A stretch of 64,000 nt of DNA, from the NCBI RefSeq assembly GCF_900106845.1, contig NZ_LT629847.1, forward strand, positions 1-64,000. The letters are read 5' to 3'. Shown in pieces: positions 1 to 64,000 of this stretch; the stretch's first letter is position 1, and each line of letters begins with the position of its first letter. The position numbers and the translations under genes are program-made. The stretch is from Romboutsia timonensis (GTDB lineage: Bacteria > Bacillota > Clostridia > Peptostreptococcales > Peptostreptococcaceae). A model generated the notes under the pieces. That model made no database searches, was not told the origin of the DNA, and was given only the letters and a program-made list of their open reading frames with translations.

Positions 1-493
1 ATTCATTTAGTTCCTTTATTATATTTTCAATATTGCTTTCTAATTCACTCATTAGTATCCTACTATGATATTCATACTCCTTTGAATTGAATATCTTCGG
101 AACTTCATTTTTTAATTTATCTACGATATCTTCTATATCCTTTTTAAATGCCTTACCTCCTCCTGGTTTAAAAGATAATGCTATTGGTTCATTTGTATTT
201 TTAAAGTTATTTACATATACCCAATCTTTCAAATTGTCATTAGACTTAAAGTTCTTTTCAATTAAATTATAGGTATAGCTTGTTCTCCCTATTCCACTAG
301 CTCCTGCTACATATATGTTATATCCTTTTTGTTTCATTTTTAGTCCAAATTCTATAGCTTGAACAGCTCTATTCTGACCTATTATTTCTCTTATAGGTGT
401 TATTTCCTCTGTTGTCTTGAAATCTATATTGTCTAATGCATTTTTACACTTTAAATCTTCTATACTAACTTTATATTTATCTAAATCTAACAT
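1..493 (-). CDS. Lon-like ATP-dependent protease, N-terminal part (cut by window edge)
   Basis: The reading frame starts at ATG 493 behind a good ribosome binding site (AGAGGTG) and runs off the left edge, so about 164 codons are visible. The visible protein begins with a short lead and the phrase REIIGQNRAVQAIEFGLKMK, typical of the AAA domain of LonB-type S16 proteases (AAA_32 family). It then has a P-loop-like GASGIGRTS in which Arg stands where Walker A normally has Lys. A following GGGKAFKKDIEDIVDKLKNE fits the family's inserted region. The protease domain with the Ser-Lys dyad would lie outside the window. The family call is from memory of the motif pattern and is moderately sure. Confidence 0.7.
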   Translation of the reverse strand, partial: MLDLDKYKVSIEDLKCKNALDNIDFKTTEEITPIREIIGQNRAVQAIEFGLKMKQKGYNIYVAGASGIGRTSYTYNLIEKNFKSNDNLKDWVYVNNFKNTNEPIALSFKPGGGKAFKKDIEDIVDKLKNEVPKIFNSKEYEYHSRILMSELESNIENIIKELNE

Positions 494-653
494 TTATTCA
501 CCTCTAGATATTATTTTAATTTATATTTTTCCCTACTTTTTATAAATAATTATTAAATATAAATAATTTATTTAAATTTATATAGTTAAGTTAATTAGCT
601 TTATTTTATGCATTCTAGATTAATTAAATCTCTAAATATAAAATATTTAAAAT

Positions 654-698
654 CAAAAAAATGAGTGCCTCCCAATGATTTTGATCATTAGGTAGCAC
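654..698 (-). terminator. intrinsic terminator after dapB
   Basis: An imperfect hairpin pairs GTGC...AATGAT with ATCATT...GCAC. It is followed on the minus strand by a T-rich run. It sits just past the dapB stop and closes the lysine operon. Confidence 0.75.
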
Positions 699-711
699 CC
701 AACTTAATTTA

Positions 712-1473
712 CTAATTATTATTTATTAAGTTGTTCATATCATATAATCCATTTTCTTTATTTAAAATATATTGTGCTGCTTTTATAGAGCCTTGGGCAA
801 AAACTTTTTTAGATAAAGCTGTGTGTTTTATCTCTACAATCTCATCTAGTCCTGCAAATATTACTGTATGCTCTCCTGGTATTGTTCCTCCACGAATTGC
901 ATGTATTCCTATTTCTTTTTCTTTTCTCTTTGCGTCATTTCCACTTCTTCCATAATTAAATTCCATTGAATCATCTAACTCTTTATTTATAGCATTAGCT
1001 ATCATTTTTGCAGTTCCACTTGGTGCATCAACTTTTTTATTATGATGTTTTTCTATTATTTCTATATCAGTTATATTACCCAATGTATTAGTTGCTTGTT
1101 TTGATAAATTTATTAATACATTTACGCCTACTGACATATTTGAAGACTTAAATATTCTTGTGAATTTAGATGCTTCTTTTATTTTATTTTCTTCTTCTTC
1201 ACTAAATCCAGTAGTTGCTATCACAAGCGCAATATTATTATTCACTGAATATTCAAGTAATCCATTTAAATTAGATGGCTTTGAAAAATCTATTATAACA
1301 TCACATTCTTCTTTTACTGATAATGGTGATTCATATACTGGATAGGCATTTTTATATGAATTTATATTTTTATCTATTCCAGCAACTATTGTCATATCTT
1401 CCATTTCCTCTATAGCCTTAGTTAAAACTCTGCCCATTGCTCCATTACATCCACTAACAACTACATTTATCAT
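712..1473 (-). CDS. dapB: 4-hydroxy-tetrahydrodipicolinate reductase DapB
   Basis: DapB performs the NAD(P)H-dependent reduction in the diaminopimelate/lysine pathway, in the cytoplasm. The 253-residue protein has the dinucleotide-binding loop GCNGAMGR at residues 8-15. It also has the family signature EKHHNKKVDAPSGTA near residue 143, with the catalytic His pair and Lys, and a C-terminal GEHTVIFAGLDE segment. Length is normal for the family. The start is supported by AGAGGTG five bases upstream. It is the last gene of lysC-asd-dapA-dapB, 23 bases after dapA, with a terminator behind it. Dipicolinate for spores branches from this pathway, which fits a sporulating host. Confidence 0.96.
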   Translation of the reverse strand: MINVVVSGCNGAMGRVLTKAIEEMEDMTIVAGIDKNINSYKNAYPVYESPLSVKEECDVIIDFSKPSNLNGLLEYSVNNNIALVIATTGFSEEEENKIKEASKFTRIFKSSNMSVGVNVLINLSKQATNTLGNITDIEIIEKHHNKKVDAPSGTAKMIANAINKELDDSMEFNYGRSGNDAKRKEKEIGIHAIRGGTIPGEHTVIFAGLDEIVEIKHTALSKKVFAQGSIKAAQYILNKENGLYDMNNLINNN

Positions 1474-1496
1474 CTTATCACCTCTGTTATTTTGAA

Positions 1497-2384
1497 TTAA
1501 TCTACTTTAATTCCATACTTTATCATATTATTGCGTAATATTTCCAAATTTTGTTCACTTATATTTGTTAATGGAAGTCTAAGTTCTCCTGCCTCCATTC
1601 CCATCAAGTTCATAGCTGCCTTAACTGGTATTGGATTAACTTCTATAAACAACGAGCTTACTAATTCGTTTACACCTAATTGTAATTTTCTCGATTCTAC
1701 AACATCCCCTGTTAAATATTTTTCTACTATATCATGAGTTTCTTTAGGTAATACATTAGCTAAAACAGATATAACACCACTTCCACCAAGAGATAATATA
1801 GGAACTATTTGATCATCATTTCCACTATATATCGTAAAGTCTTCTCCACATAATCTAGCTATTTCAGCAACTTGGCTTATATCTCCACTCGCTTCTTTTA
1901 TTGCCACTATATTTTCAATCTTAGAAAGCTTTTCTACTGTGCTTGGTTTTATATTAACTCCTGTTCTTCCAGGTACATTATAAAGTATTATTGGTAAATC
2001 TACACTATTAGCTATAGTAGTATAATGTTTTATCAATCCATCTTGAGTTGATTTATTATAGTATGGTGTTACTATTAATAAGCCATCTACTCCTACTTCT
2101 TGACAATATTTACTTAATTCTATTGAATATGCCGTATTATTACTTCCACTACCTGCTATAACAGGTATTCTTTTATTAACTTTATCTACTACAAATTTTA
2201 TAGTTGTTTTTCTTTCTTCATCAGTCATAGTTGCAGATTCTCCAGTTGTACCACATACTATTATCGAGTCTGTTTTATTTGCTATATGCCACTCTATTAA
2301 TTCTCCCAATTTTTCATAGTTTACTTTTCCATCTTTAAAAGGTGTAACAAGTGCCACTCCAGACCCTTCAAATAATTTCTTCAT
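1497..2384 (-). CDS. dapA: 4-hydroxy-tetrahydrodipicolinate synthase DapA
   Basis: DapA condenses pyruvate with aspartate semialdehyde. The 295-residue TIM-barrel protein shows GTTGE near residue 45, YYNK near 108, YNVPGRTG near 135 and the Schiff-base lysine in IKEASGD near 163. All are hallmarks of DHDPS. The start has GGGGGA upstream. It lies 12 bases after asd and is cotranscribed with it, so substrate producer and user are adjacent. Confidence 0.97.
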
Positions 2385-2396
2385 AATGAAATCCCC

Positions 2397-3392
2397 CTAT
2401 TTTAATTTTTTTATTAATAATTCAGCTATTTGAACTGTATTTGTTGCAGCACCTTTTCTTATGTTATCCGCTACAACCCACATGTTTATTCCATTTTCAA
2501 CACTATAATCTCTTCTTATTCTTCCAACATAAACTTCATCTTTTCCTTCTACATCTATAGGCATAGGATAAACATTATTTTTAACATCATCAACTATATT
2601 AACCCCTTCAGTTTTTTGAAGTAATTTATATATTTGATCCATTTCAAAAGGATTTTCAAATTCTAAGTTAATAGATACACAATGTCCATATTTAACTGGA
2701 ACCCTAACAGTTGTAGCTGTTACTCTTATACTATCATCATTTAATATTTTCTTAGTTTCATTAATCATTTTCATTTCTTCTTTTGTATAACCGTTATCTA
2801 AAAATTCATCTATATGAGGAAGGCAATTGTATGCTATTTGATGTGGATATTTCTTATTTTCTCCACCATTAATTCCATTTTCTAAATCTTTTATACCACC
2901 TACTCCAGAACCTGATACTGCTTGGTAAGTAGAATAAACTATTCTTTTTATTTTTAAAGCTTCATGAAGCTTTGTTAATGGAACTACAGATTGAATTGTT
3001 GAACAGTTTGGATTTGCTATTATACCATTATTCCAATCTACATCTTTAGGATTAACTTCTGGAACCACCAATGGCACATCATTTTCCATTCTCCAAGCAC
3101 TACTATTATCAACTACTATAACTCCATGGTCTCTCGCTATAGGAGCAAACTTCTTGCTTACATCTCCTCCTGCTGAGAATAAAGCTATATCTATATCTCT
3201 ATCGAATGATTCTTCTGTTAATGCTTCTACCTTATATTCTTTGCCTCTAAAAACTAGCTCTGTTCCTGCAGATTTTTCAGATGAAAATAAATATAAGTTT
3301 TCTATTGGAAAATCTCTTTCTTCTAGAACCTTTAAAAATGTTCTACCAACCATGCCTGTTGCTCCTACTATAGCTACATTTACCTTATTCAT
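2397..3392 (-). CDS. asd: aspartate-semialdehyde dehydrogenase
   Basis: Asd reduces aspartyl phosphate to aspartate semialdehyde with NADPH. The N-terminal nucleotide-binding loop is GATGMVG at residues 10-16. The catalytic cysteine is Cys130 in NPNCSTIQ, and SGSGVGG follows it. Length 331 is typical. A GGGGG ribosome site precedes the start. The gene is second in the lysine operon, 33 bases after the lysC stop. Confidence 0.97.
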   Translation of the reverse strand: MNKVNVAIVGATGMVGRTFLKVLEERDFPIENLYLFSSEKSAGTELVFRGKEYKVEALTEESFDRDIDIALFSAGGDVSKKFAPIARDHGVIVVDNSSAWRMENDVPLVVPEVNPKDVDWNNGIIANPNCSTIQSVVPLTKLHEALKIKRIVYSTYQAVSGSGVGGIKDLENGINGGENKKYPHQIAYNCLPHIDEFLDNGYTKEEMKMINETKKILNDDSIRVTATTVRVPVKYGHCVSINLEFENPFEMDQIYKLLQKTEGVNIVDDVKNNVYPMPIDVEGKDEVYVGRIRRDYSVENGINMWVVADNIRKGAATNTVQIAELLIKKLK

Positions 3393-3425
3393 TTTAATAA
3401 CCCCCAGTATTTATATTTTCAAATG

Positions 3426-4625
3426 CTATAAGTCAAACTCAACGCCTAATAATTCTATAAATCTTTGTCTATATTTATTGTCCACTATAAAAGACATGCT
3501 TAATTCAGATGTGAACACTTGCTTAAAATCAATATTATTCTCTTTGAATATATTAAATATTTTATTTATAACATCGTAATTAATATTTTTACATACAACT
3601 GATATAGTGCTTATATCTGATTTTTGATAAACTTCTACATGATTTAATTTTATTTTTATTTTCTTCATAGCTTCATCTATAGAACCCAAATCACCCTTAT
3701 TTAAAACAAAAAAAAGATTTATATGTCCTTCATCTGAAGCTACTTGATTTATCATCTTAATTTCTAAATTTTCTTTAGATAATATTTCAAATATTAAAGA
3801 CATATCATTAGATTTTGATAAAATATTTTTTACATTTAATATAGAAGTATTCTCATCTATAGCTACTCCTGTTATATCTTTGCAATTAAGATTATCATTA
3901 GTCTCAGTTATATAAGTTCCTTTCGTATCATTAACACTTGAAGTTACATATATTGGTACACTTTTTCTATAACCTATCTCAACTGAAGTAGATTCCATTA
4001 CACTGGCACCTAGCCTTGACATTTCTATCATTTCTTTATATCCTATATAATCTATTTTCTTTGCATTAGGATATAAATTAGGGTCAATAGGATATATCCC
4101 TTCTACATCAGTGTATATAGTACAATTACATCCAAGCGCTGCAGCTAATGCAACTGCAGTAGTGTCTGAGCCTCCTCTTCCTAATGTTGTTATATCTCCA
4201 TCTTCATTTATCCCTTGGAAACCTGCTACAATAACTATTTTTCCTTGTTCTAAATGTTCCTTTATCTTATCTGTATTAATACTCTCTATTTCACTTTTTG
4301 AATGTATACCTTTTGTTTTTATGCCAACTTGGTATCCAGTAAAAGATATTGCATCATATCCTAAAGACTGAATTGCAATAGCTAATAAAGATATTGATAT
4401 TTGCTCTCCTGTTGATAAAAGTACATCAAATTCTCTTTTGTCAGGATTTAGATCTATTTTTTTAGCTAAATCAACAAGCTTATTTGTTGTTTTTCCCATT
4501 GCAGAAACTACAACTACTACATCATTTCCTTTTTCTTTTTCTAATATTACTTTTTTGGCAACGGATTTTATTTTTTCAATACTCCCCATTGATGTCCCAC
4601 CATATTTCTGAACTATAGTACTCAA
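3426..4625 (-). CDS. lysC: aspartate kinase LysC, TTG start
   Basis: Aspartokinase commits aspartate to the lysine/threonine/methionine and diaminopimelate pathways. The sequence has KYGGTSM at the N terminus, GRGGSDTTAVALAAALG near residue 150, and a C-terminal region fitting paired ACT domains for feedback control. A longer frame opens at ATG 4646, but its first codons are themselves the ribosome binding site (GGGGTG). The TTG at 4625 gives the family-like start MSTIVQKYGG and 399 residues, so I chose it. It is the first gene of the operon. Only about 115 bases separate it from the upstream terminator, too little for a lysine riboswitch. Confidence 0.93.
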   Translation of the reverse strand: MSTIVQKYGGTSMGSIEKIKSVAKKVILEKEKGNDVVVVVSAMGKTTNKLVDLAKKIDLNPDKREFDVLLSTGEQISISLLAIAIQSLGYDAISFTGYQVGIKTKGIHSKSEIESINTDKIKEHLEQGKIVIVAGFQGINEDGDITTLGRGGSDTTAVALAAALGCNCTIYTDVEGIYPIDPNLYPNAKKIDYIGYKEMIEMSRLGASVMESTSVEIGYRKSVPIYVTSSVNDTKGTYITETNDNLNCKDITGVAIDENTSILNVKNILSKSNDMSLIFEILSKENLEIKMINQVASDEGHINLFFVLNKGDLGSIDEAMKKIKIKLNHVEVYQKSDISTISVVCKNINYDVINKIFNIFKENNIDFKQVFTSELSMSFIVDNKYRQRFIELLGVEFDL

Positions 4626-4740
4626 AATAACACCCCTTTTTTTCATGATAATATATGCTATGTTAAAACCCTTATATTGGTTATTGTTTTTTCTGCATTT
4701 ACCATTGAAAAAATGCTTTTTGTTATAAAATTTATCTACA

Positions 4741-4790
4741 AAAAATAATCGAGTTGATTTTTTATTATAAAATCAACTCGATTATTTTTT
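4741..4790 (-). terminator. strong intrinsic terminator, symmetrical
   Basis: Two perfect 18-base arms (AATAATCGAGTTGATTTT and its complement) enclose a 7-base loop. A-runs and T-runs on both sides let it work in either direction. It ends the minus-strand gene at 4803-5228 and insulates the lysC operon. Confidence 0.9.
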
Positions 4791-4802
4791 ATTCTACTAA
4801 TT

Positions 4803-5228
4803 TTACTCTACTGATGTGTTCAATTCTATCGAATCTGGTAACTCATTTAAATTAGTTTCAACTACTATGTATGGATATGATTTTTCCTTATCTTTATATA
4901 CTACTTTTACTCTCATTATATTCTTATCATCTTGTTTTACAACATCTATTTTATCCATTTCTATACCGTGATTCTTATCATTACCTCTAGTTACAACTAC
5001 ATAAATCTTATTATTTAACTTAACGGCTAATGCTCTTTCTTCATTTACATATTTATCCATCATATCTAGTATCTTTTCTGGTATAGCTTCTCTTTGTAAA
5101 ATAGTATAGTCTACTGGCTTTGACTGTTCCATAAACATATTAGGTATAACTATAAAGCCACCAATTATTAATACCATAACTATAACTCCATATATTACAC
5201 CTTTAATATTAAAATTTACTTTCTTCAC
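4803..5228 (-). CDS. small membrane-anchored protein, PrcB-like C-terminal region
   Basis: This 141-residue protein has one N-terminal membrane segment (about residues 10-30) and an extracytoplasmic part of about 110 residues. The segment around YVVVTRGNDKNHGIEM followed by a beta-rich stretch with YPYIVVETN resembles the C-terminal domain of PrcB-type proteins. I recognise this only loosely and cannot give a function. The start is GTG with a strong GGGGGGTG site. It is a single-gene unit with terminators on both sides. Confidence 0.7.
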   Translation of the reverse strand: MKKVNFNIKGVIYGVIVMVLIIGGFIVIPNMFMEQSKPVDYTILQREAIPEKILDMMDKYVNEERALAVKLNNKIYVVVTRGNDKNHGIEMDKIDVVKQDDKNIMRVKVVYKDKEKSYPYIVVETNLNELPDSIELNTSVE

Positions 5229-5331
5229 TTATATCACCCCCCTATTTTAAATATATGAAGCATGTATAAGCATTAGAAGAATATTTAATATATAAGTTAC
5301 TATAAGTTTTTAATTATTAAGTATTATAGAA

Positions 5332-5373
5332 ATTAATAAAAGTACTATGAAAAATCATAGTACTTTTATTAAT
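5332..5373 (-). terminator. intrinsic terminator of the ABC transporter operon
   Basis: Perfect 19-base arms (ATTAATAAAAGTACTATGA and complement) with an AAAA loop lie directly against the stop codon of the 404-residue protein gene. Confidence 0.85.
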
Positions 5374-6588
5374 TTATAATTCATTGTTTTTAAGTATATA
5401 ACTCTCAGATCTATAAGCTTCCCCTTGCATATATTCGCCTATATATAGAGTACTTTTACTATTTTTATCTAATACAATTACATTATCAGTATATTCTCCA
5501 TCAAGTCTTGAGTTCATATTATCTGCATTAGAGGTCTTTGATAATATGTATATCTTATTATCTATAATTCTAAATGTATTTAGACACATATTTTTATTTA
5601 ACTTTTTAATACTATATTGCTCATTGTTAATTACTATTTTTCCAGTTGTTAAATCTATAGTGTATAAACTTAAATCTACTTTACTTTTATTCTCTGTATC
5701 AGATAATAAATTTAATTTTTCACCTTCCACGTTTTGTTGGTATGATTCTAAAGGAAGCTCTAAATTAATTTTATTATCTATGTAATCAAATTTATTATTC
5801 TCCATGTCATAATAAGCTAAATAATAATTATTTTCTAATGTATCTTGGTTTTCTAAATAAAAATATACTCTATTATCAATTACAAATGGGTTATTATAAA
5901 CTAATCTATATTTAGATTTATCATCTACCTTTAAATTAATCTTATTTACGGATTTAGCTTCTTTATTGTTAAAATCAACCTTAGATATTTCCACAAAGTC
6001 TTCTAATTCATCTTTTCTTGTCTTTTTTCTATCTGGATTACTTTCTTGTTCCTCAAGTAGAACAATATAAACTTCATCTTTATACTTAGTTACTAATTCT
6101 TTGTGATTATTATTATTTTCAGATTTTAAACTATTTGGAATTTCTATTTTAAACTGTGTAATTTCCCCTGTATCTAAATTTTTATCTTTTATAGATGTTG
6201 ATAGCGTAATATCAGTTTCTCCATATTGCTCATCAATATACTCTATATATCCCATACTATTTTTATCCGAATATATGAAATCTGTATCATATACATAACC
6301 TTGAAATAAATCTCTATTTTTATTAAATTCCTTTGAATATTTATATAAATCAGGATTTTGCTTTACATTTCTATTAAATTTATACTCATCCTTAGACAAT
6401 ATCAAATTATTAGTAGAGTAAATACCCCTCTTCTCTTGGCTATATACAACTACATCACCTAAACTTGATTGCTTTCCAACTATATTTTTCAATGTGTATT
6501 TGGGTTGTGAAATTACCATAGCTCCAGTTAAAATCACTATAGAAGATAAAGATAATCCTAAAGTTACTAACGATATTTTTTTATTCAT
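5374..6588 (-). CDS. unknown membrane-anchored extracytoplasmic protein of a YtrA-type ABC operon
   Basis: The 404-residue protein has one N-terminal hydrophobic segment (about residues 5-25) that would act as signal anchor. A long hydrophilic region follows with repeated short beta-like stretches and tyrosines (YYLAYYDMENNKFDYIDN, IDLTTGKIVI). The pattern suggests a beta-propeller-like sensor but no family was recognised. The start is backed by GGAGGT. It is the last gene of the operon, 11 bases after the permease, so it probably accompanies the transporter or senses what the transporter handles. Confidence 0.7.
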   Translation of the reverse strand: MNKKISLVTLGLSLSSIVILTGAMVISQPKYTLKNIVGKQSSLGDVVVYSQEKRGIYSTNNLILSKDEYKFNRNVKQNPDLYKYSKEFNKNRDLFQGYVYDTDFIYSDKNSMGYIEYIDEQYGETDITLSTSIKDKNLDTGEITQFKIEIPNSLKSENNNNHKELVTKYKDEVYIVLLEEQESNPDRKKTRKDELEDFVEISKVDFNNKEAKSVNKINLKVDDKSKYRLVYNNPFVIDNRVYFYLENQDTLENNYYLAYYDMENNKFDYIDNKINLELPLESYQQNVEGEKLNLLSDTENKSKVDLSLYTIDLTTGKIVINNEQYSIKKLNKNMCLNTFRIIDNKIYILSKTSNADNMNSRLDGEYTDNVIVLDKNSKSTLYIGEYMQGEAYRSESYILKNNEL

Positions 6589-6599
6589 AATTTTACCTC

Positions 6600-7427
6600 C
6601 TATAAACCAATCCTTTTATTTAATAATTTTTTTGAAACTAAAATTGATATTAAAAATATTACTATATAATATGCTATCTGTACTTTAAGTAATATATCTA
6701 CATATTGTGCATATTGTGCAGTTAACGATATATATAAAATGATAGAAGCAAATATATATCCTCCGCCTAAAACAATACCTATTTTATTATAACTTCTCTC
6801 AATTAAAACACCAGTAAATAGCACAACAACTGCAAGAACTACTCCAAAAACATCTATCATTAAGAAATCTATAGGTTGAATAAATATCAAATTAGAAAAT
6901 CTATTCTGATTTGCTAGTATAGTTTCAAATACATTTGTAAAACCGTCTACATTAACATTCAATATAGCTTTTATAATAACTAAATCTATAAACCAAAATA
7001 AAAATTGTACTGATATAACACCAAATATCATACTCGTTACTGTTATAAGTTTTGCTATGTATATATTAAATCTCTTTTGCGGTAACATAAGTAAAGTTGC
7101 TATGGTCTTACTTTTAGAAAAGTAATCTCTATACCATATAACAAGACTATATAATAAACACAATAAAACAGAAAATGCCACAGCCATTTTAGTAATAGAA
7201 GTTAAATCTCCTATTAAGTATTCATATATATATCTAATACCTTCTTCACTCTTTAATACATTCACAGTAATAGGATTTCCTTCCATATCAGAAGTTCTTG
7301 ATGGTACAGAATATATACTAAATAAAGTTGCTCCAATATTTGAAGCTAATAATATTCCTATCAGCGTAAAATATATTTTATATATTCTTTTAAACTCCAT
7401 ATCATATAAAGTTAATATATTATTCAC
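6600..7427 (-). CDS. ABC transporter permease, ABC-2-like
   Basis: About six hydrophobic segments are visible in 275 residues: near 15-35, 80-95, 115-140, 180-200, 215-235 and 245-265. An extracytoplasmic loop follows the first. The start is GTG and overlaps the ATPase gene by 8 bases, as expected for translational coupling. Together with the ATPase upstream it forms an export-type ABC transporter resembling Bacillus YtrBC systems. The substrate is unknown. Confidence 0.8.
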   Translation of the reverse strand: MNNILTLYDMEFKRIYKIYFTLIGILLASNIGATLFSIYSVPSRTSDMEGNPITVNVLKSEEGIRYIYEYLIGDLTSITKMAVAFSVLLCLLYSLVIWYRDYFSKSKTIATLLMLPQKRFNIYIAKLITVTSMIFGVISVQFLFWFIDLVIIKAILNVNVDGFTNVFETILANQNRFSNLIFIQPIDFLMIDVFGVVLAVVVLFTGVLIERSYNKIGIVLGGGYIFASIILYISLTAQYAQYVDILLKVQIAYYIVIFLISILVSKKLLNKRIGL

Positions 7428-8112
7428 CTTTATATACCTCCCTCATTTTATCTACTATAGACATTCCATCCCTTGTACGAAGCTCTTCAGCATTAAATAT
7501 ACAAGAAACTTTCCCCTCATCTATTAAAATTACATCATCTGCTATCATTTCTATTTCGCTTATTTCATGTGTTGTTAATATTATACTTTGTTCTTCATTT
7601 ATGTATTTTGTCATTACCCCTAAAAATTCTTCTCTTTTGAAAATGTCAATTCCTGAAAAAGGCTCATCAAGTAATGTATATTTTGCATTTTGAGCAAAAC
7701 CTAATATTATCTTTACTCTTGCTATATTACCTTTTGATAGTTTAGATATTTTTCTATCATCTGTTAAATTGAATAATGCTAACATTTCATAAGCTTTTTC
7801 ATCATCCCAATTCTTATAAAACTGTTTCATAAATTCAAAACTTTCTTTTATTGTATATTGAGCAAAGTGATTATCTATATCTGGTACAAAAGAAATCTTA
7901 TCGTAAATCTTATAAGTTATCTTTTCATTATCTATTAATATCTCTCCCCTATCTGGTCTAATAAGACCTGCAATAGATTTTAAAATTGTTGATTTCCCAA
8001 CTCCATTTATCCCTAATATACAAGTTATTTTACCTTCTTCTATGTTAAAAGATATATCATCTAAAGCCTTGACTTTTCTGTATTTTTTACTAACATTTCT
8101 TACCTCGATCAC
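7420..8112 (-). CDS. ABC transporter ATP-binding protein, YtrB-like
   Basis: The 230-residue ATPase has Walker A GINGVGKST near residues 34-42 and Walker B YTLLDEPFSG near 155. The H-loop is in LTTHEIS. The signature region reads LSKGNIARVKI, with LSKGN in place of LSGGQ, a variant common in YtrB/BcrA-type export ATPases. The start is GTG behind GGGGGGA. It lies 12 bases after the GntR regulator gene and overlaps the permease gene. Confidence 0.92.
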   Translation of the reverse strand: MIEVRNVSKKYRKVKALDDISFNIEEGKITCILGINGVGKSTILKSIAGLIRPDRGEILIDNEKITYKIYDKISFVPDIDNHFAQYTIKESFEFMKQFYKNWDDEKAYEMLALFNLTDDRKISKLSKGNIARVKIILGFAQNAKYTLLDEPFSGIDIFKREEFLGVMTKYINEEQSIILTTHEISEIEMIADDVILIDEGKVSCIFNAEELRTRDGMSIVDKMREVYKGE

Positions 8113-8124
8113 TTTTATCCCCCC

Positions 8125-8481
8125 TTAGTACTTATCTTTTATAATCTCTATAAGTTCTTCCTTTTTGACATTTATAGCCTTCATATTTTCTATAAAAACT
8201 TCCATAGATTCGTTTATAAGGTCATGTCTTATTTGACTTATTATATTTTCATCAGTAGTTATGCTACTTTGGTAACTTTTTATTGTATTTATAATTCCCA
8301 TCTCTTCCATCTCCTTATATGATTTTTGAACTGTATTTGGATTTACCTTTAAGATTTGTGCCATTTCTCTTCTTGAAGGTATTGTATCACCTGGATTTAA
8401 TTCTCCTCTTACTACTTGTTGCTTTATGTATCTTATAATTTGTAGATAGACAGGTTCTCTATCATTTGGCATAAAGTTCAT
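8125..8481 (-). CDS. GntR-family regulator, YtrA subfamily
   Basis: A short GntR protein of 118 residues. The winged helix is at about residues 8-75 (PVYLQIIRYIKQQVVRGELNPGD, then SRREMAQ and NPNTVQKSYKEME). Only a small C-terminal helical tail follows, which is the YtrA architecture without a large ligand domain. It is the first gene of the ABC operon and probably represses its own promoter, where an AGTGTA/TACAGT inverted repeat overlaps the -10 box. YtrA regulators in Bacillus respond to cell-wall antibiotics; applying that here is inference. Confidence 0.9.
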   Translation of the reverse strand: MNFMPNDREPVYLQIIRYIKQQVVRGELNPGDTIPSRREMAQILKVNPNTVQKSYKEMEEMGIINTIKSYQSSITTDENIISQIRHDLINESMEVFIENMKAINVKKEELIEIIKDKY

Positions 8482-8526
8482 TTAATCACCTCCATATTAC
8501 CGTACTAGTTCAGTAGTGCAGCTATA

Positions 8527-8560
8527 ACTGTATTATATTAGTAATACACTATAAATGCAA
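8527..8560 (-). promoter_or_regulatory. sigma-A promoter with overlapping YtrA-type operator
   Basis: Read on the minus strand, TTGCAT (8560-8555) and TATAAT (8537-8532) are separated by exactly 17 bases. The inverted repeat AGTGTA (8550-8545) and TACAGT (8532-8527), with a 12-base spacer, lies across the promoter spacer and -10 box. This resembles the published YtrA operator form, so the GntR protein is expected to shut its own operon. A further ACTA-N6-TAGT dyad is at 8504-8517. Confidence 0.75.
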
Positions 8561-8663
8561 CCACTTTTTGAAATTATAAATTCTATATTATAATTTATAA
8601 AATGTAATATCATTGTATTTTCAATATATTAAAATGTTTTTAGTTCTTATAAATATCTATAAA

Positions 8664-8729
8664 TTAAAAATCTACTTCACTTATATCGCTAACATCTATT
8701 CGACCAGCTCTCATCTATTTAATCAAACC
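8664..8729. repeat. probable decayed copy of the intergenic palindromic repeat
   Basis: About 23 of 31 bases, without gaps, match the left part of the copy at 60000-60114 (poly-A, TCTACTTCACTTATATCGC, AACATC). The right part is weak. It lies in the 435-base gap between the transketolase and GntR operons. That gap also holds an imperfect hairpin at 8742-8778 and the transketolase terminator, and otherwise nothing recognisable. Confidence 0.4.
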
Positions 8730-8790
8730 TTTATCAGTGGGAATTATAATTTATCTATGAAATAGATAAGTTATAATACTTTAATATATA

Positions 8791-8840
8791 AAAAGGTAGT
8801 ATATTTCCTATTATTAATAGATAATATACTACCTTTTTTA
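8791..8840 (-). terminator. intrinsic terminator of the transketolase operon
   Basis: Fifteen-base arms AAAAGGTAGTATATT and complement surround a 17-base loop, with T-runs on both strands. It lies about 80 bases past the transketolase stop. Confidence 0.85.
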
Positions 8841-8916
8841 AGAATAACTTATTAAATTTACTAATTTTATAAATTCACTGTATAATAATACTAAAATTTT
8901 AATTTATAATACTTAA

Positions 8917-9852
8917 TTATTTTTTAGCTATAGCTTCTTTAACAGAGTTAACTATATCTTCTGCAGTTAATCCATATTTCTTTAATAATTCAGCAGGTGT
9001 TCCAGATTCTCCGAACGTATCTTTAACTCCTACTTTCTTAACAACAACAGGACACTCTTCACTTACTACTTCACTTACTGCAGAACCTAATCCACCTATT
9101 ATACTATGTTCTTCAGCAGTTACTATTGCACCTGTTTCTTTAGCTGCATTTATTATTAATTCTCTATCTATAGGCTTTATAGTAGACATATTTATAACTC
9201 TAGCATTTATACCTTCTGATTTTAATGCTTCATGAGCTAATATAGCTTCATTAACCATTATTCCACAAGCTATTATAGATACATCATTTCCTTGTCTAAC
9301 TACGTTACCTTTACCTATTTGGAATTTATAATTTTCATCAAATATTGTAGGTACCGCACTTCTTCCTAAACGGACATACATAGGTCCATTGAATTTAGCC
9401 GCTTCTAATATCATTTGTTCAGCTTCAACTCCATCTGCTGGAACTAAAACTGTCATGTTTGGTATAGCTCTCATTATAGCCATATCTTCAATACTTTCAT
9501 GAGATGCTCCATCTTCACCAACTGTAAGACCTGCATGAGTTGCACATATCTTTACATTTAATTTTGGATATGCTACAGAGTTTCTTATTACTTCAAAAGC
9601 TCTACCTGTAGCAAACATTGCAAAACTACTTGCAAATGGTATCTTACCAGCTGTTGCAAATCCACAAGCTGCACCAATTAAGTTTTGCTCTGCTATACCC
9701 ATATTGAAAAATCTATTTGGAAATGCCTTACAAAAATCATTTGTTTTTGTAGACTTTGATAAGTCTGCATCTAATACTACTACATTATCATTAATTTGTC
9801 CTAGCTTAACTAAAGCTTTTCCATATGCGTCTCTAGTTGCCATCTTAGTCAT
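8917..9852 (-). CDS. transketolase, C-terminal subunit
   Basis: This 311-residue protein holds the pyrimidine-binding and C-terminal domains of a split transketolase. It includes the glutamate motif [13 protein letters not shown] near residue 72 that activates thiamine diphosphate, and the C-terminal [15 protein letters not shown] segment. It overlaps the N-terminal subunit gene by 8 bases, so the two are translationally coupled and should form one enzyme of the non-oxidative pentose phosphate pathway. Split forms are normal in clostridia and archaea; this is not a broken gene. Confidence 0.93.
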
Positions 9853-10672
9853 TATCTACACCCCCTAAATCTAATAAAGCTCTTTCTAAATCGCTATCAC
9901 TTGGAGCTGCTCCATGCCATCCTGCTTGATTTTCCATAAATGAAACGCCCTTACCTTTTATAGTCTTAGCAATTATCATTGTTGGTTTTCCTACAGTTTC
10001 TTTAGCCATATCTAAAGCCGCAAATATTTGATCAAAATCATGACCATCTATTTCTATTACATTCCATCCAAAAGCTTTAAACTTATCTACTATAGGGCCT
10101 ATGTTCATAACATCTTCTGTTTTTCCATCTATTTGAAGTCCGTTGTAGTCTAAAAATGCAACCATGTTATCTAATTTATAGTGTGCAGCACTCATAGCAG
10201 CTTCCCAAACTATACCTTCTTGAACCTCTCCATCTCCAAGTAAAGTGTATACTCTCCATGGTGCATTATCTAGTTTAGATGCCATAGCCATACCACAAGC
10301 AACTGAAAAACCTTGTCCTAAAGATCCTGTTGACATTTCAACTCCTGGAGTTCCTTTCATATCAGGATGTCCTTGTAGCATTCTATTTATCTTTCTTAAC
10401 CCCTTTAATTCTTCTCTATCAAAATATCCTTTATGTGCTAAAGTAGCATATAATACTGGAGCTGCATGTCCCTTTGATAATACAAATCTGTCCCTATCTT
10501 CCATCTTACAGTTATTAGGATCTATGTTCATCTCATCAAAATAAAGAGCTGTTAATATTTCAACTGCTGATAATGACCCTCCTGGATGTCCTGATTTAGA
10601 CATATGTATCATAGAGACTATATCTTTTCTGATATTACGTGCGATATCTTTTAATCCTTTATGATCTCTCAT
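9845..10672 (-). CDS. transketolase, N-terminal subunit
   Basis: The 275-residue subunit binds the thiamine diphosphate pyrophosphate and Mg2+ through [15 protein letters not shown] near residue 147. It also has [14 protein letters not shown] and [13 protein letters not shown], typical transketolase N-terminal motifs. A longer frame opens at ATG 10711, but the GGGAGG site lies just before ATG 10672, giving [13 protein letters not shown], so the shorter start is used. It is the first gene of the two-gene operon. No clear promoter was fixed in the 170 bases upstream. Confidence 0.93.
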
Positions 10673-10850
10673 GTAATTACCTCCCTGTACTCTTAAAGTT
10701 AAGTTGTCCATATGTATTACTTTTAGTTCAATCTTACTTTATTATATCACTTTTAACCTATTTTTTACTCTATTTTTTCAAAAGAATGCATATATATTTA
10801 TAATTTTCACATTATGGTTAGCGTATACTATTATATTTTACAATTTTCAA

Positions 10851-10887
10851 AAAAAAATATTGATATTACTTAATACCAATATTTTTT
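10851..10887 (-). terminator. intrinsic terminator after mazF
   Basis: Hairpin of AAAAATATTG-type arms with one mismatch, overlapping the mazF stop codon, followed by a T-run on the minus strand. Confidence 0.75.
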
Positions 10888-11248
10888 ACAGAGTAAATAG
10901 TCCTAAACTTATTTGAAGACTATTATCAACTTTTAGCATCATATTTTTATCTAGACAACCAATTTTTTCTCTTAAACGTTTTTTATCTATTGTACGTATC
11001 TGCTCTAAGAGAATAACAGAGTCTTTATTAAGTCCATACTCATGCGCACTTATTTCTATATGCGTAGGTAGCTTAGCTTTATTAATTTGAGATGTTATAG
11101 CGGCTACTATTACAGTTGGACTGTATTTGTTACCTATATCATTTTGTATTATAAGAACTGGTCTAACTCCTCCTTGTTCTGATCCTACAACTGGGCTTAA
11201 GTCAGCATAATATAAGTATCCTCGCTTTATATCCAAATTAGTATTCAC
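10886..11248 (-). CDS. mazF: mRNA interferase MazF (EndoA/NdoA)
   Basis: MazF is a sequence-specific endoribonuclease toxin. The core [40 protein letters not shown] and a late [10 protein letters not shown] segment closely follow Bacillus EndoA. I start it at GTG 11248 ([10 protein letters not shown], 120 residues), which overlaps the antitoxin gene end by 11 bases. A longer frame from ATG 11293 adds 15 residues not expected for the family, though the ribosome site before the GTG is weak. The order alr-mazE-mazF is the usual Firmicute arrangement. Confidence 0.92.
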
Positions 11249-11522
11249 CTTGGGCAATCTTCTCTTCCATGTTATCTTTTGAAGATACCTCATTTGTCAT
11301 ACCCAGCTCAGCTAATGATAGATTAATTTGACCCATCTCTTTATAGCCCTTAATCATACACTCTTTAAGGTCTATCTTCTTCTTTTGAGTTATATAGAAC
11401 TGAAAAGCTGCTTTAGCAAAATCTGCTCTGTTACTGTTCTCCATCTGAACTATATGATCTACTTCAGACATAAGAGAATCAGGTAAAGTAAAGGTTATTT
11501 TTTCCTTTCTTTTATTGTGCAC
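11238..11522 (-). CDS. mazE: MazE-type antitoxin (NdoAI), ribbon-helix-helix
   Basis: A 94-residue CopG/ribbon-helix-helix protein. The N-terminal strand [15 protein letters not shown] is followed by two helices ([20 protein letters not shown]), giving DNA binding. A flexible C-terminal tail should bind MazF. It starts at GTG with GGGAGG eight bases upstream and overlaps mazF. It should neutralise MazF and may autoregulate. It is 21 bases after alr and has no visible promoter of its own. Confidence 0.9.
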
Positions 11523-11543
11523 AACATCGCCTCCCGGGATATA

Positions 11544-12713
11544 CTATCTTTTTAATTTTACCAAATAACTATCAGCTTGTAAAATTACATTTCTTTCCTT
11601 ATAGATACGGTCAACTCTTCTAGACACCATGCATACTATTTCATAGTTTATTGTTCCTAAATCCTTAGCTATATTGTCTGCATTTATATTACTTTCCCCA
11701 AATATTATAACCTCATCTCCAATTTTTATATCTATATCTTTATCAATTCTTACCATGCATTGATCCATACAAATTCTTCCTACGACATCAAATATTTCAT
11801 TATTTATAGATACTTTAGGGTTATTTTGCATTCTAGTAAATCCATCTGCATACCCGATAGGTATAGTAATTATTCTTTCAAGTTTGCTAGTTTTATACTT
11901 TAATCCATAACTTATTCCTGTATCTTCTTTAAGCTCTTTAATATGGGCTACTTTTGTTTTTAATGTCATGGCAGGCTTTAATTGAAGTTTATCTTTTATA
12001 ACTTCATCAGATGGATAATATCCATATAAAACAATACCACATCTTACCATATTGAAATTTAAATCTGGTAAATCAATTGTTGCAGCACTATTTGATACAT
12101 GTTTTATAGGTATATTTATACCTCTTTTTTCTATACTATCAACCATAAATTTAAATCTATCTGCCTGTTTGTAGGTAAAATCTTTGTCTATTTCATCAGA
12201 TTTAGCAAAGTGAGTATATATACCTTCTATATATAGATTATTTAAATTAGATATATTAACTATTTGATCTATAGATTCTTCACTTGCTTCAAAACCTATT
12301 CTACTCATTCCTGTATCAATTTTTATGTGTATATTAGCAGTTATACCTGTTTTTTCAGATATATCATTAAGTTTTTTAGCCATTTCTAAAGAATAAATAG
12401 TTAATGTTATATTATTTTCAAGAGCATATTCTAAAGATTCTTCTGGAACAAATCCTAAGCACAATATAGGCATCTTTATATTATTTTCTCTAAGCTCTAT
12501 AGCTTCTTCAAGTCTTGCGACTGCAAAGTAATCTACATTCTTATTTTCTAAAAATTTAGCAATTTCTACTGAGCCATGTCCATATGCATTAGCCTTCAAC
12601 ACTGTACAAATTTTAGTATCTTCTTTTAATAACTTTCTTATATTATTTAAATTAAAATTTATGTTATCTAGATTTATCTCCGCCCATGTAGGAGCTGTTA
12701 CTCGATTTTTCAT
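11544..12713 (-). CDS. alr: alanine racemase
   Basis: Alr makes D-alanine for peptidoglycan with pyridoxal phosphate. The Schiff-base lysine is in LKANAYGHG near residue 40, and the second catalytic tyrosine region is GISYGLKY near 260. IPIGYADGF and GRICMDQCMV are also family signatures. Length 389 is normal. The start has GGGGGA upstream. It follows gerS by 15 bases, the same pairing as gerS-alr2 in C. difficile, where this racemase also supports germination chemistry. Confidence 0.96.
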   Translation of the reverse strand: MKNRVTAPTWAEINLDNINFNLNNIRKLLKEDTKICTVLKANAYGHGSVEIAKFLENKNVDYFAVARLEEAIELRENNIKMPILCLGFVPEESLEYALENNITLTIYSLEMAKKLNDISEKTGITANIHIKIDTGMSRIGFEASEESIDQIVNISNLNNLYIEGIYTHFAKSDEIDKDFTYKQADRFKFMVDSIEKRGINIPIKHVSNSAATIDLPDLNFNMVRCGIVLYGYYPSDEVIKDKLQLKPAMTLKTKVAHIKELKEDTGISYGLKYKTSKLERIITIPIGYADGFTRMQNNPKVSINNEIFDVVGRICMDQCMVRIDKDIDIKIGDEVIIFGESNINADNIAKDLGTINYEIVCMVSRRVDRIYKERNVILQADSYLVKLKR

Positions 12714-12728
12714 TATCTTTTGTCCCCC

Positions 12729-13316
12729 TTACTTTTTACACTCAAACTCCTTGTATTTGACTGTAAAACTTGGTTTTCCTTCGTCATTTAATATTTCCAT
12801 TTTTTCTGGATTTTTAGTGTCTTTATTTACATATAATATTTGTTTATTGAAGTATTTATTATTTCCTGGTATAGTAGTTTCTAATATCAAACTATTATTG
12901 GATAACTTTATGTTAACCTCTTCATTTTGAAGATAATTTTTTATAAAATCACCTATAAAAACATATTGTCTATTATCTTCCATATTCGGCAATTCTATTT
13001 TATCTTTTATATCTGGGTTACTTATTATTACCTTATCACCTTTATACTCCATTGTTTTTCCTTTTAAATTCTTCGGCTCTACTACTTCTAATTTATAATA
13101 ATCCGGTTTAACGTAACTATGAATAAATACATAATTATGAGAACTTTTATTTCCTGAGGCTTCTATTTCAGCAATACACTTGTATGATGACATAGTAACT
13201 ATCTTCTTCTGAAACTCTTTATATACTTCTTCTTTTGTGGACTCTCTTCTTTGACAACCTATAAAAATTGCAAATATAGTAATAAATATTACTGATATTA
13301 TAGCCCACCTTTTCAC
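12729..13316 (-). CDS. gerS: germination lipoprotein GerS-like
   Basis: A 195-residue lipoprotein whose signal peptide ends in a lipobox (FIFIGC-like; Cys20 is the lipidated residue). The remainder resembles LolA/LolB-type beta proteins (YVKPDYYKLEV, KGKTMEYKGDKVIIS, KNPEKMEILNDEGKPSFTVKY). In C. difficile GerS is made in the mother cell and is required for cortex hydrolysis by SleC; its gene sits directly before alr2. Position and architecture here are the same, so I assign GerS by synteny plus architecture. It uses GTG with a strong AGGAGG site. Confidence 0.8.
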   Translation of the reverse strand: MKRWAIISVIFITIFAIFIGCQRRESTKEEVYKEFQKKIVTMSSYKCIAEIEASGNKSSHNYVFIHSYVKPDYYKLEVVEPKNLKGKTMEYKGDKVIISNPDIKDKIELPNMEDNRQYVFIGDFIKNYLQNEEVNIKLSNNSLILETTIPGNNKYFNKQILYVNKDTKNPEKMEILNDEGKPSFTVKYKEFECKK

Positions 13317-13340
13317 AAAAAACCTCCTAAGTTATCATTT

Positions 13341-13799
13341 CTAATTATACATAGCCTTTATTATGTCATATCTACATATTATACCTTTTAAGAAGTTATT
13401 TTCGTCTACTACAGGTACTCTATTTATAGATTTGTTTATCATAACATTAGCTACATAATCAAATGTGTCATTTTCATTTACTGTTATTATATCTTTAGAC
13501 ATTAAATCTTCAACCTTATATGCTGCTATTGCTCTCATCTCATCTTCAAACTTCTTCATATCATCTAAAAATATTATCCCTTGTATAAAATTTAACATCC
13601 TTGGAGAATCCACATGGGATTCTTTTTTCATTATGTCTGTTTCAGAGATTATACCTACTACCTTATTTTCTTCATCTACTACTGGCAGCCCTCCTATTTT
13701 CTCCTTTATAAGTAGATTTGCCACGTTAGCAATAATATCATTCTTATTTGCCACAATTACATCTGTAGTCATTATATCTTTAGCTCTTTTATCATTCAT
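13341..13799 (-). CDS. CBS-domain pair protein
   Basis: The 152-residue protein consists of two CBS motifs, at about residues 5-58 (AKDIMTTDVIVANKNDIIAN, GGLPVVDEENKVVGIISETD) and 92-150 (MSKDIITVNENDTFDYVANV, NRVPVVDENNFLKGIICRYD). Such stand-alone pairs bind adenine nucleotides and sense energy state. The partner is unknown. It begins one base after the acpS stop and precedes gerS by 24 bases. Confidence 0.9.
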   Translation of the reverse strand: MNDKRAKDIMTTDVIVANKNDIIANVANLLIKEKIGGLPVVDEENKVVGIISETDIMKKESHVDSPRMLNFIQGIIFLDDMKKFEDEMRAIAAYKVEDLMSKDIITVNENDTFDYVANVMINKSINRVPVVDENNFLKGIICRYDIIKAMYN

Positions 13800-13800
13800 A

Positions 13801-14184
13801 TTATCCCTCCTTAGTTATAGCTATAGAGTTAGCTACTGCATAGTCCTTACAATGAGATATAGATACTTTTATTTCTGAAACATTATAATCTATGCAAATC
13901 TGTTTGAAATTATTATAAGTTTTCACTATTGGCTTTCCTAATTCATCTCTTAGCACTTCTATATCTCTTAAATTAAACTTTCGTATTCCTGTTCCTATAG
14001 ACTTACTTATAGCTTCTTTCGCTGCAAAGTTTCCTGCTATAGTTTCAGCCTTAAAACTCTTACTTTCAAAGTACTCTATTTCTTTAGATGTGAACATTTT
14101 TTCTAAAAATCTAGGATTTTTATCTAGTAATTCTTTTATCCTATATATTTCTATTATATCAACTCCAATATCTAATATATTCAT
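13801..14184 (-). CDS. acpS: holo-[acyl-carrier-protein] synthase
   Basis: AcpS transfers 4'-phosphopantetheine to acyl carrier protein. The Mg2+-binding motifs GVDIIEIYRI (Asp7) and AGNFAAKEAISKSIGTG (Glu near 56) are intact, and SISHCKDYAVA lies near the C terminus. A frame opens at ATG 14196, but GGAGG is inside its first codons and points to ATG 14184, giving 127 residues (MNILDIGVD). It heads the acpS-CBS-gerS-alr-mazEF run. Confidence 0.94.
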   Translation of the reverse strand: MNILDIGVDIIEIYRIKELLDKNPRFLEKMFTSKEIEYFESKSFKAETIAGNFAAKEAISKSIGTGIRKFNLRDIEVLRDELGKPIVKTYNNFKQICIDYNVSEIKVSISHCKDYAVANSIAITKEG

Positions 14185-14430
14185 TAATTCCTCCATATAA
14201 TACTTATATATTTATTCTATTCCTATTATTTAATTATATTCAATTGATAAATTTTATATTGTATGCTTGCCTTAAGTATATATTTTTACTTTAATCATGT
14301 ATTTCATATAATAGAGTATTTATTTTATTTCCATTATATAAACTATATATGTATAATTTTATTATATTAATTCTATATCAAAATTCAAAGTACCACCATT
14401 TATTAAATTCATACTCAATGTGGACTATAT
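14185..14430. other. AT-rich gap upstream of acpS
   Basis: About 245 bases lie between the acpS start and the atp operon terminator. No gene or clear promoter pair could be fixed; AT-rich hexamers are too frequent to choose one. Confidence 0.5.
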
Positions 14431-14463
14431 AAAAAAGGACTAGATAAAATCTAGCCCTTTTTT
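14431..14463 (-). terminator. intrinsic terminator of the atp operon
   Basis: AAAAAAGG-A-CTAGAT pairs with ATCTAG-C-CCTTTTTT. It starts within 9 bases of the atpC stop, confirming that the short atpC ends here. Confidence 0.88.
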
Positions 14464-14471
14464 ATATAATT

Positions 14472-14732
14472 TTATATCCACTCTGCAGATTCTGTAACTA
14501 TTACAGTTTTTTCTTTATCAACATTCATGAAGCCTCCAGATACTTTTGCATCTTTAAATTTTCCATCTAATTTAATACGTAAAGTACCTGTCGCAAGTCC
14601 TGCTACTAAAGGTCTATGATTTTTTAATATACCTCTATCTCCTTCAGTAGTTCTAACTACAATCATCTCTGCATTTCCATTATAGAAGGTTTTATCAGGA
14701 GTGACAATTTCAAGTGCAAATACATTTGCCAT
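14472..14732 (-). CDS. atpC: ATP synthase epsilon subunit, short form without C-terminal helical domain
   Basis: This 86-residue protein contains the epsilon beta-sandwich only (FALEIVTPDKTFYNGNAEMI, TTEGDRGILKNHRPLVAGL, VSGGFMNVDKEKTVIVTESAEWI). Usual epsilon subunits are about 130-140 residues and carry two C-terminal helices that can inhibit ATP hydrolysis. Here TGGATATAA ends the frame, and the operon terminator follows at once, so no second half or frameshift remnant exists downstream. The domain is genuinely absent in this sequence. It lies 2 bases after atpD. Loss of the inhibitory domain is inferred to leave ATPase activity uninhibited by epsilon. Confidence 0.93.
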   Translation of the reverse strand: MANVFALEIVTPDKTFYNGNAEMIVVRTTEGDRGILKNHRPLVAGLATGTLRIKLDGKFKDAKVSGGFMNVDKEKTVIVTESAEWI

Positions 14733-14734
14733 TA

Positions 14735-16132
<1,398 letters not shown>

Positions 16133-16144
16133 CTAACCTCCTTA

Positions 16145-17008
16145 TTATTTAGCCGCTGCCGCTCCTCCAACTATCTCAGATATTTCTTGAGTAACTGCCG
16201 CTTGTCTCGCTCTATTATATACTAATTCTAGTTTTGATATCATTTCGTTAGCATTGTCTGTAGCTGATTCCATAGCAGTTCTTCTTGCAGCTTGCTCTGA
16301 TGCAAAAGATTCTGCTATTGCTCCATATACACTTCCTGATACATACTTAGGTAATACATACCCAAGTACTGCATCAGCAGAAGGTAAATATTGAACTGCA
16401 GCTTTGCCTTTTTTAACTTCTTTTTCAGTATTTGTATTATCTATTGTAACTGGTAATAATTTTACTATCTTAGGCTCTTGTGATAAGGCAGATATAAACT
16501 CTGTATAAACAAGATTAACCTCATCAACCTCTCCATTTTTATAAGCTTCCATAGCTGTTTGAGCTACTCTGTTTGCATCTTCATAAGCACATTTTTCTAC
16601 AGATTCTATATAATCTATAACTTCGTAGCCTCTTTTACTTAAAGACTCCTTAGCTTTTTTTCCTACAGTTATAACTTTTCCTGTACCTAATTTGTTATGA
16701 GCAATCACCGCTTTTAAAATGTTAGAGTTGTAACCTCCAGCTAATCCTCTATCACCAGCTATTACTATATAACATACGTTATTAACTTTTCTTTCTTTTA
16801 GAAATACATTTCTACTATTACTCGTATTTTTAGCTATATCTTGAACTGTGTTGTATAAAGTATTAAAGTATGGTCTTGCACTTTCAGCCCTTTCTTTAGC
16901 TTTTCTAAATTTAGATGACGATACAAGTTCCATAGCCTTAGTTATTTGTTTAGTACTCTCAACACTTTTAATACGAGTTTTGATTTCCTTCATTCCAGCT
17001 CCTGCCAC
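16145..17008 (-). CDS. atpG: ATP synthase F1 gamma subunit
   Basis: The 287-residue rotor shaft. N-terminal IKTRIKSVESTKQITKAMELVSSSKFRKA and C-terminal ATDNANEMISKLELVYNRARQAAVTQEISEIVGGA form the coiled coil that turns inside the alpha/beta ring. The start is GTG with AGGAGG upstream. Confidence 0.97.
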   Translation of the reverse strand: MAGAGMKEIKTRIKSVESTKQITKAMELVSSSKFRKAKERAESARPYFNTLYNTVQDIAKNTSNSRNVFLKERKVNNVCYIVIAGDRGLAGGYNSNILKAVIAHNKLGTGKVITVGKKAKESLSKRGYEVIDYIESVEKCAYEDANRVAQTAMEAYKNGEVDEVNLVYTEFISALSQEPKIVKLLPVTIDNTNTEKEVKKGKAAVQYLPSADAVLGYVLPKYVSGSVYGAIAESFASEQAARRTAMESATDNANEMISKLELVYNRARQAAVTQEISEIVGGAAAAK

Positions 17009-17035
17009 TGTGTTTACCTCCTTTTTTTAAAAGGA

Positions 17036-18538
17036 TTACGCTTCTATAACAAACTTTTTCTTAAATTCTTTTATAGCGTTAGTTAATTCTTGAGTGAAAT
17101 CTCCATTTTCAAGAATTTTCTTTCCTATTTCTGGATAATTTATATTTATAAATTGGAATAATTCAGTTTCAAATCTTGCTATATTATTAACTGGTATATC
17201 AGATAATAAATCGTTTGTAACTGCATGTATTATCATAACTTGATTTTCAACTTTTAGTGGTTGATGTTCACCTTGCTTTAATACCTCAACTATTCTTTCC
17301 CCTTGTGCAAGTCTCTTCTTAGTATCTTCATCTAAGTCAGATCCAAATTGAGAGAATGCAGCAAGTTCTTTATATTGAGAGTAAAGAAGCTTTAATGGTC
17401 CTGCAACTTTTTTCATTGATTTTATTTGAGCAGAACCTCCAACCCTTGATACTGATATACCAGGGTCAACTGCTGGTCTTATACCTGCATAGAATAATTC
17501 AGGTGTTAAGTATATCTGTCCATCAGTTATAGATATAACGTTAGTTGGTATGTACGCAGAAACGTCCCCAGCTTGAGTTTCTATTATAGGTAGTGCAGTT
17601 ATAGAACCACCACCTAATTCGTCTGATAACTTAGCAGCTCTTTCTAGTAATCTTGAGTGTAAGTAGAATACATCACCAGGGTAAGCTTCACGTCCTGGTG
17701 GTCTCTTAAGTAATAATGACATCTCTCTATATGCAACTGCATGCTTAGTTAAGTCATCATATACTATTAATACATGTTTTCCTTCAAACATGAATTCTTC
17801 ACCCATTGCAACTCCAGCATATGGTGCTATGAATTGAAGTGGTGCAGATTCTGAAGCACTAGCAGATACTACTATTGTGTAGTCCATAGCTCCACCTTTT
17901 TCTAAAGTGTTTACTAATTGAGCTACTGTAGAACGCTTTTGTCCTATTGCAACATATATACATATAACATCTTTACCTTTTTGGTTAAGTATTGTATCTA
18001 TACATATAGATGTTTTACCAGTTTGTCTATCCCCTATTACAAGCTCTCTTTGACCTTTACCTATTGGTATCATGGCATCTATAGCTTTTATTCCTGTTTC
18101 TAGTGGTTGATGAACAGATTTTCTAGCCATTATTCCTGTTGCTTCAGATTCAACTGGTCTTGTTTTATTTGTGTTTATAGGTCCTTTTCCATCTATTGGC
18201 TGACCTAATGCATTTACAACTCTTCCTATTAATGCATCTCCAACTGGAACAGAAACTACGTTTCCAGTTCTCTTAACTACATCCCCTTCTTTTATACCTC
18301 GGTCATCACCAAGCATAACTGCCCCAACCATATCTTCTTCAAGGTTAAGAGCCATTCCATAAACTTCTCCTGGGAATTCTAAAAGTTCTCCTGCCATAGC
18401 ATTTTCTAATCCGTAAACACTTGCTATACCATCTCCAACTTTTAAAACACTTCCTGTATCTGTTAATTCAACTTTATTTTCATAATTTTTTATTTGTTCT
18501 TTTATTATTGAACTTATTTCTTCTGGTCTTAAATTCAT
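17036..18538 (-). CDS. atpA: ATP synthase F1 alpha subunit
   Basis: The 500-residue non-catalytic nucleotide-binding subunit. The P-loop GDRQTGKTS is at 169-177, and the alpha signature [17 protein letters not shown] and the arginine-finger region are present. The N-terminal helix ([20 protein letters not shown]) docks the delta subunit. Confidence 0.98.
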
Positions 18539-18553
18539 GGGTTCACCGCCATT

Positions 18554-19096
18554 CTAAGATATTACTTGAGATAATTGGTTTTTCATTTTAGATAAACGAG
18601 TTCTAACAGTTCCATCTATCTCTTCATTTCCAAGTTTAACTAAAACTCCTCCTAATATAGTTTCATCAACTATATTATTTAAAGTAACGTTTTTATTATA
18701 TTTTATAGAAAGATTCTTTTCTAAATCTTTGATTTCTTTTTCACTTAACTTAACCGCAGTTATTGCAGTTCCTTCTAATATATTATTCTTATCATTTAAT
18801 AAGCTTTTATATGATTCTTTCATGTTCTCTATAGCTGATATTCTATCTTTATCTATAACTAATTTTAAGAAATTATTCATACTATTACTTAATTGATTTT
18901 TGAATATATTTTGCATTACATTTTTCTTATCTTCTCTACCAATTAAAGGTGATTTTAAGAAATTGTATAAATCTTTATTTTCATTAAATATGTCTACTAA
19001 TTCACTTAATTCTTGATATAGTTCACTAGTAGTTTGAGTTTCCTCTCCAACTTCAAATAAAGCCTGTGCATATCTATCTGCTATTACATTTATCAT
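18554..19096 (-). CDS. atpH: ATP synthase delta subunit
   Basis: The 180-residue stator subunit linking F1 to the b stalk. It begins INVIADRYAQALFEVGEE and ends with the conserved DETILGGVLVKLGNEEIDGTVRTRLSKM. It overlaps atpF by 4 bases (ATGA-type coupling). Confidence 0.96.
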   Translation of the reverse strand: MINVIADRYAQALFEVGEETQTTSELYQELSELVDIFNENKDLYNFLKSPLIGREDKKNVMQNIFKNQLSNSMNNFLKLVIDKDRISAIENMKESYKSLLNDKNNILEGTAITAVKLSEKEIKDLEKNLSIKYNKNVTLNNIVDETILGGVLVKLGNEEIDGTVRTRLSKMKNQLSQVIS

Positions 19097-19593
19097 TTAG
19101 ATTCGCCCACCTCTTTTATAAAGTTATCTATTAACTCTTTATGTTTCTTAGAATCTATATCTTTTTCAATAACTTTAGATGCAGCTAAAATTGCTATATT
19201 AGAGATTTCATTCTTTATCTCATTCATAACTTTTTGTCTTTCTTGTTCTACATCTTTACTAGCTTTTTCTTTTAATTGGCTTGCTTCTTGCTTAGCAGCA
19301 GCTATTATTTCAGTTTCTTTTTGCTCTGCTCTTAAAGTTGCTTGCTTAATTATTTCTTGGCCTTGCTCTTTTGCTGAGTTTAATTTTTCTTCATATTCTG
19401 ATTTTAAAGATAAACCTTCTTTTTTAGCTCTTTCTCCTTGCGCTAAATTCTCTCTTATATCTTTTTCTCTAGCTTCTATTATCCCTAATACTGGTTTAAA
19501 TAATAGCTTCTTTAAAAGGAAAAACACTAAGAAAGTATTTACAAGTTGAAATACAAATTCATATGTTATACCTATTAGCGGCTTAAATTCCAT
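19093..19593 (-). CDS. atpF: ATP synthase Fo b subunit
   Basis: One N-terminal membrane helix (FVFQLVNTFLVFFLLKKLLF) is followed by a long charged helix to the C terminus, the peripheral stalk. A frame opens at 19647, but GGAGG immediately precedes ATG 19593 (MEFKPLIGITYEF), giving 166 residues, the normal length. The extra 18 codons lack family features. Confidence 0.96.
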   Translation of the reverse strand: MEFKPLIGITYEFVFQLVNTFLVFFLLKKLLFKPVLGIIEAREKDIRENLAQGERAKKEGLSLKSEYEEKLNSAKEQGQEIIKQATLRAEQKETEIIAAAKQEASQLKEKASKDVEQERQKVMNEIKNEISNIAILAASKVIEKDIDSKKHKELIDNFIKEVGESK

Positions 19594-19687
19594 ATGTATC
19601 CTCCTTTCCACTAATAACCATTTATAATTAGGAGATGGTCTTACCATCTCCTAATTGCGAAAAATTTTAAAATTCTTTTATAAAATT

Positions 19688-19972
<285 letters not shown>

Positions 19973-19999
19973 TTATTTATTTTATTTTAGATTAATTAC

Positions 20000-20704
20000 T
20001 TATTCTTCTGCTGCATTTCCAACAAACACCATTGTTAACATTATAAATATGAATGCTTGTAGTACTCCTGCAAATAAATCAAAGTATAAATGTAATGGCA
20101 CTGGTATAACTAATTGACCTATTGGTATTGAAATACCTGGTATCAATGTTGATAACCATCCTAAAAATTGATATAGTAATGCCATTATAACCGCTCCACC
20201 TAATATATTCCCGAATGGACGGAAACTTAATGATATAGGCTTCGCTACCTCTCCTATTATGTTTAATGGTAATAAAAAAGGTATTGGTTCCAATAATCCC
20301 TTAAAATACTTAAGTCCATGGAACTTAACTCCAGCGTAGTAAATCATACAGAATGTTATCATTGCCCACGCTAATGTAGTATCTAAATCTGTAGTTGGAG
20401 ATCTAAATCCTAATAATCCTATTAAGTTAGAACACGCAAAGAATAAAAACAAACTTCCTATGTATGGTACAATATTAGGCATTCTTTTTACTGTTTTCTC
20501 ACCCATAGTATTCTTAACCATTTTATCAAGACCACCTATTGCAAACTCTAAGAATATTTGAACTTTACTTGTGGGTACCTTTTTCAGATTTCTAGTTAGT
20601 AAAAATGATATTATAGCTAAAGCTGCAATTATTATCCAACTCACTACAACAGTTTCACTTAACTTGAAGTTTCCAAAAATCCAAACCCATTTTGCTTGAC
20701 TCAT
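20000..20704 (-). CDS. atpB: ATP synthase Fo a subunit
   Basis: The 234-residue, multi-helix stator channel subunit. It has the essential arginine in ISLSFRPFGNILGG and the late helix YFDLFAGVLQAFIFIMLTMVFVG. AGGAGG precedes the start. It sits between the AtpI-like gene and atpE as in standard operons. Confidence 0.97.
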   Translation of the reverse strand: MSQAKWVWIFGNFKLSETVVVSWIIIAALAIISFLLTRNLKKVPTSKVQIFLEFAIGGLDKMVKNTMGEKTVKRMPNIVPYIGSLFLFFACSNLIGLLGFRSPTTDLDTTLAWAMITFCMIYYAGVKFHGLKYFKGLLEPIPFLLPLNIIGEVAKPISLSFRPFGNILGGAVIMALLYQFLGWLSTLIPGISIPIGQLVIPVPLHLYFDLFAGVLQAFIFIMLTMVFVGNAAEE

Positions 20705-20706
20705 TC

Positions 20707-21096
20707 TTATGCCTCCTTTCTTTTCACTTTTTCTATTAATAGTTTTTGTGTTAAAATAACAAATTTAGTAGATAGTAATCCTATCGCAGTTCCAACTATA
20801 TTCAAATGAGGCGCTTTAGCAGATACAAATAAAACCACTGCCATTATTGCCATTCTAATCAAATATTGACTAGATGAATATATTTGGGCTTTTGTAGATG
20901 GCATAGATACTGTTTTATTTATTGTTATCGCTAACAATTTAAGGTTGAGTATCGCTATTAGTGTTCCAAACACCAAACCTAATACCATCTGTTTGTTAAG
21001 GTTAAAAGTTATCGCTAGTGCTAATAATATTAACAAATCATACACTATAATTCCCTTTGTTAATTTTTTAATTTCTTCTTGTAGCTTATTGTCCAT
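20707..21096 (-). CDS. atpI: ATP synthase subunit I-like membrane protein
   Basis: A 129-residue protein with four hydrophobic segments, in the position and size of AtpI (UncI), which assists c-ring assembly. A frame opens at 21123, but GGAAGTG points to ATG 21096 (MDNKLQEEIKKLTKG). It lies 2 bases before the atpB start region and is part of the operon. The identity rests on context plus topology. Confidence 0.82.
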   Translation of the reverse strand: MDNKLQEEIKKLTKGIIVYDLLILLALAITFNLNKQMVLGLVFGTLIAILNLKLLAITINKTVSMPSTKAQIYSSSQYLIRMAIMAVVLFVSAKAPHLNIVGTAIGLLSTKFVILTQKLLIEKVKRKEA

Positions 21097-21100
21097 AACT

Positions 21101-21328
21101 TCACTTCCTTTTTGTGTATGCAATTAAAGTCTTATATACTCCCATAAATGCTCCCCCCACACCTAATAACATAAATATTAATGTTAATATTGGAGATGTA
21201 TTTAATTTAGAATCTAAGAACCTTCCTATAAATGTGCATCCTAATATGCATATTAATACCATAAGCCCAAGTTGAGTTATTAGTGAAAGCATATTAGCAA
21301 TTTCCATATATGTTTTTTTCTTGTTCAT
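21101..21328 (-). CDS. atpZ: AtpZ-like small membrane protein
   Basis: A 75-residue protein with two hydrophobic segments (about 12-33 and 45-65) and the AtpZ/AtpI-family pattern GRFLDSKLNTSPILTLIFMLLGVGGAF. AtpZ is found at the head of operons for Na+-type or alkaliphile ATP synthases and has been linked to Mg2+/Ca2+ uptake. Here it is the first gene of the operon, consistent with the Na+-type c subunit. Confidence 0.85.
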   Translation of the reverse strand: MNKKKTYMEIANMLSLITQLGLMVLICILGCTFIGRFLDSKLNTSPILTLIFMLLGVGGAFMGVYKTLIAYTKRK

Positions 21329-21360
21329 TGACTAATATATCCTCTCTAAAAGAGTATAAT

Positions 21361-21388
21361 TTTATATAACAAAAACCAATTTTATCAA
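21361..21388 (-). promoter_or_regulatory. possible atp operon promoter
   Basis: On the minus strand TTGATA (21388-21383) and TATAAA (21366-21361) are 16 bases apart, about 35 bases before the atpZ start. The whole gap 21329-21743 is extremely AT-rich, so chance matches are easy. Nothing else was recognised in it. Confidence 0.3.
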
Positions 21389-21743
21389 AATTTATATTTA
21401 AAATTGAAACTTTGTTTTACTTTATCTTAATTCTATCATATTTTTTCATATTTTGGAACGAATTTCTATTTTCAGGATTCAATTTGAAATTTAATGAAAT
21501 ATTTTTATATAAACCCTATACTTTTTTTATTATAGTAATTCGTATTATTTTATTATTTTAATTAAGTAAAATATAATTATTTAATTGAATATTTATAATA
21601 TTTCAACTATATCTTAATTATTTTTTTGATTACATTTTTAATTTATATTTTTATATTTATTTTTTATAACCTCTTTTTCAACTTAACATTATATATAATA
21701 CACTTAACTTAAATTATTAATTCATTAAATAAAATAATTACAT

Positions 21744-21779
21744 AAAAAAAGAATCTATATAATTATAGATTCTTTTTTT
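21744..21779 (-). terminator. intrinsic terminator after upp
   Basis: GAATCTATA and TATAGATTC arms with a TAAT loop, flanked by A- and T-runs on both sides. Confidence 0.88.
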
Positions 21780-21807
21780 ATCACTAAATTCCTTTTTTCT
21801 CTAAAAA

Positions 21808-22440
<633 letters not shown>

Positions 22441-22449
22441 TTATGCCTC

Positions 22450-22902
22450 CTACTTATTGTATCTTTCTTCTATTTCTTTTATCATATTAACTCTTTTCGA
22501 GTGTCTATCACCCTCAAATTCTGTATTTATCCATGCATCTACAATCTCTAAAGCTAATCCTCTTCCTAATACTCTTTCTCCTAAAGATAGCATATTAGCA
22601 TCATTATGAGCTTTAGACATTTTTGCAGAAAATACATCCGATACAACAGCACATCTTATACCTGGAACTTTATTAGCAGCTAATGATATTCCTATTCCTG
22701 TTCCACAGCATACTATTCCATAATCTACTGCCTTAGATATAACAGCATTTGCAACTTTTTCCCCAAATATAGGATAATCAACTGACTCTAGAGAATTATC
22801 TGGTCCAAAGTCTATACATTCGATTCCTTTTTCTTTCAGATGTTTTATTATTTCTGATTTTAAGTTATATCCTCCATGGTCACTAGCTAACCCTATTTTC
22901 AT
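22450..22902 (-). CDS. rpiB: ribose-5-phosphate isomerase B
   Basis: RpiB interconverts ribose 5-phosphate and ribulose 5-phosphate. In 150 residues it has ASDHGGYNLK at the N terminus, the catalytic cysteine region GIVCCGTGIGISLAANK near 65, and HNDANMLSLGERVLG. It feeds PRPP made by Prs at 53.4 kb and sits 12 bases from upp. Confidence 0.95.
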   Translation of the reverse strand: MKIGLASDHGGYNLKSEIIKHLKEKGIECIDFGPDNSLESVDYPIFGEKVANAVISKAVDYGIVCCGTGIGISLAANKVPGIRCAVVSDVFSAKMSKAHNDANMLSLGERVLGRGLALEIVDAWINTEFEGDRHSKRVNMIKEIEERYNK

Positions 22903-22998
22903 ATGTACAATACCTCCAACTATATTTATATAATCTATGTTATAGAATATATCTTGTAATATTATACATTATTTGTTCATGTTTTTATAGATATATTT

Positions 22999-24039
22999 CT
23001 AGGCTTTTATAGTTTTATATCCTGCTGATTTTAAAAGTCTATTCATTATAGCTTGCCCCACTCCATCTGTTGGAAATTCTTCTGAATATACTATATCTAT
23101 ATTCATTTTATCCATTTGTCTTAATGCATCAAATAAATTACTTCCAACTTCTTCTAAAGTATTACCTAAAGATAAAACTTCACCTTTGTAATTATCTTTA
23201 TTCTTTTCTAAACACATTACTCCAGTTTTTAAGCCACTCTCTTCGTTTTCTTCTACAAGAGAATTTATTCTTTCTATAATATCGTGTTCACTCCCTGATA
23301 CAATATATACATCTGCATCTGGAGAATAATGTGTATATTTCATTCCTGGTGCCTTGGCCTTATCATTGTCCTCTTTTCTAGCTAAAGAAGGGTCTATTAA
23401 AACCTCACCTATTACTTTTTCCAAATCCTCTTTAGTTATACTTCCTGGTCTTAGTATCATAGGAGTGTCTGTTGTTACATCTAACACTGTTGACTCTAAA
23501 CCAAAGTTGCTATCTCCACCTAAAACTATTCCACTAACTCTTCCATTCATTTCTTCATAAACATGATCTGCTTTAGTAGGAGAAGGTCTTCCCGAAATAT
23601 TTGCAGATGGCGCAGCTATAGGAACGCCTGCTTGTTTTATTATTTCTCTAGCAATTGAATGAGACGGCATTCTTATAGCTACTGTTTCTAATCCACCACT
23701 TGTTTTATATGGAACTATATCCTTCTTATTTAATATGATAGTTATAGGACCTGGCCAAAAATGTTCCATTATAGTTTCAGCCTTCTCATTTATATCCTTC
23801 GCTAGATTATATACTTCTTCTTTATTATATATATGTACTATAAGTGGATTATCGCTAGGTCTTCCCTTAGCTTCGTATATTTTTTTTACAGCATTTTCAT
23901 CTAAGGCATTTGCTCCCAATCCATATACAGTTTCTGTAGGAAATATTACAGTTTTTCCTTCTTTTATTAATTCTGCTTGTTTTTTTATCTCATTTTTATC
24001 TATATTTTTTATATCTATTTTACTTATGATAGTATTCAT
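22999..24039 (-). CDS. threonylcarbamoyl-AMP synthase, Sua5/YwlC type
   Basis: This enzyme makes threonylcarbamoyl-adenylate for tRNA t6A modification. The YrdC domain covers about residues 15-195 (TVIFPTETVYGLGANA, KGRPSDNPLIVHI, PSANISGRPSPT). A C-terminal Sua5 domain follows (KAPGMKYTHYSPDADVYIV). A frame opens at 24084 but would overlap the ZIP gene. ATG 24039 (MNTIISKIDIKN) has AGG about 11 bases upstream and avoids overlap, giving 346 residues. The start is the least certain part. Confidence 0.93.
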   Translation of the reverse strand: MNTIISKIDIKNIDKNEIKKQAELIKEGKTVIFPTETVYGLGANALDENAVKKIYEAKGRPSDNPLIVHIYNKEEVYNLAKDINEKAETIMEHFWPGPITIILNKKDIVPYKTSGGLETVAIRMPSHSIAREIIKQAGVPIAAPSANISGRPSPTKADHVYEEMNGRVSGIVLGGDSNFGLESTVLDVTTDTPMILRPGSITKEDLEKVIGEVLIDPSLARKEDNDKAKAPGMKYTHYSPDADVYIVSGSEHDIIERINSLVEENEESGLKTGVMCLEKNKDNYKGEVLSLGNTLEEVGSNLFDALRQMDKMNIDIVYSEEFPTDGVGQAIMNRLLKSAGYKTIKA

Positions 24040-24067
24040 CTTTAGTATACCTGCTTTCATCTCATTT

Positions 24068-24748
24068 TTAGATGTAATATACAATTATTGTTCCAATTAA
24101 AAAACCTATTATACAATATAAGCTTCTTGACTTTGGGAATATCTCTTCTAACACGACATACATCATTGTACCAGCTGCTAATGCAAGAAATACCCCTATC
24201 AATGAATGAAATACTCCTCCAAAATAAGCACCTATGAAACTTCCTATTCCCATTGGTATTCCTGCTATTATTGTAAATAAAATAACTTTAGATATTTTCA
24301 TTCTACTTCCAACTAAACTTAATGCCATTGCTAACCCTTCTGGAACATTATGTATACCTATTACTATTGCAAGTGTCATACCTAATGTTTCAGTAGACAT
24401 AAAAGATGAGCCTATAGCCAACCCTTCTGGTAAATTATGTAACAATATGCTTATAAATATAAGATATCCCGCTTTCATTTCTTTAGACATATCTAATTTT
24501 GTTTTTAAAAACATAGTTAATAATACGCCCACAAATGTAAATATTACAGTAGGTAAAACACCGATTTCATTCATAGATTCTTTCATCAAGTCAAATACAA
24601 CTACAGCTAGCATTATTCCCCCAGATAGACCCATAAAAAAGTCTAAATATCGGTCAACATTTCTTTTGAATAAAGCAGATATAATTCCACCAAGACCTGT
24701 ACCAATAACACCAGCAAGTAATCCTATTATTGTTATTCTAAGTATCAT
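24068..24748 (-). CDS. ZIP-family divalent metal transporter
   Basis: A 226-residue membrane protein with about eight hydrophobic segments. It carries the ZIP metal-binding helices HNLPEGLAIG and HNVPEGLAMAL, which ligate zinc, iron or manganese. The start at ATG 24748 (MILRITIIG) has a strong GGAGGG site; the longer frame from 24808 lacks one. The gene sits between the Sua5 and prfA genes, with the prfA terminator upstream, so it probably has its own promoter in the 190-base gap. Confidence 0.92.
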   Translation of the reverse strand: MILRITIIGLLAGVIGTGLGGIISALFKRNVDRYLDFFMGLSGGIMLAVVVFDLMKESMNEIGVLPTVIFTFVGVLLTMFLKTKLDMSKEMKAGYLIFISILLHNLPEGLAIGSSFMSTETLGMTLAIVIGIHNVPEGLAMALSLVGSRMKISKVILFTIIAGIPMGIGSFIGAYFGGVFHSLIGVFLALAAGTMMYVVLEEIFPKSRSLYCIIGFLIGTIIVYYI

Positions 24749-24915
24749 ATTCTCCCTCCTTGTATTGTATATAACATTATATACTTCACATGGAGATAAC
24801 ATTACCAAAGTTATTATATAAATTTTAATCTATTCATACTATATTTATCCAATATTTTAAAGCCTTAGTACTAATTAAAGTTTTAAAAAGCATCAAAATA
24901 ATTTAAGTTGCTCAA

Positions 24916-24942
24916 AAAAATCCCTAGATTAATAGGGATTTA
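24916..24942 (-). terminator. intrinsic terminator of the prfA transcript
   Basis: AAATCCCTA and TAGGGATTT arms, overlapping the prfA stop, followed by a T-run on the minus strand. Confidence 0.82.
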
Positions 24943-26004
24943 TATTGATGCCATCTTTTCAGTTTGGTCTACAGTTATTAGAGCATCTATCATTTCATCG
25001 ATATCTCCATCTAAGAATGAGTCTAACTTATATAATGTTAGGTTTATTCTGTGATCACTTACTCTTCCTTGAGGGAAGTTATAAGTTCTTATTCTTTCAG
25101 ATCTATCTCCTGTACCAACCTGACTCTTTCTTTCTGCTGCTATATCTTTATTTTGCTCAGCTATAGCTTTATCATTTAATCTAGCTACTAATATTTTTAG
25201 AGCTTGTTCTTTATTCTTTAACTGAGATTTACCATCTTGACAAGAAACTACTTCTCCTGTTGGTATATGTGTTATTCTTACCGCAGAGTCAGTAGTGTTA
25301 ACACTTTGTCCACCGTTTCCTGAAGAACGGAATACGTCTATTCTTAAGTCATTTGGGTTTATATTTACTTCTACAGTTTCAACTTCTGGTAAAACAGCAA
25401 CTGTAGCCGTTGATGTATGGATTCTTCCTCCTGATTCAGTAGAAGGTATTCTTTGAACTCTGTGAACTCCTGATTCATACTTAAGTCTAGAATATGCACC
25501 TTTACCTTTTATTAAGAATGATACTTCTTTATATCCACCGACACCCGTATCACTTGCACTTAATAATTCCATTTTCCATCTTCTTCTCTCTGCATATCTA
25601 GAATACATTCTAAATAAATCACCTGCAAATAGAGCTGCTTCATCTCCACCTGCTCCACCTCTTATCTCAACGATAACGTTCTTATCATCGTTAGGGTCCT
25701 TAGGTAATAATAATATCTTAAGTTCTGATTCTAATGGCTCAACCATATCTTCCATTTCTGATAATTCCATTTTAGCTAATTCTCTTAACTCTTCATCTGA
25801 TTCCTCTTGTAATATTTCCTTTGAATCAGCTATGCTTTGTAACACATTTGTATACTCTCTGTACTTCATTACTATTGGTTCTAAATCAGCATGTTCTTTC
25901 ATGTATTTTTGCCAAGTCTTTTGATCATTTATTATTTCTGGATCACTTATTTTTTCTGTTAACTCTTTATATTTATCTTCTAGTACTTCTAACTTCTTTA
26001 GCAT
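24940..26004 (-). CDS. prfA: peptide chain release factor 1
   Basis: RF1 reads UAA and UAG and releases the finished peptide. The 354-residue protein carries the catalytic GGQ in [17 protein letters not shown], near residue 230. The GGQ glutamine is methylated by PrmC, encoded next door. GAGGTG precedes the start. Confidence 0.97.
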
Positions 26005-26046
26005 ATTTTCACCTCTTTATTTGTCAATATCAATTCTTTGATTATA

Positions 26047-26901
26047 TCATAGTTTAAAACCTATAACAACTCTATCAATGCCTTGTATATCCTTCTTTTT
26101 ATATATTTTAGTATATCCATAAGACTTCATAATTTCTGATACATCTTCAGCTTGATCATGTCCAACCTCATATGCCAATATACCACCTTGCTTTAAGTAG
26201 TCTATTGATTCTTTAGTTATTTGTCTATAAAAATCAAGTCCATCTTCTCCACCTTCAAGAGCATTATACGGCTCATAATCCTTCACTTGTGTATGAAGAG
26301 TTTCTATATCCTTCTTAGGTATGTATGGTGGATTAGATACTATTACATCAAATTGCTTTTCCGTATCTTTTATAGCACTAAACACATCTGATTTAACAAA
26401 TTCAATTTTATTATCTACTTCATTATTTATAGCATTTACTTTGCCTACTTCTAGTGGTATATCTGATATATCAAAAGACATCACTTTTGAGTTTTCTATA
26501 TATTTAGCTAAACTTACAGTAATAGCCCCAGATCCAGTTCCAATATCAAGTATATTAATTTCTTCACTTTTATTTTTGCAAAGTTCTATTATTTCCTCAA
26601 CTAATGTTTCAGTATCTGGTCTAGGAATTAAGACACCTTCTTTGACAAAAAAGTCTAGTCCCATAAATTCTCTATTACCTACTATATATGCAACTGGCCT
26701 TCCATTAATTCTATCATTTATATATTCTATAAATTCATCATATTGTTCTGTTGTAAGCTCTTTATTTAAGTTTAAATGTATGTAAATTCTATCAACTCCA
26801 CCAAGAGCTTTTTGTAAAAATAATTCTACATCCAGTCTTGGAGTATCACTTATTTTTTCTAGCTCTTGAGAGTATTTAATGATTATATCTCTTATTGTCA
26901 T
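26047..26901 (-). CDS. prmC: release factor glutamine methyltransferase PrmC
   Basis: PrmC methylates the GGQ glutamine of release factors using SAM. The 284-residue protein has the SAM loop ILDIGTGSGAITVSLA near 115 and the glutamine-binding motif NPPYI near 183. The start at ATG 26901 is chosen because GGAGA lies just before it; a longer frame begins at 26922. It lies upstream of prfA, its substrate gene. Confidence 0.96.
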   Translation of the reverse strand: MTIRDIIIKYSQELEKISDTPRLDVELFLQKALGGVDRIYIHLNLNKELTTEQYDEFIEYINDRINGRPVAYIVGNREFMGLDFFVKEGVLIPRPDTETLVEEIIELCKNKSEEINILDIGTGSGAITVSLAKYIENSKVMSFDISDIPLEVGKVNAINNEVDNKIEFVKSDVFSAIKDTEKQFDVIVSNPPYIPKKDIETLHTQVKDYEPYNALEGGEDGLDFYRQITKESIDYLKQGGILAYEVGHDQAEDVSEIMKSYGYTKIYKKKDIQGIDRVVIGFKL

Positions 26902-26911
26902 ATTGTCTCCT

Positions 26912-27811
26912 TTATTTTTCATTTATTACAGCTTTTAAAGCAGTCAATGCAACCTCTAGTTGTTCATCATCTGGCTCTTTTGTTGTAAATTTTTGTAACA
27001 TCATACCTGGGTATGCGACAATTTTAGTAAATTTATTATTATATTTCCCAAGAAATTTTATTATTTCATAAGATATACCTGCAACTATTGGAATAAATAG
27101 TATCCTCATGACAACCCTAACTAATGGATTAGGCCACCCAAAGAAAGAAAATAATATTATTGATGTAAACATAACTATAAATAAAAAATTCGTTCCACAT
27201 CTAGGATGAAGTGTTGTAAATTTTTTAGCATTTTCTACTGTTAATTCTAATCCACTTTCATAACAGTGTATTGATTTATGTTCAGCTCCATGGTATTGGA
27301 AAACTCTTTTAATATCACTATTTTGGGATATTATAACTATGTATGCAAATAATATACTTATTCTAATTATTCCCTCTATTAGATTAAGTATTAACTTATT
27401 ATCAATTATTTTTGAAAATATACCCCCAACCGTTGTTGGTATAAGTATAAAAATACCTACTGAAAATAATAAAGATAGTACTAAAGATATACCTATTATT
27501 GCATCATTAGCTTTATCCTTAAATATCTTTTTTATAAATCTGTCAAAAGCATCTTCTTCTCCATCTTCAATAAAAAATTCAGATGAAAAATTCAAACTTT
27601 TTATTCCTTCTATCATTGTTTCTAATAATATAAATGACCCTCTTAAAAAAGGTATTTTATTTATATTTGTTTCATTTATCCAACTTTTAATATTATTCTT
27701 TTTTAACACTATTTTTCCATTGCTTTTTCTTACGGCAATAGCTCTTTTGTCTTTAGATTGCATCATTACGCCTTCTATAACCGCTTGGCCTCCCACAGAT
27801 ATATTGCTCAT
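26912..27811 (-). CDS. DUF1385 membrane protein (YqhQ-like)
   Basis: A 299-residue protein beginning SVGGQAVIEGVMMQ, the start typical of the DUF1385/YqhQ family. It has several hydrophobic segments, and the conserved FQYHGAEHKSIHCYE and LHPRCGTNFLF. The function is not firmly known. It precedes prmC by 10 bases, a linkage common in Firmicutes. Confidence 0.9.
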   Translation of the reverse strand: MSNISVGGQAVIEGVMMQSKDKRAIAVRKSNGKIVLKKNNIKSWINETNINKIPFLRGSFILLETMIEGIKSLNFSSEFFIEDGEEDAFDRFIKKIFKDKANDAIIGISLVLSLLFSVGIFILIPTTVGGIFSKIIDNKLILNLIEGIIRISILFAYIVIISQNSDIKRVFQYHGAEHKSIHCYESGLELTVENAKKFTTLHPRCGTNFLFIVMFTSIILFSFFGWPNPLVRVVMRILFIPIVAGISYEIIKFLGKYNNKFTKIVAYPGMMLQKFTTKEPDDEQLEVALTALKAVINEK

Positions 27812-27867
27812 TTACCCACCTCTTTAAATCAAAATTTAATTTATATATCTATACTTTATTATAATAC

Positions 27868-27901
27868 AAAAAATCCTTTTAAAGTGAAACTTTAAAAGGA
27901 T
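27868..27901 (-). terminator. intrinsic terminator after tdk
   Basis: ATCCTTTTAAAG and CTTTAAAAGGAT arms with a TGAAA loop, then a T-run on the minus strand. Confidence 0.85.
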
Positions 27902-27913
27902 ATATTAATAAAC

Positions 27914-28498
27914 TTATTTATCTTCACGATATACTACATGACACTTTCTGCATCTAGCTTCGTAACTTTCTACTGCTCCTACCTGTATTATAGGATCATT
28001 GTATCTCGCAGGTTTCCCATTTATTAACCTTTGAGATCTTGTAGCAGGTTGTCCACAAACCGAGCATATAGCCTGTATCTTATCAACAAATTCAGATACT
28101 GCTAAAAGTCTTGGTGTAGGTCCAAATGCTTCACCTTTAAAATCCATATCAAGTCCAGCTGCAATAACTCTTATTCCCTGATCTGCTAAATCTATAGCTA
28201 CATCAACTATGTTATCATCAAAAAATTGAACTTCATCAATACCCACTACTTGAGTTTTTTCATCTATATGATCATATATTTGATTAGAATCACTTATAGG
28301 TATAGCTTTTATACTATCTCCACTATGAGAAACAACATCTTCCTTACTATATCTATCATCTATTTGAGGTTTAAATACAACTATATTTTGTTTTGCTATT
28401 TTAGCTCTTTTCAATCTTCTTATAAGTTCTTCACTCTTACCACTGTACATAGGACCTATTACAGTTTCTATATATCCGTGATTTACTGGTCTATACAT
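27914..28498 (-). CDS. tdk: thymidine kinase
   Basis: Tdk phosphorylates thymidine. The 194-residue protein has the P-loop [15 protein letters not shown] at the N terminus, [10 protein letters not shown] with the catalytic Asp-Glu region near 85-90, and a zinc ribbon of CSVCG plus CRKC. GGGGG precedes the start. Confidence 0.96.
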
Positions 28499-28570
28499 GC
28501 CTAGTACCCCCTATGAATTGATTGTCATATATTTGTGATGTATTACTACATATAAATTCAGTAATTAAAC

Positions 28571-28604
28571 AAAAGAAGAGTTGGTTTCCCAACTCCTCTT
28601 TTTA
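28571..28604 (-). terminator. intrinsic terminator after rpmE
   Basis: GAGTTGG and CCAACTC arms plus A/T runs, 7 bases from the rpmE stop. Confidence 0.83.
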
Positions 28605-28610
28605 AGAAGA

Positions 28611-28811
28611 CTAGTCCATTTTGAATCTCTTCTTGAACTTGTCTATTCTTCCACCAGCTTCTATATTCTTTTGCTTTCCAGTATAGAAAGGATGGCATTC
28701 AGAACATATTTCAACTTTTATTTCGTCCTTAACAGAACCAGCTTTGAATGTGTTTCCACAAGCACAACGTACTTCTATAGCTTCGTATTTTGGTTGTATA
28801 TCTTTTTGCAT
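28611..28811 (-). CDS. rpmE: ribosomal protein bL31, zinc type
   Basis: A 66-residue protein with zinc cysteines in VRCACGNTF and [15 protein letters not shown], so the zinc-binding (type A) form. The start is ATG 28811 ([14 protein letters not shown]) with GAGGTG upstream; the longer frame from 28874 adds residues foreign to the family. It lies between rho and tdk as in other Peptostreptococcaceae. Confidence 0.96.
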
Positions 28812-28926
28812 TCTATTCACCTCTTTCGTTATTCTATAAATTAAATATATTAATTTTTCGTTTTGCAATATCAACTACACCATTATAGCATAAGTTTTTT
28901 ATCCATTCAAGGAGTTTTTCTATTAC

Positions 28927-30411
28927 TTAAAGACCTTTTATTGATTTTATAAATTCATCATTATTTTTAGTTCTCTTAAGTAACTCAATAACTTTATCAG
29001 TAACTTCTAAAACTGAATTATTACTCATTTCTCTTCTTAACTTCCAAAGAGCAGTTTTTTCTTCTTCAGTAAGTAATAAATCTTCTCTTCTCGTTCCTGA
29101 TTTGTATATATCTACAGCAGGGAATATTCTCTTTTCAGCTAATTTTCTGTCTAGATTTAATTCCATATTACCAGTACCTTTGAATTCTTCGAATATTACA
29201 TCATCCATTCTTGATCCTGTTTCTACTAATGCAGTTGCAAGTATTGTAAGAGACCCACCTTGTCTTATATTTCTTGCTGCACCAAAGAATTTCTTAGGTC
29301 CATGTAAAGCTCCTGGGTCTAAACCTCCAGATAAAGTTCTACCTGTTGGAGATATTGTAAGGTTATAAGCTCTTGCAAGCCTTGTAATACTATCTAAAAG
29401 TATTACAACATCTTTTCCATGCTCAACTAATCTTTGAGCTCTATTTAAAACCATTTCAGCAACCTTAACATGGTGACTTGATACTTGGTCAAAAGTAGAG
29501 TATATAACATCCCCATTTATAGATTCTCTCATGTCAGTAACCTCTTCAGGTCTTTCATCAATAAGAAGAACTATTAATTCAACATTTGGATGATTCTTGG
29601 CAATACTATTTGCCACATTTTTTAGTAAGCTTGTCTTACCTGCTTTAGGAGGTGCAACTATCAATCCTCTTTGTCCCTTACCTATAGGGGATATTAAGTC
29701 TATAAGTCTTGTAGCTATATCACTTTGACTTCTTTCTAAAGTTAATCTTTCTTCTGGATATATTGGAGTTAATAATTCGAATGCTTTTCTTTGTATTGCA
29801 GTTTCTGGATTCTCATCATTTATTTTTTGAACATATAAAAGAGCTCTAAACTTCTCCCCTGTTTTAGGATGTCTAGTTATCCCCTTTACTTTATCCCCAG
29901 TCTTCATATTAAATCTTCTTATTTGAGATGGCGATACATATACATCCCCTTCTGTTGATAAATAATTCGATCCTCTTAAAAATCCAAATCCATCTGGTAA
30001 TATTTCTAAAACACCCATTACTTCATCATCTTTTGACGTATTGAATTCATCTACTATTTTAGATTCTTCAACAACCTTAGGTGTATAGTATCCTTTATTA
30101 TTTCTTGTATTTACATACTCTGTATTCGATGATTTATTTTCATTTCTTTGATATCTATTATCCGTATTTCTCTTTTCGTAAGGCTTTACATAGCTTTTAT
30201 TTTCCACGTTCTCATCTTTCTTATTTTCTTGTGCTATATTTGTTTTTACCTCTACAGGCTCTTGCTTTTTTATATTTTCATTTATAAGTTCAATTAATTC
30301 ATTTTTTTTATATTTACTTACAGATTTTATACCTATTTCTTTTGCTATATCTCTAAGTTGAGTTAATGTTTTACTACCTAATTCATTTGATGTTACTTGA
30401 TCTAAATTCAA
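28927..30411 (-). CDS. rho: transcription termination factor Rho, TTG start
   Basis: Rho is the hexameric RNA helicase that ends transcription. The 494-residue protein has an N-terminal Rho_N domain and a low-complexity, Asn/Lys/Glu-rich insertion at about 55-110. The cold-shock-like RNA-binding domain is at about 130-200 ([15 protein letters not shown]). The ATPase domain has Walker [13 protein letters not shown] and ends [11 protein letters not shown] frame opens at ATG 30426, but its codons ATG AGG AGG are the ribosome site. TTG 30411 six bases later is the better start. Confidence 0.95.
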
Positions 30412-30707
30412 AAAAATCCTCCTCATCTATCATATAAATATGTATCTTTATCTCTTTGGGAAATCAAAGGTGTGAAAAAGAAAAGTTTAATCAATAATTA
30501 ATTTTAATAATATCACCATTAATATGTATGGTCAATAAATAAACTAAATATATAACCTAATTATCTATTATATATTTTATACTATTTAAAAAAATTTAAA
30601 CTATCGTATAAAAATTTTAAAAATATTTGAAAAGTGTATGAACTTTTTTCTCTACAATATTTTTTATATTAATCTCATAAATAAATTTATGCTTTTTATA
30701 ATTAATA

Positions 30708-30742
30708 TAGGAGCTAGATCCTAATCAGAAATAGCTCCTTAT
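30708..30742 (-). terminator. possible terminator after glpX
   Basis: AGGAGCTA pairs with TAGCTCCT around a 15-base loop near the glpX stop. The downstream T-run on the minus strand is poor, so activity is uncertain. The rest of the gap 30412-30707 shows nothing recognisable. Confidence 0.4.
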
Positions 30743-30749
30743 TTTAGTT

Positions 30750-31751
30750 CTATTCTATATTATATTTTTTCATTAAATCAACTAATATCTCATTTTTATC
30801 TAAACTATGAATAGCATCAACAAATCTTATAGTTCCTGTCTTCGCTCTCATTACTACTGATTGAGTTTTAGCTCTATTACTTCCAATATGTTTTACTCCA
30901 CTTAATAAATCTCCCTCTGTTATACCAGTTGCAGCAAAGAATAAATTATCTCCCTTAGCTAAATCATCAATAGTTAATACTTTTTCTAATTCTTCATCTG
31001 TAAACCCTAATTCATAACATCTATTTACTTCTTGTTCACTTAATGGATATATTTGGGCCTGCATATCCCCACCCATACATTTTATAGCAGCTGCCGTTAT
31101 TACACCTTCTGGTCCTCCACCGATACCCATCATCATGTCTATTCCTGTATCATCAAAGCAAGTTGCTATTGCAGTTGCTACATCTCCATCTCCAAACATT
31201 TGGATTCTTGTACCTAATTTTCTAGCTGCTTCAACTATATAATTATGTCTTTCTCTATCTTGAACAGCTATTGTCATTTGCGTCGTCTTTTTTCCTAATG
31301 CTTTAGATACAGATATTATATTTTCTTCAGCTGTTTTATTTAAGTCAATAGCACCTTTAGCTTTTGGTCCTACTACTATTTTTTTCATATATGTGTCTGG
31401 GGCATTTAATAAACTCCCCTTAGATCCTATTGCTATTACAGATATAACATTTGGAAGACCTTTCGCTATTAAAGTTGTCCCATCTAATGGATCAACAGCT
31501 ATGTCAACCTCCATACTATCACTAGCGCTCTTCCCTACTTTTTCACCAATATATAACATTGGAGCTTCGTCAAGTTCTCCCTCTCCTATAACTACTTCTC
31601 CACTTATATTTACTGATTCAAAAGCTTTCCTCATTGCTTCTACTGCAGCTCCATCAGCTCCATTTTTATCACCTCTCCCCATAAATTTTGACGATACTAA
31701 AGCTGCGGCTTCAGTTACCCTAACAAGTTCTAGTGCTAAATTTCTATCCAT
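30750..31751 (-). CDS. glpX: fructose-1,6-bisphosphatase class II (GlpX)
   Basis: GlpX dephosphorylates fructose 1,6-bisphosphate in gluconeogenesis. The protein has VTEAAALVSSKFMGRGDKN, GEGELDEAPML and the metal motif DPLDGTTL, and GIGGGPEGV later; these are class II signatures. Two ATG codons compete. ATG 31751 (MDRNLALELVRV, 333 residues) is nine bases from GGAGGAG and matches the family start, whereas ATG 31760 is too close to that site. Confidence 0.95.
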   Translation of the reverse strand: MDRNLALELVRVTEAAALVSSKFMGRGDKNGADGAAVEAMRKAFESVNISGEVVIGEGELDEAPMLYIGEKVGKSASDSMEVDIAVDPLDGTTLIAKGLPNVISVIAIGSKGSLLNAPDTYMKKIVVGPKAKGAIDLNKTAEENIISVSKALGKKTTQMTIAVQDRERHNYIVEAARKLGTRIQMFGDGDVATAIATCFDDTGIDMMMGIGGGPEGVITAAAIKCMGGDMQAQIYPLSEQEVNRCYELGFTDEELEKVLTIDDLAKGDNLFFAATGITEGDLLSGVKHIGSNRAKTQSVVMRAKTGTIRFVDAIHSLDKNEILVDLMKKYNIE

Positions 31752-31968
31752 AATATTCATCTCCTCCGTTAGTGTTATTAATGAAATTATATATTATATA
31801 TGTTAATTAGTAAACATTTATATACTTTTTTGTTAATTAGTGTACTATATTTTGAGTTATCAGACATATTGTTTATAATTTAACCATAATACTGTAAAAA
31901 ATTCATTTTAACCTAGCCTCTACTAAAATATAGTAATACTTTATCAAAATCAAATATGTTTTTTAATA

Positions 31969-32218
31969 CCTGAATTGTCAATTTAAATCAGACAAATTAC
32001 TTATGAATCACTAAGCAAATGTAAGTAAGCTTTCAAATCCAGTTGCTTCTTTTATAACCTCATTTGGTGTTTTATAGTCTAGTGATTTTCTAGTTTATGT
32101 TAATATGATTAAAAGACATTTTTGGTACTCCTTTTGTTGATTTTAGTAGGTTAACTAAGTATATCATAAGTGTCTTTTTTTGTTTATATATTTGTCTGAT
32201 TTAATTATACAATTCAGG
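31969..32218. mobile_element. internally deleted IS30-type element, 250 bp
   Basis: Terminal inverted repeats of 29 bases (left 31969-31997, right 32190-32218) match at 26 of 29 positions, both ending in CCTGAATTG-type sequence. The trinucleotide ATA lies directly outside each end (31966-31968 and 32219-32221), consistent with a target duplication. Inside is a fused remnant of a transposase gene on the minus strand. It lies 12 bases before the terminator of the small protein gene downstream of galU. Confidence 0.85.
32011..32119 (-). pseudogene. IS30-family transposase remnant (ends only)
   Basis: An ATG at 32119 with AAAGGAG upstream begins MSFNHIN, like the starts of IS30 transposases, but the frame stops after two more codons. 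From about 32084 another frame reads RKSLDYKTPNEVIKEATGF and ends at TAG 32011, matching the conserved C-terminal end of IS30 transposases. Nearly the whole DDE core has been deleted, leaving the two ends joined out of frame. It cannot encode an active enzyme. Confidence 0.8.
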
Positions 32219-32224
32219 ATATAT

Positions 32225-32253
32225 AAAAAGACTATATCCATATGGATATAGTC
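32225..32253 (-). terminator. intrinsic terminator of the galU unit
   Basis: A perfect 24-base palindrome (GACTATATCCAT and complement) followed by a T-run on the minus strand, just past the small protein gene. Confidence 0.85.
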
Positions 32254-32261
32254 CTGAATTT

Positions 32262-32381
32262 CTATAACATAGATGCTATGACACTTAATAAAGCTGTCAT
32301 ACTAGAAACTACTAAAGTTAATACTATAAATAGTGCTATTATTTTATTTCTTTTCTTCTGTTTTTGACTCTTACTACTCAT
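32262..32381 (-). CDS. 39-residue membrane protein, DUF4044/Prli42-like in layout
   Basis: An unlisted short gene: a 39-residue protein starting MSSKSQKQKKRNK, followed by one hydrophobic segment of about 25 residues (IIALFIVLTLVVSSMTALLS) and ending VIASML. GGAGTG lies 5 bases before ATG. It starts 12 bases after galU, and a strong terminator follows. The basic N terminus plus single C-terminal membrane helix is the pattern of DUF4044/Prli42 miniproteins, which anchor the stressosome in Listeria; that link is only by architecture. Confidence 0.75.
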   Translation of the reverse strand: MSSKSQKQKKRNKIIALFIVLTLVVSSMTALLSVIASML

Positions 32382-32393
32382 ATTATCACTCCA

Positions 32394-33296
32394 TTATTGT
32401 TCATTTTCAGTTATTTTCTTATCAAATTTGTCACATACTTCTCTTAAATATTGTATAAAGTCATTTTGTAAATTTGGTCTTTTTAATGCAAAATCTACTG
32501 TAGCCTTTAAGAAACCAAGCTTATCTCCAACATCATATCTTACTCCATCAAAATCATAAGCATACATTGCTTCTTTTTTTGATAACATTCTTAATGCATC
32601 TGTAAGTTGAACCTCTCCATTTTTACCTAGAGGCAATGTTTCTAGTATATCAAATATTTCAGGAGTTATTATATATCTTCCTAAAATAGCTATATTTGAT
32701 GGAGCCTTACCTGGCTCTGGCTTTTCAACTAAATCTTTTACTTTATATACTTTATCTTCTATATACTTTGCAGCTATTATACCATATTTATCTGTATCTT
32801 CATCATCAACTGTTTGAACACCTAATATTGTAGTTCTATATTCTTCATATACATTCATAAGCTGCTTTAAACAAGGAACTTCATTATCAACTATATCATC
32901 ACCTAACATCACGGCAAATGGTTCATCTCCTATGAAATGTCTTGCACAGTATATAGCATCACCTAACCCTCTAGGTTCTTTTTGTCTTATATAATGTATA
33001 TTTATCATGTTAGATATATTTTGAACAATTTCTAATAATTCTTTTTTACCTTTATTCTCTAATTCTAACTCTAATTCAACTGATTTATCAAAGTGATCTT
33101 CTATAGATTTTTTATTTCTTCCTGTTATTATAAGTATTTCTTCTATTCCTGAAGCAACAGCTTCTTCTATTATATATTGTAATGTTGGTTTATCAACTAT
33201 TGGTAACATTTCCTTAGGTTGCGCCTTAGTTGCAGGTAAAAATCTAGTACCTAACCCTGCTGCAGGTATAACAGCTTTTCTTACTTTTTTTTGCAT
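32394..33296 (-). CDS. galU: UTP-glucose-1-phosphate uridylyltransferase
   Basis: GalU makes UDP-glucose for surface glycans. The 300-residue protein begins with the nucleotidyl transferase loop VIPAAGLGTRFLPATKAQPKEMLP. It continues with IEEAVASGIEEILIITGRNK and GLGDAIYCARHFIGDEPFAVMLGDD. ATG 33296 is chosen because the codons of the longer frame (ATG AGG AGG) form the GGAGG site. Confidence 0.95.
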   Translation of the reverse strand: MQKKVRKAVIPAAGLGTRFLPATKAQPKEMLPIVDKPTLQYIIEEAVASGIEEILIITGRNKKSIEDHFDKSVELELELENKGKKELLEIVQNISNMINIHYIRQKEPRGLGDAIYCARHFIGDEPFAVMLGDDIVDNEVPCLKQLMNVYEEYRTTILGVQTVDDEDTDKYGIIAAKYIEDKVYKVKDLVEKPEPGKAPSNIAILGRYIITPEIFDILETLPLGKNGEVQLTDALRMLSKKEAMYAYDFDGVRYDVGDKLGFLKATVDFALKRPNLQNDFIQYLREVCDKFDKKITENEQ

Positions 33297-33433
33297 TGTT
33301 AACCTCCTCATAATTTTATTTATTTTTATTAAAATATTTTATATGTATATTCATTTTATTTCTCAATAAATAAAGCCCTAACGCTAGAACTTTATTTATA
33401 TTTTAGCATTAAGACTTTATATTGTCATTTAAA

Positions 33434-35341
33434 TTATTTTGAAACTAGTTTCTCTAATTCTTTAACTAAGGAATCAAATTTATTTATAGTATTCTCTATA
33501 GGCTTTGTACTTGTTAAATTAACACCCGCATCTTTTAGAACATTAATCGGATAATCAGACCCTCCTTTTTTAAGAAAGTTTATATAATTATCAGATCCAT
33601 TTTTTAATATATCTTGAGCAAAACTTACTCCTGCACTACATCCTGTAGCATATTTATAAACATAAAAACTATTATAGAAATGTGGTATTCTTGACCAACC
33701 AACTTTAGCTAATTGATCTAATTCATAATCTTTACCATAATATTTTGTTAGTAATTGTCCCCATATATCATCTAAAACTAATGCATTTATACTCTTGTTA
33801 TTCTCAACTAGTTCATGTATTGTCTTCTCAAATTCAGCATACATAGTTTGAATATATAAAGTATCTTTTATTAAGTCTAAATATTGAGTTATATAATATG
33901 CCTTTTGTTGATCATTTTCTGAATTTTTTATAAGCATTTCATATAATAATGCTTCATTAGTAGTTGATGCAACTTCATGAGTAAATATAGATGGATTTGA
34001 ATTAAAATAACTTTGATTTTTAGAGCTCATATACTCATATACTGCATGTCCCAATTCATGAGCTAATGTTGATACTGATCCCAATGAATTATTATAATTA
34101 AGCAATACATAAGGATGGTTACCATATATAGATAAACAGTACGCTCCACTCACTTTATTATCATTAGCAAAAGCATCTATCCATTTTTCATTAAATGCTT
34201 TATAAATTACATCTCCATATTCTTTCCCTAAAGGAGATAGTGCTGAATATATTATTCCTTGAGCCTTATCATAAGTTAGATTATCATCAACTGCTTCTAC
34301 CATTGGTGTAAACATATCATAATAATGTACCTTATCTAAATTTAATACCTTTTTTCTTAAACTTACATATTTATGAAGACTTTCCATGTTATCATTTACA
34401 GTTTCAATTAGTTTATTATATACTTTTTCATCTATGTCATCACCTTTTAAATACATGTCTAAAGATGATTTATATCCTCTTTCAGAAGAATAAAATACAT
34501 TTTTTTTAACTTGACCTATAAGTAAACCCGATAGCGTGTTTATATTATCATTATACGCTATAAACTCATTTTGATATGCACTTTTTCTTTCATTTCTATC
34601 TGAACTTTCTAAAGCTGTTTTATACTCTGCAGAATTAAAATTTGTTTTTTTATCCATGTTTTTAAATAATTCATAAACTTGCCCAGGCAAAGACGATATA
34701 GATGAAGTATTAGCAAGTAAACGTTCTGACTTTTCATCTAAATAATAGTCTTTAGATCGTCTAATTTCTTTTAAGTACATGCCATATTTTTTATTTAATT
34801 TTTTATCTTCCATAAACTTATTATATTCTTTATCTGATAACTTAAGTATTTCTAATTCCAAATCTGAACATATATTAGAGTACTCTCTATTTACCCTATT
34901 TATATTTTCTTTCATATCAATATACTTATATGAATTTTTATTAGTATCTTGGTTTAACTTTACGTATCCATAAAGTTTATTTAATCTTATATCTAATTTC
35001 TCTTTTATGTCTAATGCAAAAGATAAATGTGTTTTGGATTTAGTTACTTTTCCCACATAGTTTTTTAACTCTTTAGTATCTGAAGTAAACTTCTTTAATT
35101 CATTATTCCATTCATCTTCACTTTTATATAAATTTTGAAGACTCCAGCTAGTTTTGCTATAGTCAATTTTAGATTTATTTTCAGCTTTATCATTTTCTTC
35201 ATTATTTTTTTCTTCATCATTAACCATAGCTTCAACCACTGCTGTATCATTATATCTATCATTAGCTTTTTGTAATGATGTTGCTATAAATAAAATAAAT
35301 ATACACAATGATATAATGGATTTAACTAATTTTTTATTCAT
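33434..35341 (-). CDS. exported M3-family oligoendopeptidase F
   Basis: A 635-residue zinc peptidase. The M3 motif HELGH is at residues 428-432, in STLAHELGHAVYEYM, with a following glutamate region ASTTNEALLYEML. The M3/PepF layout covers the rest. It carries an N-terminal signal or anchor segment (KKLVKSIISLCIFILFIAT) followed by a Glu/Asn/Lys-rich linker of about 40 residues, so it should act outside the membrane, unlike cytoplasmic PepF. No signal-peptidase site is obvious. ATG 35341 is preferred over 35398 because AAGGATG lies just before it. That site lies in a hairpin. Confidence 0.88.
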   Translation of the reverse strand: MNKKLVKSIISLCIFILFIATSLQKANDRYNDTAVVEAMVNDEEKNNEENDKAENKSKIDYSKTSWSLQNLYKSEDEWNNELKKFTSDTKELKNYVGKVTKSKTHLSFALDIKEKLDIRLNKLYGYVKLNQDTNKNSYKYIDMKENINRVNREYSNICSDLELEILKLSDKEYNKFMEDKKLNKKYGMYLKEIRRSKDYYLDEKSERLLANTSSISSLPGQVYELFKNMDKKTNFNSAEYKTALESSDRNERKSAYQNEFIAYNDNINTLSGLLIGQVKKNVFYSSERGYKSSLDMYLKGDDIDEKVYNKLIETVNDNMESLHKYVSLRKKVLNLDKVHYYDMFTPMVEAVDDNLTYDKAQGIIYSALSPLGKEYGDVIYKAFNEKWIDAFANDNKVSGAYCLSIYGNHPYVLLNYNNSLGSVSTLAHELGHAVYEYMSSKNQSYFNSNPSIFTHEVASTTNEALLYEMLIKNSENDQQKAYYITQYLDLIKDTLYIQTMYAEFEKTIHELVENNKSINALVLDDIWGQLLTKYYGKDYELDQLAKVGWSRIPHFYNSFYVYKYATGCSAGVSFAQDILKNGSDNYINFLKKGGSDYPINVLKDAGVNLTSTKPIENTINKFDSLVKELEKLVSK

Positions 35342-35391
35342 AAAAAGCCATCCTTTCAATAGAATATACTTATTTATTAGGATGGCTTTTT
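35342..35391 (-). promoter_or_regulatory. hairpin covering the ribosome site of the M3 peptidase gene
   Basis: Two perfect 13-base arms (35342-35354 and 35379-35391) enclose a 24-base loop. On the minus strand the second arm is AGGATGGCTTTTT and abuts ATG. It therefore contains the Shine-Dalgarno sequence and ends in a T-run. It could be a translational switch, an attenuator or the terminator of an upstream transcript; sequence cannot decide. Confidence 0.6.
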
Positions 35392-35443
35392 TAGGCAATA
35401 ATATTCAATTTCTATCTTTGTAAAATTAATAATTATTATTAAT

Positions 35444-35771
35444 TTATCCACATACTTATCAACATATTAACAGATGTGTTTTCTACAAAAATCTAGATTT
35501 TTCAATATATTTATTATAACAATTTTTATTATATATTTATTTTATTTATATATTATCAACAATAATTATAGACTTATCAACATATTTAATAGCTTTTTAA
35601 TCATTTTTTATTGATAAGTCTATATTTATTTTAAAATTATATTTTTATATAAAAATTTTATACTTTGTGTATTTTTGTCAAACTTTGTAATTTCAATACT
35701 TACGCTTATTTTATATAAAAACCAAAAGTTATCCACATATTGTTAACAATTTATTCACATATTGTTGATAA
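35444..35771. other. cluster of DnaA-box-like 9-mers
   Basis: Two exact TTATCCACA boxes (35444, 35729), one TTATTCACA (35751) and TTATCAACA at 35456, 35553 and 35574 lie on the plus strand. One more TTATCAACA lies on the minus strand (35763-35771). Several are spaced 12 or about 21-22 bases apart. The region is very AT-rich and otherwise gene-free (gap 35392-35778). Confidence 0.7.
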
Positions 35772-35778
35772 CATTAAT

Positions 35779-38157
35779 TTAATTACTACATACTTTAGTA
35801 ACTAGCACTGTCATATCATCTTCAACAACCCCATCTTGTATCTCAAGTGCCCTATCTAGTATTAGATTTGCTATCTCTTTAGGATTAGTCGTTTTAATTT
35901 TTTGTAAGAAGTATATAAGCCAGTTATCTCCTAAGTTATTATTTTTACCTGCATCAAGTATTCCATCTGATACCATTATTATATAGTCACCGTAATTAAC
36001 TTTAGTTATCTTTCTATCTAGTTTTATATCTGAAAGTATTCCAACTGGAAGTGATGATGAAGATATTAAATCTATATCTTTATCATTTCTTTTTATATAA
36101 GTAGAACATGCTCCCATTTTTATAGTTTCCAAAGTTCCTTTTTTAAGATCTATTATTCCTAAATCTAAAGTTGAAAACATCTCTTCATCAGAAGACTTCA
36201 ATAGCAACATATTATTTATAGTATTTATAACTATTTCATCGTCTATCTTTGCATCCATCATTTTTTCTAAAATATCTATAGTTATATAAGATTCTTCATA
36301 AGCTTTCTTACCTTTACCCATTCCATCACTTATAGCCACCATATACTTACCATCACTTATATCCATATATGTATAGTTATCACCACATAATATATGTCCA
36401 TCTCTAGACATTCCTGCAACTTCTGTTATAGCTTTATATTTTTGGGCTTTAGTAAAGTTTATTTTACACTTTCCTCCTAGTGAATGACATCCAATCTTTT
36501 GTGCAGTAATATTTTCTTCTACTATATCTGAAAGTACTTTAGTTAATTTATTTTCACACATACATCCATCACTACATATGTTTTTATCTATAGTTATTTC
36601 AAAATCATCTAAACCTTTACTCATGTAACTAACTCTATTAACTGGTATTCCATATCTTTGTAACTGATCATAAATATTTTTTTCTTTTTCTAAATCTAAA
36701 ACAATATTACCTTCTAAATCTTTTGATAGTGATTCTATTGATTTTGATATGCTTTTTATTTGATTAGCTATCAATTTTCTACTTTCTGAAAATCTTAAGC
36801 TCCAATTATAATCTACTAAAAATAATTTATAATAATAATTTGCTATCTTTACAATCTCTTCAGGTTTTAAGCATTCCTTTCTAAAATCCTCACTAATACT
36901 TTCAATAGTAACCTGTCCGTTATCTTCAAGTTCTTCTAAAACTTGGCTCATTAACATATATGTATGAGAAAAATTTAAATCCCAACATCGTCTTCTCATA
37001 CTACAGTTTCTACATTCATCATTATGTATCATGTCAACAATATTTGCTATATCCCTCGTATCTATAACCTTATCTTTTTCTCTAATTTTATCAAATGTAT
37101 CTGCTAACTCATCATAAGCTTTATACATATTAATCAATTTACTATTAGTCATATCTTTACTTCTTCTTATATAATCATAAACTACGTCATTTGATTCTAT
37201 ATTTAATTTTAATAATTTTTCTATTTTATTAAATATTTTATTAGGTAATATAACTACTATCAAACTAGCTATTAACATGTCTCTAATTTGATGTATATTA
37301 GACTCAATTCCTGATGTATAAGCATATACCATTGCCCAACTTAGTACATATCCTAATATAGAAAAATATTTACCTAGTTTATTTAATGTTCCACCAACCA
37401 ATCCTGCAACAGAATATATTCCCATATAAATTGCTGAAGATATATTGTTAACTAAAAAGGCTATACCTACAACAACCCCAGAGCTAGCACCCATAGTTGC
37501 ACCACCTATTATACATGTAATTAATATTAATACTGTCGCTAAAACTGTTTGTATAGATACACCTAATATTTCTATATTACCAATACCTATTATGCTAAAT
37601 ATAGCTATAAAGCTTAAAGCTATAGATTCTTCAACTCTTACAGATATTCTATTATTTATATTTGTTATGAGGTTTATTCCAAATGAAAATATATAAATAG
37701 AAATAAATGTAATAATTGCTTCCATTGAGCATAATAATATATCATATAAATATTTATTAGATAATATAACTTGTCCTAATGATATAGGGAAAATTATAAA
37801 CGCTCCAATAAATGATAACTTCAAGTAAGAATTAATATTCTTTATTTTGTTACTTATAATCATAAATATAAATAAACAAATAATATACTTTAATATATAT
37901 GGAATAGAATTGCCAGATGATATTACTCCAATTATTGTAGATATGAATATCGGTATTCTATACCTTTCTACCTTACTTATACCTAAAAAAAATGCTATAC
38001 CTAAAGGTGCTATAGAGCCTATTAAAATTGTTCTACTTAATAAAAAACCTATCAAACTGAATATTATTACATTAGAATCAATATAATTTAACAAATGTAT
38101 ATTTATTTTTTCTGAATTAATATTATTCCTTGATATACTCATTGAACTCTTGTCCAT
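35779..38157 (-). CDS. spoIIE: stage II sporulation protein E (SpoIIE)
   Basis: SpoIIE is the septum-bound PP2C phosphatase that dephosphorylates SpoIIAA and so activates sigma-F in the forespore. The 792-residue protein has about ten membrane segments in residues 20-310 and a central regulatory region with several cysteines (NDECRNCSMRRRCW). The C-terminal phosphatase domain has SDGMGKGKKAYEES and SDGILDAGKNNNLGDNWL, with the metal-binding Asp. ATG 38157 (MDKSSMSISRNN) follows GGGAGGA; the longer frame lacks a site. Confidence 0.97.
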   Translation of the reverse strand: MDKSSMSISRNNINSEKINIHLLNYIDSNVIIFSLIGFLLSRTILIGSIAPLGIAFFLGISKVERYRIPIFISTIIGVISSGNSIPYILKYIICLFIFMIISNKIKNINSYLKLSFIGAFIIFPISLGQVILSNKYLYDILLCSMEAIITFISIYIFSFGINLITNINNRISVRVEESIALSFIAIFSIIGIGNIEILGVSIQTVLATVLILITCIIGGATMGASSGVVVGIAFLVNNISSAIYMGIYSVAGLVGGTLNKLGKYFSILGYVLSWAMVYAYTSGIESNIHQIRDMLIASLIVVILPNKIFNKIEKLLKLNIESNDVVYDYIRRSKDMTNSKLINMYKAYDELADTFDKIREKDKVIDTRDIANIVDMIHNDECRNCSMRRRCWDLNFSHTYMLMSQVLEELEDNGQVTIESISEDFRKECLKPEEIVKIANYYYKLFLVDYNWSLRFSESRKLIANQIKSISKSIESLSKDLEGNIVLDLEKEKNIYDQLQRYGIPVNRVSYMSKGLDDFEITIDKNICSDGCMCENKLTKVLSDIVEENITAQKIGCHSLGGKCKINFTKAQKYKAITEVAGMSRDGHILCGDNYTYMDISDGKYMVAISDGMGKGKKAYEESYITIDILEKMMDAKIDDEIVINTINNMLLLKSSDEEMFSTLDLGIIDLKKGTLETIKMGACSTYIKRNDKDIDLISSSSLPVGILSDIKLDRKITKVNYGDYIIMVSDGILDAGKNNNLGDNWLIYFLQKIKTTNPKEIANLILDRALEIQDGVVEDDMTVLVTKVCSN

Positions 38158-38192
38158 AAAAAAATCCTCCCTCTTTTGCTTTTTATAAGGAG

Positions 38193-38228
38193 ATTGTAGC
38201 AAAGAAAGTAGGATTTATTTTGTCATAA
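38193..38228 (-). promoter_or_regulatory. candidate Spo0A-activated spoIIE promoter with 22-base spacer
   Basis: On the minus strand ATGACA (38226-38221) and TACAAT (38198-38193) are 22 bases apart, too wide for ordinary sigma-A. This resembles Spo0A-dependent promoters of Bacillus spoIIG (22) and spoIIE (21). TTTGTCATA at 38219-38227 matches the Spo0A box TTTGTCRAA in 8 of 9 bases and overlaps the -35. Confidence 0.5.
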
Positions 38229-38251
38229 TCAGTTCTAATAATTTTAAAATA

Positions 38252-39172
38252 TTAAGACATATTTTTTATATTTTGACACATTAAGCCTTCCAAATTATCA
38301 TATTCACTTACTGTTATTTCTTTTATTTCTAGATTTTTCATTATTGTATGTAGTATTTCTACACCAGCAGTGATAATATCAGCCCTTTTAGGCTGTAGCC
38401 CTTTTAAGGATTTTTTATCATTTAGTGTCATCCTTTTTAAATTTTGTAGAATTAGTTCTATTTCACTCAAATTAATCTTACTATTATGTATTTTTTCCAT
38501 AGAATATACTTCTAGTTCTTGATTCATTGCTGAAAGTGAAGTTATTGTTCCTCCAATACCTACAAGCTTTTTCACTTTATTATTTTTTATATATTCTAAT
38601 GTATTTTTTACCTCTTCGTATATAAAATTACTCATACTTTCAAATTCATTATCATTTATAGGATCTTGATGTAAAAATTTTTCAGTCATTCTAAGTGCCC
38701 CTACATTTTCACTTTTAGAAAATTTTATTCCCTCTTTATCTCCTATAATAAACTCAGTAGAACCTCCACCTATATCTATTACTAATATGTCTTCTGCATT
38801 TTCTATTCCTTCTAATACACCCATAAATCCTAGATTTGATTCTTTTTCACCACTTATTATATCTACATCTATACCTGCTTTATCTTTAGCTAATTTAACG
38901 AATACATCTTTATTTTTACTATCTCTAAGTGCTGAAGTACCCATGCAGTATACTTTTTCACAGCTTTCCTCTTTACATATATTAGAAAATTCCACTAAAG
39001 CTTTTATATTTCTTTCGATTGCATCATCTGTTATATATCCTTGTTTATCAACACCTTGTCCTATTCTAGTTGTGTTCACATACTTTTTTCTATTTACTAA
39101 TTTTCCATCTCTATACTCCGCTATTAAAAGTCTCATTGAATTCGTTCCTATATCTATAGTACCAATCTTCAT
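38252..39172 (-). CDS. Ppx/GppA-family phosphatase
   Basis: The 306-residue protein has the actin-like ATPase fold of exopolyphosphatase/pppGpp phosphatase: GTIDIGTNSMRLLIAEY at the N terminus, VIDIGGGSTEFI near 133, and GIGGTITSLSAM. It hydrolyses polyphosphate or pppGpp; which one cannot be told. GGAGATG precedes the start. It sits upstream of spoIIE. Confidence 0.9.
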   Translation of the reverse strand: MKIGTIDIGTNSMRLLIAEYRDGKLVNRKKYVNTTRIGQGVDKQGYITDDAIERNIKALVEFSNICKEESCEKVYCMGTSALRDSKNKDVFVKLAKDKAGIDVDIISGEKESNLGFMGVLEGIENAEDILVIDIGGGSTEFIIGDKEGIKFSKSENVGALRMTEKFLHQDPINDNEFESMSNFIYEEVKNTLEYIKNNKVKKLVGIGGTITSLSAMNQELEVYSMEKIHNSKINLSEIELILQNLKRMTLNDKKSLKGLQPKRADIITAGVEILHTIMKNLEIKEITVSEYDNLEGLMCQNIKNMS

Positions 39173-39364
39173 AAATTCATCTCCTTCTATCTATTTTTAG
39201 TTAAACTCTTAATCTATCTAAATTAATAAATTTTATAATTCTAAATTTATTATATCAGTTAAATACTATTTAATAATCAATATTACACATTTATCGCTAA
39301 GAAATTAACTTTACTAAAAGTACACTCTAAACTCTATCATACTTCTAACCTATTTATTTATAAA

Positions 39365-39392
39365 CAAAAAGAAGGTAAATTATTTACCTTCT
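39365..39392 (-). terminator. intrinsic terminator after divIC
   Basis: GAAGGTAAAT and ATTTACCTTC arms overlap the divIC stop codon, with a T-run on the minus strand. Confidence 0.8.
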
Positions 39393-39676
39393 TTTCCTAT
39401 ATCAATATATACTATTTCATTAGGTTTAACCATATTAAGTCGATTTCTTGCTATGGTTTCTAAATCTTCACTTGTATTACCATTTTCTATTTTTTTTAAC
39501 TCTTCAATTTGTTTTTTAGTACTACTTATCTGTTTATTTAATGATGATATTTCAGCTTTGTACTCATTTAATTTCTTTACTTGAAATACAAAGTTACTTA
39601 TTAATGTATATACTATAAACAAAATAAAAACTGTTACTAACATAAATTGGGCCGAAAACTTTTTTCTTATGTTCAT
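39380..39676 (-). CDS. divIC: cell division protein DivIC/FtsB-like
   Basis: A 98-residue bitopic protein. One N-terminal membrane helix (residues 12-32) is followed by a coiled coil (KLNEYKAEISSLNKQISSTK) and the conserved ARNRLNMVKPNEIVYI end of the septum-formation-initiator family. It works with DivIB and FtsL at the division site. Its place after yabQ is the Bacillus order. Confidence 0.92.
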   Translation of the reverse strand: MNIRKKFSAQFMLVTVFILFIVYTLISNFVFQVKKLNEYKAEISSLNKQISSTKKQIEELKKIENGNTSEDLETIARNRLNMVKPNEIVYIDIGKEGK

Positions 39677-39692
39677 ATCAATTACACCTTAC

Positions 39693-40187
39693 CTATGCTT
39701 TTTTGTTTACCTTTAATTTAATTCTATGCTTTCTTTTTATAACCTTCTTAGTAGCTGAAAATAAATTTGGTATAAAAAATATAGTATCTAGTAAAAGGTG
39801 TATAGTATAAACAACCATATAATATAAACTTTCAGAGACTACAGATATGTAAATTATAGTTTTCTTTATTAAAAATACTATAAATCCAATTATTTTATTG
39901 AGCATTTTTAGAACAAATTTACTTATTGTATTGTAATATAATAAAAAACCTATTAATAAAGCCACAAAATGATAGTATCTTAAATCAAAAGATTCTATAG
40001 CGTTTACTGTTATAAATATAATTACAGTTGCCATTATCCAAAATACTATATTAAAAACTATGGAGAAATATTTTAATATTTTAAAATTAGATTTCAAACT
40101 TCTATTTATATCAAACAATAAACCTATAAGTAAGCCACCATATATAGTGGCATAAAATGAGCTTAAATCTTCTGTAAATGGAATCAT
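39693..40187 (-). CDS. yabQ: spore cortex biosynthesis protein YabQ
   Basis: A 164-residue protein with about four membrane segments (residues 10-30, 45-65, 70-90, 95-125) and a basic tail. It matches YabQ, which in Bacillus is a forespore membrane protein made under sigma-E and needed for cortex. Assigned from topology plus position: yabP ends one base before and divIC follows. Confidence 0.9.
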   Translation of the reverse strand: MIPFTEDLSSFYATIYGGLLIGLLFDINRSLKSNFKILKYFSIVFNIVFWIMATVIIFITVNAIESFDLRYYHFVALLIGFLLYYNTISKFVLKMLNKIIGFIVFLIKKTIIYISVVSESLYYMVVYTIHLLLDTIFFIPNLFSATKKVIKRKHRIKLKVNKKA

Positions 40188-40442
40188 TTACTTAAATAAC
40201 CTCTTTATAAAACTTTCTTGTGGCTTTCTTTCCTTAGAATAAACTATAGAGTTTATAGTTCCTTCAACAGTTATAATACTCTCATCTAAGCTTAATTTTC
40301 CCATATCTAAGTTTTCGCCTTCTATTACCATTTCACCTGCAGATGTTCTAAGTTCTACTTTTTTATCATTAAAAGAATAAATATGTTCTATGCCTGATAT
40401 ATGCAAACTAGATCTATCTTTTAATGTTATACTATGTTCCAT
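40188..40442 (-). CDS. yabP: sporulation protein YabP
   Basis: An 84-residue protein with the YabP pattern HSITLKDRSSLHISGIEHI and FNDKKVELRTSAGEMVIEGENL. In Bacillus it is a spore coat assembly-related factor under sigma-E. It abuts yabQ directly. GGGGGG lies before ATG. A 57-base gap separates it from rqcP; no sigma-E promoter was clear. Confidence 0.9.
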   Translation of the reverse strand: MEHSITLKDRSSLHISGIEHIYSFNDKKVELRTSAGEMVIEGENLDMGKLSLDESIITVEGTINSIVYSKERKPQESFIKRLFK

Positions 40443-40506
40443 ATTATCCCCCCAGCAAAAATATTTTATTTTATACTAATATAAATATACTGAGGGATTG
40501 TTAATT

Positions 40507-40749
40507 TTATTCTACTATCTCATACATTTCTTTTGCATCATTTTTTAATACATGTTCCCTTATCTCATTTATCTTAAACTTCATCTTCTTTTCCCCAAAT
40601 TGAATTTCTAATAAATCTCCTATATTAACCTCTGATGAAGACTTTGCTACTTTTCCATTTATAGTAACTATCCCCTTATCACAAGCTTCTTTTGCAACTG
40701 TTCTTCTCTTTATTATTCTTGATACTTTTAAAAATTTATCTAATCTCAT
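40507..40749 (-). CDS. rqcP: S4-domain RNA-binding protein RqcP (YabO)
   Basis: An 80-residue S4-domain protein (MRLDKFLKVSRIIKRRTVAKEACDKG, VTINGKVAKSSSEVNIGDLL). RqcP works with RqcH to add alanine tails to stalled nascent chains on 50S subunits. ATG 40749 follows GGGAGG; the longer frame from 40806 is not supported. It lies between hup and yabP, as in many clostridia. Confidence 0.92.
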   Translation of the reverse strand: MRLDKFLKVSRIIKRRTVAKEACDKGIVTINGKVAKSSSEVNIGDLLEIQFGEKKMKFKINEIREHVLKNDAKEMYEIVE

Positions 40750-40772
40750 AAATACGCCTCCCTTATATACAG

Positions 40773-40803
40773 AAAAAGTGTGGTATATACTCCCACACTT
40801 TTT
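40773..40803 (-). terminator. intrinsic terminator after hup
   Basis: AAAAAGTGTGG and CCCACACTTTTT arms with a short loop, between hup and rqcP. Confidence 0.85.
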
Positions 40804-40811
40804 CATTTTAA

Positions 40812-41090
40812 TTATCCGTTTATTATATCTTTTAATCCTTTTCCTGCTTTGAAAACTGGAGCTTTAGAAGCTGGTATTTCTATAACTTCTTCAGGATTTC
40901 TAGGATTTCTTCCTTGTCTAGCAGCTCTTTCTCTAGTTTCGAATGTTCCAAATCCAACTAATTGAACTTTATCTCCTGCTACTAATGCTTCTTCAACAGA
41001 TTTCATGAATGCATTTAATGCAGCCTCTGCTTCCTTCTTAGTTAATTCACTTTTTTCTGCCATCTTTGATACTAATTCTGCTTTATTCAC
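40812..41090 (-). CDS. hup: DNA-binding protein HU
   Basis: A 92-residue histone-like protein with helices MNKAELVSKMAEKSELTK, and the arm motif GFGTFETRERAARQGRNPRNPEE that bends DNA. It compacts the nucleoid. It starts at GTG with GGAGGT ten bases upstream. It is inserted between mazG and rqcP; in Bacillus yabN and yabO are adjacent. Confidence 0.97.
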   Translation of the reverse strand: MNKAELVSKMAEKSELTKKEAEAALNAFMKSVEEALVAGDKVQLVGFGTFETRERAARQGRNPRNPEEVIEIPASKAPVFKAGKGLKDIING

Positions 41091-41179
41091 GACGGTTATA
41101 CCTCCTAAAATATTTATAATATAGAACTATAATTTTATAACTATAAATTCTAGATTTTTGACAAATTTCCTTTTAATTT

Positions 41180-42634
41180 TTACAATTTGTTTTTCTTAGC
41201 ACTTTGCCAAAGTTCTTCCATTTGATCAAGCGTCAAATCTTCTAACTTTTTATGTAGTTTAGACGCATTTTCTTCCATAAATTCAAATCTATTTATGAAC
41301 TTTTGATTTGTAAGGTTTAATGCCTCTTCTGAATCTATATGTAAGAATCTAGCTAAATTTACTATTGAGAAAAGTAAATCTCCTAGTTCTTCCTTTATGT
41401 ATTTTATATTTCCTTGTTTACATTCGTCAAGTAGTTCTTTGTATTCTTCCTCAATTTTTTCAAATACATCCTTTATATCGTCCCAATCAAAACCTATAAG
41501 TGCTGCTTTATGTTGAATTTTTTCAGCTTTTATAAGTGCAGGTAAATGATTTGGAATTCTTTTTAAACCAGAAGTTATACTAGTTTCACCCTTTTCATCT
41601 CTTTTTAATTCTTCCCAAGTTTTCTCAAATTGACTCATATCTAAATCGACATTATTGAAAACATGTGGGTGTCTATTAATAAGTTTTGTACAAATTCCAT
41701 TTACTACTTCCTTTAAGTCAAAGTAACCTTCCTCTTTTCCTATTTGACAGTGGAATATAACCTGTAAAAGAATGTCTCCAAGTTCTTCTATCATTTCATC
41801 GATATCATCATTATCAATAGCCTGACAAAGCTCATATGCTTCTTCTATAACGTATTTCTTTAGAGATTCATGCGTCTGTTTTTTATCCCAATCGCATCCA
41901 TTTTCGCCTCTTAAAGTATTCATTATAGCTTCTAAGTCATGTACTGTATTATACATCTTTTTAGAACTTTTTGGTATATATAAACTAGTTAAGTAATTAA
42001 ATAAATTTTCACTTCTATCCAATTCATACAGAGGTACATATTTCTTACTTTCTAAATTCTTAACACCTGCGCCATTTACTATACATACTTCTTGATCATA
42101 ATCATAATATTCCATAAGCTTTAACTTTATATTCGATGCTATAAAATGGTCATATATTTGAGTTATAATCATACTAGTATTTGTATCTATATATGAATTT
42201 TCTATTTCAAATGCATCTATTAATTTAAATCCATCCGCTGGGTCTACTGCTAAGTAGTTAAACATTGCATCCACAAAGCTCATAGAAGCTATTGTCTCAA
42301 CTTCTATATTATTTTCTTTAGCCATAGATTCTATTATTCCTACTGTTTTTTCTGCTACCCTAGGATGACCTGGAACTGCATAAACTAAATCTCCTTCTTT
42401 AGCTAATTCTACAATATGTTTAGAAATTTTATAATAAACATCCTCAAAATTTTCTTCACTATCATAAAAATAATCTAGAGAAGTGTATTTTATAGTTTCT
42501 TTAAGCTTATTTACAATTGGGTGTTTTTCTGTTCTTAGATATATTCTACAACTTGAATGTAGAGCATCTAAAGCACCTTGGCTTATAAGAGAATATTCTC
42601 CTGGTCCAAGTCCTACAATACTTATTTTAGACAT
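41180..42634 (-). CDS. mazG: tetrapyrrole methylase-like/MazG fusion, nucleoside triphosphate pyrophosphohydrolase (YabN)
   Basis: A 484-residue two-domain protein. Residues 1-230 resemble a tetrapyrrole methylase fold (SIVGLGPGEYSLISQGALDAL, VYAVPGHPRVAEKT). Residues 235-480 are MazG (LRGENGCDWDKKQTHESLK, EEAYELCQAIDNDDIDEMIEELGDILLQVIFH). It degrades NTPs such as damaged dNTPs. The fusion is standard for Bacillus YabN. GAGGAG precedes the start. Confidence 0.93.
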   Translation of the reverse strand: MSKISIVGLGPGEYSLISQGALDALHSSCRIYLRTEKHPIVNKLKETIKYTSLDYFYDSEENFEDVYYKISKHIVELAKEGDLVYAVPGHPRVAEKTVGIIESMAKENNIEVETIASMSFVDAMFNYLAVDPADGFKLIDAFEIENSYIDTNTSMIITQIYDHFIASNIKLKLMEYYDYDQEVCIVNGAGVKNLESKKYVPLYELDRSENLFNYLTSLYIPKSSKKMYNTVHDLEAIMNTLRGENGCDWDKKQTHESLKKYVIEEAYELCQAIDNDDIDEMIEELGDILLQVIFHCQIGKEEGYFDLKEVVNGICTKLINRHPHVFNNVDLDMSQFEKTWEELKRDEKGETSITSGLKRIPNHLPALIKAEKIQHKAALIGFDWDDIKDVFEKIEEEYKELLDECKQGNIKYIKEELGDLLFSIVNLARFLHIDSEEALNLTNQKFINRFEFMEENASKLHKKLEDLTLDQMEELWQSAKKNKL

Positions 42635-42688
42635 TTTGTCACTCCTCTTTTGTATTTCTTATTATAAATTTATTTTTATAAAATAAAT

Positions 42689-42721
42689 AAAGGAAATTAA
42701 CTATTTATAAGTATTTCCTTT
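42689..42721 (-). terminator. intrinsic terminator after yabM
   Basis: AAAGGAAAT and ATTTCCTTT arms, 22 bases past the flippase stop, followed by a T-rich run on the minus strand. Confidence 0.72.
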
Positions 42722-42743
42722 ATTTGTATATATATTCTATTTA

Positions 42744-44357
42744 TTACTTCATAAGTTTCAGTTTTCTAAGTACTGTATATATCTTGTTTCCTTTAGGCAT
42801 AGTAAGTATTTCTTCTTTCTTGATACCACCTATTCCTATTAAAACCAATCCATACACTACTCCACCTATAGCTATAGATATTAAAGTTGCTAGCTTTCCA
42901 CCTATTAGACCTGCTATGAAAGCATAACTTAGTTTGACCGCTATAAACATAGTTATAACTGTTATTAATGGTCTTATAATAAATTCTTTAATTGGGAACT
43001 TTACTCCCATAGCTTTCTTTATACAAGCAAGCTCTATTAAAACCGCTATAAAATATGCAGATACTGTACCTATTGCAGAACCTAATACATTTATTGATGG
43101 TATTGCAGTTAATGTGTAACTTATAACTATTTTAGATATCATACCTACAACTAATGCAATAACTGGTATCATTGGTTTTCCCATACCTTGAAGTATACCA
43201 TTCATAGATTGTATTAACCCTAAGAATACTACACATGGTGTAAGGAATAAAAGTATAGTTCCTACAGTTGTTGGTTCTTTTGGATATAGTAATTGCATTA
43301 TAGGTGTTGCAAGTGAAGCTATACCAAATGCACATGGTAAAACTATAAGTAATGTTACTTTTATTGCACTCTTTGTATCTTTTCTAGCTTTAACTTTATT
43401 TCCTAAAGCAAAAGCTTCTGATATAGCTGGAACTAAGCTCATACTCATTGCAACTGTTATAACAGATGGTAAGTTTACTATAGACATTGCCATACCTGTT
43501 AATTGACCAAACATTTTTAAAGCTTGTGTATGTGTATATCCTGCAACCATAAGTCTATCTATAACTATTACGTTATCTATCATATTTACTAATGGCATTA
43601 CAGATGCACCTATTGTTATAGGTATTGCCACAACTAAAAGCTTTTTAAGCACAGTCATTACACTTTCATCTCTAAAGTGTTTACTATTTTTTATATCTAT
43701 TTTACGTTGTTTACTTCCCTTAATATATGCAAATATTAAATATAATATAGATGCTACAGCACCTATAGTAGCCCCCATGATAGCTCCTGCTGCACCTAAT
43801 TCTGGTCCATAACCTTCCATTAAGAAATATGCTAATCCAATACCTAAAATAACTCTGAAGAATTGTTCTGCTATTTGAGATATAGCAATCTTATTCATAT
43901 CTCTATTTCCTTGGAAGTATCCTCTATATGAAGACATAAGTGGAACAAATATAAGAGCTGGTGCTATTGCTAGCATTGCACTTTTTGCACCTGGGTTGTT
44001 CATTATATTATTTACTATGTAATCTGCCCCAAAGAAGAATACTAAAAATGCTAATATTCCAGTCATAAATAATACTGTATATGATACTTTGAATATTTTA
44101 TGAGCACCTTTATGGTCACCTATTGCATTCTTTTCTGAAACTAACTTAGCAAGCGCAGTTGGAAATCCTGCTGTAGCTAAAGTTAAAAATAGGGTATAAA
44201 CTGGATATGCTGCTTGATAATAAGCCATACCTTCTGCACCTATAAGGTTTCCTAGTGGTATTCTAAAGAATGCCCCCATTACTTTAACTAAAATACCTGC
44301 CATTCCAAGTATAAAGGCTCCTTTTAAAAATGAGTCTTTTGCTTTAACACTACTCAT
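42744..44357 (-). CDS. MATE/MVF-type lipid flippase, SpoVB/YabM-like
   Basis: A 537-residue membrane protein with about 14 hydrophobic segments and N-terminal FLKGAFILGMAGILVKVMGAFFRIPLGNLIGAEGMA, typical of the polysaccharide-flippase (SpoVB/MurJ) superfamily. The position between spoVT and mazG is that of Bacillus yabM. It may flip lipid II or another polyprenyl-linked sugar. SpoVB is an alternative name; I do not force a symbol. Confidence 0.88.
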   Translation of the reverse strand: MSSVKAKDSFLKGAFILGMAGILVKVMGAFFRIPLGNLIGAEGMAYYQAAYPVYTLFLTLATAGFPTALAKLVSEKNAIGDHKGAHKIFKVSYTVLFMTGILAFLVFFFGADYIVNNIMNNPGAKSAMLAIAPALIFVPLMSSYRGYFQGNRDMNKIAISQIAEQFFRVILGIGLAYFLMEGYGPELGAAGAIMGATIGAVASILYLIFAYIKGSKQRKIDIKNSKHFRDESVMTVLKKLLVVAIPITIGASVMPLVNMIDNVIVIDRLMVAGYTHTQALKMFGQLTGMAMSIVNLPSVITVAMSMSLVPAISEAFALGNKVKARKDTKSAIKVTLLIVLPCAFGIASLATPIMQLLYPKEPTTVGTILLFLTPCVVFLGLIQSMNGILQGMGKPMIPVIALVVGMISKIVISYTLTAIPSINVLGSAIGTVSAYFIAVLIELACIKKAMGVKFPIKEFIIRPLITVITMFIAVKLSYAFIAGLIGGKLATLISIAIGGVVYGLVLIGIGGIKKEEILTMPKGNKIYTVLRKLKLMK

Positions 44358-44561
44358 AACTTTCCCTCCAAATTATTTATATAACAAACTTTAATATATC
44401 ATATATTCAATATGACATTCAACATATTACCAAAAATCCCAAAATAATATAGATGAATTTTACTTTTATAATATTTTTAAATTAAGCTTTTTAGTTTTCT
44501 AAATATATTATTGTGTATAAAAAATTATAACTAGGCTTAATCAATTTAATTTTTTATAAAT

Positions 44562-44588
44562 AAAAAAGAACCCTATAAGGGTCTTTTT
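44562..44588 (-). terminator. intrinsic terminator after spoVT
   Basis: ACCCT-ATA-AGGGT core extended by AAAAAGA/CTTTTT flanks, ending 7 bases before the spoVT stop in plus-strand terms. The gap 44358-44561 upstream of yabM holds no recognised gene. Confidence 0.75.
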
Positions 44589-44594
44589 TATATT

Positions 44595-45134
44595 TTACTG
44601 AACTTGTTTTCCTAAAAAATTAGCCGCTATTTTAAGTATTTTTTCATCACCCTCAGATAGCATCTCTGATTCTTTTGAAATTAAAACTATAGATCCTATA
44701 CAATCCCCTGATGAACTTACTATAGGCATAATTATTTGATGTGTATACTCCATAGCATCGTCCTTATGTAGCGGGACTAATTTACTATCTTTAAATGGTT
44801 TTGATTCTCTATTTTCTATTAGTTGTTCTAAATCATTGCTTATGCTCTTTTCTTTATACTCTTTTTTAGGAAGCTTAGAAACTGCTATTATTGAATCTAG
44901 GTCTGTAACTATTACTCCGCATCCTAATGTTTCACCTAAAGTTTCTGCATATTCTTGAGAAAATTCATTTAATTCACCTATAGGTGAATATTTCTTTAAG
45001 ATTACCTCGCCATCTTTAGCTGTAAATATTTCTAAAGGGTCTCCTTCTCTTATACGTAAAGTTTTTCTTATTTCTTTAGGAATAACAACTCTTCCAAGGT
45101 CATCTATTCTTCTAACTATTCCAGTTGCTCTCAT
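44595..45134 (-). CDS. spoVT: stage V sporulation regulator SpoVT
   Basis: SpoVT adjusts sigma-G-dependent forespore genes. The 179-residue protein has an AbrB-type swapped-hairpin DNA-binding domain (MRATGIVRRIDDLGRVVIPK, EIRKTLRIREGDPLEIF). The C-terminal GAF-like domain follows. ATG 45134 follows GGAGGG by nine bases; the longer frame from 45185 is unsupported. Confidence 0.95.
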   Translation of the reverse strand: MRATGIVRRIDDLGRVVIPKEIRKTLRIREGDPLEIFTAKDGEVILKKYSPIGELNEFSQEYAETLGETLGCGVIVTDLDSIIAVSKLPKKEYKEKSISNDLEQLIENRESKPFKDSKLVPLHKDDAMEYTHQIIMPIVSSSGDCIGSIVLISKESEMLSEGDEKILKIAANFLGKQVQ

Positions 45135-45196
45135 TCTAATTATCCCTCCAGTTAGTAACTTTAACCTTATTTTTACCAATGACAAGAAAAATATGC

Positions 45197-45229
45197 AAAA
45201 AAAGCTATGTATTACTATACATAGCTTTT
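45197..45229 (-). terminator. intrinsic terminator after prsA
   Basis: AAAGCTATGTA and TACATAGCTTT arms with A/T-runs, 6 bases from the prsA stop. Confidence 0.86.
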
Positions 45230-45234
45230 AAAAA

Positions 45235-46239
45235 TTAAAACTTAACTTTCTTTATTACAGATTCATTTTTTTCTACTTTAGCCTTTTTTGTTATTGCTTC
45301 AATACTTTCCATATATTTATCTTCTGTTAAAGTTTTCTTTATTTCATCTTTAACTTCATCAAATGTAAGTTGTTTATCTATTTTGTCATAAACTTTGATT
45401 ATATGATATCCATATTCTGATTCTACTAATCCTGATATTTCACCTGATTTTAAGCTAAATGCCGCTTCTTCAAATGGTTGCACCATTTGTCCTTTAGTGA
45501 AGTATCCTAAATCTCCACCATTAGCTGCAGACCCTGGATCATCAGAGTATTCTTTTGCAAGTTCTGAGAATTCTTCTCCACTTTTAGCTTTTTTAAGTAC
45601 TTCTTCTGCTTTCTTTTTAGCTTCTTTTTTCTTAGCTTCAGAAAGTTCCTTTCCATTATCATCTACAGTAGATATAAGTATATGAGATGCTTTTACTTCA
45701 TCTTTATAATAATCTGCCTTATGCTCTTCATAATACTTTTTCATTTCTTCATCTGATATTTTTAAATTCTTATCAAAGTTATCTTTATACTTTTGTATTG
45801 TTAAATCTTGTTCTTGCTGAGATCTAAGATATGTATCATCTATACCTAAACCTTCTAATTTCTTTTTATACTCTTCATCTGCATCTATATTTTTCTTTAA
45901 TTCTTCGAAAGCTTTATCTACTTCTTCCTCTGATGGAGCTAATTTATCTTTTCTAGCTTGTTCGCATACTGCTTCTATATCTATCATTTGATCAAGCATT
46001 ATATCTTTAAATTTATCTTTATACTTTACTCCTGCTTCTACTTCAGTATCCCATATAGTACTTCCATACATTGATTCTAAAGATTCCTTGTATAAAGCTA
46101 ATGTTGATTCAAATTGTTTTACTGTTATATTATTTTCATTTACCTTTGCTACAATATCACTATTATTTTTTTTACTACTACATCCTACTGCAGATATACA
46201 CAGTAAAGATGATAAAGTTAATGCTATTATTTTCTTCAC
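45235..46239 (-). CDS. prsA: PrsA-like foldase lipoprotein
   Basis: PrsA folds exported proteins at the outer membrane face. The 334-residue lipoprotein has a signal ending in lipobox SAVGC (Cys20). An N-terminal SurA-like helical part follows, then a parvulin domain at about 180-280 (KASHILISTVDDNG, YSDDPGSAANGGDLGYFTKG, VESEYGYHIIKV). It lies between mfd and spoVT, as in C. difficile. Confidence 0.93.
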   Translation of the reverse strand: MKKIIALTLSSLLCISAVGCSSKKNNSDIVAKVNENNITVKQFESTLALYKESLESMYGSTIWDTEVEAGVKYKDKFKDIMLDQMIDIEAVCEQARKDKLAPSEEEVDKAFEELKKNIDADEEYKKKLEGLGIDDTYLRSQQEQDLTIQKYKDNFDKNLKISDEEMKKYYEEHKADYYKDEVKASHILISTVDDNGKELSEAKKKEAKKKAEEVLKKAKSGEEFSELAKEYSDDPGSAANGGDLGYFTKGQMVQPFEEAAFSLKSGEISGLVESEYGYHIIKVYDKIDKQLTFDEVKDEIKKTLTEDKYMESIEAITKKAKVEKNESVIKKVKF

Positions 46240-46261
46240 AATTAAACACCCTTCCTTGTCT

Positions 46262-49200
46262 TTAATTTGATTTTAAATTACACATATTTTCTAAAAGTTC
46301 TTCTAACTCGTTAACTATATTATAACCTATTTTTTCCTTTGTCTTATATCTAGTTAACGGATTTAATAATATTTCATCTTTTATTTGTCTTACTTTTTCT
46401 ATTTTTAACTTCTTACATAGTGTTTTTATATATGCTATCTTTAATAAAGTCTCTACAGATTTAGGTATATCTGAGAATCTATCTTCTAATTCTTCTTGAA
46501 CCTCATACATATCCTCTTTACTTTCTATAGATGCTATTTTTTTGTACATTTCTATCTTAATTAACTCATCAGTTATATAATTATCTGGTATATACGCATT
46601 TACACTTAAATCTATTTCTACATCTATATCTTCTGAAACAACTTCACCTTTAACTTTCTTTATTGCTTCATTTAACATTTTTACATATAAGTCATATCCA
46701 ATTACAGCCATATGACCATGTTGTTGTGAGCCTAGTATATTTCCTGCTCCTCTTATTTCAAGGTCTCTCATTGCTATTTTGAAACCTGACCCAAACTCAG
46801 TAAACTCTCTTATAGCTTTTAATCTCTTTTCTGCTATTTCACTAAGTGACTTGTCTTTTTCATACATTAAGTATGCATAACCTTGTCTAGTACTTCTTCC
46901 AACCCTACCTCTTAATTGATAAAGTTGAGCTAGACCCATTTTATCTGCATCATATACTATCATAGTATTAGCATTTGATATATCCATACCTGTTTCTATA
47001 ATCGTTGTACAAACTAAAACATTAAATTCTTTATTTAAGAATCCTAATATTATGTTTTCAAGGTCTTTTGAGGTCATTCTACCATGGGCAATAGCAACCT
47101 TAGCATCAGGTACTAATCTTTGAATCATACTTGCCATTTCTTCAATACGCTCAACCCTATTATATACAAAGAATACTTGGCCACCTCTACCTAATTCTCT
47201 TTCTATTTCATCTTGAATTATACTTTCTTTAGCTTCTGTAACATAAGTAATTACTGGATGTCTTTCTTGTGGTGGTTCTTCTATAACACTCATGTCTCTT
47301 ATTCCACTAAGTGACATATGAAGTGTTCTTGGTATAGGAGTTGCAGATAGTGTAAGAACATCCACAGTAGATTTAATTTTCTTTAACGATTCTTTATGCT
47401 TTACTCCAAATCTTTGCTCTTCATCTATTACAACTAAACCTAAATTAGGCATATTTATATCCTTAGATATTATTCTGTGAGTTCCTATTAAAACATCAAC
47501 TAAACCTTTTTTAGCATCTTCTATAATTTGTTTTTGTTGCTTTGGAGTTTTAAATCTACTTAATACCTCAACTCGTATTGGATAACCCTCAAATCTTTCT
47601 TTAAAAGTATTATAATGTTGTTGAGCTAATATAGTTGTTGGAACTAATACAGCTACTTGTTTTTGATCCATACAAGCTTTAAATACTGCTCTTATAGCTA
47701 CTTCTGTTTTACCATATCCAACATCTCCACAGATAAGTCTATCCATTACTTTATCTGATTCCATGTCTTTTTTAGTTTCTTCTATAGCTCTTAATTGATC
47801 ATCTGTTTCTTGATGCGGGAATAATGATTCAAATTCACCCTGCCAAGGAGTATCCTTAGAGAACTTATATCCTTTTACTTTTTCACGCTTAGCGTAAAGC
47901 TCTATAAGATCCTTAGTCATATCTTCTATTTCTTTTTTAACTTTAGCCTTAGCTCTTGTCCATTCATTAGTTCCTAGTTTATTTAACTTAACCTTGTCTT
48001 CTTCTACACCTATATATTTTTGTACTTTATCCATTTGGTCTATAGGTACATATAGATTATCTCCACCTTGATAAACTAACTTCATATAGTCTTTTTTTAT
48101 GTTGTTTACAGTTATTTGTTCAATACCTGTATATCTACCAACCCCACTATTTTCATGAACTACATAATCACCTATATTTAAATCTAAGAATGACTCTATT
48201 TTCTTTCCTTTTTTCTGCTTCTTAGATTTAGATGTTGAAGTTCTCTTATGAACCCCTATCATCTCGTTATCTGTAATTACTACAAATTTTATAGACTTAT
48301 ACTCAAAACCACTAGTTATACGAGCAGGTATAATCACTATTTGAGAAGATTTTATCTCCATATCTCTATCTTTAGATATAGTTGATTCTAAATCTAAATC
48401 TAATAAGTCTGCATGTAATTTTTTTGCTCTGTCATATGTGTTAGTAGCAAGTACTATTTTGTATCCGTTATACTTCAATCTGTTTAATTCTTCTGCTAAA
48501 ACATCTACCTTCGCATTGAAAGTTGGAACTTCTCTAGAATCAAAATTTATTATTGATTTTACATTAAAATCATTTATTGGTTTTGGTAAAAGTGTATTTA
48601 ATACTAATTTTCTACCTTCTGATAAAAAATCTAAATCATTATATGTATATAATAATTTCCCTTGATTTTTTATAGCTAAACCTCTTTCAAGATTTAATTT
48701 ATAATTTTCCTTAAATTCATTTAAATAGTTTTCGCATCTTTCTTTAGTCCTACTTATATCATTAAAGAATACTATAGCATTTTCTTGTAGGTAGGTAAAA
48801 ATACTTTTATTTTCCTCAGGATATAAATAGTCAATATAGTTTTCTATACCTTGGAAATAAGTTTTACTATTTATATTATCTATATTTAAAAATACATCCT
48901 CATTAGTGTTCTTGTCTGTATCTTTTTTAATTTTATCTACAGCTTCTTCTACATTTTCAGGATATATAAATTCTCTTGATGGAGTTATAGAAAATTTATT
49001 TATTTTCTCTATAGATTTTTGTGAGAAAACATCAAAAGTTCGTATAGAATCTATTTCATCATCAAATAATTCCATACGAATAGGATTATTATATTCTAGA
49101 GAGAATATATCTACTATTCCACCTCTTATGCTAAATTGTCCAAATCCCTCTATTTTTGAAACTCTTTCATAACCTAAATTTACTAAGGTTTCACTTAATT

Positions 49201-49654
49201 TTTCTAGGTTTATTACATCACCTATTTTATATGTATAGATGTTTTCTAAAAGTATTTCTTTAGGTATGTATTTTCTCATAACAGCTTCAATAGATGTTAC
49301 TAAAATTATATTTTCTCCCTTAGCTAACTTTAATAATACTTTTAACCTTTTAGCTTCTTCACTTCTATCCTTTGCATCCAAATGATAAAATAAAATATCT
49401 TGAAACCCAATATATTCTACCTTATCCTTCATATAAAAACTTAAATCATCATAAACCTTTTTAGCTTCTAAATCACTATTTGTTATAAAAATAGTTTGTC
49501 TATTTAAATCCCTATACATAGAGTAAGCTATATGTGGTTTTTGTACTGCTAAAAGGCCATTAATTAATAATGAGCCTTTATTATTATTTATACAATTTAT
49601 TATATCTTTATATTCTTTTGAATTTTGCAAAGGGTATACAAATATGTCATTCAT
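46262..49654 (-). CDS. mfd: transcription-repair coupling factor Mfd
   Basis: Mfd removes stalled RNA polymerase and recruits UvrA. In 1130 residues it shows a UvrB-homologous N-terminal region, an RNA-polymerase-interacting domain (LNIGDYVVHENSGVGRYTGI), and the helicase domain with Walker A GDVGYGKTEVAIRA, DEEQRFGVKH (DEEQ box) and LRGRVGRS. The TRCF domain ends it. ATG 49654 (MNDIFVYPLQNSKE) follows AGGGG; ATG 49672 overlaps the pth stop and is less likely. Confidence 0.96.
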   Translation of the reverse strand: MNDIFVYPLQNSKEYKDIINCINNNKGSLLINGLLAVQKPHIAYSMYRDLNRQTIFITNSDLEAKKVYDDLSFYMKDKVEYIGFQDILFYHLDAKDRSEEAKRLKVLLKLAKGENIILVTSIEAVMRKYIPKEILLENIYTYKIGDVINLEKLSETLVNLGYERVSKIEGFGQFSIRGGIVDIFSLEYNNPIRMELFDDEIDSIRTFDVFSQKSIEKINKFSITPSREFIYPENVEEAVDKIKKDTDKNTNEDVFLNIDNINSKTYFQGIENYIDYLYPEENKSIFTYLQENAIVFFNDISRTKERCENYLNEFKENYKLNLERGLAIKNQGKLLYTYNDLDFLSEGRKLVLNTLLPKPINDFNVKSIINFDSREVPTFNAKVDVLAEELNRLKYNGYKIVLATNTYDRAKKLHADLLDLDLESTISKDRDMEIKSSQIVIIPARITSGFEYKSIKFVVITDNEMIGVHKRTSTSKSKKQKKGKKIESFLDLNIGDYVVHENSGVGRYTGIEQITVNNIKKDYMKLVYQGGDNLYVPIDQMDKVQKYIGVEEDKVKLNKLGTNEWTRAKAKVKKEIEDMTKDLIELYAKREKVKGYKFSKDTPWQGEFESLFPHQETDDQLRAIEETKKDMESDKVMDRLICGDVGYGKTEVAIRAVFKACMDQKQVAVLVPTTILAQQHYNTFKERFEGYPIRVEVLSRFKTPKQQKQIIEDAKKGLVDVLIGTHRIISKDINMPNLGLVVIDEEQRFGVKHKESLKKIKSTVDVLTLSATPIPRTLHMSLSGIRDMSVIEEPPQERHPVITYVTEAKESIIQDEIERELGRGGQVFFVYNRVERIEEMASMIQRLVPDAKVAIAHGRMTSKDLENIILGFLNKEFNVLVCTTIIETGMDISNANTMIVYDADKMGLAQLYQLRGRVGRSTRQGYAYLMYEKDKSLSEIAEKRLKAIREFTEFGSGFKIAMRDLEIRGAGNILGSQQHGHMAVIGYDLYVKMLNEAIKKVKGEVVSEDIDVEIDLSVNAYIPDNYITDELIKIEMYKKIASIESKEDMYEVQEELEDRFSDIPKSVETLLKIAYIKTLCKKLKIEKVRQIKDEILLNPLTRYKTKEKIGYNIVNELEELLENMCNLKSN

Positions 49655-49671
49655 ATTAAATTCCCCTCTCA

Positions 49672-50232
49672 TTATCCATTGTATTTATTCATAGCGATGT
49701 CTACATTTTCCTTAATCATAGCTTCTACTGCTTTATAAGCTTTTTCAAGACCTATCTCCAAGTCAGCTTGTTCTTCTTTTCTAAATCTAGAAAGTACAAA
49801 ATCAGCTAAATCTTGCCCTTTCATAGGTTTTGAAACTCCTACTCTTACTCTTGGGAAGTCTCCAGACCCTAAGCATTTTACTATAGATCTCATACCATTA
49901 TGAGTTCCTGCACTTCCCTTTTTTCTTATTCTTAGCTTTCCAACATCTAAATCTATATCATCATATATTACTATTATATTGTCCAAATCAACCTTATAGT
50001 ACTTATATATATCTATTAATGTTTCACCACTTAAATTCATATATGTTTGTGGCTTAACTAAAAGAACTTTCTCAGAACCTATTCTTCCTTCTCCTATTAA
50101 TGCCTTATGTTTTATTTTCGTCACAGATATGTCATATTCCTTTGCTAAAATATCTATAACATTAAATCCTACGTTATGTCTTGTATTTTCATATTGCTTT
50201 CCAGGGTTTCCTAAACCTACTACTACGTACAT
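49672..50232 (-). CDS. pth: peptidyl-tRNA hydrolase
   Basis: Pth frees tRNA from dropped-off peptidyl-tRNA. The 186-residue protein starts [20 protein letters not shown], with catalytic His in TRHNVGF, and has QTYMNLSGE and [24 protein letters not shown]. It is known as spoVC in Bacillus. It lies next to mfd, and the next gene upstream on this strand is a prepilin peptidase. Confidence 0.97.
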
Positions 50233-50243
50233 AGTATTCCTCC

Positions 50244-50861
50244 TTAATTACTTATTATGTTAAACCAAAAATTGAGTATATCAAAATTGGTTAATATTAT
50301 TAAAATTGTTGCTAGTGATATAAATGGTGCAAATGGTATTTTTCTTATTTTATCACTTTTTGTTAAAAGTATATACATACAATATATTGATGCTAATATA
50401 AAGGATAAGAATATTAGGTATATTGAATAATTTTTACCTAACACAAAACAACATAAGCCATAAAGACCTATGTCACCTTCACCTAATCCTTTAGTTACTT
50501 TAGCTAATATGTATGGTATTATAATTCCTACTAACAGTGATGTTATGTATGTTTTAGCGTCTGGTGATATTAAAAATATTCCACCTTGAATTATTATACC
50601 ACTAAGTATCGTTATATCATATATGTATGTTGTATGATAGTCTATTATTGAAATTATGATTATAAATGGTATTAGTGATAAGTATTTTATTGATTGTTGT
50701 GTTATTCCATACTTTTGATAAGTTAGGACCATTGATAAAATCATTAGGATATAAATTATTATTGTATTAGATTTTGTTTTTGTCAGTTCATCACAGATTT
50801 TATAAATTTGATTGCTACAAATATATGACATTATTATTGCAATTAATATTATATATATCAT
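50244..50861 (-). CDS. A24-family prepilin peptidase, short form
   Basis: A 205-residue membrane protein with about six segments. It keeps the two A24 aspartate motifs: [12 protein letters not shown] near 70-80 and [12 protein letters not shown] near 128. It lacks the N-terminal zinc/methyltransferase (DiS_P_DiS) region that the neighbouring peptidase has. This resembles C. difficile PilD2. It should cleave prepilin leaders, or a special subset of them. It ends 11 bases before pth. Confidence 0.85.
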
Positions 50862-50972
50862 AAGTTTAATAATAGTAGTAGGCTACTAATATTATTAACT
50901 TTATGTATTTTTTGTAATCATCTATAAATCCTATTTTTACAATTTCAAATATGTTTATTTTAATATATTTTA

Positions 50973-50981
50973 TGATATAAT
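50973..50981 (+). promoter_or_regulatory. extended -10 of the antitoxin RNA
   Basis: TGATATAAT on the plus strand gives an extended -10 with start near 50988. The -35 is poor (TTTATT, 16 bases away). Confidence 0.5.
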
Positions 50982-50994
50982 ATAAATATAAAAA

Positions 50995-51030
50995 GAAATC
51001 ACAACCTATTTAGCGGTAGAGTGTGATTTT
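50995..51030 (-). terminator. terminator of the toxin mRNA
   Basis: AAATCACA (50996-51003) pairs with TGTGATTT (51022-51029). On the minus strand a CTTTTTATATT run follows. It lies inside the predicted antitoxin RNA, whose 5' part would therefore fold the same way. Confidence 0.65.
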
Positions 51031-51045
51031 CATATAAATTATTTT

Positions 51046-51201
51046 CTAATTTTTATGTCCACCCTTCTTGGCTTTAGGGTGGTTTTTACTTTTACAAATA
51101 AATTCTCTTAACTTTATGTAAGAATCTATTATTATAGAAATACAATATGTAAATATAATACATATTATAGCTATTTCTTTAAGTATCTTAAGTTTATCCA
51201 T
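51046..51201 (-). CDS. predicted type I toxin, 51-residue membrane protein
   Basis: A short gene with a very strong AAGGAGGTG site seven bases before ATG. The 51-residue protein begins MDKLKILKEI, has one hydrophobic segment of about 18 residues (IAIICIIFTYCISIIID), and ends in a basic tail NHPKAKKGGHKN. A single helix plus a cationic end is the architecture of C. difficile and Bacillus type I toxins, which damage the membrane. The leader has an extended -10 (51286-51294) and a hairpin TTCCAT/ATGGAA against the ribosome site. It sits alone between two prepilin peptidase genes. Confidence 0.8.
   Translation of the reverse strand: MDKLKILKEIAIICIIFTYCISIIIDSYIKLREFICKSKNHPKAKKGGHKN
51059..51087 (+). 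terminator. terminator of the antitoxin RNA
   Basis: CCACCCT (51059-51065) and AGGGTGG (51076-51082) with a 10-base loop, followed by TTTTT. It is an intrinsic terminator on the plus strand lying inside the toxin coding end, so the toxin sequence itself supplies it. Confidence 0.8.
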
Positions 51202-51285
51202 ATATTTCACCTCCTTCCATGAAAAATGGAATTAGGCTTTAATATGAAAACTCACACCCTATAGATTGTAATTTCTCGAATTTTA

Positions 51286-51294
51286 ATTATACCA
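51286..51294 (-). promoter_or_regulatory. extended -10 promoter of the toxin gene
   Basis: TGGTATAAT on the minus strand, a TGn extended -10, gives a predicted leader of about 75-80 bases before ATG 51201. No good -35 was seen. It starts just past the prepilin peptidase terminator. Confidence 0.6.
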
Positions 51295-51295
51295 T

Positions 51296-51333
51296 AAAAA
51301 CTGGTATATTAGAATAATCCAATATACCAGTTT
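51296..51333 (-). terminator. intrinsic terminator of the pilT-prepilin peptidase unit
   Basis: AAACTGGTATATT and AATATACCAGTTT arms (13 bases) with a T-run on the minus strand, overlapping the peptidase end. Confidence 0.85.
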
Positions 51334-52085
51334 ATTATATTTGTACCATATAAGATACTTATCAATGCCCCCACAGATATAAACGGTCCATAAGGTATCA
51401 TTGAATTAAATTCTTTTTTCTTAATCTTACTATATATTATAGTAGCTACTCCATAAATAGCTCCAACATAAACACTTAAAAGTATTGTAAGTAAACCTAG
51501 TTTTATTCCTAAAAATAGTCCTACCATACCGAATAGCTTTATATCTCCACCACCCATTACTTCTTTCTTTATTATAAGCTCTATTAAATAGATTAAAACT
51601 AACATTCCTCCTCCACATATTAGACCTCCTAATAAGCTATCTTTTATGCTTATTCCTTGTCCTAATATATTGAAGATTACCGCTCCTAATGAGCCAAATA
51701 TTATTAGTTCATCAGGTATTATGTAATGGTCTAAATCTATAAATGTTATTATTACTAATAAAGATACTAATAATGAGTAATATAAAGTTATTATATTTGG
51801 TCCATACACAATATACACTAATACAAACAATATTCCTGTTAATAACTCTACTAAAGCATATCTTGGACTTATCTTTTGTCCACAATATCTACACTTTCCT
51901 CTTAATAAAGTCCAACTTAATATTGGTACTAAATCTAATGGCTTTAATCTAGTATTACAGTTATAGCAGTGTGAAGGTGGATTAACTACTGATTTTTTAT
52001 TTGGTATTCTGTAAATACATACATTGAAAAAACTACCTAATGATGCTCCAATTATGAATGATACTATCGCAAAATATATGTACAT
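51309..52085 (-). CDS. prepilin peptidase, full-length A24 family (PilD)
   Basis: This enzyme cleaves and N-methylates type IV prepilins. The 258-residue protein has an N-terminal membrane helix, then two zinc CxxC motifs (CYNCNTRLKPLDLVPILSW, CRYCGQKISPRYALVELLTG) of the methyltransferase region. The peptidase region follows with DLDHYIIPDELI and GGGDIKLFGM, containing both catalytic aspartates. It starts 2 bases after the pilT stop, so it is coupled to pilT. Confidence 0.95.
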   Translation of the reverse strand: MYIYFAIVSFIIGASLGSFFNVCIYRIPNKKSVVNPPSHCYNCNTRLKPLDLVPILSWTLLRGKCRYCGQKISPRYALVELLTGILFVLVYIVYGPNIITLYYSLLVSLLVIITFIDLDHYIIPDELIIFGSLGAVIFNILGQGISIKDSLLGGLICGGGMLVLIYLIELIIKKEVMGGGDIKLFGMVGLFLGIKLGLLTILLSVYVGAIYGVATIIYSKIKKKEFNSMIPYGPFISVGALISILYGTNIINWYIGLF

Positions 52086-52087
52086 AA

Positions 52088-53149
52088 TTAATATCTTTCT
52101 CCCACTAATCTACTTGTAAACTCATAGTCTGTACATCTACTTAATACACTATCTCTAGATATAAGACCTCTTCTATATAAGTTAACTAGCTCTTGGTCCA
52201 TAGACTGCATTCCTTGTTTACTTCCTGTTTGTATTATGTTTTGTATTTGATAAGTCTTGTTTTCTCTTATAAGGTTTCTTATAGCTGGATTTGCTACCAT
52301 TACCTCTAATGCTGCAACTCTTTTTCTTCCATCTATAGTTTTTATAAGCTGTTGAGATACAACTCCTTCACAAACAGTTGATAACTGAGTTCTAACTTGT
52401 TGTTGTTGCTCTGATGGGAACATATCAACTATTCTGTCTATAGTTTTCGCTGCTCCTACTGTATGTAAAGTCGAGAAAACTAAGTGACCTGTTTCTGCTG
52501 CAGTTAATGCTATTGATATAGTTTCAGGGTCACGCATCTCCCCTACAAGTATAACATCAGGGTCTTGACGAAGTATTGCTCTTAATGCAGAGTTAAAACT
52601 TTCTGTATCTTGTCCTATTTCTCTTTGGTTTACTAAACTTTGCTTGTGATCATGTACGTATTCTATTGGGTCTTCTAATGTTATTATATGTCTTTGTTGA
52701 TTTTCATTTATTATGTTTATTAAACTTGCTAAAGTTGTACTTTTACCACTTCCTGTTGGACCTGTTACAAGTACTAAACCTTTGTGCTTTTCTGCAAAAT
52801 TTTTTAAAACTTCTGGAAGTCCTAAAGTATCAAAGTCTGGTATATGTGATGTTATTGTTCTTATTGCTATTGCAAAGTTTCCTTTTTGTTTATAGGCATT
52901 TACTCTGAATCTTTCTCCAGATTCTATTGAAACTGAGAAGTCACATTCTCCATCTTCTTCTATTCTTTTAAAGTTCTTTTCTCCTGCTATTTCTCTTGTC
53001 ATAGCTTGTGTGTGTTCTTTTGTTAATACTGTTTCTGATAAGTTTACGAAAGAACCTTTTACTCTTGCTATTGGTGTGCTGTTTATTGTTATATGTATAT
53101 CTGATGCACCTAATTCTATTGATTTTTTTAATAAATCATGTATGTTCAC
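52088..53149 (-). CDS. pilT: type IV pilus retraction ATPase PilT
   Basis: PilT drives pilus retraction. The 353-residue protein has an N-terminal ASDIHITINSTP domain, Walker A GPTGSGKST at 130-138, the Asp box GLVLVTG and the Walker B/His-box region TLEDPIEYVHDHKQS. It also has the PilT-specific AIRNLIRENK near the C terminus. A frame starts at ATG 53167, but AAGGGG lies before GTG 53149 (MNIHDLLKKS), so that start is used. Confidence 0.95.
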   Translation of the reverse strand: MNIHDLLKKSIELGASDIHITINSTPIARVKGSFVNLSETVLTKEHTQAMTREIAGEKNFKRIEEDGECDFSVSIESGERFRVNAYKQKGNFAIAIRTITSHIPDFDTLGLPEVLKNFAEKHKGLVLVTGPTGSGKSTTLASLINIINENQQRHIITLEDPIEYVHDHKQSLVNQREIGQDTESFNSALRAILRQDPDVILVGEMRDPETISIALTAAETGHLVFSTLHTVGAAKTIDRIVDMFPSEQQQQVRTQLSTVCEGVVSQQLIKTIDGRKRVAALEVMVANPAIRNLIRENKTYQIQNIIQTGSKQGMQSMDQELVNLYRRGLISRDSVLSRCTDYEFTSRLVGERY

Positions 53150-53363
53150 ATTAATTCCCCTTATCATATGGCTTATTTTATAATTTTATATTATCAAATA
53201 TACTTTATTTTATAACCATATTTTTCATAAATATTCCTAGCATAAAAAAGCTATTATCATAAATTTAATTATATAACCTTTTATTCATAATATTTTTTAT
53301 TATTCCTGCATCATAAATATAAGGTTTAATGAATATTTTAATTAATATAGAAATTTATAGCAT

Positions 53364-53396
53364 AAAAATACACCCTATTATAAAATAAGGTGTATT
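53364..53396 (-). terminator. intrinsic terminator after prs
   Basis: AATACACC and GGTGTATT arms around an AT-rich loop, with a T-run on the minus strand, just past the prs stop. The 235-base gap 53168-53402 holds no other recognised feature. Confidence 0.75.
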
Positions 53397-53402
53397 CATT
53401 AA

Positions 53403-54353
53403 TTAAAATAATTGACTTATAGATTCGTTAGCGAATATTTTCTTTATTGCATCTCCAAATAAATGTGCAACAGTTTTTATTTGTATCTTATCTATCTTCT
53501 TTTCTTCAGGAAGTTGTATAGTATCAAGAACTATTAACTCACTTATAGCAGAAGCTTCTATTCTTTCTATTGCTGGACCTGATAATACTGCATGTGTACA
53601 ACAAGCGTAAACTTCTTTAGCACCAAATTCTTTAAGTGCATTAGCAGCATTACATATTGTTCCTGCTGTATCTATCATATCATCTAATAATATAACATTT
53701 TTATCTTTAACATCGCCTATTATGTTCATTATTTCACATACGTTAGCTTTTGGTCTTCTCTTGTCTATTATAGCTAGAGGGACATCTCCATCTAATCCAT
53801 TAGCAAATTTTCTAGATCTTGTAACACTTCCTAAGTCAGGAGATACTACTACTAAATCTTCTATGTTTTTGCTGTTGAAGTAGTCTGCTAATATTGCACC
53901 ACCTTGTAAATGATCTAGTGGTATATCAAAGTATCCTTGTATTTGTGCAGCATGTAAATCCATAGTTAAAACTCTATCTGCTCCTGCTGCTGTTATTAAG
54001 TTTGCAACTAATTTAGCTGTGATTGGATCTCTTGCCTTAGCTTTTCTATCTTGTCTTGCATATCCGTAGTAAGGAATAACTGCTGTTATTCTTCCTGCTG
54101 ATGCTCTTTTTAATGCATCTATCATTATTAATAATTCCATTAAATTTTCATTTACTGGGCTATTAGTTGATTGAACTACGAAAACATCGCATCCTCTTAC
54201 TGTTTCATTCATGTTTACGCTTATTTCGCCATCACTAAATGTACCTACTTCACAATCTGCTAAAGGTACACCTATGTAATCAGCTATTTTTTGAGCTAAT
54301 TCTTTAGATGAATTACCTGCAAGTATTTTGATTTCACTTCCGCTAGTGTTCAT
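53403..54353 (-). CDS. prs: ribose-phosphate pyrophosphokinase
   Basis: Prs makes PRPP from ribose 5-phosphate and ATP. The 316-residue protein has [18 protein letters not shown], the flexible-loop region [14 protein letters not shown], and the PRPP motif [24 protein letters not shown] precedes the start. PRPP is used by PurR and Upp encoded nearby. Confidence 0.97.
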
Positions 54354-54433
54354 TTGTATCCTCCCAAAACTTTAAAAACAATTTATTTATTAAAACTTAG
54401 GCGTTTTGCCTTAAATAATAAGCTATTTAGTTG

Positions 54434-55810
54434 CTATTTATTGTTATCTCTTTCTTCCTTTTTTGCTACCCAGCCTTCTTTTATCACTTGTCTTTCTCTG
54501 GCTACTGCTAATGCTCCTTGTGGAACATCATTAGTTATAGTTGATCCTGTAGCTACGTATCCCTTTTCTTCTACAGTAACTGGTGCAACTAAGTTAGAAT
54601 TTGAGCCTATAAATGCTCCATCTTTAACTGTTGATTTAAATTTATTTTTGCCATCGTAGTTTACAAATACTACTCCGCATCCTATATTTACATCCTTACC
54701 AACGTGTGCATCTCCTATATATGATAAGTGTGATGCTTTAGAGTTATCTTCTATAGTAGCATTTTTAACTTCTACGAAGTCTCCTATTTTAACATTGTTT
54801 CCTATATTACTATTTGGTCTTAAGTATGCATATGGTCCTACTGTAGTATTTTCTCCAACAGTACTATCTACTATTGTTGAACTTTGTACTTCTGTATAAT
54901 TTCCTATTTGAGAATTTGTTATACTACAATTCATTCCTATTACACAGTTTGTTCCTATTTTAGTATTTCCTCTAAGCATTGCTCCAGGATATACTATAGT
55001 ATCATTTCCTATTTCTACATCTGCTTCTATATAAGTTGAGTTAACATCTATTATTGTTACTCCATTTAACATATGAGATTCATTTATTCTTCTTCTCATT
55101 ATTTCTTCAGCTTTTGATAATTCAACTCTTGAATTAACTCCCATTAGTTCTTCTATTGTAGAACCATTGAAAGCCCCTACTTTTTGACCTTTATCTCTCA
55201 TTATTTTGATTGTATCTGTTAGGTAGTATTCACCTTGAGCATTGTTGTTATCTAATAAATCAAGACTTTCTCTTAATGATTTCCCATTGAAGCAGTATAT
55301 TCCTGAATTTATTTCTTTTGCTTTCTTTTCTTCTTCATTAGCATCTTTTTGCTCTACTATTTTAAGTAGATCTTTGTTTTCATCTCTTATTATTCTTCCA
55401 TATCCAGTTGGATTATCTACTGTAGTTGTAAGAACTGTTGCATGATATCCGTGTTCTATATGGTAATCGAATAATCTTTTTAATGTTTCTTCTTTTACTA
55501 AAGGTGTATCTCCGCAAAGCACAACTATAGTATCATTATCATTTATATATTCTTTAGCCATCATTACTGCATGACCTGTTCCTAATTGATCTGTTTGCAT
55601 TGCTATCATAGTGTCTTTAGGTAATTTTTCTTTTACTACATCAGATTCGTGACCTAAGATTGCAACTATATCATTAACCCCTGATTTTTTTGAAACGCTT
55701 ATTACGTGGTTTACCATTTCTTTACCACATACTTTATGTACAACCTTTGGATATTTAGACTTCATTCTTGTTCCTTTACCAGCGGCAAGGATTATCGCTT
55801 TAAAATTCAT
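54434..55810 (-). CDS. glmU: bifunctional GlmU (N-acetylglucosamine-1-phosphate uridylyltransferase/acetyltransferase)
   Basis: GlmU makes UDP-N-acetylglucosamine for cell wall. The 458-residue protein has the N-terminal pyrophosphorylase domain (IILAAGKGTRMKSKYPKV) to about residue 230 and a C-terminal left-handed beta-helix of hexapeptide repeats (GPYAYLRPNSNIGNNVKIGDFVEVKNA, HLSYIGDAHVG). GGAGTGGGG precedes the start. Downstream of spoVG as in Bacillus. Confidence 0.97.
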   Translation of the reverse strand: MNFKAIILAAGKGTRMKSKYPKVVHKVCGKEMVNHVISVSKKSGVNDIVAILGHESDVVKEKLPKDTMIAMQTDQLGTGHAVMMAKEYINDNDTIVVLCGDTPLVKEETLKRLFDYHIEHGYHATVLTTTVDNPTGYGRIIRDENKDLLKIVEQKDANEEEKKAKEINSGIYCFNGKSLRESLDLLDNNNAQGEYYLTDTIKIMRDKGQKVGAFNGSTIEELMGVNSRVELSKAEEIMRRRINESHMLNGVTIIDVNSTYIEADVEIGNDTIVYPGAMLRGNTKIGTNCVIGMNCSITNSQIGNYTEVQSSTIVDSTVGENTTVGPYAYLRPNSNIGNNVKIGDFVEVKNATIEDNSKASHLSYIGDAHVGKDVNIGCGVVFVNYDGKNKFKSTVKDGAFIGSNSNLVAPVTVEEKGYVATGSTITNDVPQGALAVARERQVIKEGWVAKKEERDNNK

Positions 55811-55960
55811 GTCCCCACTCCATTCATTAATTATTTTCCTATATATGTATAATATGTAAAATTACATATTAGTATTCAATGTCATTCATTTCTACTAACT
55901 AATATATCACTTTTTTACAAAAAAGTATATATTTAAACAAAGTTTACTGACTTTAACAAC

Positions 55961-55986
55961 AAAAAAGAGCCGAAAGTTCGACTCTT
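55961..55986 (-). terminator. intrinsic terminator after spoVG
   Basis: AAGAGTCGAA and TTCGGCTCTT arms on the minus strand (one G-U), then a T-run. It lies beyond the repeat copy at 56009-56097. Confidence 0.82.
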
Positions 55987-56008
55987 AACAATTTATATAT
56001 ATTCTTTC

Positions 56009-56097
56009 ATAATTTAATTTTAACAAAAAATTAACTTGAATCATCTTACCAACGACATATCCTTAGTATTGCTATAGATATATCCGTTATTCAAAAT
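56009..56097. repeat. intergenic palindromic repeat, copy B (right end lost)
   Basis: It aligns base for base, without gaps, to the left and middle of the 60000-60114 copy: CCAACGACATATCCTTAG matches CCAACGATATATCCTTGC, and both share a later ATATATCCGTT or ATACATCCGTT. The right arm is missing because the copy ends at the spoVG stop. Confidence 0.75.
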
Positions 56098-56375
56098 TAT
56101 TCAGCTGCAACTTCTAGTTGAGCTACTGTTTCATGGTAAGCTTTTAATACTGCATCTTCTACTACTTGTCTCATTTCAGCATTTATAGGATGAGCTATAT
56201 CTCTGAAGTTTCCTTCTCCTACTTTTCTGCTTGGCATTGCTATGAATAATCCATTATGACCTTCTATAACCTTTATGTCATGTACTACAAATAGGTTATC
56301 AAAAGTTAATGAAACTATACATTTCATTTTACCTTCATCTGTTATTTTTCTTACTCTTACGTCAGTTATCTTCAT
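56097..56375 (-). CDS. spoVG: septation/sporulation regulator SpoVG
   Basis: SpoVG is a small nucleic-acid-binding regulator of division and sporulation. The 92-residue protein reads [40 protein letters not shown] and [17 protein letters not shown], close to the Bacillus protein. AAAGGGGG precedes ATG. A sigma-H-like promoter lies upstream. Confidence 0.97.
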
Positions 56376-56456
56376 CTCTAAATATCCCCCTTTAATTTTG
56401 ACAAAATATAATCTTTAAATAATATATTTATTTTTCTATCTAGTCTCTTAATATAA

Positions 56457-56484
56457 GTAATTCTAGGTTATTTTAAAATATCCT
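56457..56484 (-). promoter_or_regulatory. sigma-H-like spoVG promoter
   Basis: On the minus strand AGGATAT (56484-56478) and GAATTAC (56463-56457) are 14 bases apart, the same form and spacing as the sigma-H promoter of Bacillus spoVG (AGGATTT-N14-GAATTGA). It begins about 80 bases before the spoVG start. Confidence 0.72.
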
Positions 56485-56519
56485 TTTTATTTTTTAAAAT
56501 TTTTTATATATTTTTTGTT

Positions 56520-57401
56520 TTATTCCTCATATGTATCATCTAATACATCTTCTAAATCATAATTTTCTTCATGATCTTCATTTTTATATTCATCTTTAAA
56601 TGTTTTTAAGTTTGGTTGTACTGATATTTTATCACCTTGAACATCTAATTCTATTAATGATATGTAATTTTTAACCATTTTTTCTTCTGGCTGAGTTGTC
56701 GATATAAATACTCCCGTTCCAACAACTTCTGCTCCAAATTCAGTCATAAGATCTGTCATACCTTTTATAGTTCCCCCACCTCTCATAAAGTCATCAATTA
56801 TTATAACTTTACTGTCTGGCTTTAGAGCTTTTCTTGGTAAACTCATACTTTCAACTTTTGATGTGTTTCCACTTACATATGTCATGCTAAGAGTCGGACC
56901 TTCTGATACTTTTATATCTTTTCTTATTATAACAAGTGGTAAATTCATAGCCTTTGCTGTCATAAGTGCCATTGGAATTCCCTTAGTTTCCATTGTAACA
57001 ACATAATCTGCTTCTGCATAATCTATATTTGAGGCCATTATTTTTCCTATTTTTGATACTATTGTAGGATTATATATTAAATCGATTAGGTATAGAAATC
57101 CTCCAGATAGGATTCTTGACGGATCACTTATTTTTTGACATAAATCTAGTAAGAATTCCTCATTTTCAGCTTTAGATGTTTTTGGTATATATTTTACTCC
57201 ACCTGCTGCTCCAGATATTGTTATAACTTTACCTAATTCTAGTTTTTCAAATACGTTTTTTACTACTAATAAGTCTTCACTTATTGTTGACTTTGCTGCA
57301 TTAAATTGATTCGTAAAGTGGCTTAATGTAAATATTTTATTTGGATTATCGGATAGTATTTTAACTATAGCTCCTATTCTTTCCGTTCTTTTAAATTTCA
57401 T
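56520..57401 (-). CDS. purR: purine operon repressor PurR
   Basis: PurR represses purine genes and is released by PRPP. The 293-residue protein has an N-terminal winged helix (RTERIGAIVKILSDNPNKIFTLSHF, SKSTISEDL-like) and a C-terminal phosphoribosyltransferase-like domain with the PRPP loop VIIIDDFMRGGGTIKGM. AGGAGGT precedes the start. An acidic tail EEDNYDLEDVLDD-like end is longer than in Bacillus. purR-spoVG order is conserved. Confidence 0.95.
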   Translation of the reverse strand: MKFKRTERIGAIVKILSDNPNKIFTLSHFTNQFNAAKSTISEDLLVVKNVFEKLELGKVITISGAAGGVKYIPKTSKAENEEFLLDLCQKISDPSRILSGGFLYLIDLIYNPTIVSKIGKIMASNIDYAEADYVVTMETKGIPMALMTAKAMNLPLVIIRKDIKVSEGPTLSMTYVSGNTSKVESMSLPRKALKPDSKVIIIDDFMRGGGTIKGMTDLMTEFGAEVVGTGVFISTTQPEEKMVKNYISLIELDVQGDKISVQPNLKTFKDEYKNEDHEENYDLEDVLDDTYEE

Positions 57402-57600
57402 TAGTTTTACCTCCTAAACTAAATAATGCACAACTATTTCTATTATGATATAATAGTAATTATGTTTATTTAGTTTTAAATATATATTATATATATAGTA
57501 TATGTATATTTATTCTAAAATAATATTGAACATTCTAATATTATACCACAAATATAGTTCATATTGTAGAACTTAATTGATAAAGAAAGGTGGTTTTGTT
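57402..57600. promoter_or_regulatory. divergent purR/murC promoter region
   Basis: It holds an extended -10 TGGTATAAT facing purR (57540-57548, minus), a perfect 7-base dyad CTATTATGATATAATAG (57440-57456), and AGTTC-N8-GAACT near murC. No PurR box of the CGAACA type was found. The function of the dyads is unknown. Confidence 0.4.
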
Positions 57601-58956
57601 ATGAAGATACATTTTATAGGGATTGGCGGTATTAGCATGAGTGCTTTGGCGGAAATTTGTATTAACAAAGGTTATCAAGTTTCTGGTTCAGATATGAATG
57701 AATCATATCTTTTAGATAAGCTAAGAAATCAAGGTGCTAAAATATTTATCGGCCATAGTAAAGAGCATATATCTGATGATGTAGATATGGTTATTTATAC
57801 TGCAGCTGTTCATGAAGATAATCCTGAAATGATAGCTACTAAAGAAAAAAATAAGCTTACTATGGATAGAGCTGCTTTCTTAGGTCAAATAATGAGAGAA
57901 TATAAAAACTCAATAGCAGTATCTGGAACTCACGGTAAAACTTCAACAACTTCTATGCTGTCTACTATATTCGAATATGCTGATTTAGACCCTACTATAT
58001 TAGTTGGTGGTAATTTAAGTGTTATAGGTGGTAATGTTAAGATAGGTAATTCAGATCACTTTATAACAGAAGCCTGTGAATATGTTGATAGTTTCCTTAA
58101 CTTCAACCCAAAAATATCTATAGTTTTAAACATAGAAGAAGATCATCTTGATTATTTCTCTGGTATAGATGAAATAAAAGCTTCTTTCAACAAGTTTGGA
58201 AAACTTCTTCCTAAAAACGGATATTTTATAATAAATGGTGACGATGAGAATACAAAATATATATTATATGATGTAAAAGCTACTATAGTTAAATATGGTA
58301 CTAATCCATCTAATGATGCTGTAATTTCAAACATAGAATTTAATGAAAATGGATATGGAATGTTTAACTTAAGCTTTAACGGAAAAGATTTAGGTAGATT
58401 TGAACTTTCTGTTCCTGGAATACACAATATATATAATGCTAGTGCTGCAATACTTGCTTCTTACGTTTCTGATATTGATTTAGAAGTTATAAGAAAAAAT
58501 ATAAAATCTTATAATGGAGTTGGTAGAAGATTTGAAGTTAAGGGTAGCTATAATGGTGCATTAGTTGTTGATGATTATGCTCACCATCCAACAGAGTTAA
58601 AGGCAACTTTATCTGCTGCTAAAAAGTTAAAGAAATCAACTTTATGGTGTATATTCCAACCACATACTTATACTAGAACAAAATCTTTATTAAATGAATT
58701 TGCTGAAGCATTCTACTCTGCTGATAAGGTTATTATAACTGATATTTATGCTGCTAGAGAGAATGATCCAGGAGATATACATTCTAAAGATTTAGTTGAA
58801 AAATTATATCAAAATCATGTAGATGCAACTTATATAAGTAATTTCGAGGATATAACTGAGTATTTAAGAAAACATGTTCAAAATAATGACTTAGTTATAA
58901 CAGCTGGAGCTGGTCCTATATTCAAAGTTGCTGAAGCTTTAGTCGAAGAAAAATAA
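57601..58956 (+). CDS. murC: UDP-N-acetylmuramate-L-alanine ligase MurC
   Basis: MurC adds L-alanine to UDP-MurNAc in peptidoglycan synthesis. The 451-residue protein has an N-terminal [17 protein letters not shown] loop, ATP loop [28 protein letters not shown], and C-terminal [15 protein letters not shown]. The ATG at 57601 follows AAAGGTGG; a longer frame from 57577 is unlikely. It is the only confident plus-strand protein gene, divergent from purR. Confidence 0.97.
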
Positions 58957-58981
58957 TACTTATATATATATATATTTAAAT

Positions 58982-59022
58982 AAAAAAGGAGCTAATCTTA
59001 ATGCTAGATTGCTCCTTTTTTT
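58982..59022. terminator. bidirectional terminator between murC and the convergent gene
   Basis: AAAAAAGGAGC and GCTCCTTTTTT arms with an 18-base loop, T-runs on both strands. It stops murC from the left and the convergent gene from the right. Confidence 0.88.
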
Positions 59023-59026
59023 ATAT

Positions 59027-59836
59027 TTATTCTGAATCATCAGAATCTGACGGTAATTTAAATATCTCTTCTCTTAAATACTCATATAGTGCTATAGATA
59101 CTTCATAGTAAGCTTCACCCTTATCTGATGATATCTTTACATAGTCTTTACCCATTGTTTCTATTTTTAAAGTATAGTTATCACCATGTATATCTATAGT
59201 AAAGTTATACTTACTTCTTTCCTTATTCTTTTCTGGTTGTATTTTACCAACAATTCTTTTTGATGACATCTTATATGCTAAATCATCATATTTCCACTTA
59301 TGTATTGTTTTCTTTTGATCATTATAAGATACACTTACATTTTTCCATGTTTTATACTTTTTCACAAAATCAAATGATGTATATATACTCCCACTTAAAA
59401 CTTTTTCGAATCTTGTTTTTTCAGATACTGGTATTTTATAATATACTTCTTCATTTACAGTATATATTCTAAAAAGATTTAAATCTGTTGAAAATCTTAC
59501 CCCATCATCAGAGTATCCAGTATATATTGGTGTGAGTTTATCTGATTTCCTTACTTTTGAAAATTTAGTAAGTTCATATTTTACTTCATCCCAATAAATT
59601 TCATCTACTTTTATATTTTCTACTTCCTCATTAGACATATAAATCTTTTTCTTGCTACTTAATTGCTTCATAAGTGGTCTATTATCTATTTCTTCATCTT
59701 CTTTAGATTCTACTTTAGGTCTATCTTTATTATCTAAGTATGTACCTGCATAAAAAGCAAGACCATATATTATAAAGAAGGCAACTATAGATATAGCCAC
59801 TAATACACTCTTTTTAATTTTTCTTTTTTTTGCCAT
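59027..59836 (-). CDS. unknown single-pass membrane protein
   Basis: A 269-residue protein: a basic start KKRKIKKS, one membrane helix (residues 10-33), then about 235 hydrophilic residues with many Lys, Tyr and Asp. It has repeated beta-like segments (YYKIPVSEKTRFEKVLSGSIYTSFDFV, NFTIDIHGDNYTLKIETMG). The acidic end DSDDSE is low complexity. No family was recognised. It is convergent to murC and isolated; the bulk lies outside the membrane if the positive-inside rule holds. Confidence 0.75.
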   Translation of the reverse strand: MAKKRKIKKSVLVAISIVAFFIIYGLAFYAGTYLDNKDRPKVESKEDEEIDNRPLMKQLSSKKKIYMSNEEVENIKVDEIYWDEVKYELTKFSKVRKSDKLTPIYTGYSDDGVRFSTDLNLFRIYTVNEEVYYKIPVSEKTRFEKVLSGSIYTSFDFVKKYKTWKNVSVSYNDQKKTIHKWKYDDLAYKMSSKRIVGKIQPEKNKERSKYNFTIDIHGDNYTLKIETMGKDYVKISSDKGEAYYEVSIALYEYLREEIFKLPSDSDDSE

Positions 59837-59999
59837 TCCTATCCTCCTAAGCTTATGTAGTCATAAAGTAATTATATTACTTTTTTGTTCATTTTTTAAG
59901 TAATAATTCTTATTATCCTTATTTCCTTGGAAATTAATATAATTTTTATCTTTTACTTTCTGATTATAGTCAAATAACTTAAATACTATTTACTATTTT

Positions 60000-60114
60000 A
60001 TAATTTTATACACATAAAAAATTCGCTTCGCTCATTTCGCCAACGATATATCCTTGCTACCGCTGCGAATACATCCGTTGCTCAAAATATCATTTTTTAC
60101 GTCTATAAAATTAT
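60000..60114. repeat. intergenic imperfect palindromic repeat, copy A (complete)
   Basis: Terminal arms of 23 bases (60000-60022 and 60092-60114) match in 21 of 23. Inner parts CAACGATATATCC and CAACGGATGTATTCG also pair imperfectly, so the whole 115 bases can fold as one long hairpin. Right and left parts recur at 56009, 63693 and probably 8664. It lies in the 394-base gap 59837-60230, otherwise holding only a terminator. Confidence 0.82.
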
Positions 60115-60180
60115 TTATATTACTTATATTCATATGTTATCCATAAATATAGTTATGATATAATTTCCTTATACGTAAAA

Positions 60181-60219
60181 AATAAGTACCTCAAATCCTA
60201 TTTATTGAGGTACTTATAT
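60181..60219 (-). terminator. intrinsic terminator after the M20 peptidase
   Basis: AATAAGTACCTCAA and TTGAGGTACTTAT-type arms with a T-run on the minus strand, 12 bases past the stop. Confidence 0.83.
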
Positions 60220-60230
60220 ATATATATATA

Positions 60231-61346
60231 TTATGCTTCTTTTATTATTTCTCCTACAATCACTGCAGAGTTTATTAAATCTTCTATAGCTATATATTCT
60301 TCTAATGTATGTGCTTTTTTCATACCTATTCCTAAGTTTACTGATTTTATTCCATTTTTATTTAATATATTAGTATCACTTCCTCCACCTGTAGAAGCTG
60401 TTTTTCCTTCTATATTCATATTAGAGAAAGCTTTTTTAACTAATTGAACTATTTCATCAGTTTCGTCTATATTAAATGGTCCATATGCTCTTTTAACTTC
60501 TATTTCTATTTCTGCTCCAAACTCTTTAGCAGCATTTTTAAATGTTTCTACCATATGATTAGTTTGAGCATCTAATTTTTCTTCACTTAAACTTCTAGCT
60601 TCTGCAACTATTTCTAATTCTGGCATAACTATATTTGTAGCTATTCCACCTTTAACTATACCTATATTTGCAGTAGTTTCTTCATCTATTCTTAATAATT
60701 TCATATTTTCTATAGCTCTTGCTGCTACCATTATAGCACTTATTCCGTTTTCTGGCTGAAGCCCTGCATGAGCTGGTTTTCCTATTATCTTAACCTTTAT
60801 TGCATCTTGAGCAGGTGCTTTTACTATTATTTCTCCTGGAGATCCTCCACTATCTAATACAAATGCATACTCTGCATCTATTTTAGAATAATCTAGATTT
60901 TTAGCTCCATGTAATCCGCCCTCTTCCCATATAGAGAATACTACTTGTATATCAGCATGATCTATGTTATTTTCTTTTATATTTCTTAAACCTTCTAGTA
61001 TTGCAGCTATACCAGCTTTATCATCTGAACCTAGTACTGTAGTCCCATCACTCTTTATTATTCCATTAACTTCGTCTATTATTGGTTTTACACCTATAGA
61101 TGGGCTAACTGTGTCCATATGAGAGCTGAATAATATTTTTTTACCACTTCTATTTCCTTTTAATGTTGCTATTACGTTTCCTGTTTCTCCCCCTGTTTTT
61201 TCACTAGCATTATCTATTATAACTTCACAGCCAATTTCTTCAAGCTTCTTAACTAAAACTTGAGCTACTTTTCCTTCTTTAGAAGATGGACTGTCTATTT
61301 GTACTAATTCTAAAAATTCATCTATAAGTCTTTGTTTATTTACCAT
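60231..61346 (-). CDS. M20-family metallopeptidase, PepT-like
   Basis: A 371-residue zinc peptidase: FSSHMDTVSPSIG near 75, TTVLGSDDKAGIAAILEGL near 97 and VVFSIWEEGGLHGAKN near 128 give the two-metal site. A dimerisation domain is at about 175-280. The protein ends STGGGSDTNILNKNG and GIGMKKAHTLEEYI. It resembles tripeptidase T-type enzymes. GGAGGGG precedes ATG. Confidence 0.9.
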   Translation of the reverse strand: MVNKQRLIDEFLELVQIDSPSSKEGKVAQVLVKKLEEIGCEVIIDNASEKTGGETGNVIATLKGNRSGKKILFSSHMDTVSPSIGVKPIIDEVNGIIKSDGTTVLGSDDKAGIAAILEGLRNIKENNIDHADIQVVFSIWEEGGLHGAKNLDYSKIDAEYAFVLDSGGSPGEIIVKAPAQDAIKVKIIGKPAHAGLQPENGISAIMVAARAIENMKLLRIDEETTANIGIVKGGIATNIVMPELEIVAEARSLSEEKLDAQTNHMVETFKNAAKEFGAEIEIEVKRAYGPFNIDETDEIVQLVKKAFSNMNIEGKTASTGGGSDTNILNKNGIKSVNLGIGMKKAHTLEEYIAIEDLINSAVIVGEIIKEA

Positions 61347-61436
61347 TTTATCCCCTCCAAAATATATAGTTATATATATATTTTAGATTTTTTAGAACAA
61401 TATGTCAATTTTTTCACTAATAAATTATTATTAGAT

Positions 61437-62678
61437 TTATTTTAGAATTCTTCTTGTTCTAGAATCTATAAAACATAGCCAATACCCTAATTTATCACTT
61501 CTAGTGTCACATGGTTGGTATGTTGTAAATCCTGTATGGCCTTTATCTGGCTGTTCATCTTTTTTACCTGGTATTGCATAAATATAATTTTTTCTCTTAT
61601 TATATTCATCATATTGTACCCCAAATAAATAATGTCTATATTTATATGAATTCATAACTGTATCACTATACATAGTATAATTTAATGTATTTACATAACC
61701 TAAATTCGGCATTGTATATCCAGATAATGTAAATGGATTTATCTCTATTTTCCACCATCTAGTATTTTCTATTGGCTCTCCTGTAAAAGGTATTACTTCT
61801 TTGAATTGTCTTAATCCCTTTTTAATTTGTCTTGGCATTAATAATGTTCCAGCAGTTTTAGATGGGTCATATGAATAATCTTGATTTTCTTCTTCTCTTC
61901 TTTCTGTCTTTGTGTATCTTTTTTGATTTGTTCTTTGCTTTTCTTTATATTTTGAGTATTTATCTGGTTGTTTTGGAGTTACTTTTGGATTTTCTTGAAC
62001 TGTTGTATATTCTCTTTTAACTTCTTTTACCTCTTCAACTTCCTCTTCATCATAGCTATCATCTTCAACTTCTTCTACAGTAGATGTATAACCTCTATTA
62101 TATTGAGGTTCATCATCTACTTCTATATACTCTATCTCTTCATATTCATATTCATCGTCATCATCACCGTCTATTTCTATATACTCTATTTCTTCATATT
62201 CATATTCATCGTCATCATCTTCAGTATCAATGTATATATCTTCTGTATCTTCTAAATCATCAAGCTCGTCATCAAATTCCTCTTCATATTCATCTTGACC
62301 TGCAAATAATATTTCTTCATAATTTTCTATCTTATTTCCTTTAAAACCAATAAGAGGTACTTGTTTCTCATGTAACAATGCTATCCCTTTTATTTCTATG
62401 TCATTTCTTTCTAAATCAAAAACAAATTCTCCTTTTCCTTGTTCACTCAAAACAACATTACCTAAGTCTAATGTTTCATAATCACTTTGTATAGCAACTA
62501 CTTTATATCCATCTTTAACGCATTTAAGGTTCTCTACATATAAGGCTACTACTGCTTTTTCTTCATTTATTTCTACTTTAGCAAATGCTTTAGGTAAAAC
62601 TCGTTCTTTATATCTAAAGTTCATATCCTTAGCTTCAAGAATTATATAATCTCTTTTAAATTTTCTTTTAGTCGCCAT
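61437..62678 (-). CDS. acidic tandem-repeat protein of unknown function
   Basis: A 413-residue protein in three parts. Residues 1-125 are beta-like with balanced charge. Residues 126-270 are highly acidic and low complexity, with two copies of DDDDEYEYEEIEYIE joined by other Glu/Tyr runs. Residues 280-413 look like a folded domain (NTRWWKIEINPFTLSGYTMP, YKYRHYLFGVQY, GHTGFTTYQPCDTRSDKLGYW). No family was recognised. No signal peptide is visible. GGGGGG precedes ATG. It lies between rsmA and the M20 peptidase, each likely separate. Confidence 0.72.
   Translation of the reverse strand: MATKRKFKRDYIILEAKDMNFRYKERVLPKAFAKVEINEEKAVVALYVENLKCVKDGYKVVAIQSDYETLDLGNVVLSEQGKGEFVFDLERNDIEIKGIALLHEKQVPLIGFKGNKIENYEEILFAGQDEYEEEFDDELDDLEDTEDIYIDTEDDDDEYEYEEIEYIEIDGDDDDEYEYEEIEYIEVDDEPQYNRGYTSTVEEVEDDSYDEEEVEEVKEVKREYTTVQENPKVTPKQPDKYSKYKEKQRTNQKRYTKTERREEENQDYSYDPSKTAGTLLMPRQIKKGLRQFKEVIPFTGEPIENTRWWKIEINPFTLSGYTMPNLGYVNTLNYTMYSDTVMNSYKYRHYLFGVQYDEYNKRKNYIYAIPGKKDEQPDKGHTGFTTYQPCDTRSDKLGYWLCFIDSRTRRILK
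62121..62219 (-). repeat. tandem repeat, 54-bp period, inside the acidic protein gene
   Basis: Two 45-base segments (62121-62165 and 62175-62219) are identical except for one base. The period is 54 bases (18 codons), so copy number changes keep the frame. They encode the two EYEYEEIEYIE blocks. Confidence 0.85.
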
Positions 62679-62730
62679 TTTTATCCCCCCTTAACATAAT
62701 CTCTCTAGATAGTATATGAGTGATTATATA

Positions 62731-62766
62731 AAAAAAGTACCTTCAATTATTTTGAAGGTACTTTTG
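62731..62766 (-). terminator. intrinsic terminator after rsmA
   Basis: AAAAGTACCTTCAA and TTGAAGGTACTTTT arms overlap the rsmA stop, with a T-run on the minus strand. Confidence 0.85.
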
Positions 62767-63616
62767 TATTTACTGCATTTGCAAGAGTTGCAAATTCTTC
62801 TATTGAAAGAGTTTCTCCTCTTCTTTTTTCATCTATATTAGCCATTTGTAATACTTCTTTTATATCATCTTTGCTTAAGAATCCTAGTCCACCTAATGCA
62901 TTAAGTAATGTTTTTCTTCTTTGTCCAAAGGCAGCTTTTACAGTTTTAAAGAATATCTCTTCATTATCTACAGGATATTTTCTTTCTTCTCTTACATGAA
63001 GTCCTATAACTGTTGAATCTACATTTGGTTGTGGTATAAACATATGTCTTGGAGCTTTTGCAACTATTTCTGTGTCACAGTAGTATTGCACAGCTACTGA
63101 TAAAGCACCATAATCCTTTGTTGATGGTACTGCATTCATTCTATCTGCAACTTCCTTTTGTACCATTACTACTATGTCAGTAACTGGTATATCTTCTTCT
63201 AAGAACTTCATAACTATTGGAGTTGTTATATAGTATGGAAGGTTTGCAACTAATTTAACTGGTCCTCCATCTAACTTTTCTTTTACTAATGTTTCTACAT
63301 CAACCTTTAATATATCTTGGTTTACTACTTCAATGTTATCAAATTCGCCTAATGTTTCACGTAGAATAGGTATTAAAGTTTTATCTATTTCTATAGCTAC
63401 AACTTTGTCTGCTACCTTTCCCATTTCTCTAGTAAGTGTCCCTATCCCAGGACCTACTTCTATTATTTTATCACCCTCAGAAAGTCTAGCTCCTGCTAAT
63501 ATTCTGTCGATTACGTTATCATCTATTAAGAAGTTTTGTCCTAATGATTTAGAAAATTTAAAGCCATGCTTCTCTACAACGTCTTTTGTAGCTCTATGTG
63601 ATGAAAGTCTATCCAT
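62747..63616 (-). CDS. rsmA: 16S rRNA dimethyladenosine transferase RsmA (KsgA)
   Basis: RsmA dimethylates two adenosines near the 3' end of 16S rRNA. The 289-residue protein has SLGQNFLIDDNVIDRIL, the SAM loop EVGPGIGTLTREM near 54, and the catalytic NLPYYITTPIVMKF. GGAGA precedes ATG. It lies downstream of rnmV, as in Bacillus. Confidence 0.97.
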   Translation of the reverse strand: MDRLSSHRATKDVVEKHGFKFSKSLGQNFLIDDNVIDRILAGARLSEGDKIIEVGPGIGTLTREMGKVADKVVAIEIDKTLIPILRETLGEFDNIEVVNQDILKVDVETLVKEKLDGGPVKLVANLPYYITTPIVMKFLEEDIPVTDIVVMVQKEVADRMNAVPSTKDYGALSVAVQYYCDTEIVAKAPRHMFIPQPNVDSTVIGLHVREERKYPVDNEEIFFKTVKAAFGQRRKTLLNALGGLGFLSKDDIKEVLQMANIDEKRRGETLSIEEFATLANAVNTKVPSK

Positions 63617-63692
63617 TATTATTCTCCTATTTATTTTATTTTCACTCTATCGTGAATCTTATAATCTATTTAAATTAAAGTTATTCTAATAA

Positions 63693-63787
63693 AAAAATTC
63701 GCTTAAGTGACGTGTCTGTTAAACATTTCATTTTGACAATAATATATCCTTTATGACACTATGGATACATCTGTTGATAAAAATAAA
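63693..63787. repeat. intergenic palindromic repeat, copy C (diverged)
   Basis: It shares AAAAAAATTCGCTT with the left arm of the 60000 copy and ATATATCCTTTATG...GGATACATCTGTTG with its middle. About 20 extra bases follow the left arm. It lies between rsmA and rnmV. Confidence 0.65.
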
Positions 63788-63794
63788 ACTTATA

Positions 63795-64000
63795 CTATAT
63801 TTGAGTTAATGCTTGTTCAAATTCTTCTCTGCTAACTCCATAGTTATTTAATCTACTTAGAAATTGTTTTGCATTTCCGTATCCTATTCCAAGTATTTTT
63901 CCTAATTCATCTCTTCTATGTGATGCATCTTCATTTCCTATAAGTCCATTTCTTATTAAATCAACTTGCTTAAATTCTTCTCTTTTTTCTGTACTTTCTG
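63795..64000 (-). CDS. rnmV: ribonuclease M5, C-terminal part (cut by window edge)
   Basis: RNase M5 matures 5S rRNA. The 68 visible residues (frame ends at TAG 63795) match the C-terminal RNase M5 domain: DLIRNGLIGNEDASHRRDEL, LGIGYGNAKQFLSRLNNYG, VSREEFEQAL. The catalytic Toprim domain lies outside the window. It is followed by rsmA, the usual order. Confidence 0.85.
   Translation of the reverse strand, partial: ESTEKREEFKQVDLIRNGLIGNEDASHRRDELGKILGIGYGNAKQFLSRLNNYGVSREEFEQALTQI

Follow-up and report, generated by a model that had tools for sequence, protein, structure and literature searches.

A conserved DnaA-box cluster downstream of spoIIE in Romboutsia timonensis and other Peptostreptococcaceae, a candidate DnaA-titrating element

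The DnaA-box cluster and its setting

The stretch of DNA analyzed here (the window) comprises 64,000 nucleotides of R. timonensis (contig NZ_LT629847.1, positions 1 to 64,000). The cluster is located between the stop of spoIIE and the start of an M3 peptidase gene, both of which are encoded on the − strand. A one-mismatch scan of the window located seven DnaA boxes in 35444–35771, six of them on the + strand: two copies of the exact box TTATCCACA, four of TTATCAACA (one of them on the − strand) and one of TTATTCACA. Start-to-start distances of 12, 21, 22 and 12 were measured between boxes of the cluster. The non-coding stretch 35399–35778 is 85% AT, and the open reading frames (ORFs) and Pfam matches agreed with a gene-free interval between spoIIE and the peptidase gene. 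The two exact and five near-consensus boxes in about 330 bp, their spacings of 12 and 21–22 bases, the common orientation of six of them and the AT-rich, gene-free setting were thus all found as the original prediction had described them. The features of the locus, including two elements that were recognized besides the boxes, are as follows.

33434–35398, − strand: M3 peptidase gene, a neighbour outside the element (Pfam Peptidase_M3)
35444–35473, + strand: array A, with TTATCCACA at 35444 (A1), TTATCAACA at 35456 and a weaker ATATTAACA at 35464, spaced by 12 and 8
35485–35508, no strand assigned: AT-rich conserved element in the A–B interval, ACAAAAATCTAGATTTTTCAATAT; majority share 0.76–0.89 in the 9-bp windows starting at 35483–35501
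35553–35582, + strand: array B, with TTATCAACA at 35553 (B2) and TTATCAACA at 35574 (B1), 21 bp apart
35674–35696, + strand: el1, TTTGTCAAACT followed by the inverted repeat TTGTAATTTCAA, from the alignment and pattern search
35729–35771, no strand assigned: array C, with TTATCCACA at 35729, TTATTCACA at 35751 and TTATCAACA at 35763 (− strand)
35779–38202, − strand: spoIIE, a neighbour outside the element (Pfam SpoIIE_N and SpoIIE)

The peptidase gene starts at an ATG near 35340, and a TTG at 35398 is an alternative opening of its ORF. Directly 5′ of the ATG, a perfect 13-nt inverted repeat (AAAAAGCCATCCT / AGGATGGCTTTTT, 35342–35391) overlaps the likely ribosome-binding site of the gene. The upstream arm of this repeat was identical in 10 of 15 aligned rows, and four of the others end short there. 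A possible role of the repeat is to attenuate the peptidase gene or to switch its translation.

Box density, box forms and conservation

Over the full window, one-mismatch boxes were not enriched (29 observed and 23.4 on average in shuffles, with 12 of 100 shuffles reaching 29), nor were exact boxes enriched genome-wide (31 + 27 against 28 + 68 for the reversed pattern). Local density was compared with that of a 400-kb sample of the same genome, composed of twenty 20-kb stretches and holding 152 boxes (0.38 per kb), the genome beyond it being covered by pattern searches only. The original prediction had proposed a comparison of density with the dnaA locus and had named frequent occurrence of such densities in this genome as a result that would speak against it; the cluster held 7 boxes in 328 bp, the dnaA locus peaked at 8 per 328 bp, and the maximum in the sample was 3, so within the sample the adverse result did not appear. 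This is a density well over background, of the kind (several boxes in about 300 bp) that marks the extra-oriC DnaA-box clusters (DBCs) of Bacillus subtilis. In 5000 dinucleotide shuffles of 35399–35778, the mean was 0.17 boxes and the maximum 3. Stretches outside the sample that were picked for their box pairs reached 7 (dnaC–purA), 5 (contig C17, 104 kb) and 4 (contig C17, 47 kb, intragenic).

Box pairs were also counted over the whole genome. Direct TTATCMACA pairs at distances of up to 30 bp occurred three times, two of them in the cluster (controls: 0 forward, 1 reverse), and direct TTATNNACA pairs were no better than controls (11 + 8 against 12 + 8). Convergent TTATNMACA pairs were found at six places, namely two near dnaA, one at dnaC–purA, two at the cluster and one other; with four places in the reversed control, this count proves nothing alone. 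Divergent pairs occurred at a single place, at oriC, with none in the control. Loose pair counts fail to tell signal from chance across the genome.

To compare box forms, 30 dnaA loci were used, 24 from the Peptostreptococcaceae and 6 from other families of the order (one of them, L078, without its upstream side). The commonest one-mismatch forms near dnaA were TTATCCACA (114) and TTATCAACA (82). The TTATCAACA boxes of the cluster therefore have a form that is common at oriC, being the second commonest across the 30 loci. The cluster was confirmed as a genuine DnaA-box cluster, with DnaA binding predicted from the identity of its boxes.

Conservation in related genomes, a further check named by the original prediction, was evident within the family. 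The SpoIIE search matched 54 of 61 genomes, some weakly through a related domain, and 30 spoIIE loci were fetched, of which 29 were scored after L033 (contig end) had been left out. At least three boxes were present within 450 bp of the spoIIE stop in 27 of the 29 family loci and in 16 of 17 genera, the exceptions being L025 with one box and L030 with two. Judged by the titles of named loci, which form a second set, the cluster was present in Romboutsia, Faecalimicrobium, Clostridioides difficile, Asaccharospora, Metaclostridioides, Terrisporobacter, Intestinibacter, Paraclostridium, Tepidibacter and Alkalithermobacter. In this second set, which for the family consists largely of the same genomes, three or more boxes were found in 34 of 38 Peptostreptococcaceae loci, whereas none of the 22 loci from other families had more than two; two of the four family loci with fewer than three boxes are the two exceptions already named. 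For this comparison 60 of 80 loci were scored (L160, L182 and L195–L212 were left out), and the three-or-more-box counts were made by eye from box listings. Among spoIIE loci of other families that were fetched separately, the cluster was found in 0 of 10 (partly the same genomes as the 22), with L054 (contig end) unscored.

In an alignment of 15 genomes, chosen from the 29 for similar layout, the mean majority share was 0.917 for the boxes, 0.893 for el1 and 0.667 for the remainder, and shifting the box mask circularly never reached the observed conservation (0 of 379 shifts). Array A was near-invariant across the 15 aligned relatives. Some two thirds of the family genomes examined keep the spacing of the A–B core, about 140 bp long, nearly constant. 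From A1, the distances in R. timonensis are 130 bp to B1 and 109 bp to B2; under a box pattern less strict than the one-mismatch form, 19 of 29 genomes had A1–B1 at 127–133 bp, 14 of them at exactly 130, and 14 of 29 had A1–B2 at 109 bp. According to the alignment, this spacing is kept while the spacer itself has mostly drifted in sequence. The ten loci without it have different arrangements or too few boxes, and they include all five loci with a convergent neighbour (L034–L038; see below). Array C differs in position and occurrence from genome to genome: its TTATCCACA box lies 155 bp from B1 in R. timonensis, 144 bp in L013 and 85 bp in L020, and the array is apparently missing in L021, L027 and L028.

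Neighbouring genes, el1 and rival explanations

That AT-rich intergenic DNA together with a spoIIE terminator hairpin imitates a box cluster is a reading to which we give hardly any credence. A 20-nt inverted repeat (35561–35580 / 35611–35630) does overlap array B and could end spoIIE transcripts, and the consensus RNA fold, weak at −3.4 kcal/mol on one strand and −7.3 kcal/mol on the other, beats 30 column shuffles (mean 0.0). However, such a hairpin would account for array B only, and the terminator scan gave none; matches in the promoter and terminator scans were not above shuffles, and Rfam at gathering scores found no known RNA in the window. Chance is contradicted by the shuffles and the 400-kb genome sample, and the conservation islands coincide with the boxes. 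An accessory or relic replication origin, another option of the original prediction, is likewise very improbable and was rejected on DnaA-trio, GC skew and gene direction. The box density is oriC-like and an AT-rich spacer separates the box arrays, but a DnaA-trio run was found in 0 of 29 post-spoIIE stretches, whereas 25 of 30 dnaA loci have one directly downstream of the gene (one further run lay elsewhere). The GC skew of the window was negative in 16 of 16 4-kb bins (15 bins from −0.19 to −0.35, one at −0.095) with no sign change, and 50 of its 51 long ORFs are on the − strand, with no switch of direction at the cluster. The lack of a trio and of a change in skew sign makes the cluster an unlikely origin. 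The main oriC lies elsewhere, as had been expected: dnaA is on another contig in R. timonensis and is 156–206 kb from spoIIE in nine contigs of relatives.

The original prediction had also offered control of spoIIE read-through or of the peptidase gene, and here the neighbours of the cluster are informative. Bound DnaA would activate or repress either target and couple the gene to replication status, much as DnaA acts as a transcription factor at B. subtilis sda (PMC5295017). The cluster does lie directly 5′ of the peptidase gene and in the same direction in R. timonensis, and in 24 loci (L009–L032) the cluster is followed by a long ORF of matching direction, the peptidase identity being taken from R. 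timonensis only. In five genomes (L034–L038), however, the peptidase place is occupied by a convergent ORF of 220–226 aa, with no Pfam match for the one of the five examined, and the cluster is still present. Genome G025 has no SpoIIE match; there, a run of six boxes within 220 bp separates ppx from galU. This order was found in 3/3 examined genomes of the genus, with spoIIE and the peptidase gene absent from the place, and two of the three keep a spacing of 129/108 bp. In five other genomes without a full spoIIE, the 5 kb that follow ppx were free of a cluster; the gene context differs in four of these. A further genome gave no match to ppx. Promoter-like matches were below shuffles (7 against 9.3). 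Since the cluster is kept where spoIIE and the peptidase gene are both absent from the place, it probably does not serve as a switch for either of them, and control of the peptidase or of spoIIE was rejected; the fixed association with one regulated gene that marks the sda type was not seen, the neighbours being different or absent.

A composite replication–sporulation site was considered on account of el1, which in the relatives reads TTTGTCGAACTTTGNAATTNCAA and ends in the inverted repeat TTGNAATTNCAA. Its first part fits the Spo0A box, given as TGTCGAA (PMC5295017), and spoIIE adjoins. DnaA and a sporulation regulator would then compete or cooperate at the cluster, and entry into sporulation would alter the sequestration of DnaA. 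The pattern TTGTCGAANNTTGNNNTTNCAA was found in 13 of 61 genomes, once in each and always within 150 bp after spoIIE at the cluster, with no match for the reversed control; the pattern was drawn from these genomes, and its informative part is that it occurs nowhere else. Against a composite site, the exact pattern is absent from 48 of the 61 genomes, among them R. timonensis, whose el1 core is TGTCAAA, and G019, which has the same box layout as the named C. difficile loci. In addition, the cluster survives where spoIIE is missing, el1 exceeds a single Spo0A box in length, and TG[TA]CGAA was found directly 5′ of spoIIE in 0 of 24 loci. On balance, a composite site is rather improbable.

Known systems and the probable role of the cluster

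The distance between dnaA and spoIIE was 156–206 kb, or 4.6–6.2% of the contig, in eight of nine long contigs of relatives and 173 kb (9.3%) in the ninth; three of the nine distances assume a circular contig. By strand comparison, spoIIE lies downstream of dnaA in seven contigs and on the opposite side in G019 and G008. The distance could reflect gene order alone.

In B. subtilis, the gene after spoIIE is presumably yabS; if so, the place of the cluster may predate the Peptostreptococcaceae or have been found twice. Fig 3E of PMC4447404 presents yabS as a weak in vitro DnaA region with at least four boxes inside the gene. This region may be a remote counterpart of the present cluster. The six strongest extra-oriC regions of B. 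subtilis carry 4–11 boxes in 300 bp, with an apparent Kd near that of oriC, and none of the 20 regions in Table 1 of the same paper names spoIIE, dnaC or purA (PMC4447404). Removal of six extra-oriC clusters led to early initiation, an effect that was strong only with all six gone, so the weight of such clusters is unsettled; according to the review, no B. subtilis cluster with a significant role has been identified (PMC5295017). A 10-fold level of DnaA is described as causing no over-initiation in B. subtilis (PMC13220808). The R. timonensis cluster, a predicted DnaA-binding site, resembles the B. subtilis DBCs as a multi-box cluster outside oriC, and differs from them in place, in its A–B spacing and in el1.

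Fixed box geometry is a property of Escherichia coli datA and DARS. These are, like the present cluster, non-coding DnaA-box sites, and their relative distance from oriC is conserved; for the cluster, the similar relative distance in eight of nine contigs could come from gene order alone. Elements of the datA/DARS type alter the nucleotide state of DnaA, with IHF or Fis. For datA, DARS1 and DARS2, the relative distance is reported to matter as well as to be conserved (PMC5010248), and B. subtilis is described as being without all three (PMC13220808). The oriC1 and oriC2 regions of C. difficile are DnaA-box clusters in AT-rich intergenic DNA, and oriC2 carries a DnaA-trio and unwinds; the box searches described there cover a 4432-bp stretch around dnaA and the oriC intergenic regions (PMC7561715). 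The post-spoIIE cluster is similar in its AT-rich intergenic setting and in sharing the box forms found near dnaA, and it differs from oriC2 in lacking the trio. A literature search made mostly outside subscription papers found no report of a DnaA-box cluster at spoIIE in Peptostreptococcaceae.

Among the roles named by the original prediction, titration of DnaA is the best supported, and the block of about 330 bp is likely to be an autonomous, oriC-proximal element predicted to bind and titrate DnaA. Its presence in one genus without either neighbour at this place makes a part in timing chromosome copying more probable than a gene switch, and the cluster probably helps in such timing rather than switching its neighbours. 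DnaA would bind the block cooperatively. Lying about 5% of the chromosome from dnaA, the block would be copied soon after initiation; its high-affinity sites would then double early, free DnaA would drop, and re-initiation would be delayed.

A simple sink would need no fixed spacing, which counts against plain titration; the fixed A–B spacing suggests a defined DnaA complex instead of a loose sink, and the nearly fixed core may leave room for a more active role. It is possible, though not probable, that the A–B core (A1–B1 about 130 bp and A1–B2 about 109 bp), which two genomes without spoIIE at the place retain, corresponds in Gram-positive bacteria to datA/DARS. DnaA would then assemble on this non-coding DNA into a complex of fixed geometry, in which partners bound to the two further conserved elements might take part. 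Such a complex would change DnaA activity beyond sequestering the protein, and el1 would link it to a sporulation regulator in some Romboutsia-like lineages. We know of no datA/DARS-like element in Bacillota so far, and if the core does alter DnaA activity, it would be the first. The cluster combines a nearly fixed geometry with a nearly fixed place across much of the family, C. difficile included, and is untied to any single neighbour.

A second cluster, of seven boxes in 174 bp, occupies the gap that separates purA from dnaC, the gene of the replicative helicase, and lies about 21 kb from dnaA (L040, G000:C1:30600-32700, boxes 898–1071). Among stretches of relatives taken from near the position expected for dnaC–purA (L121–L132), a cluster of at least four boxes was present in 12 of 12, mostly in a similar arrangement. 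The post-spoIIE block may act jointly with this cluster, as the six B. subtilis clusters do. The two together provide two defined loci, and the relatives with and without the feature form a natural comparison set. A third cluster, of five boxes in 106 bp, was observed between a ribosomal S30AE-domain gene and a comFC-like phosphoribosyltransferase gene (L039, G000:C17:102500-105500, boxes 1381–1486).
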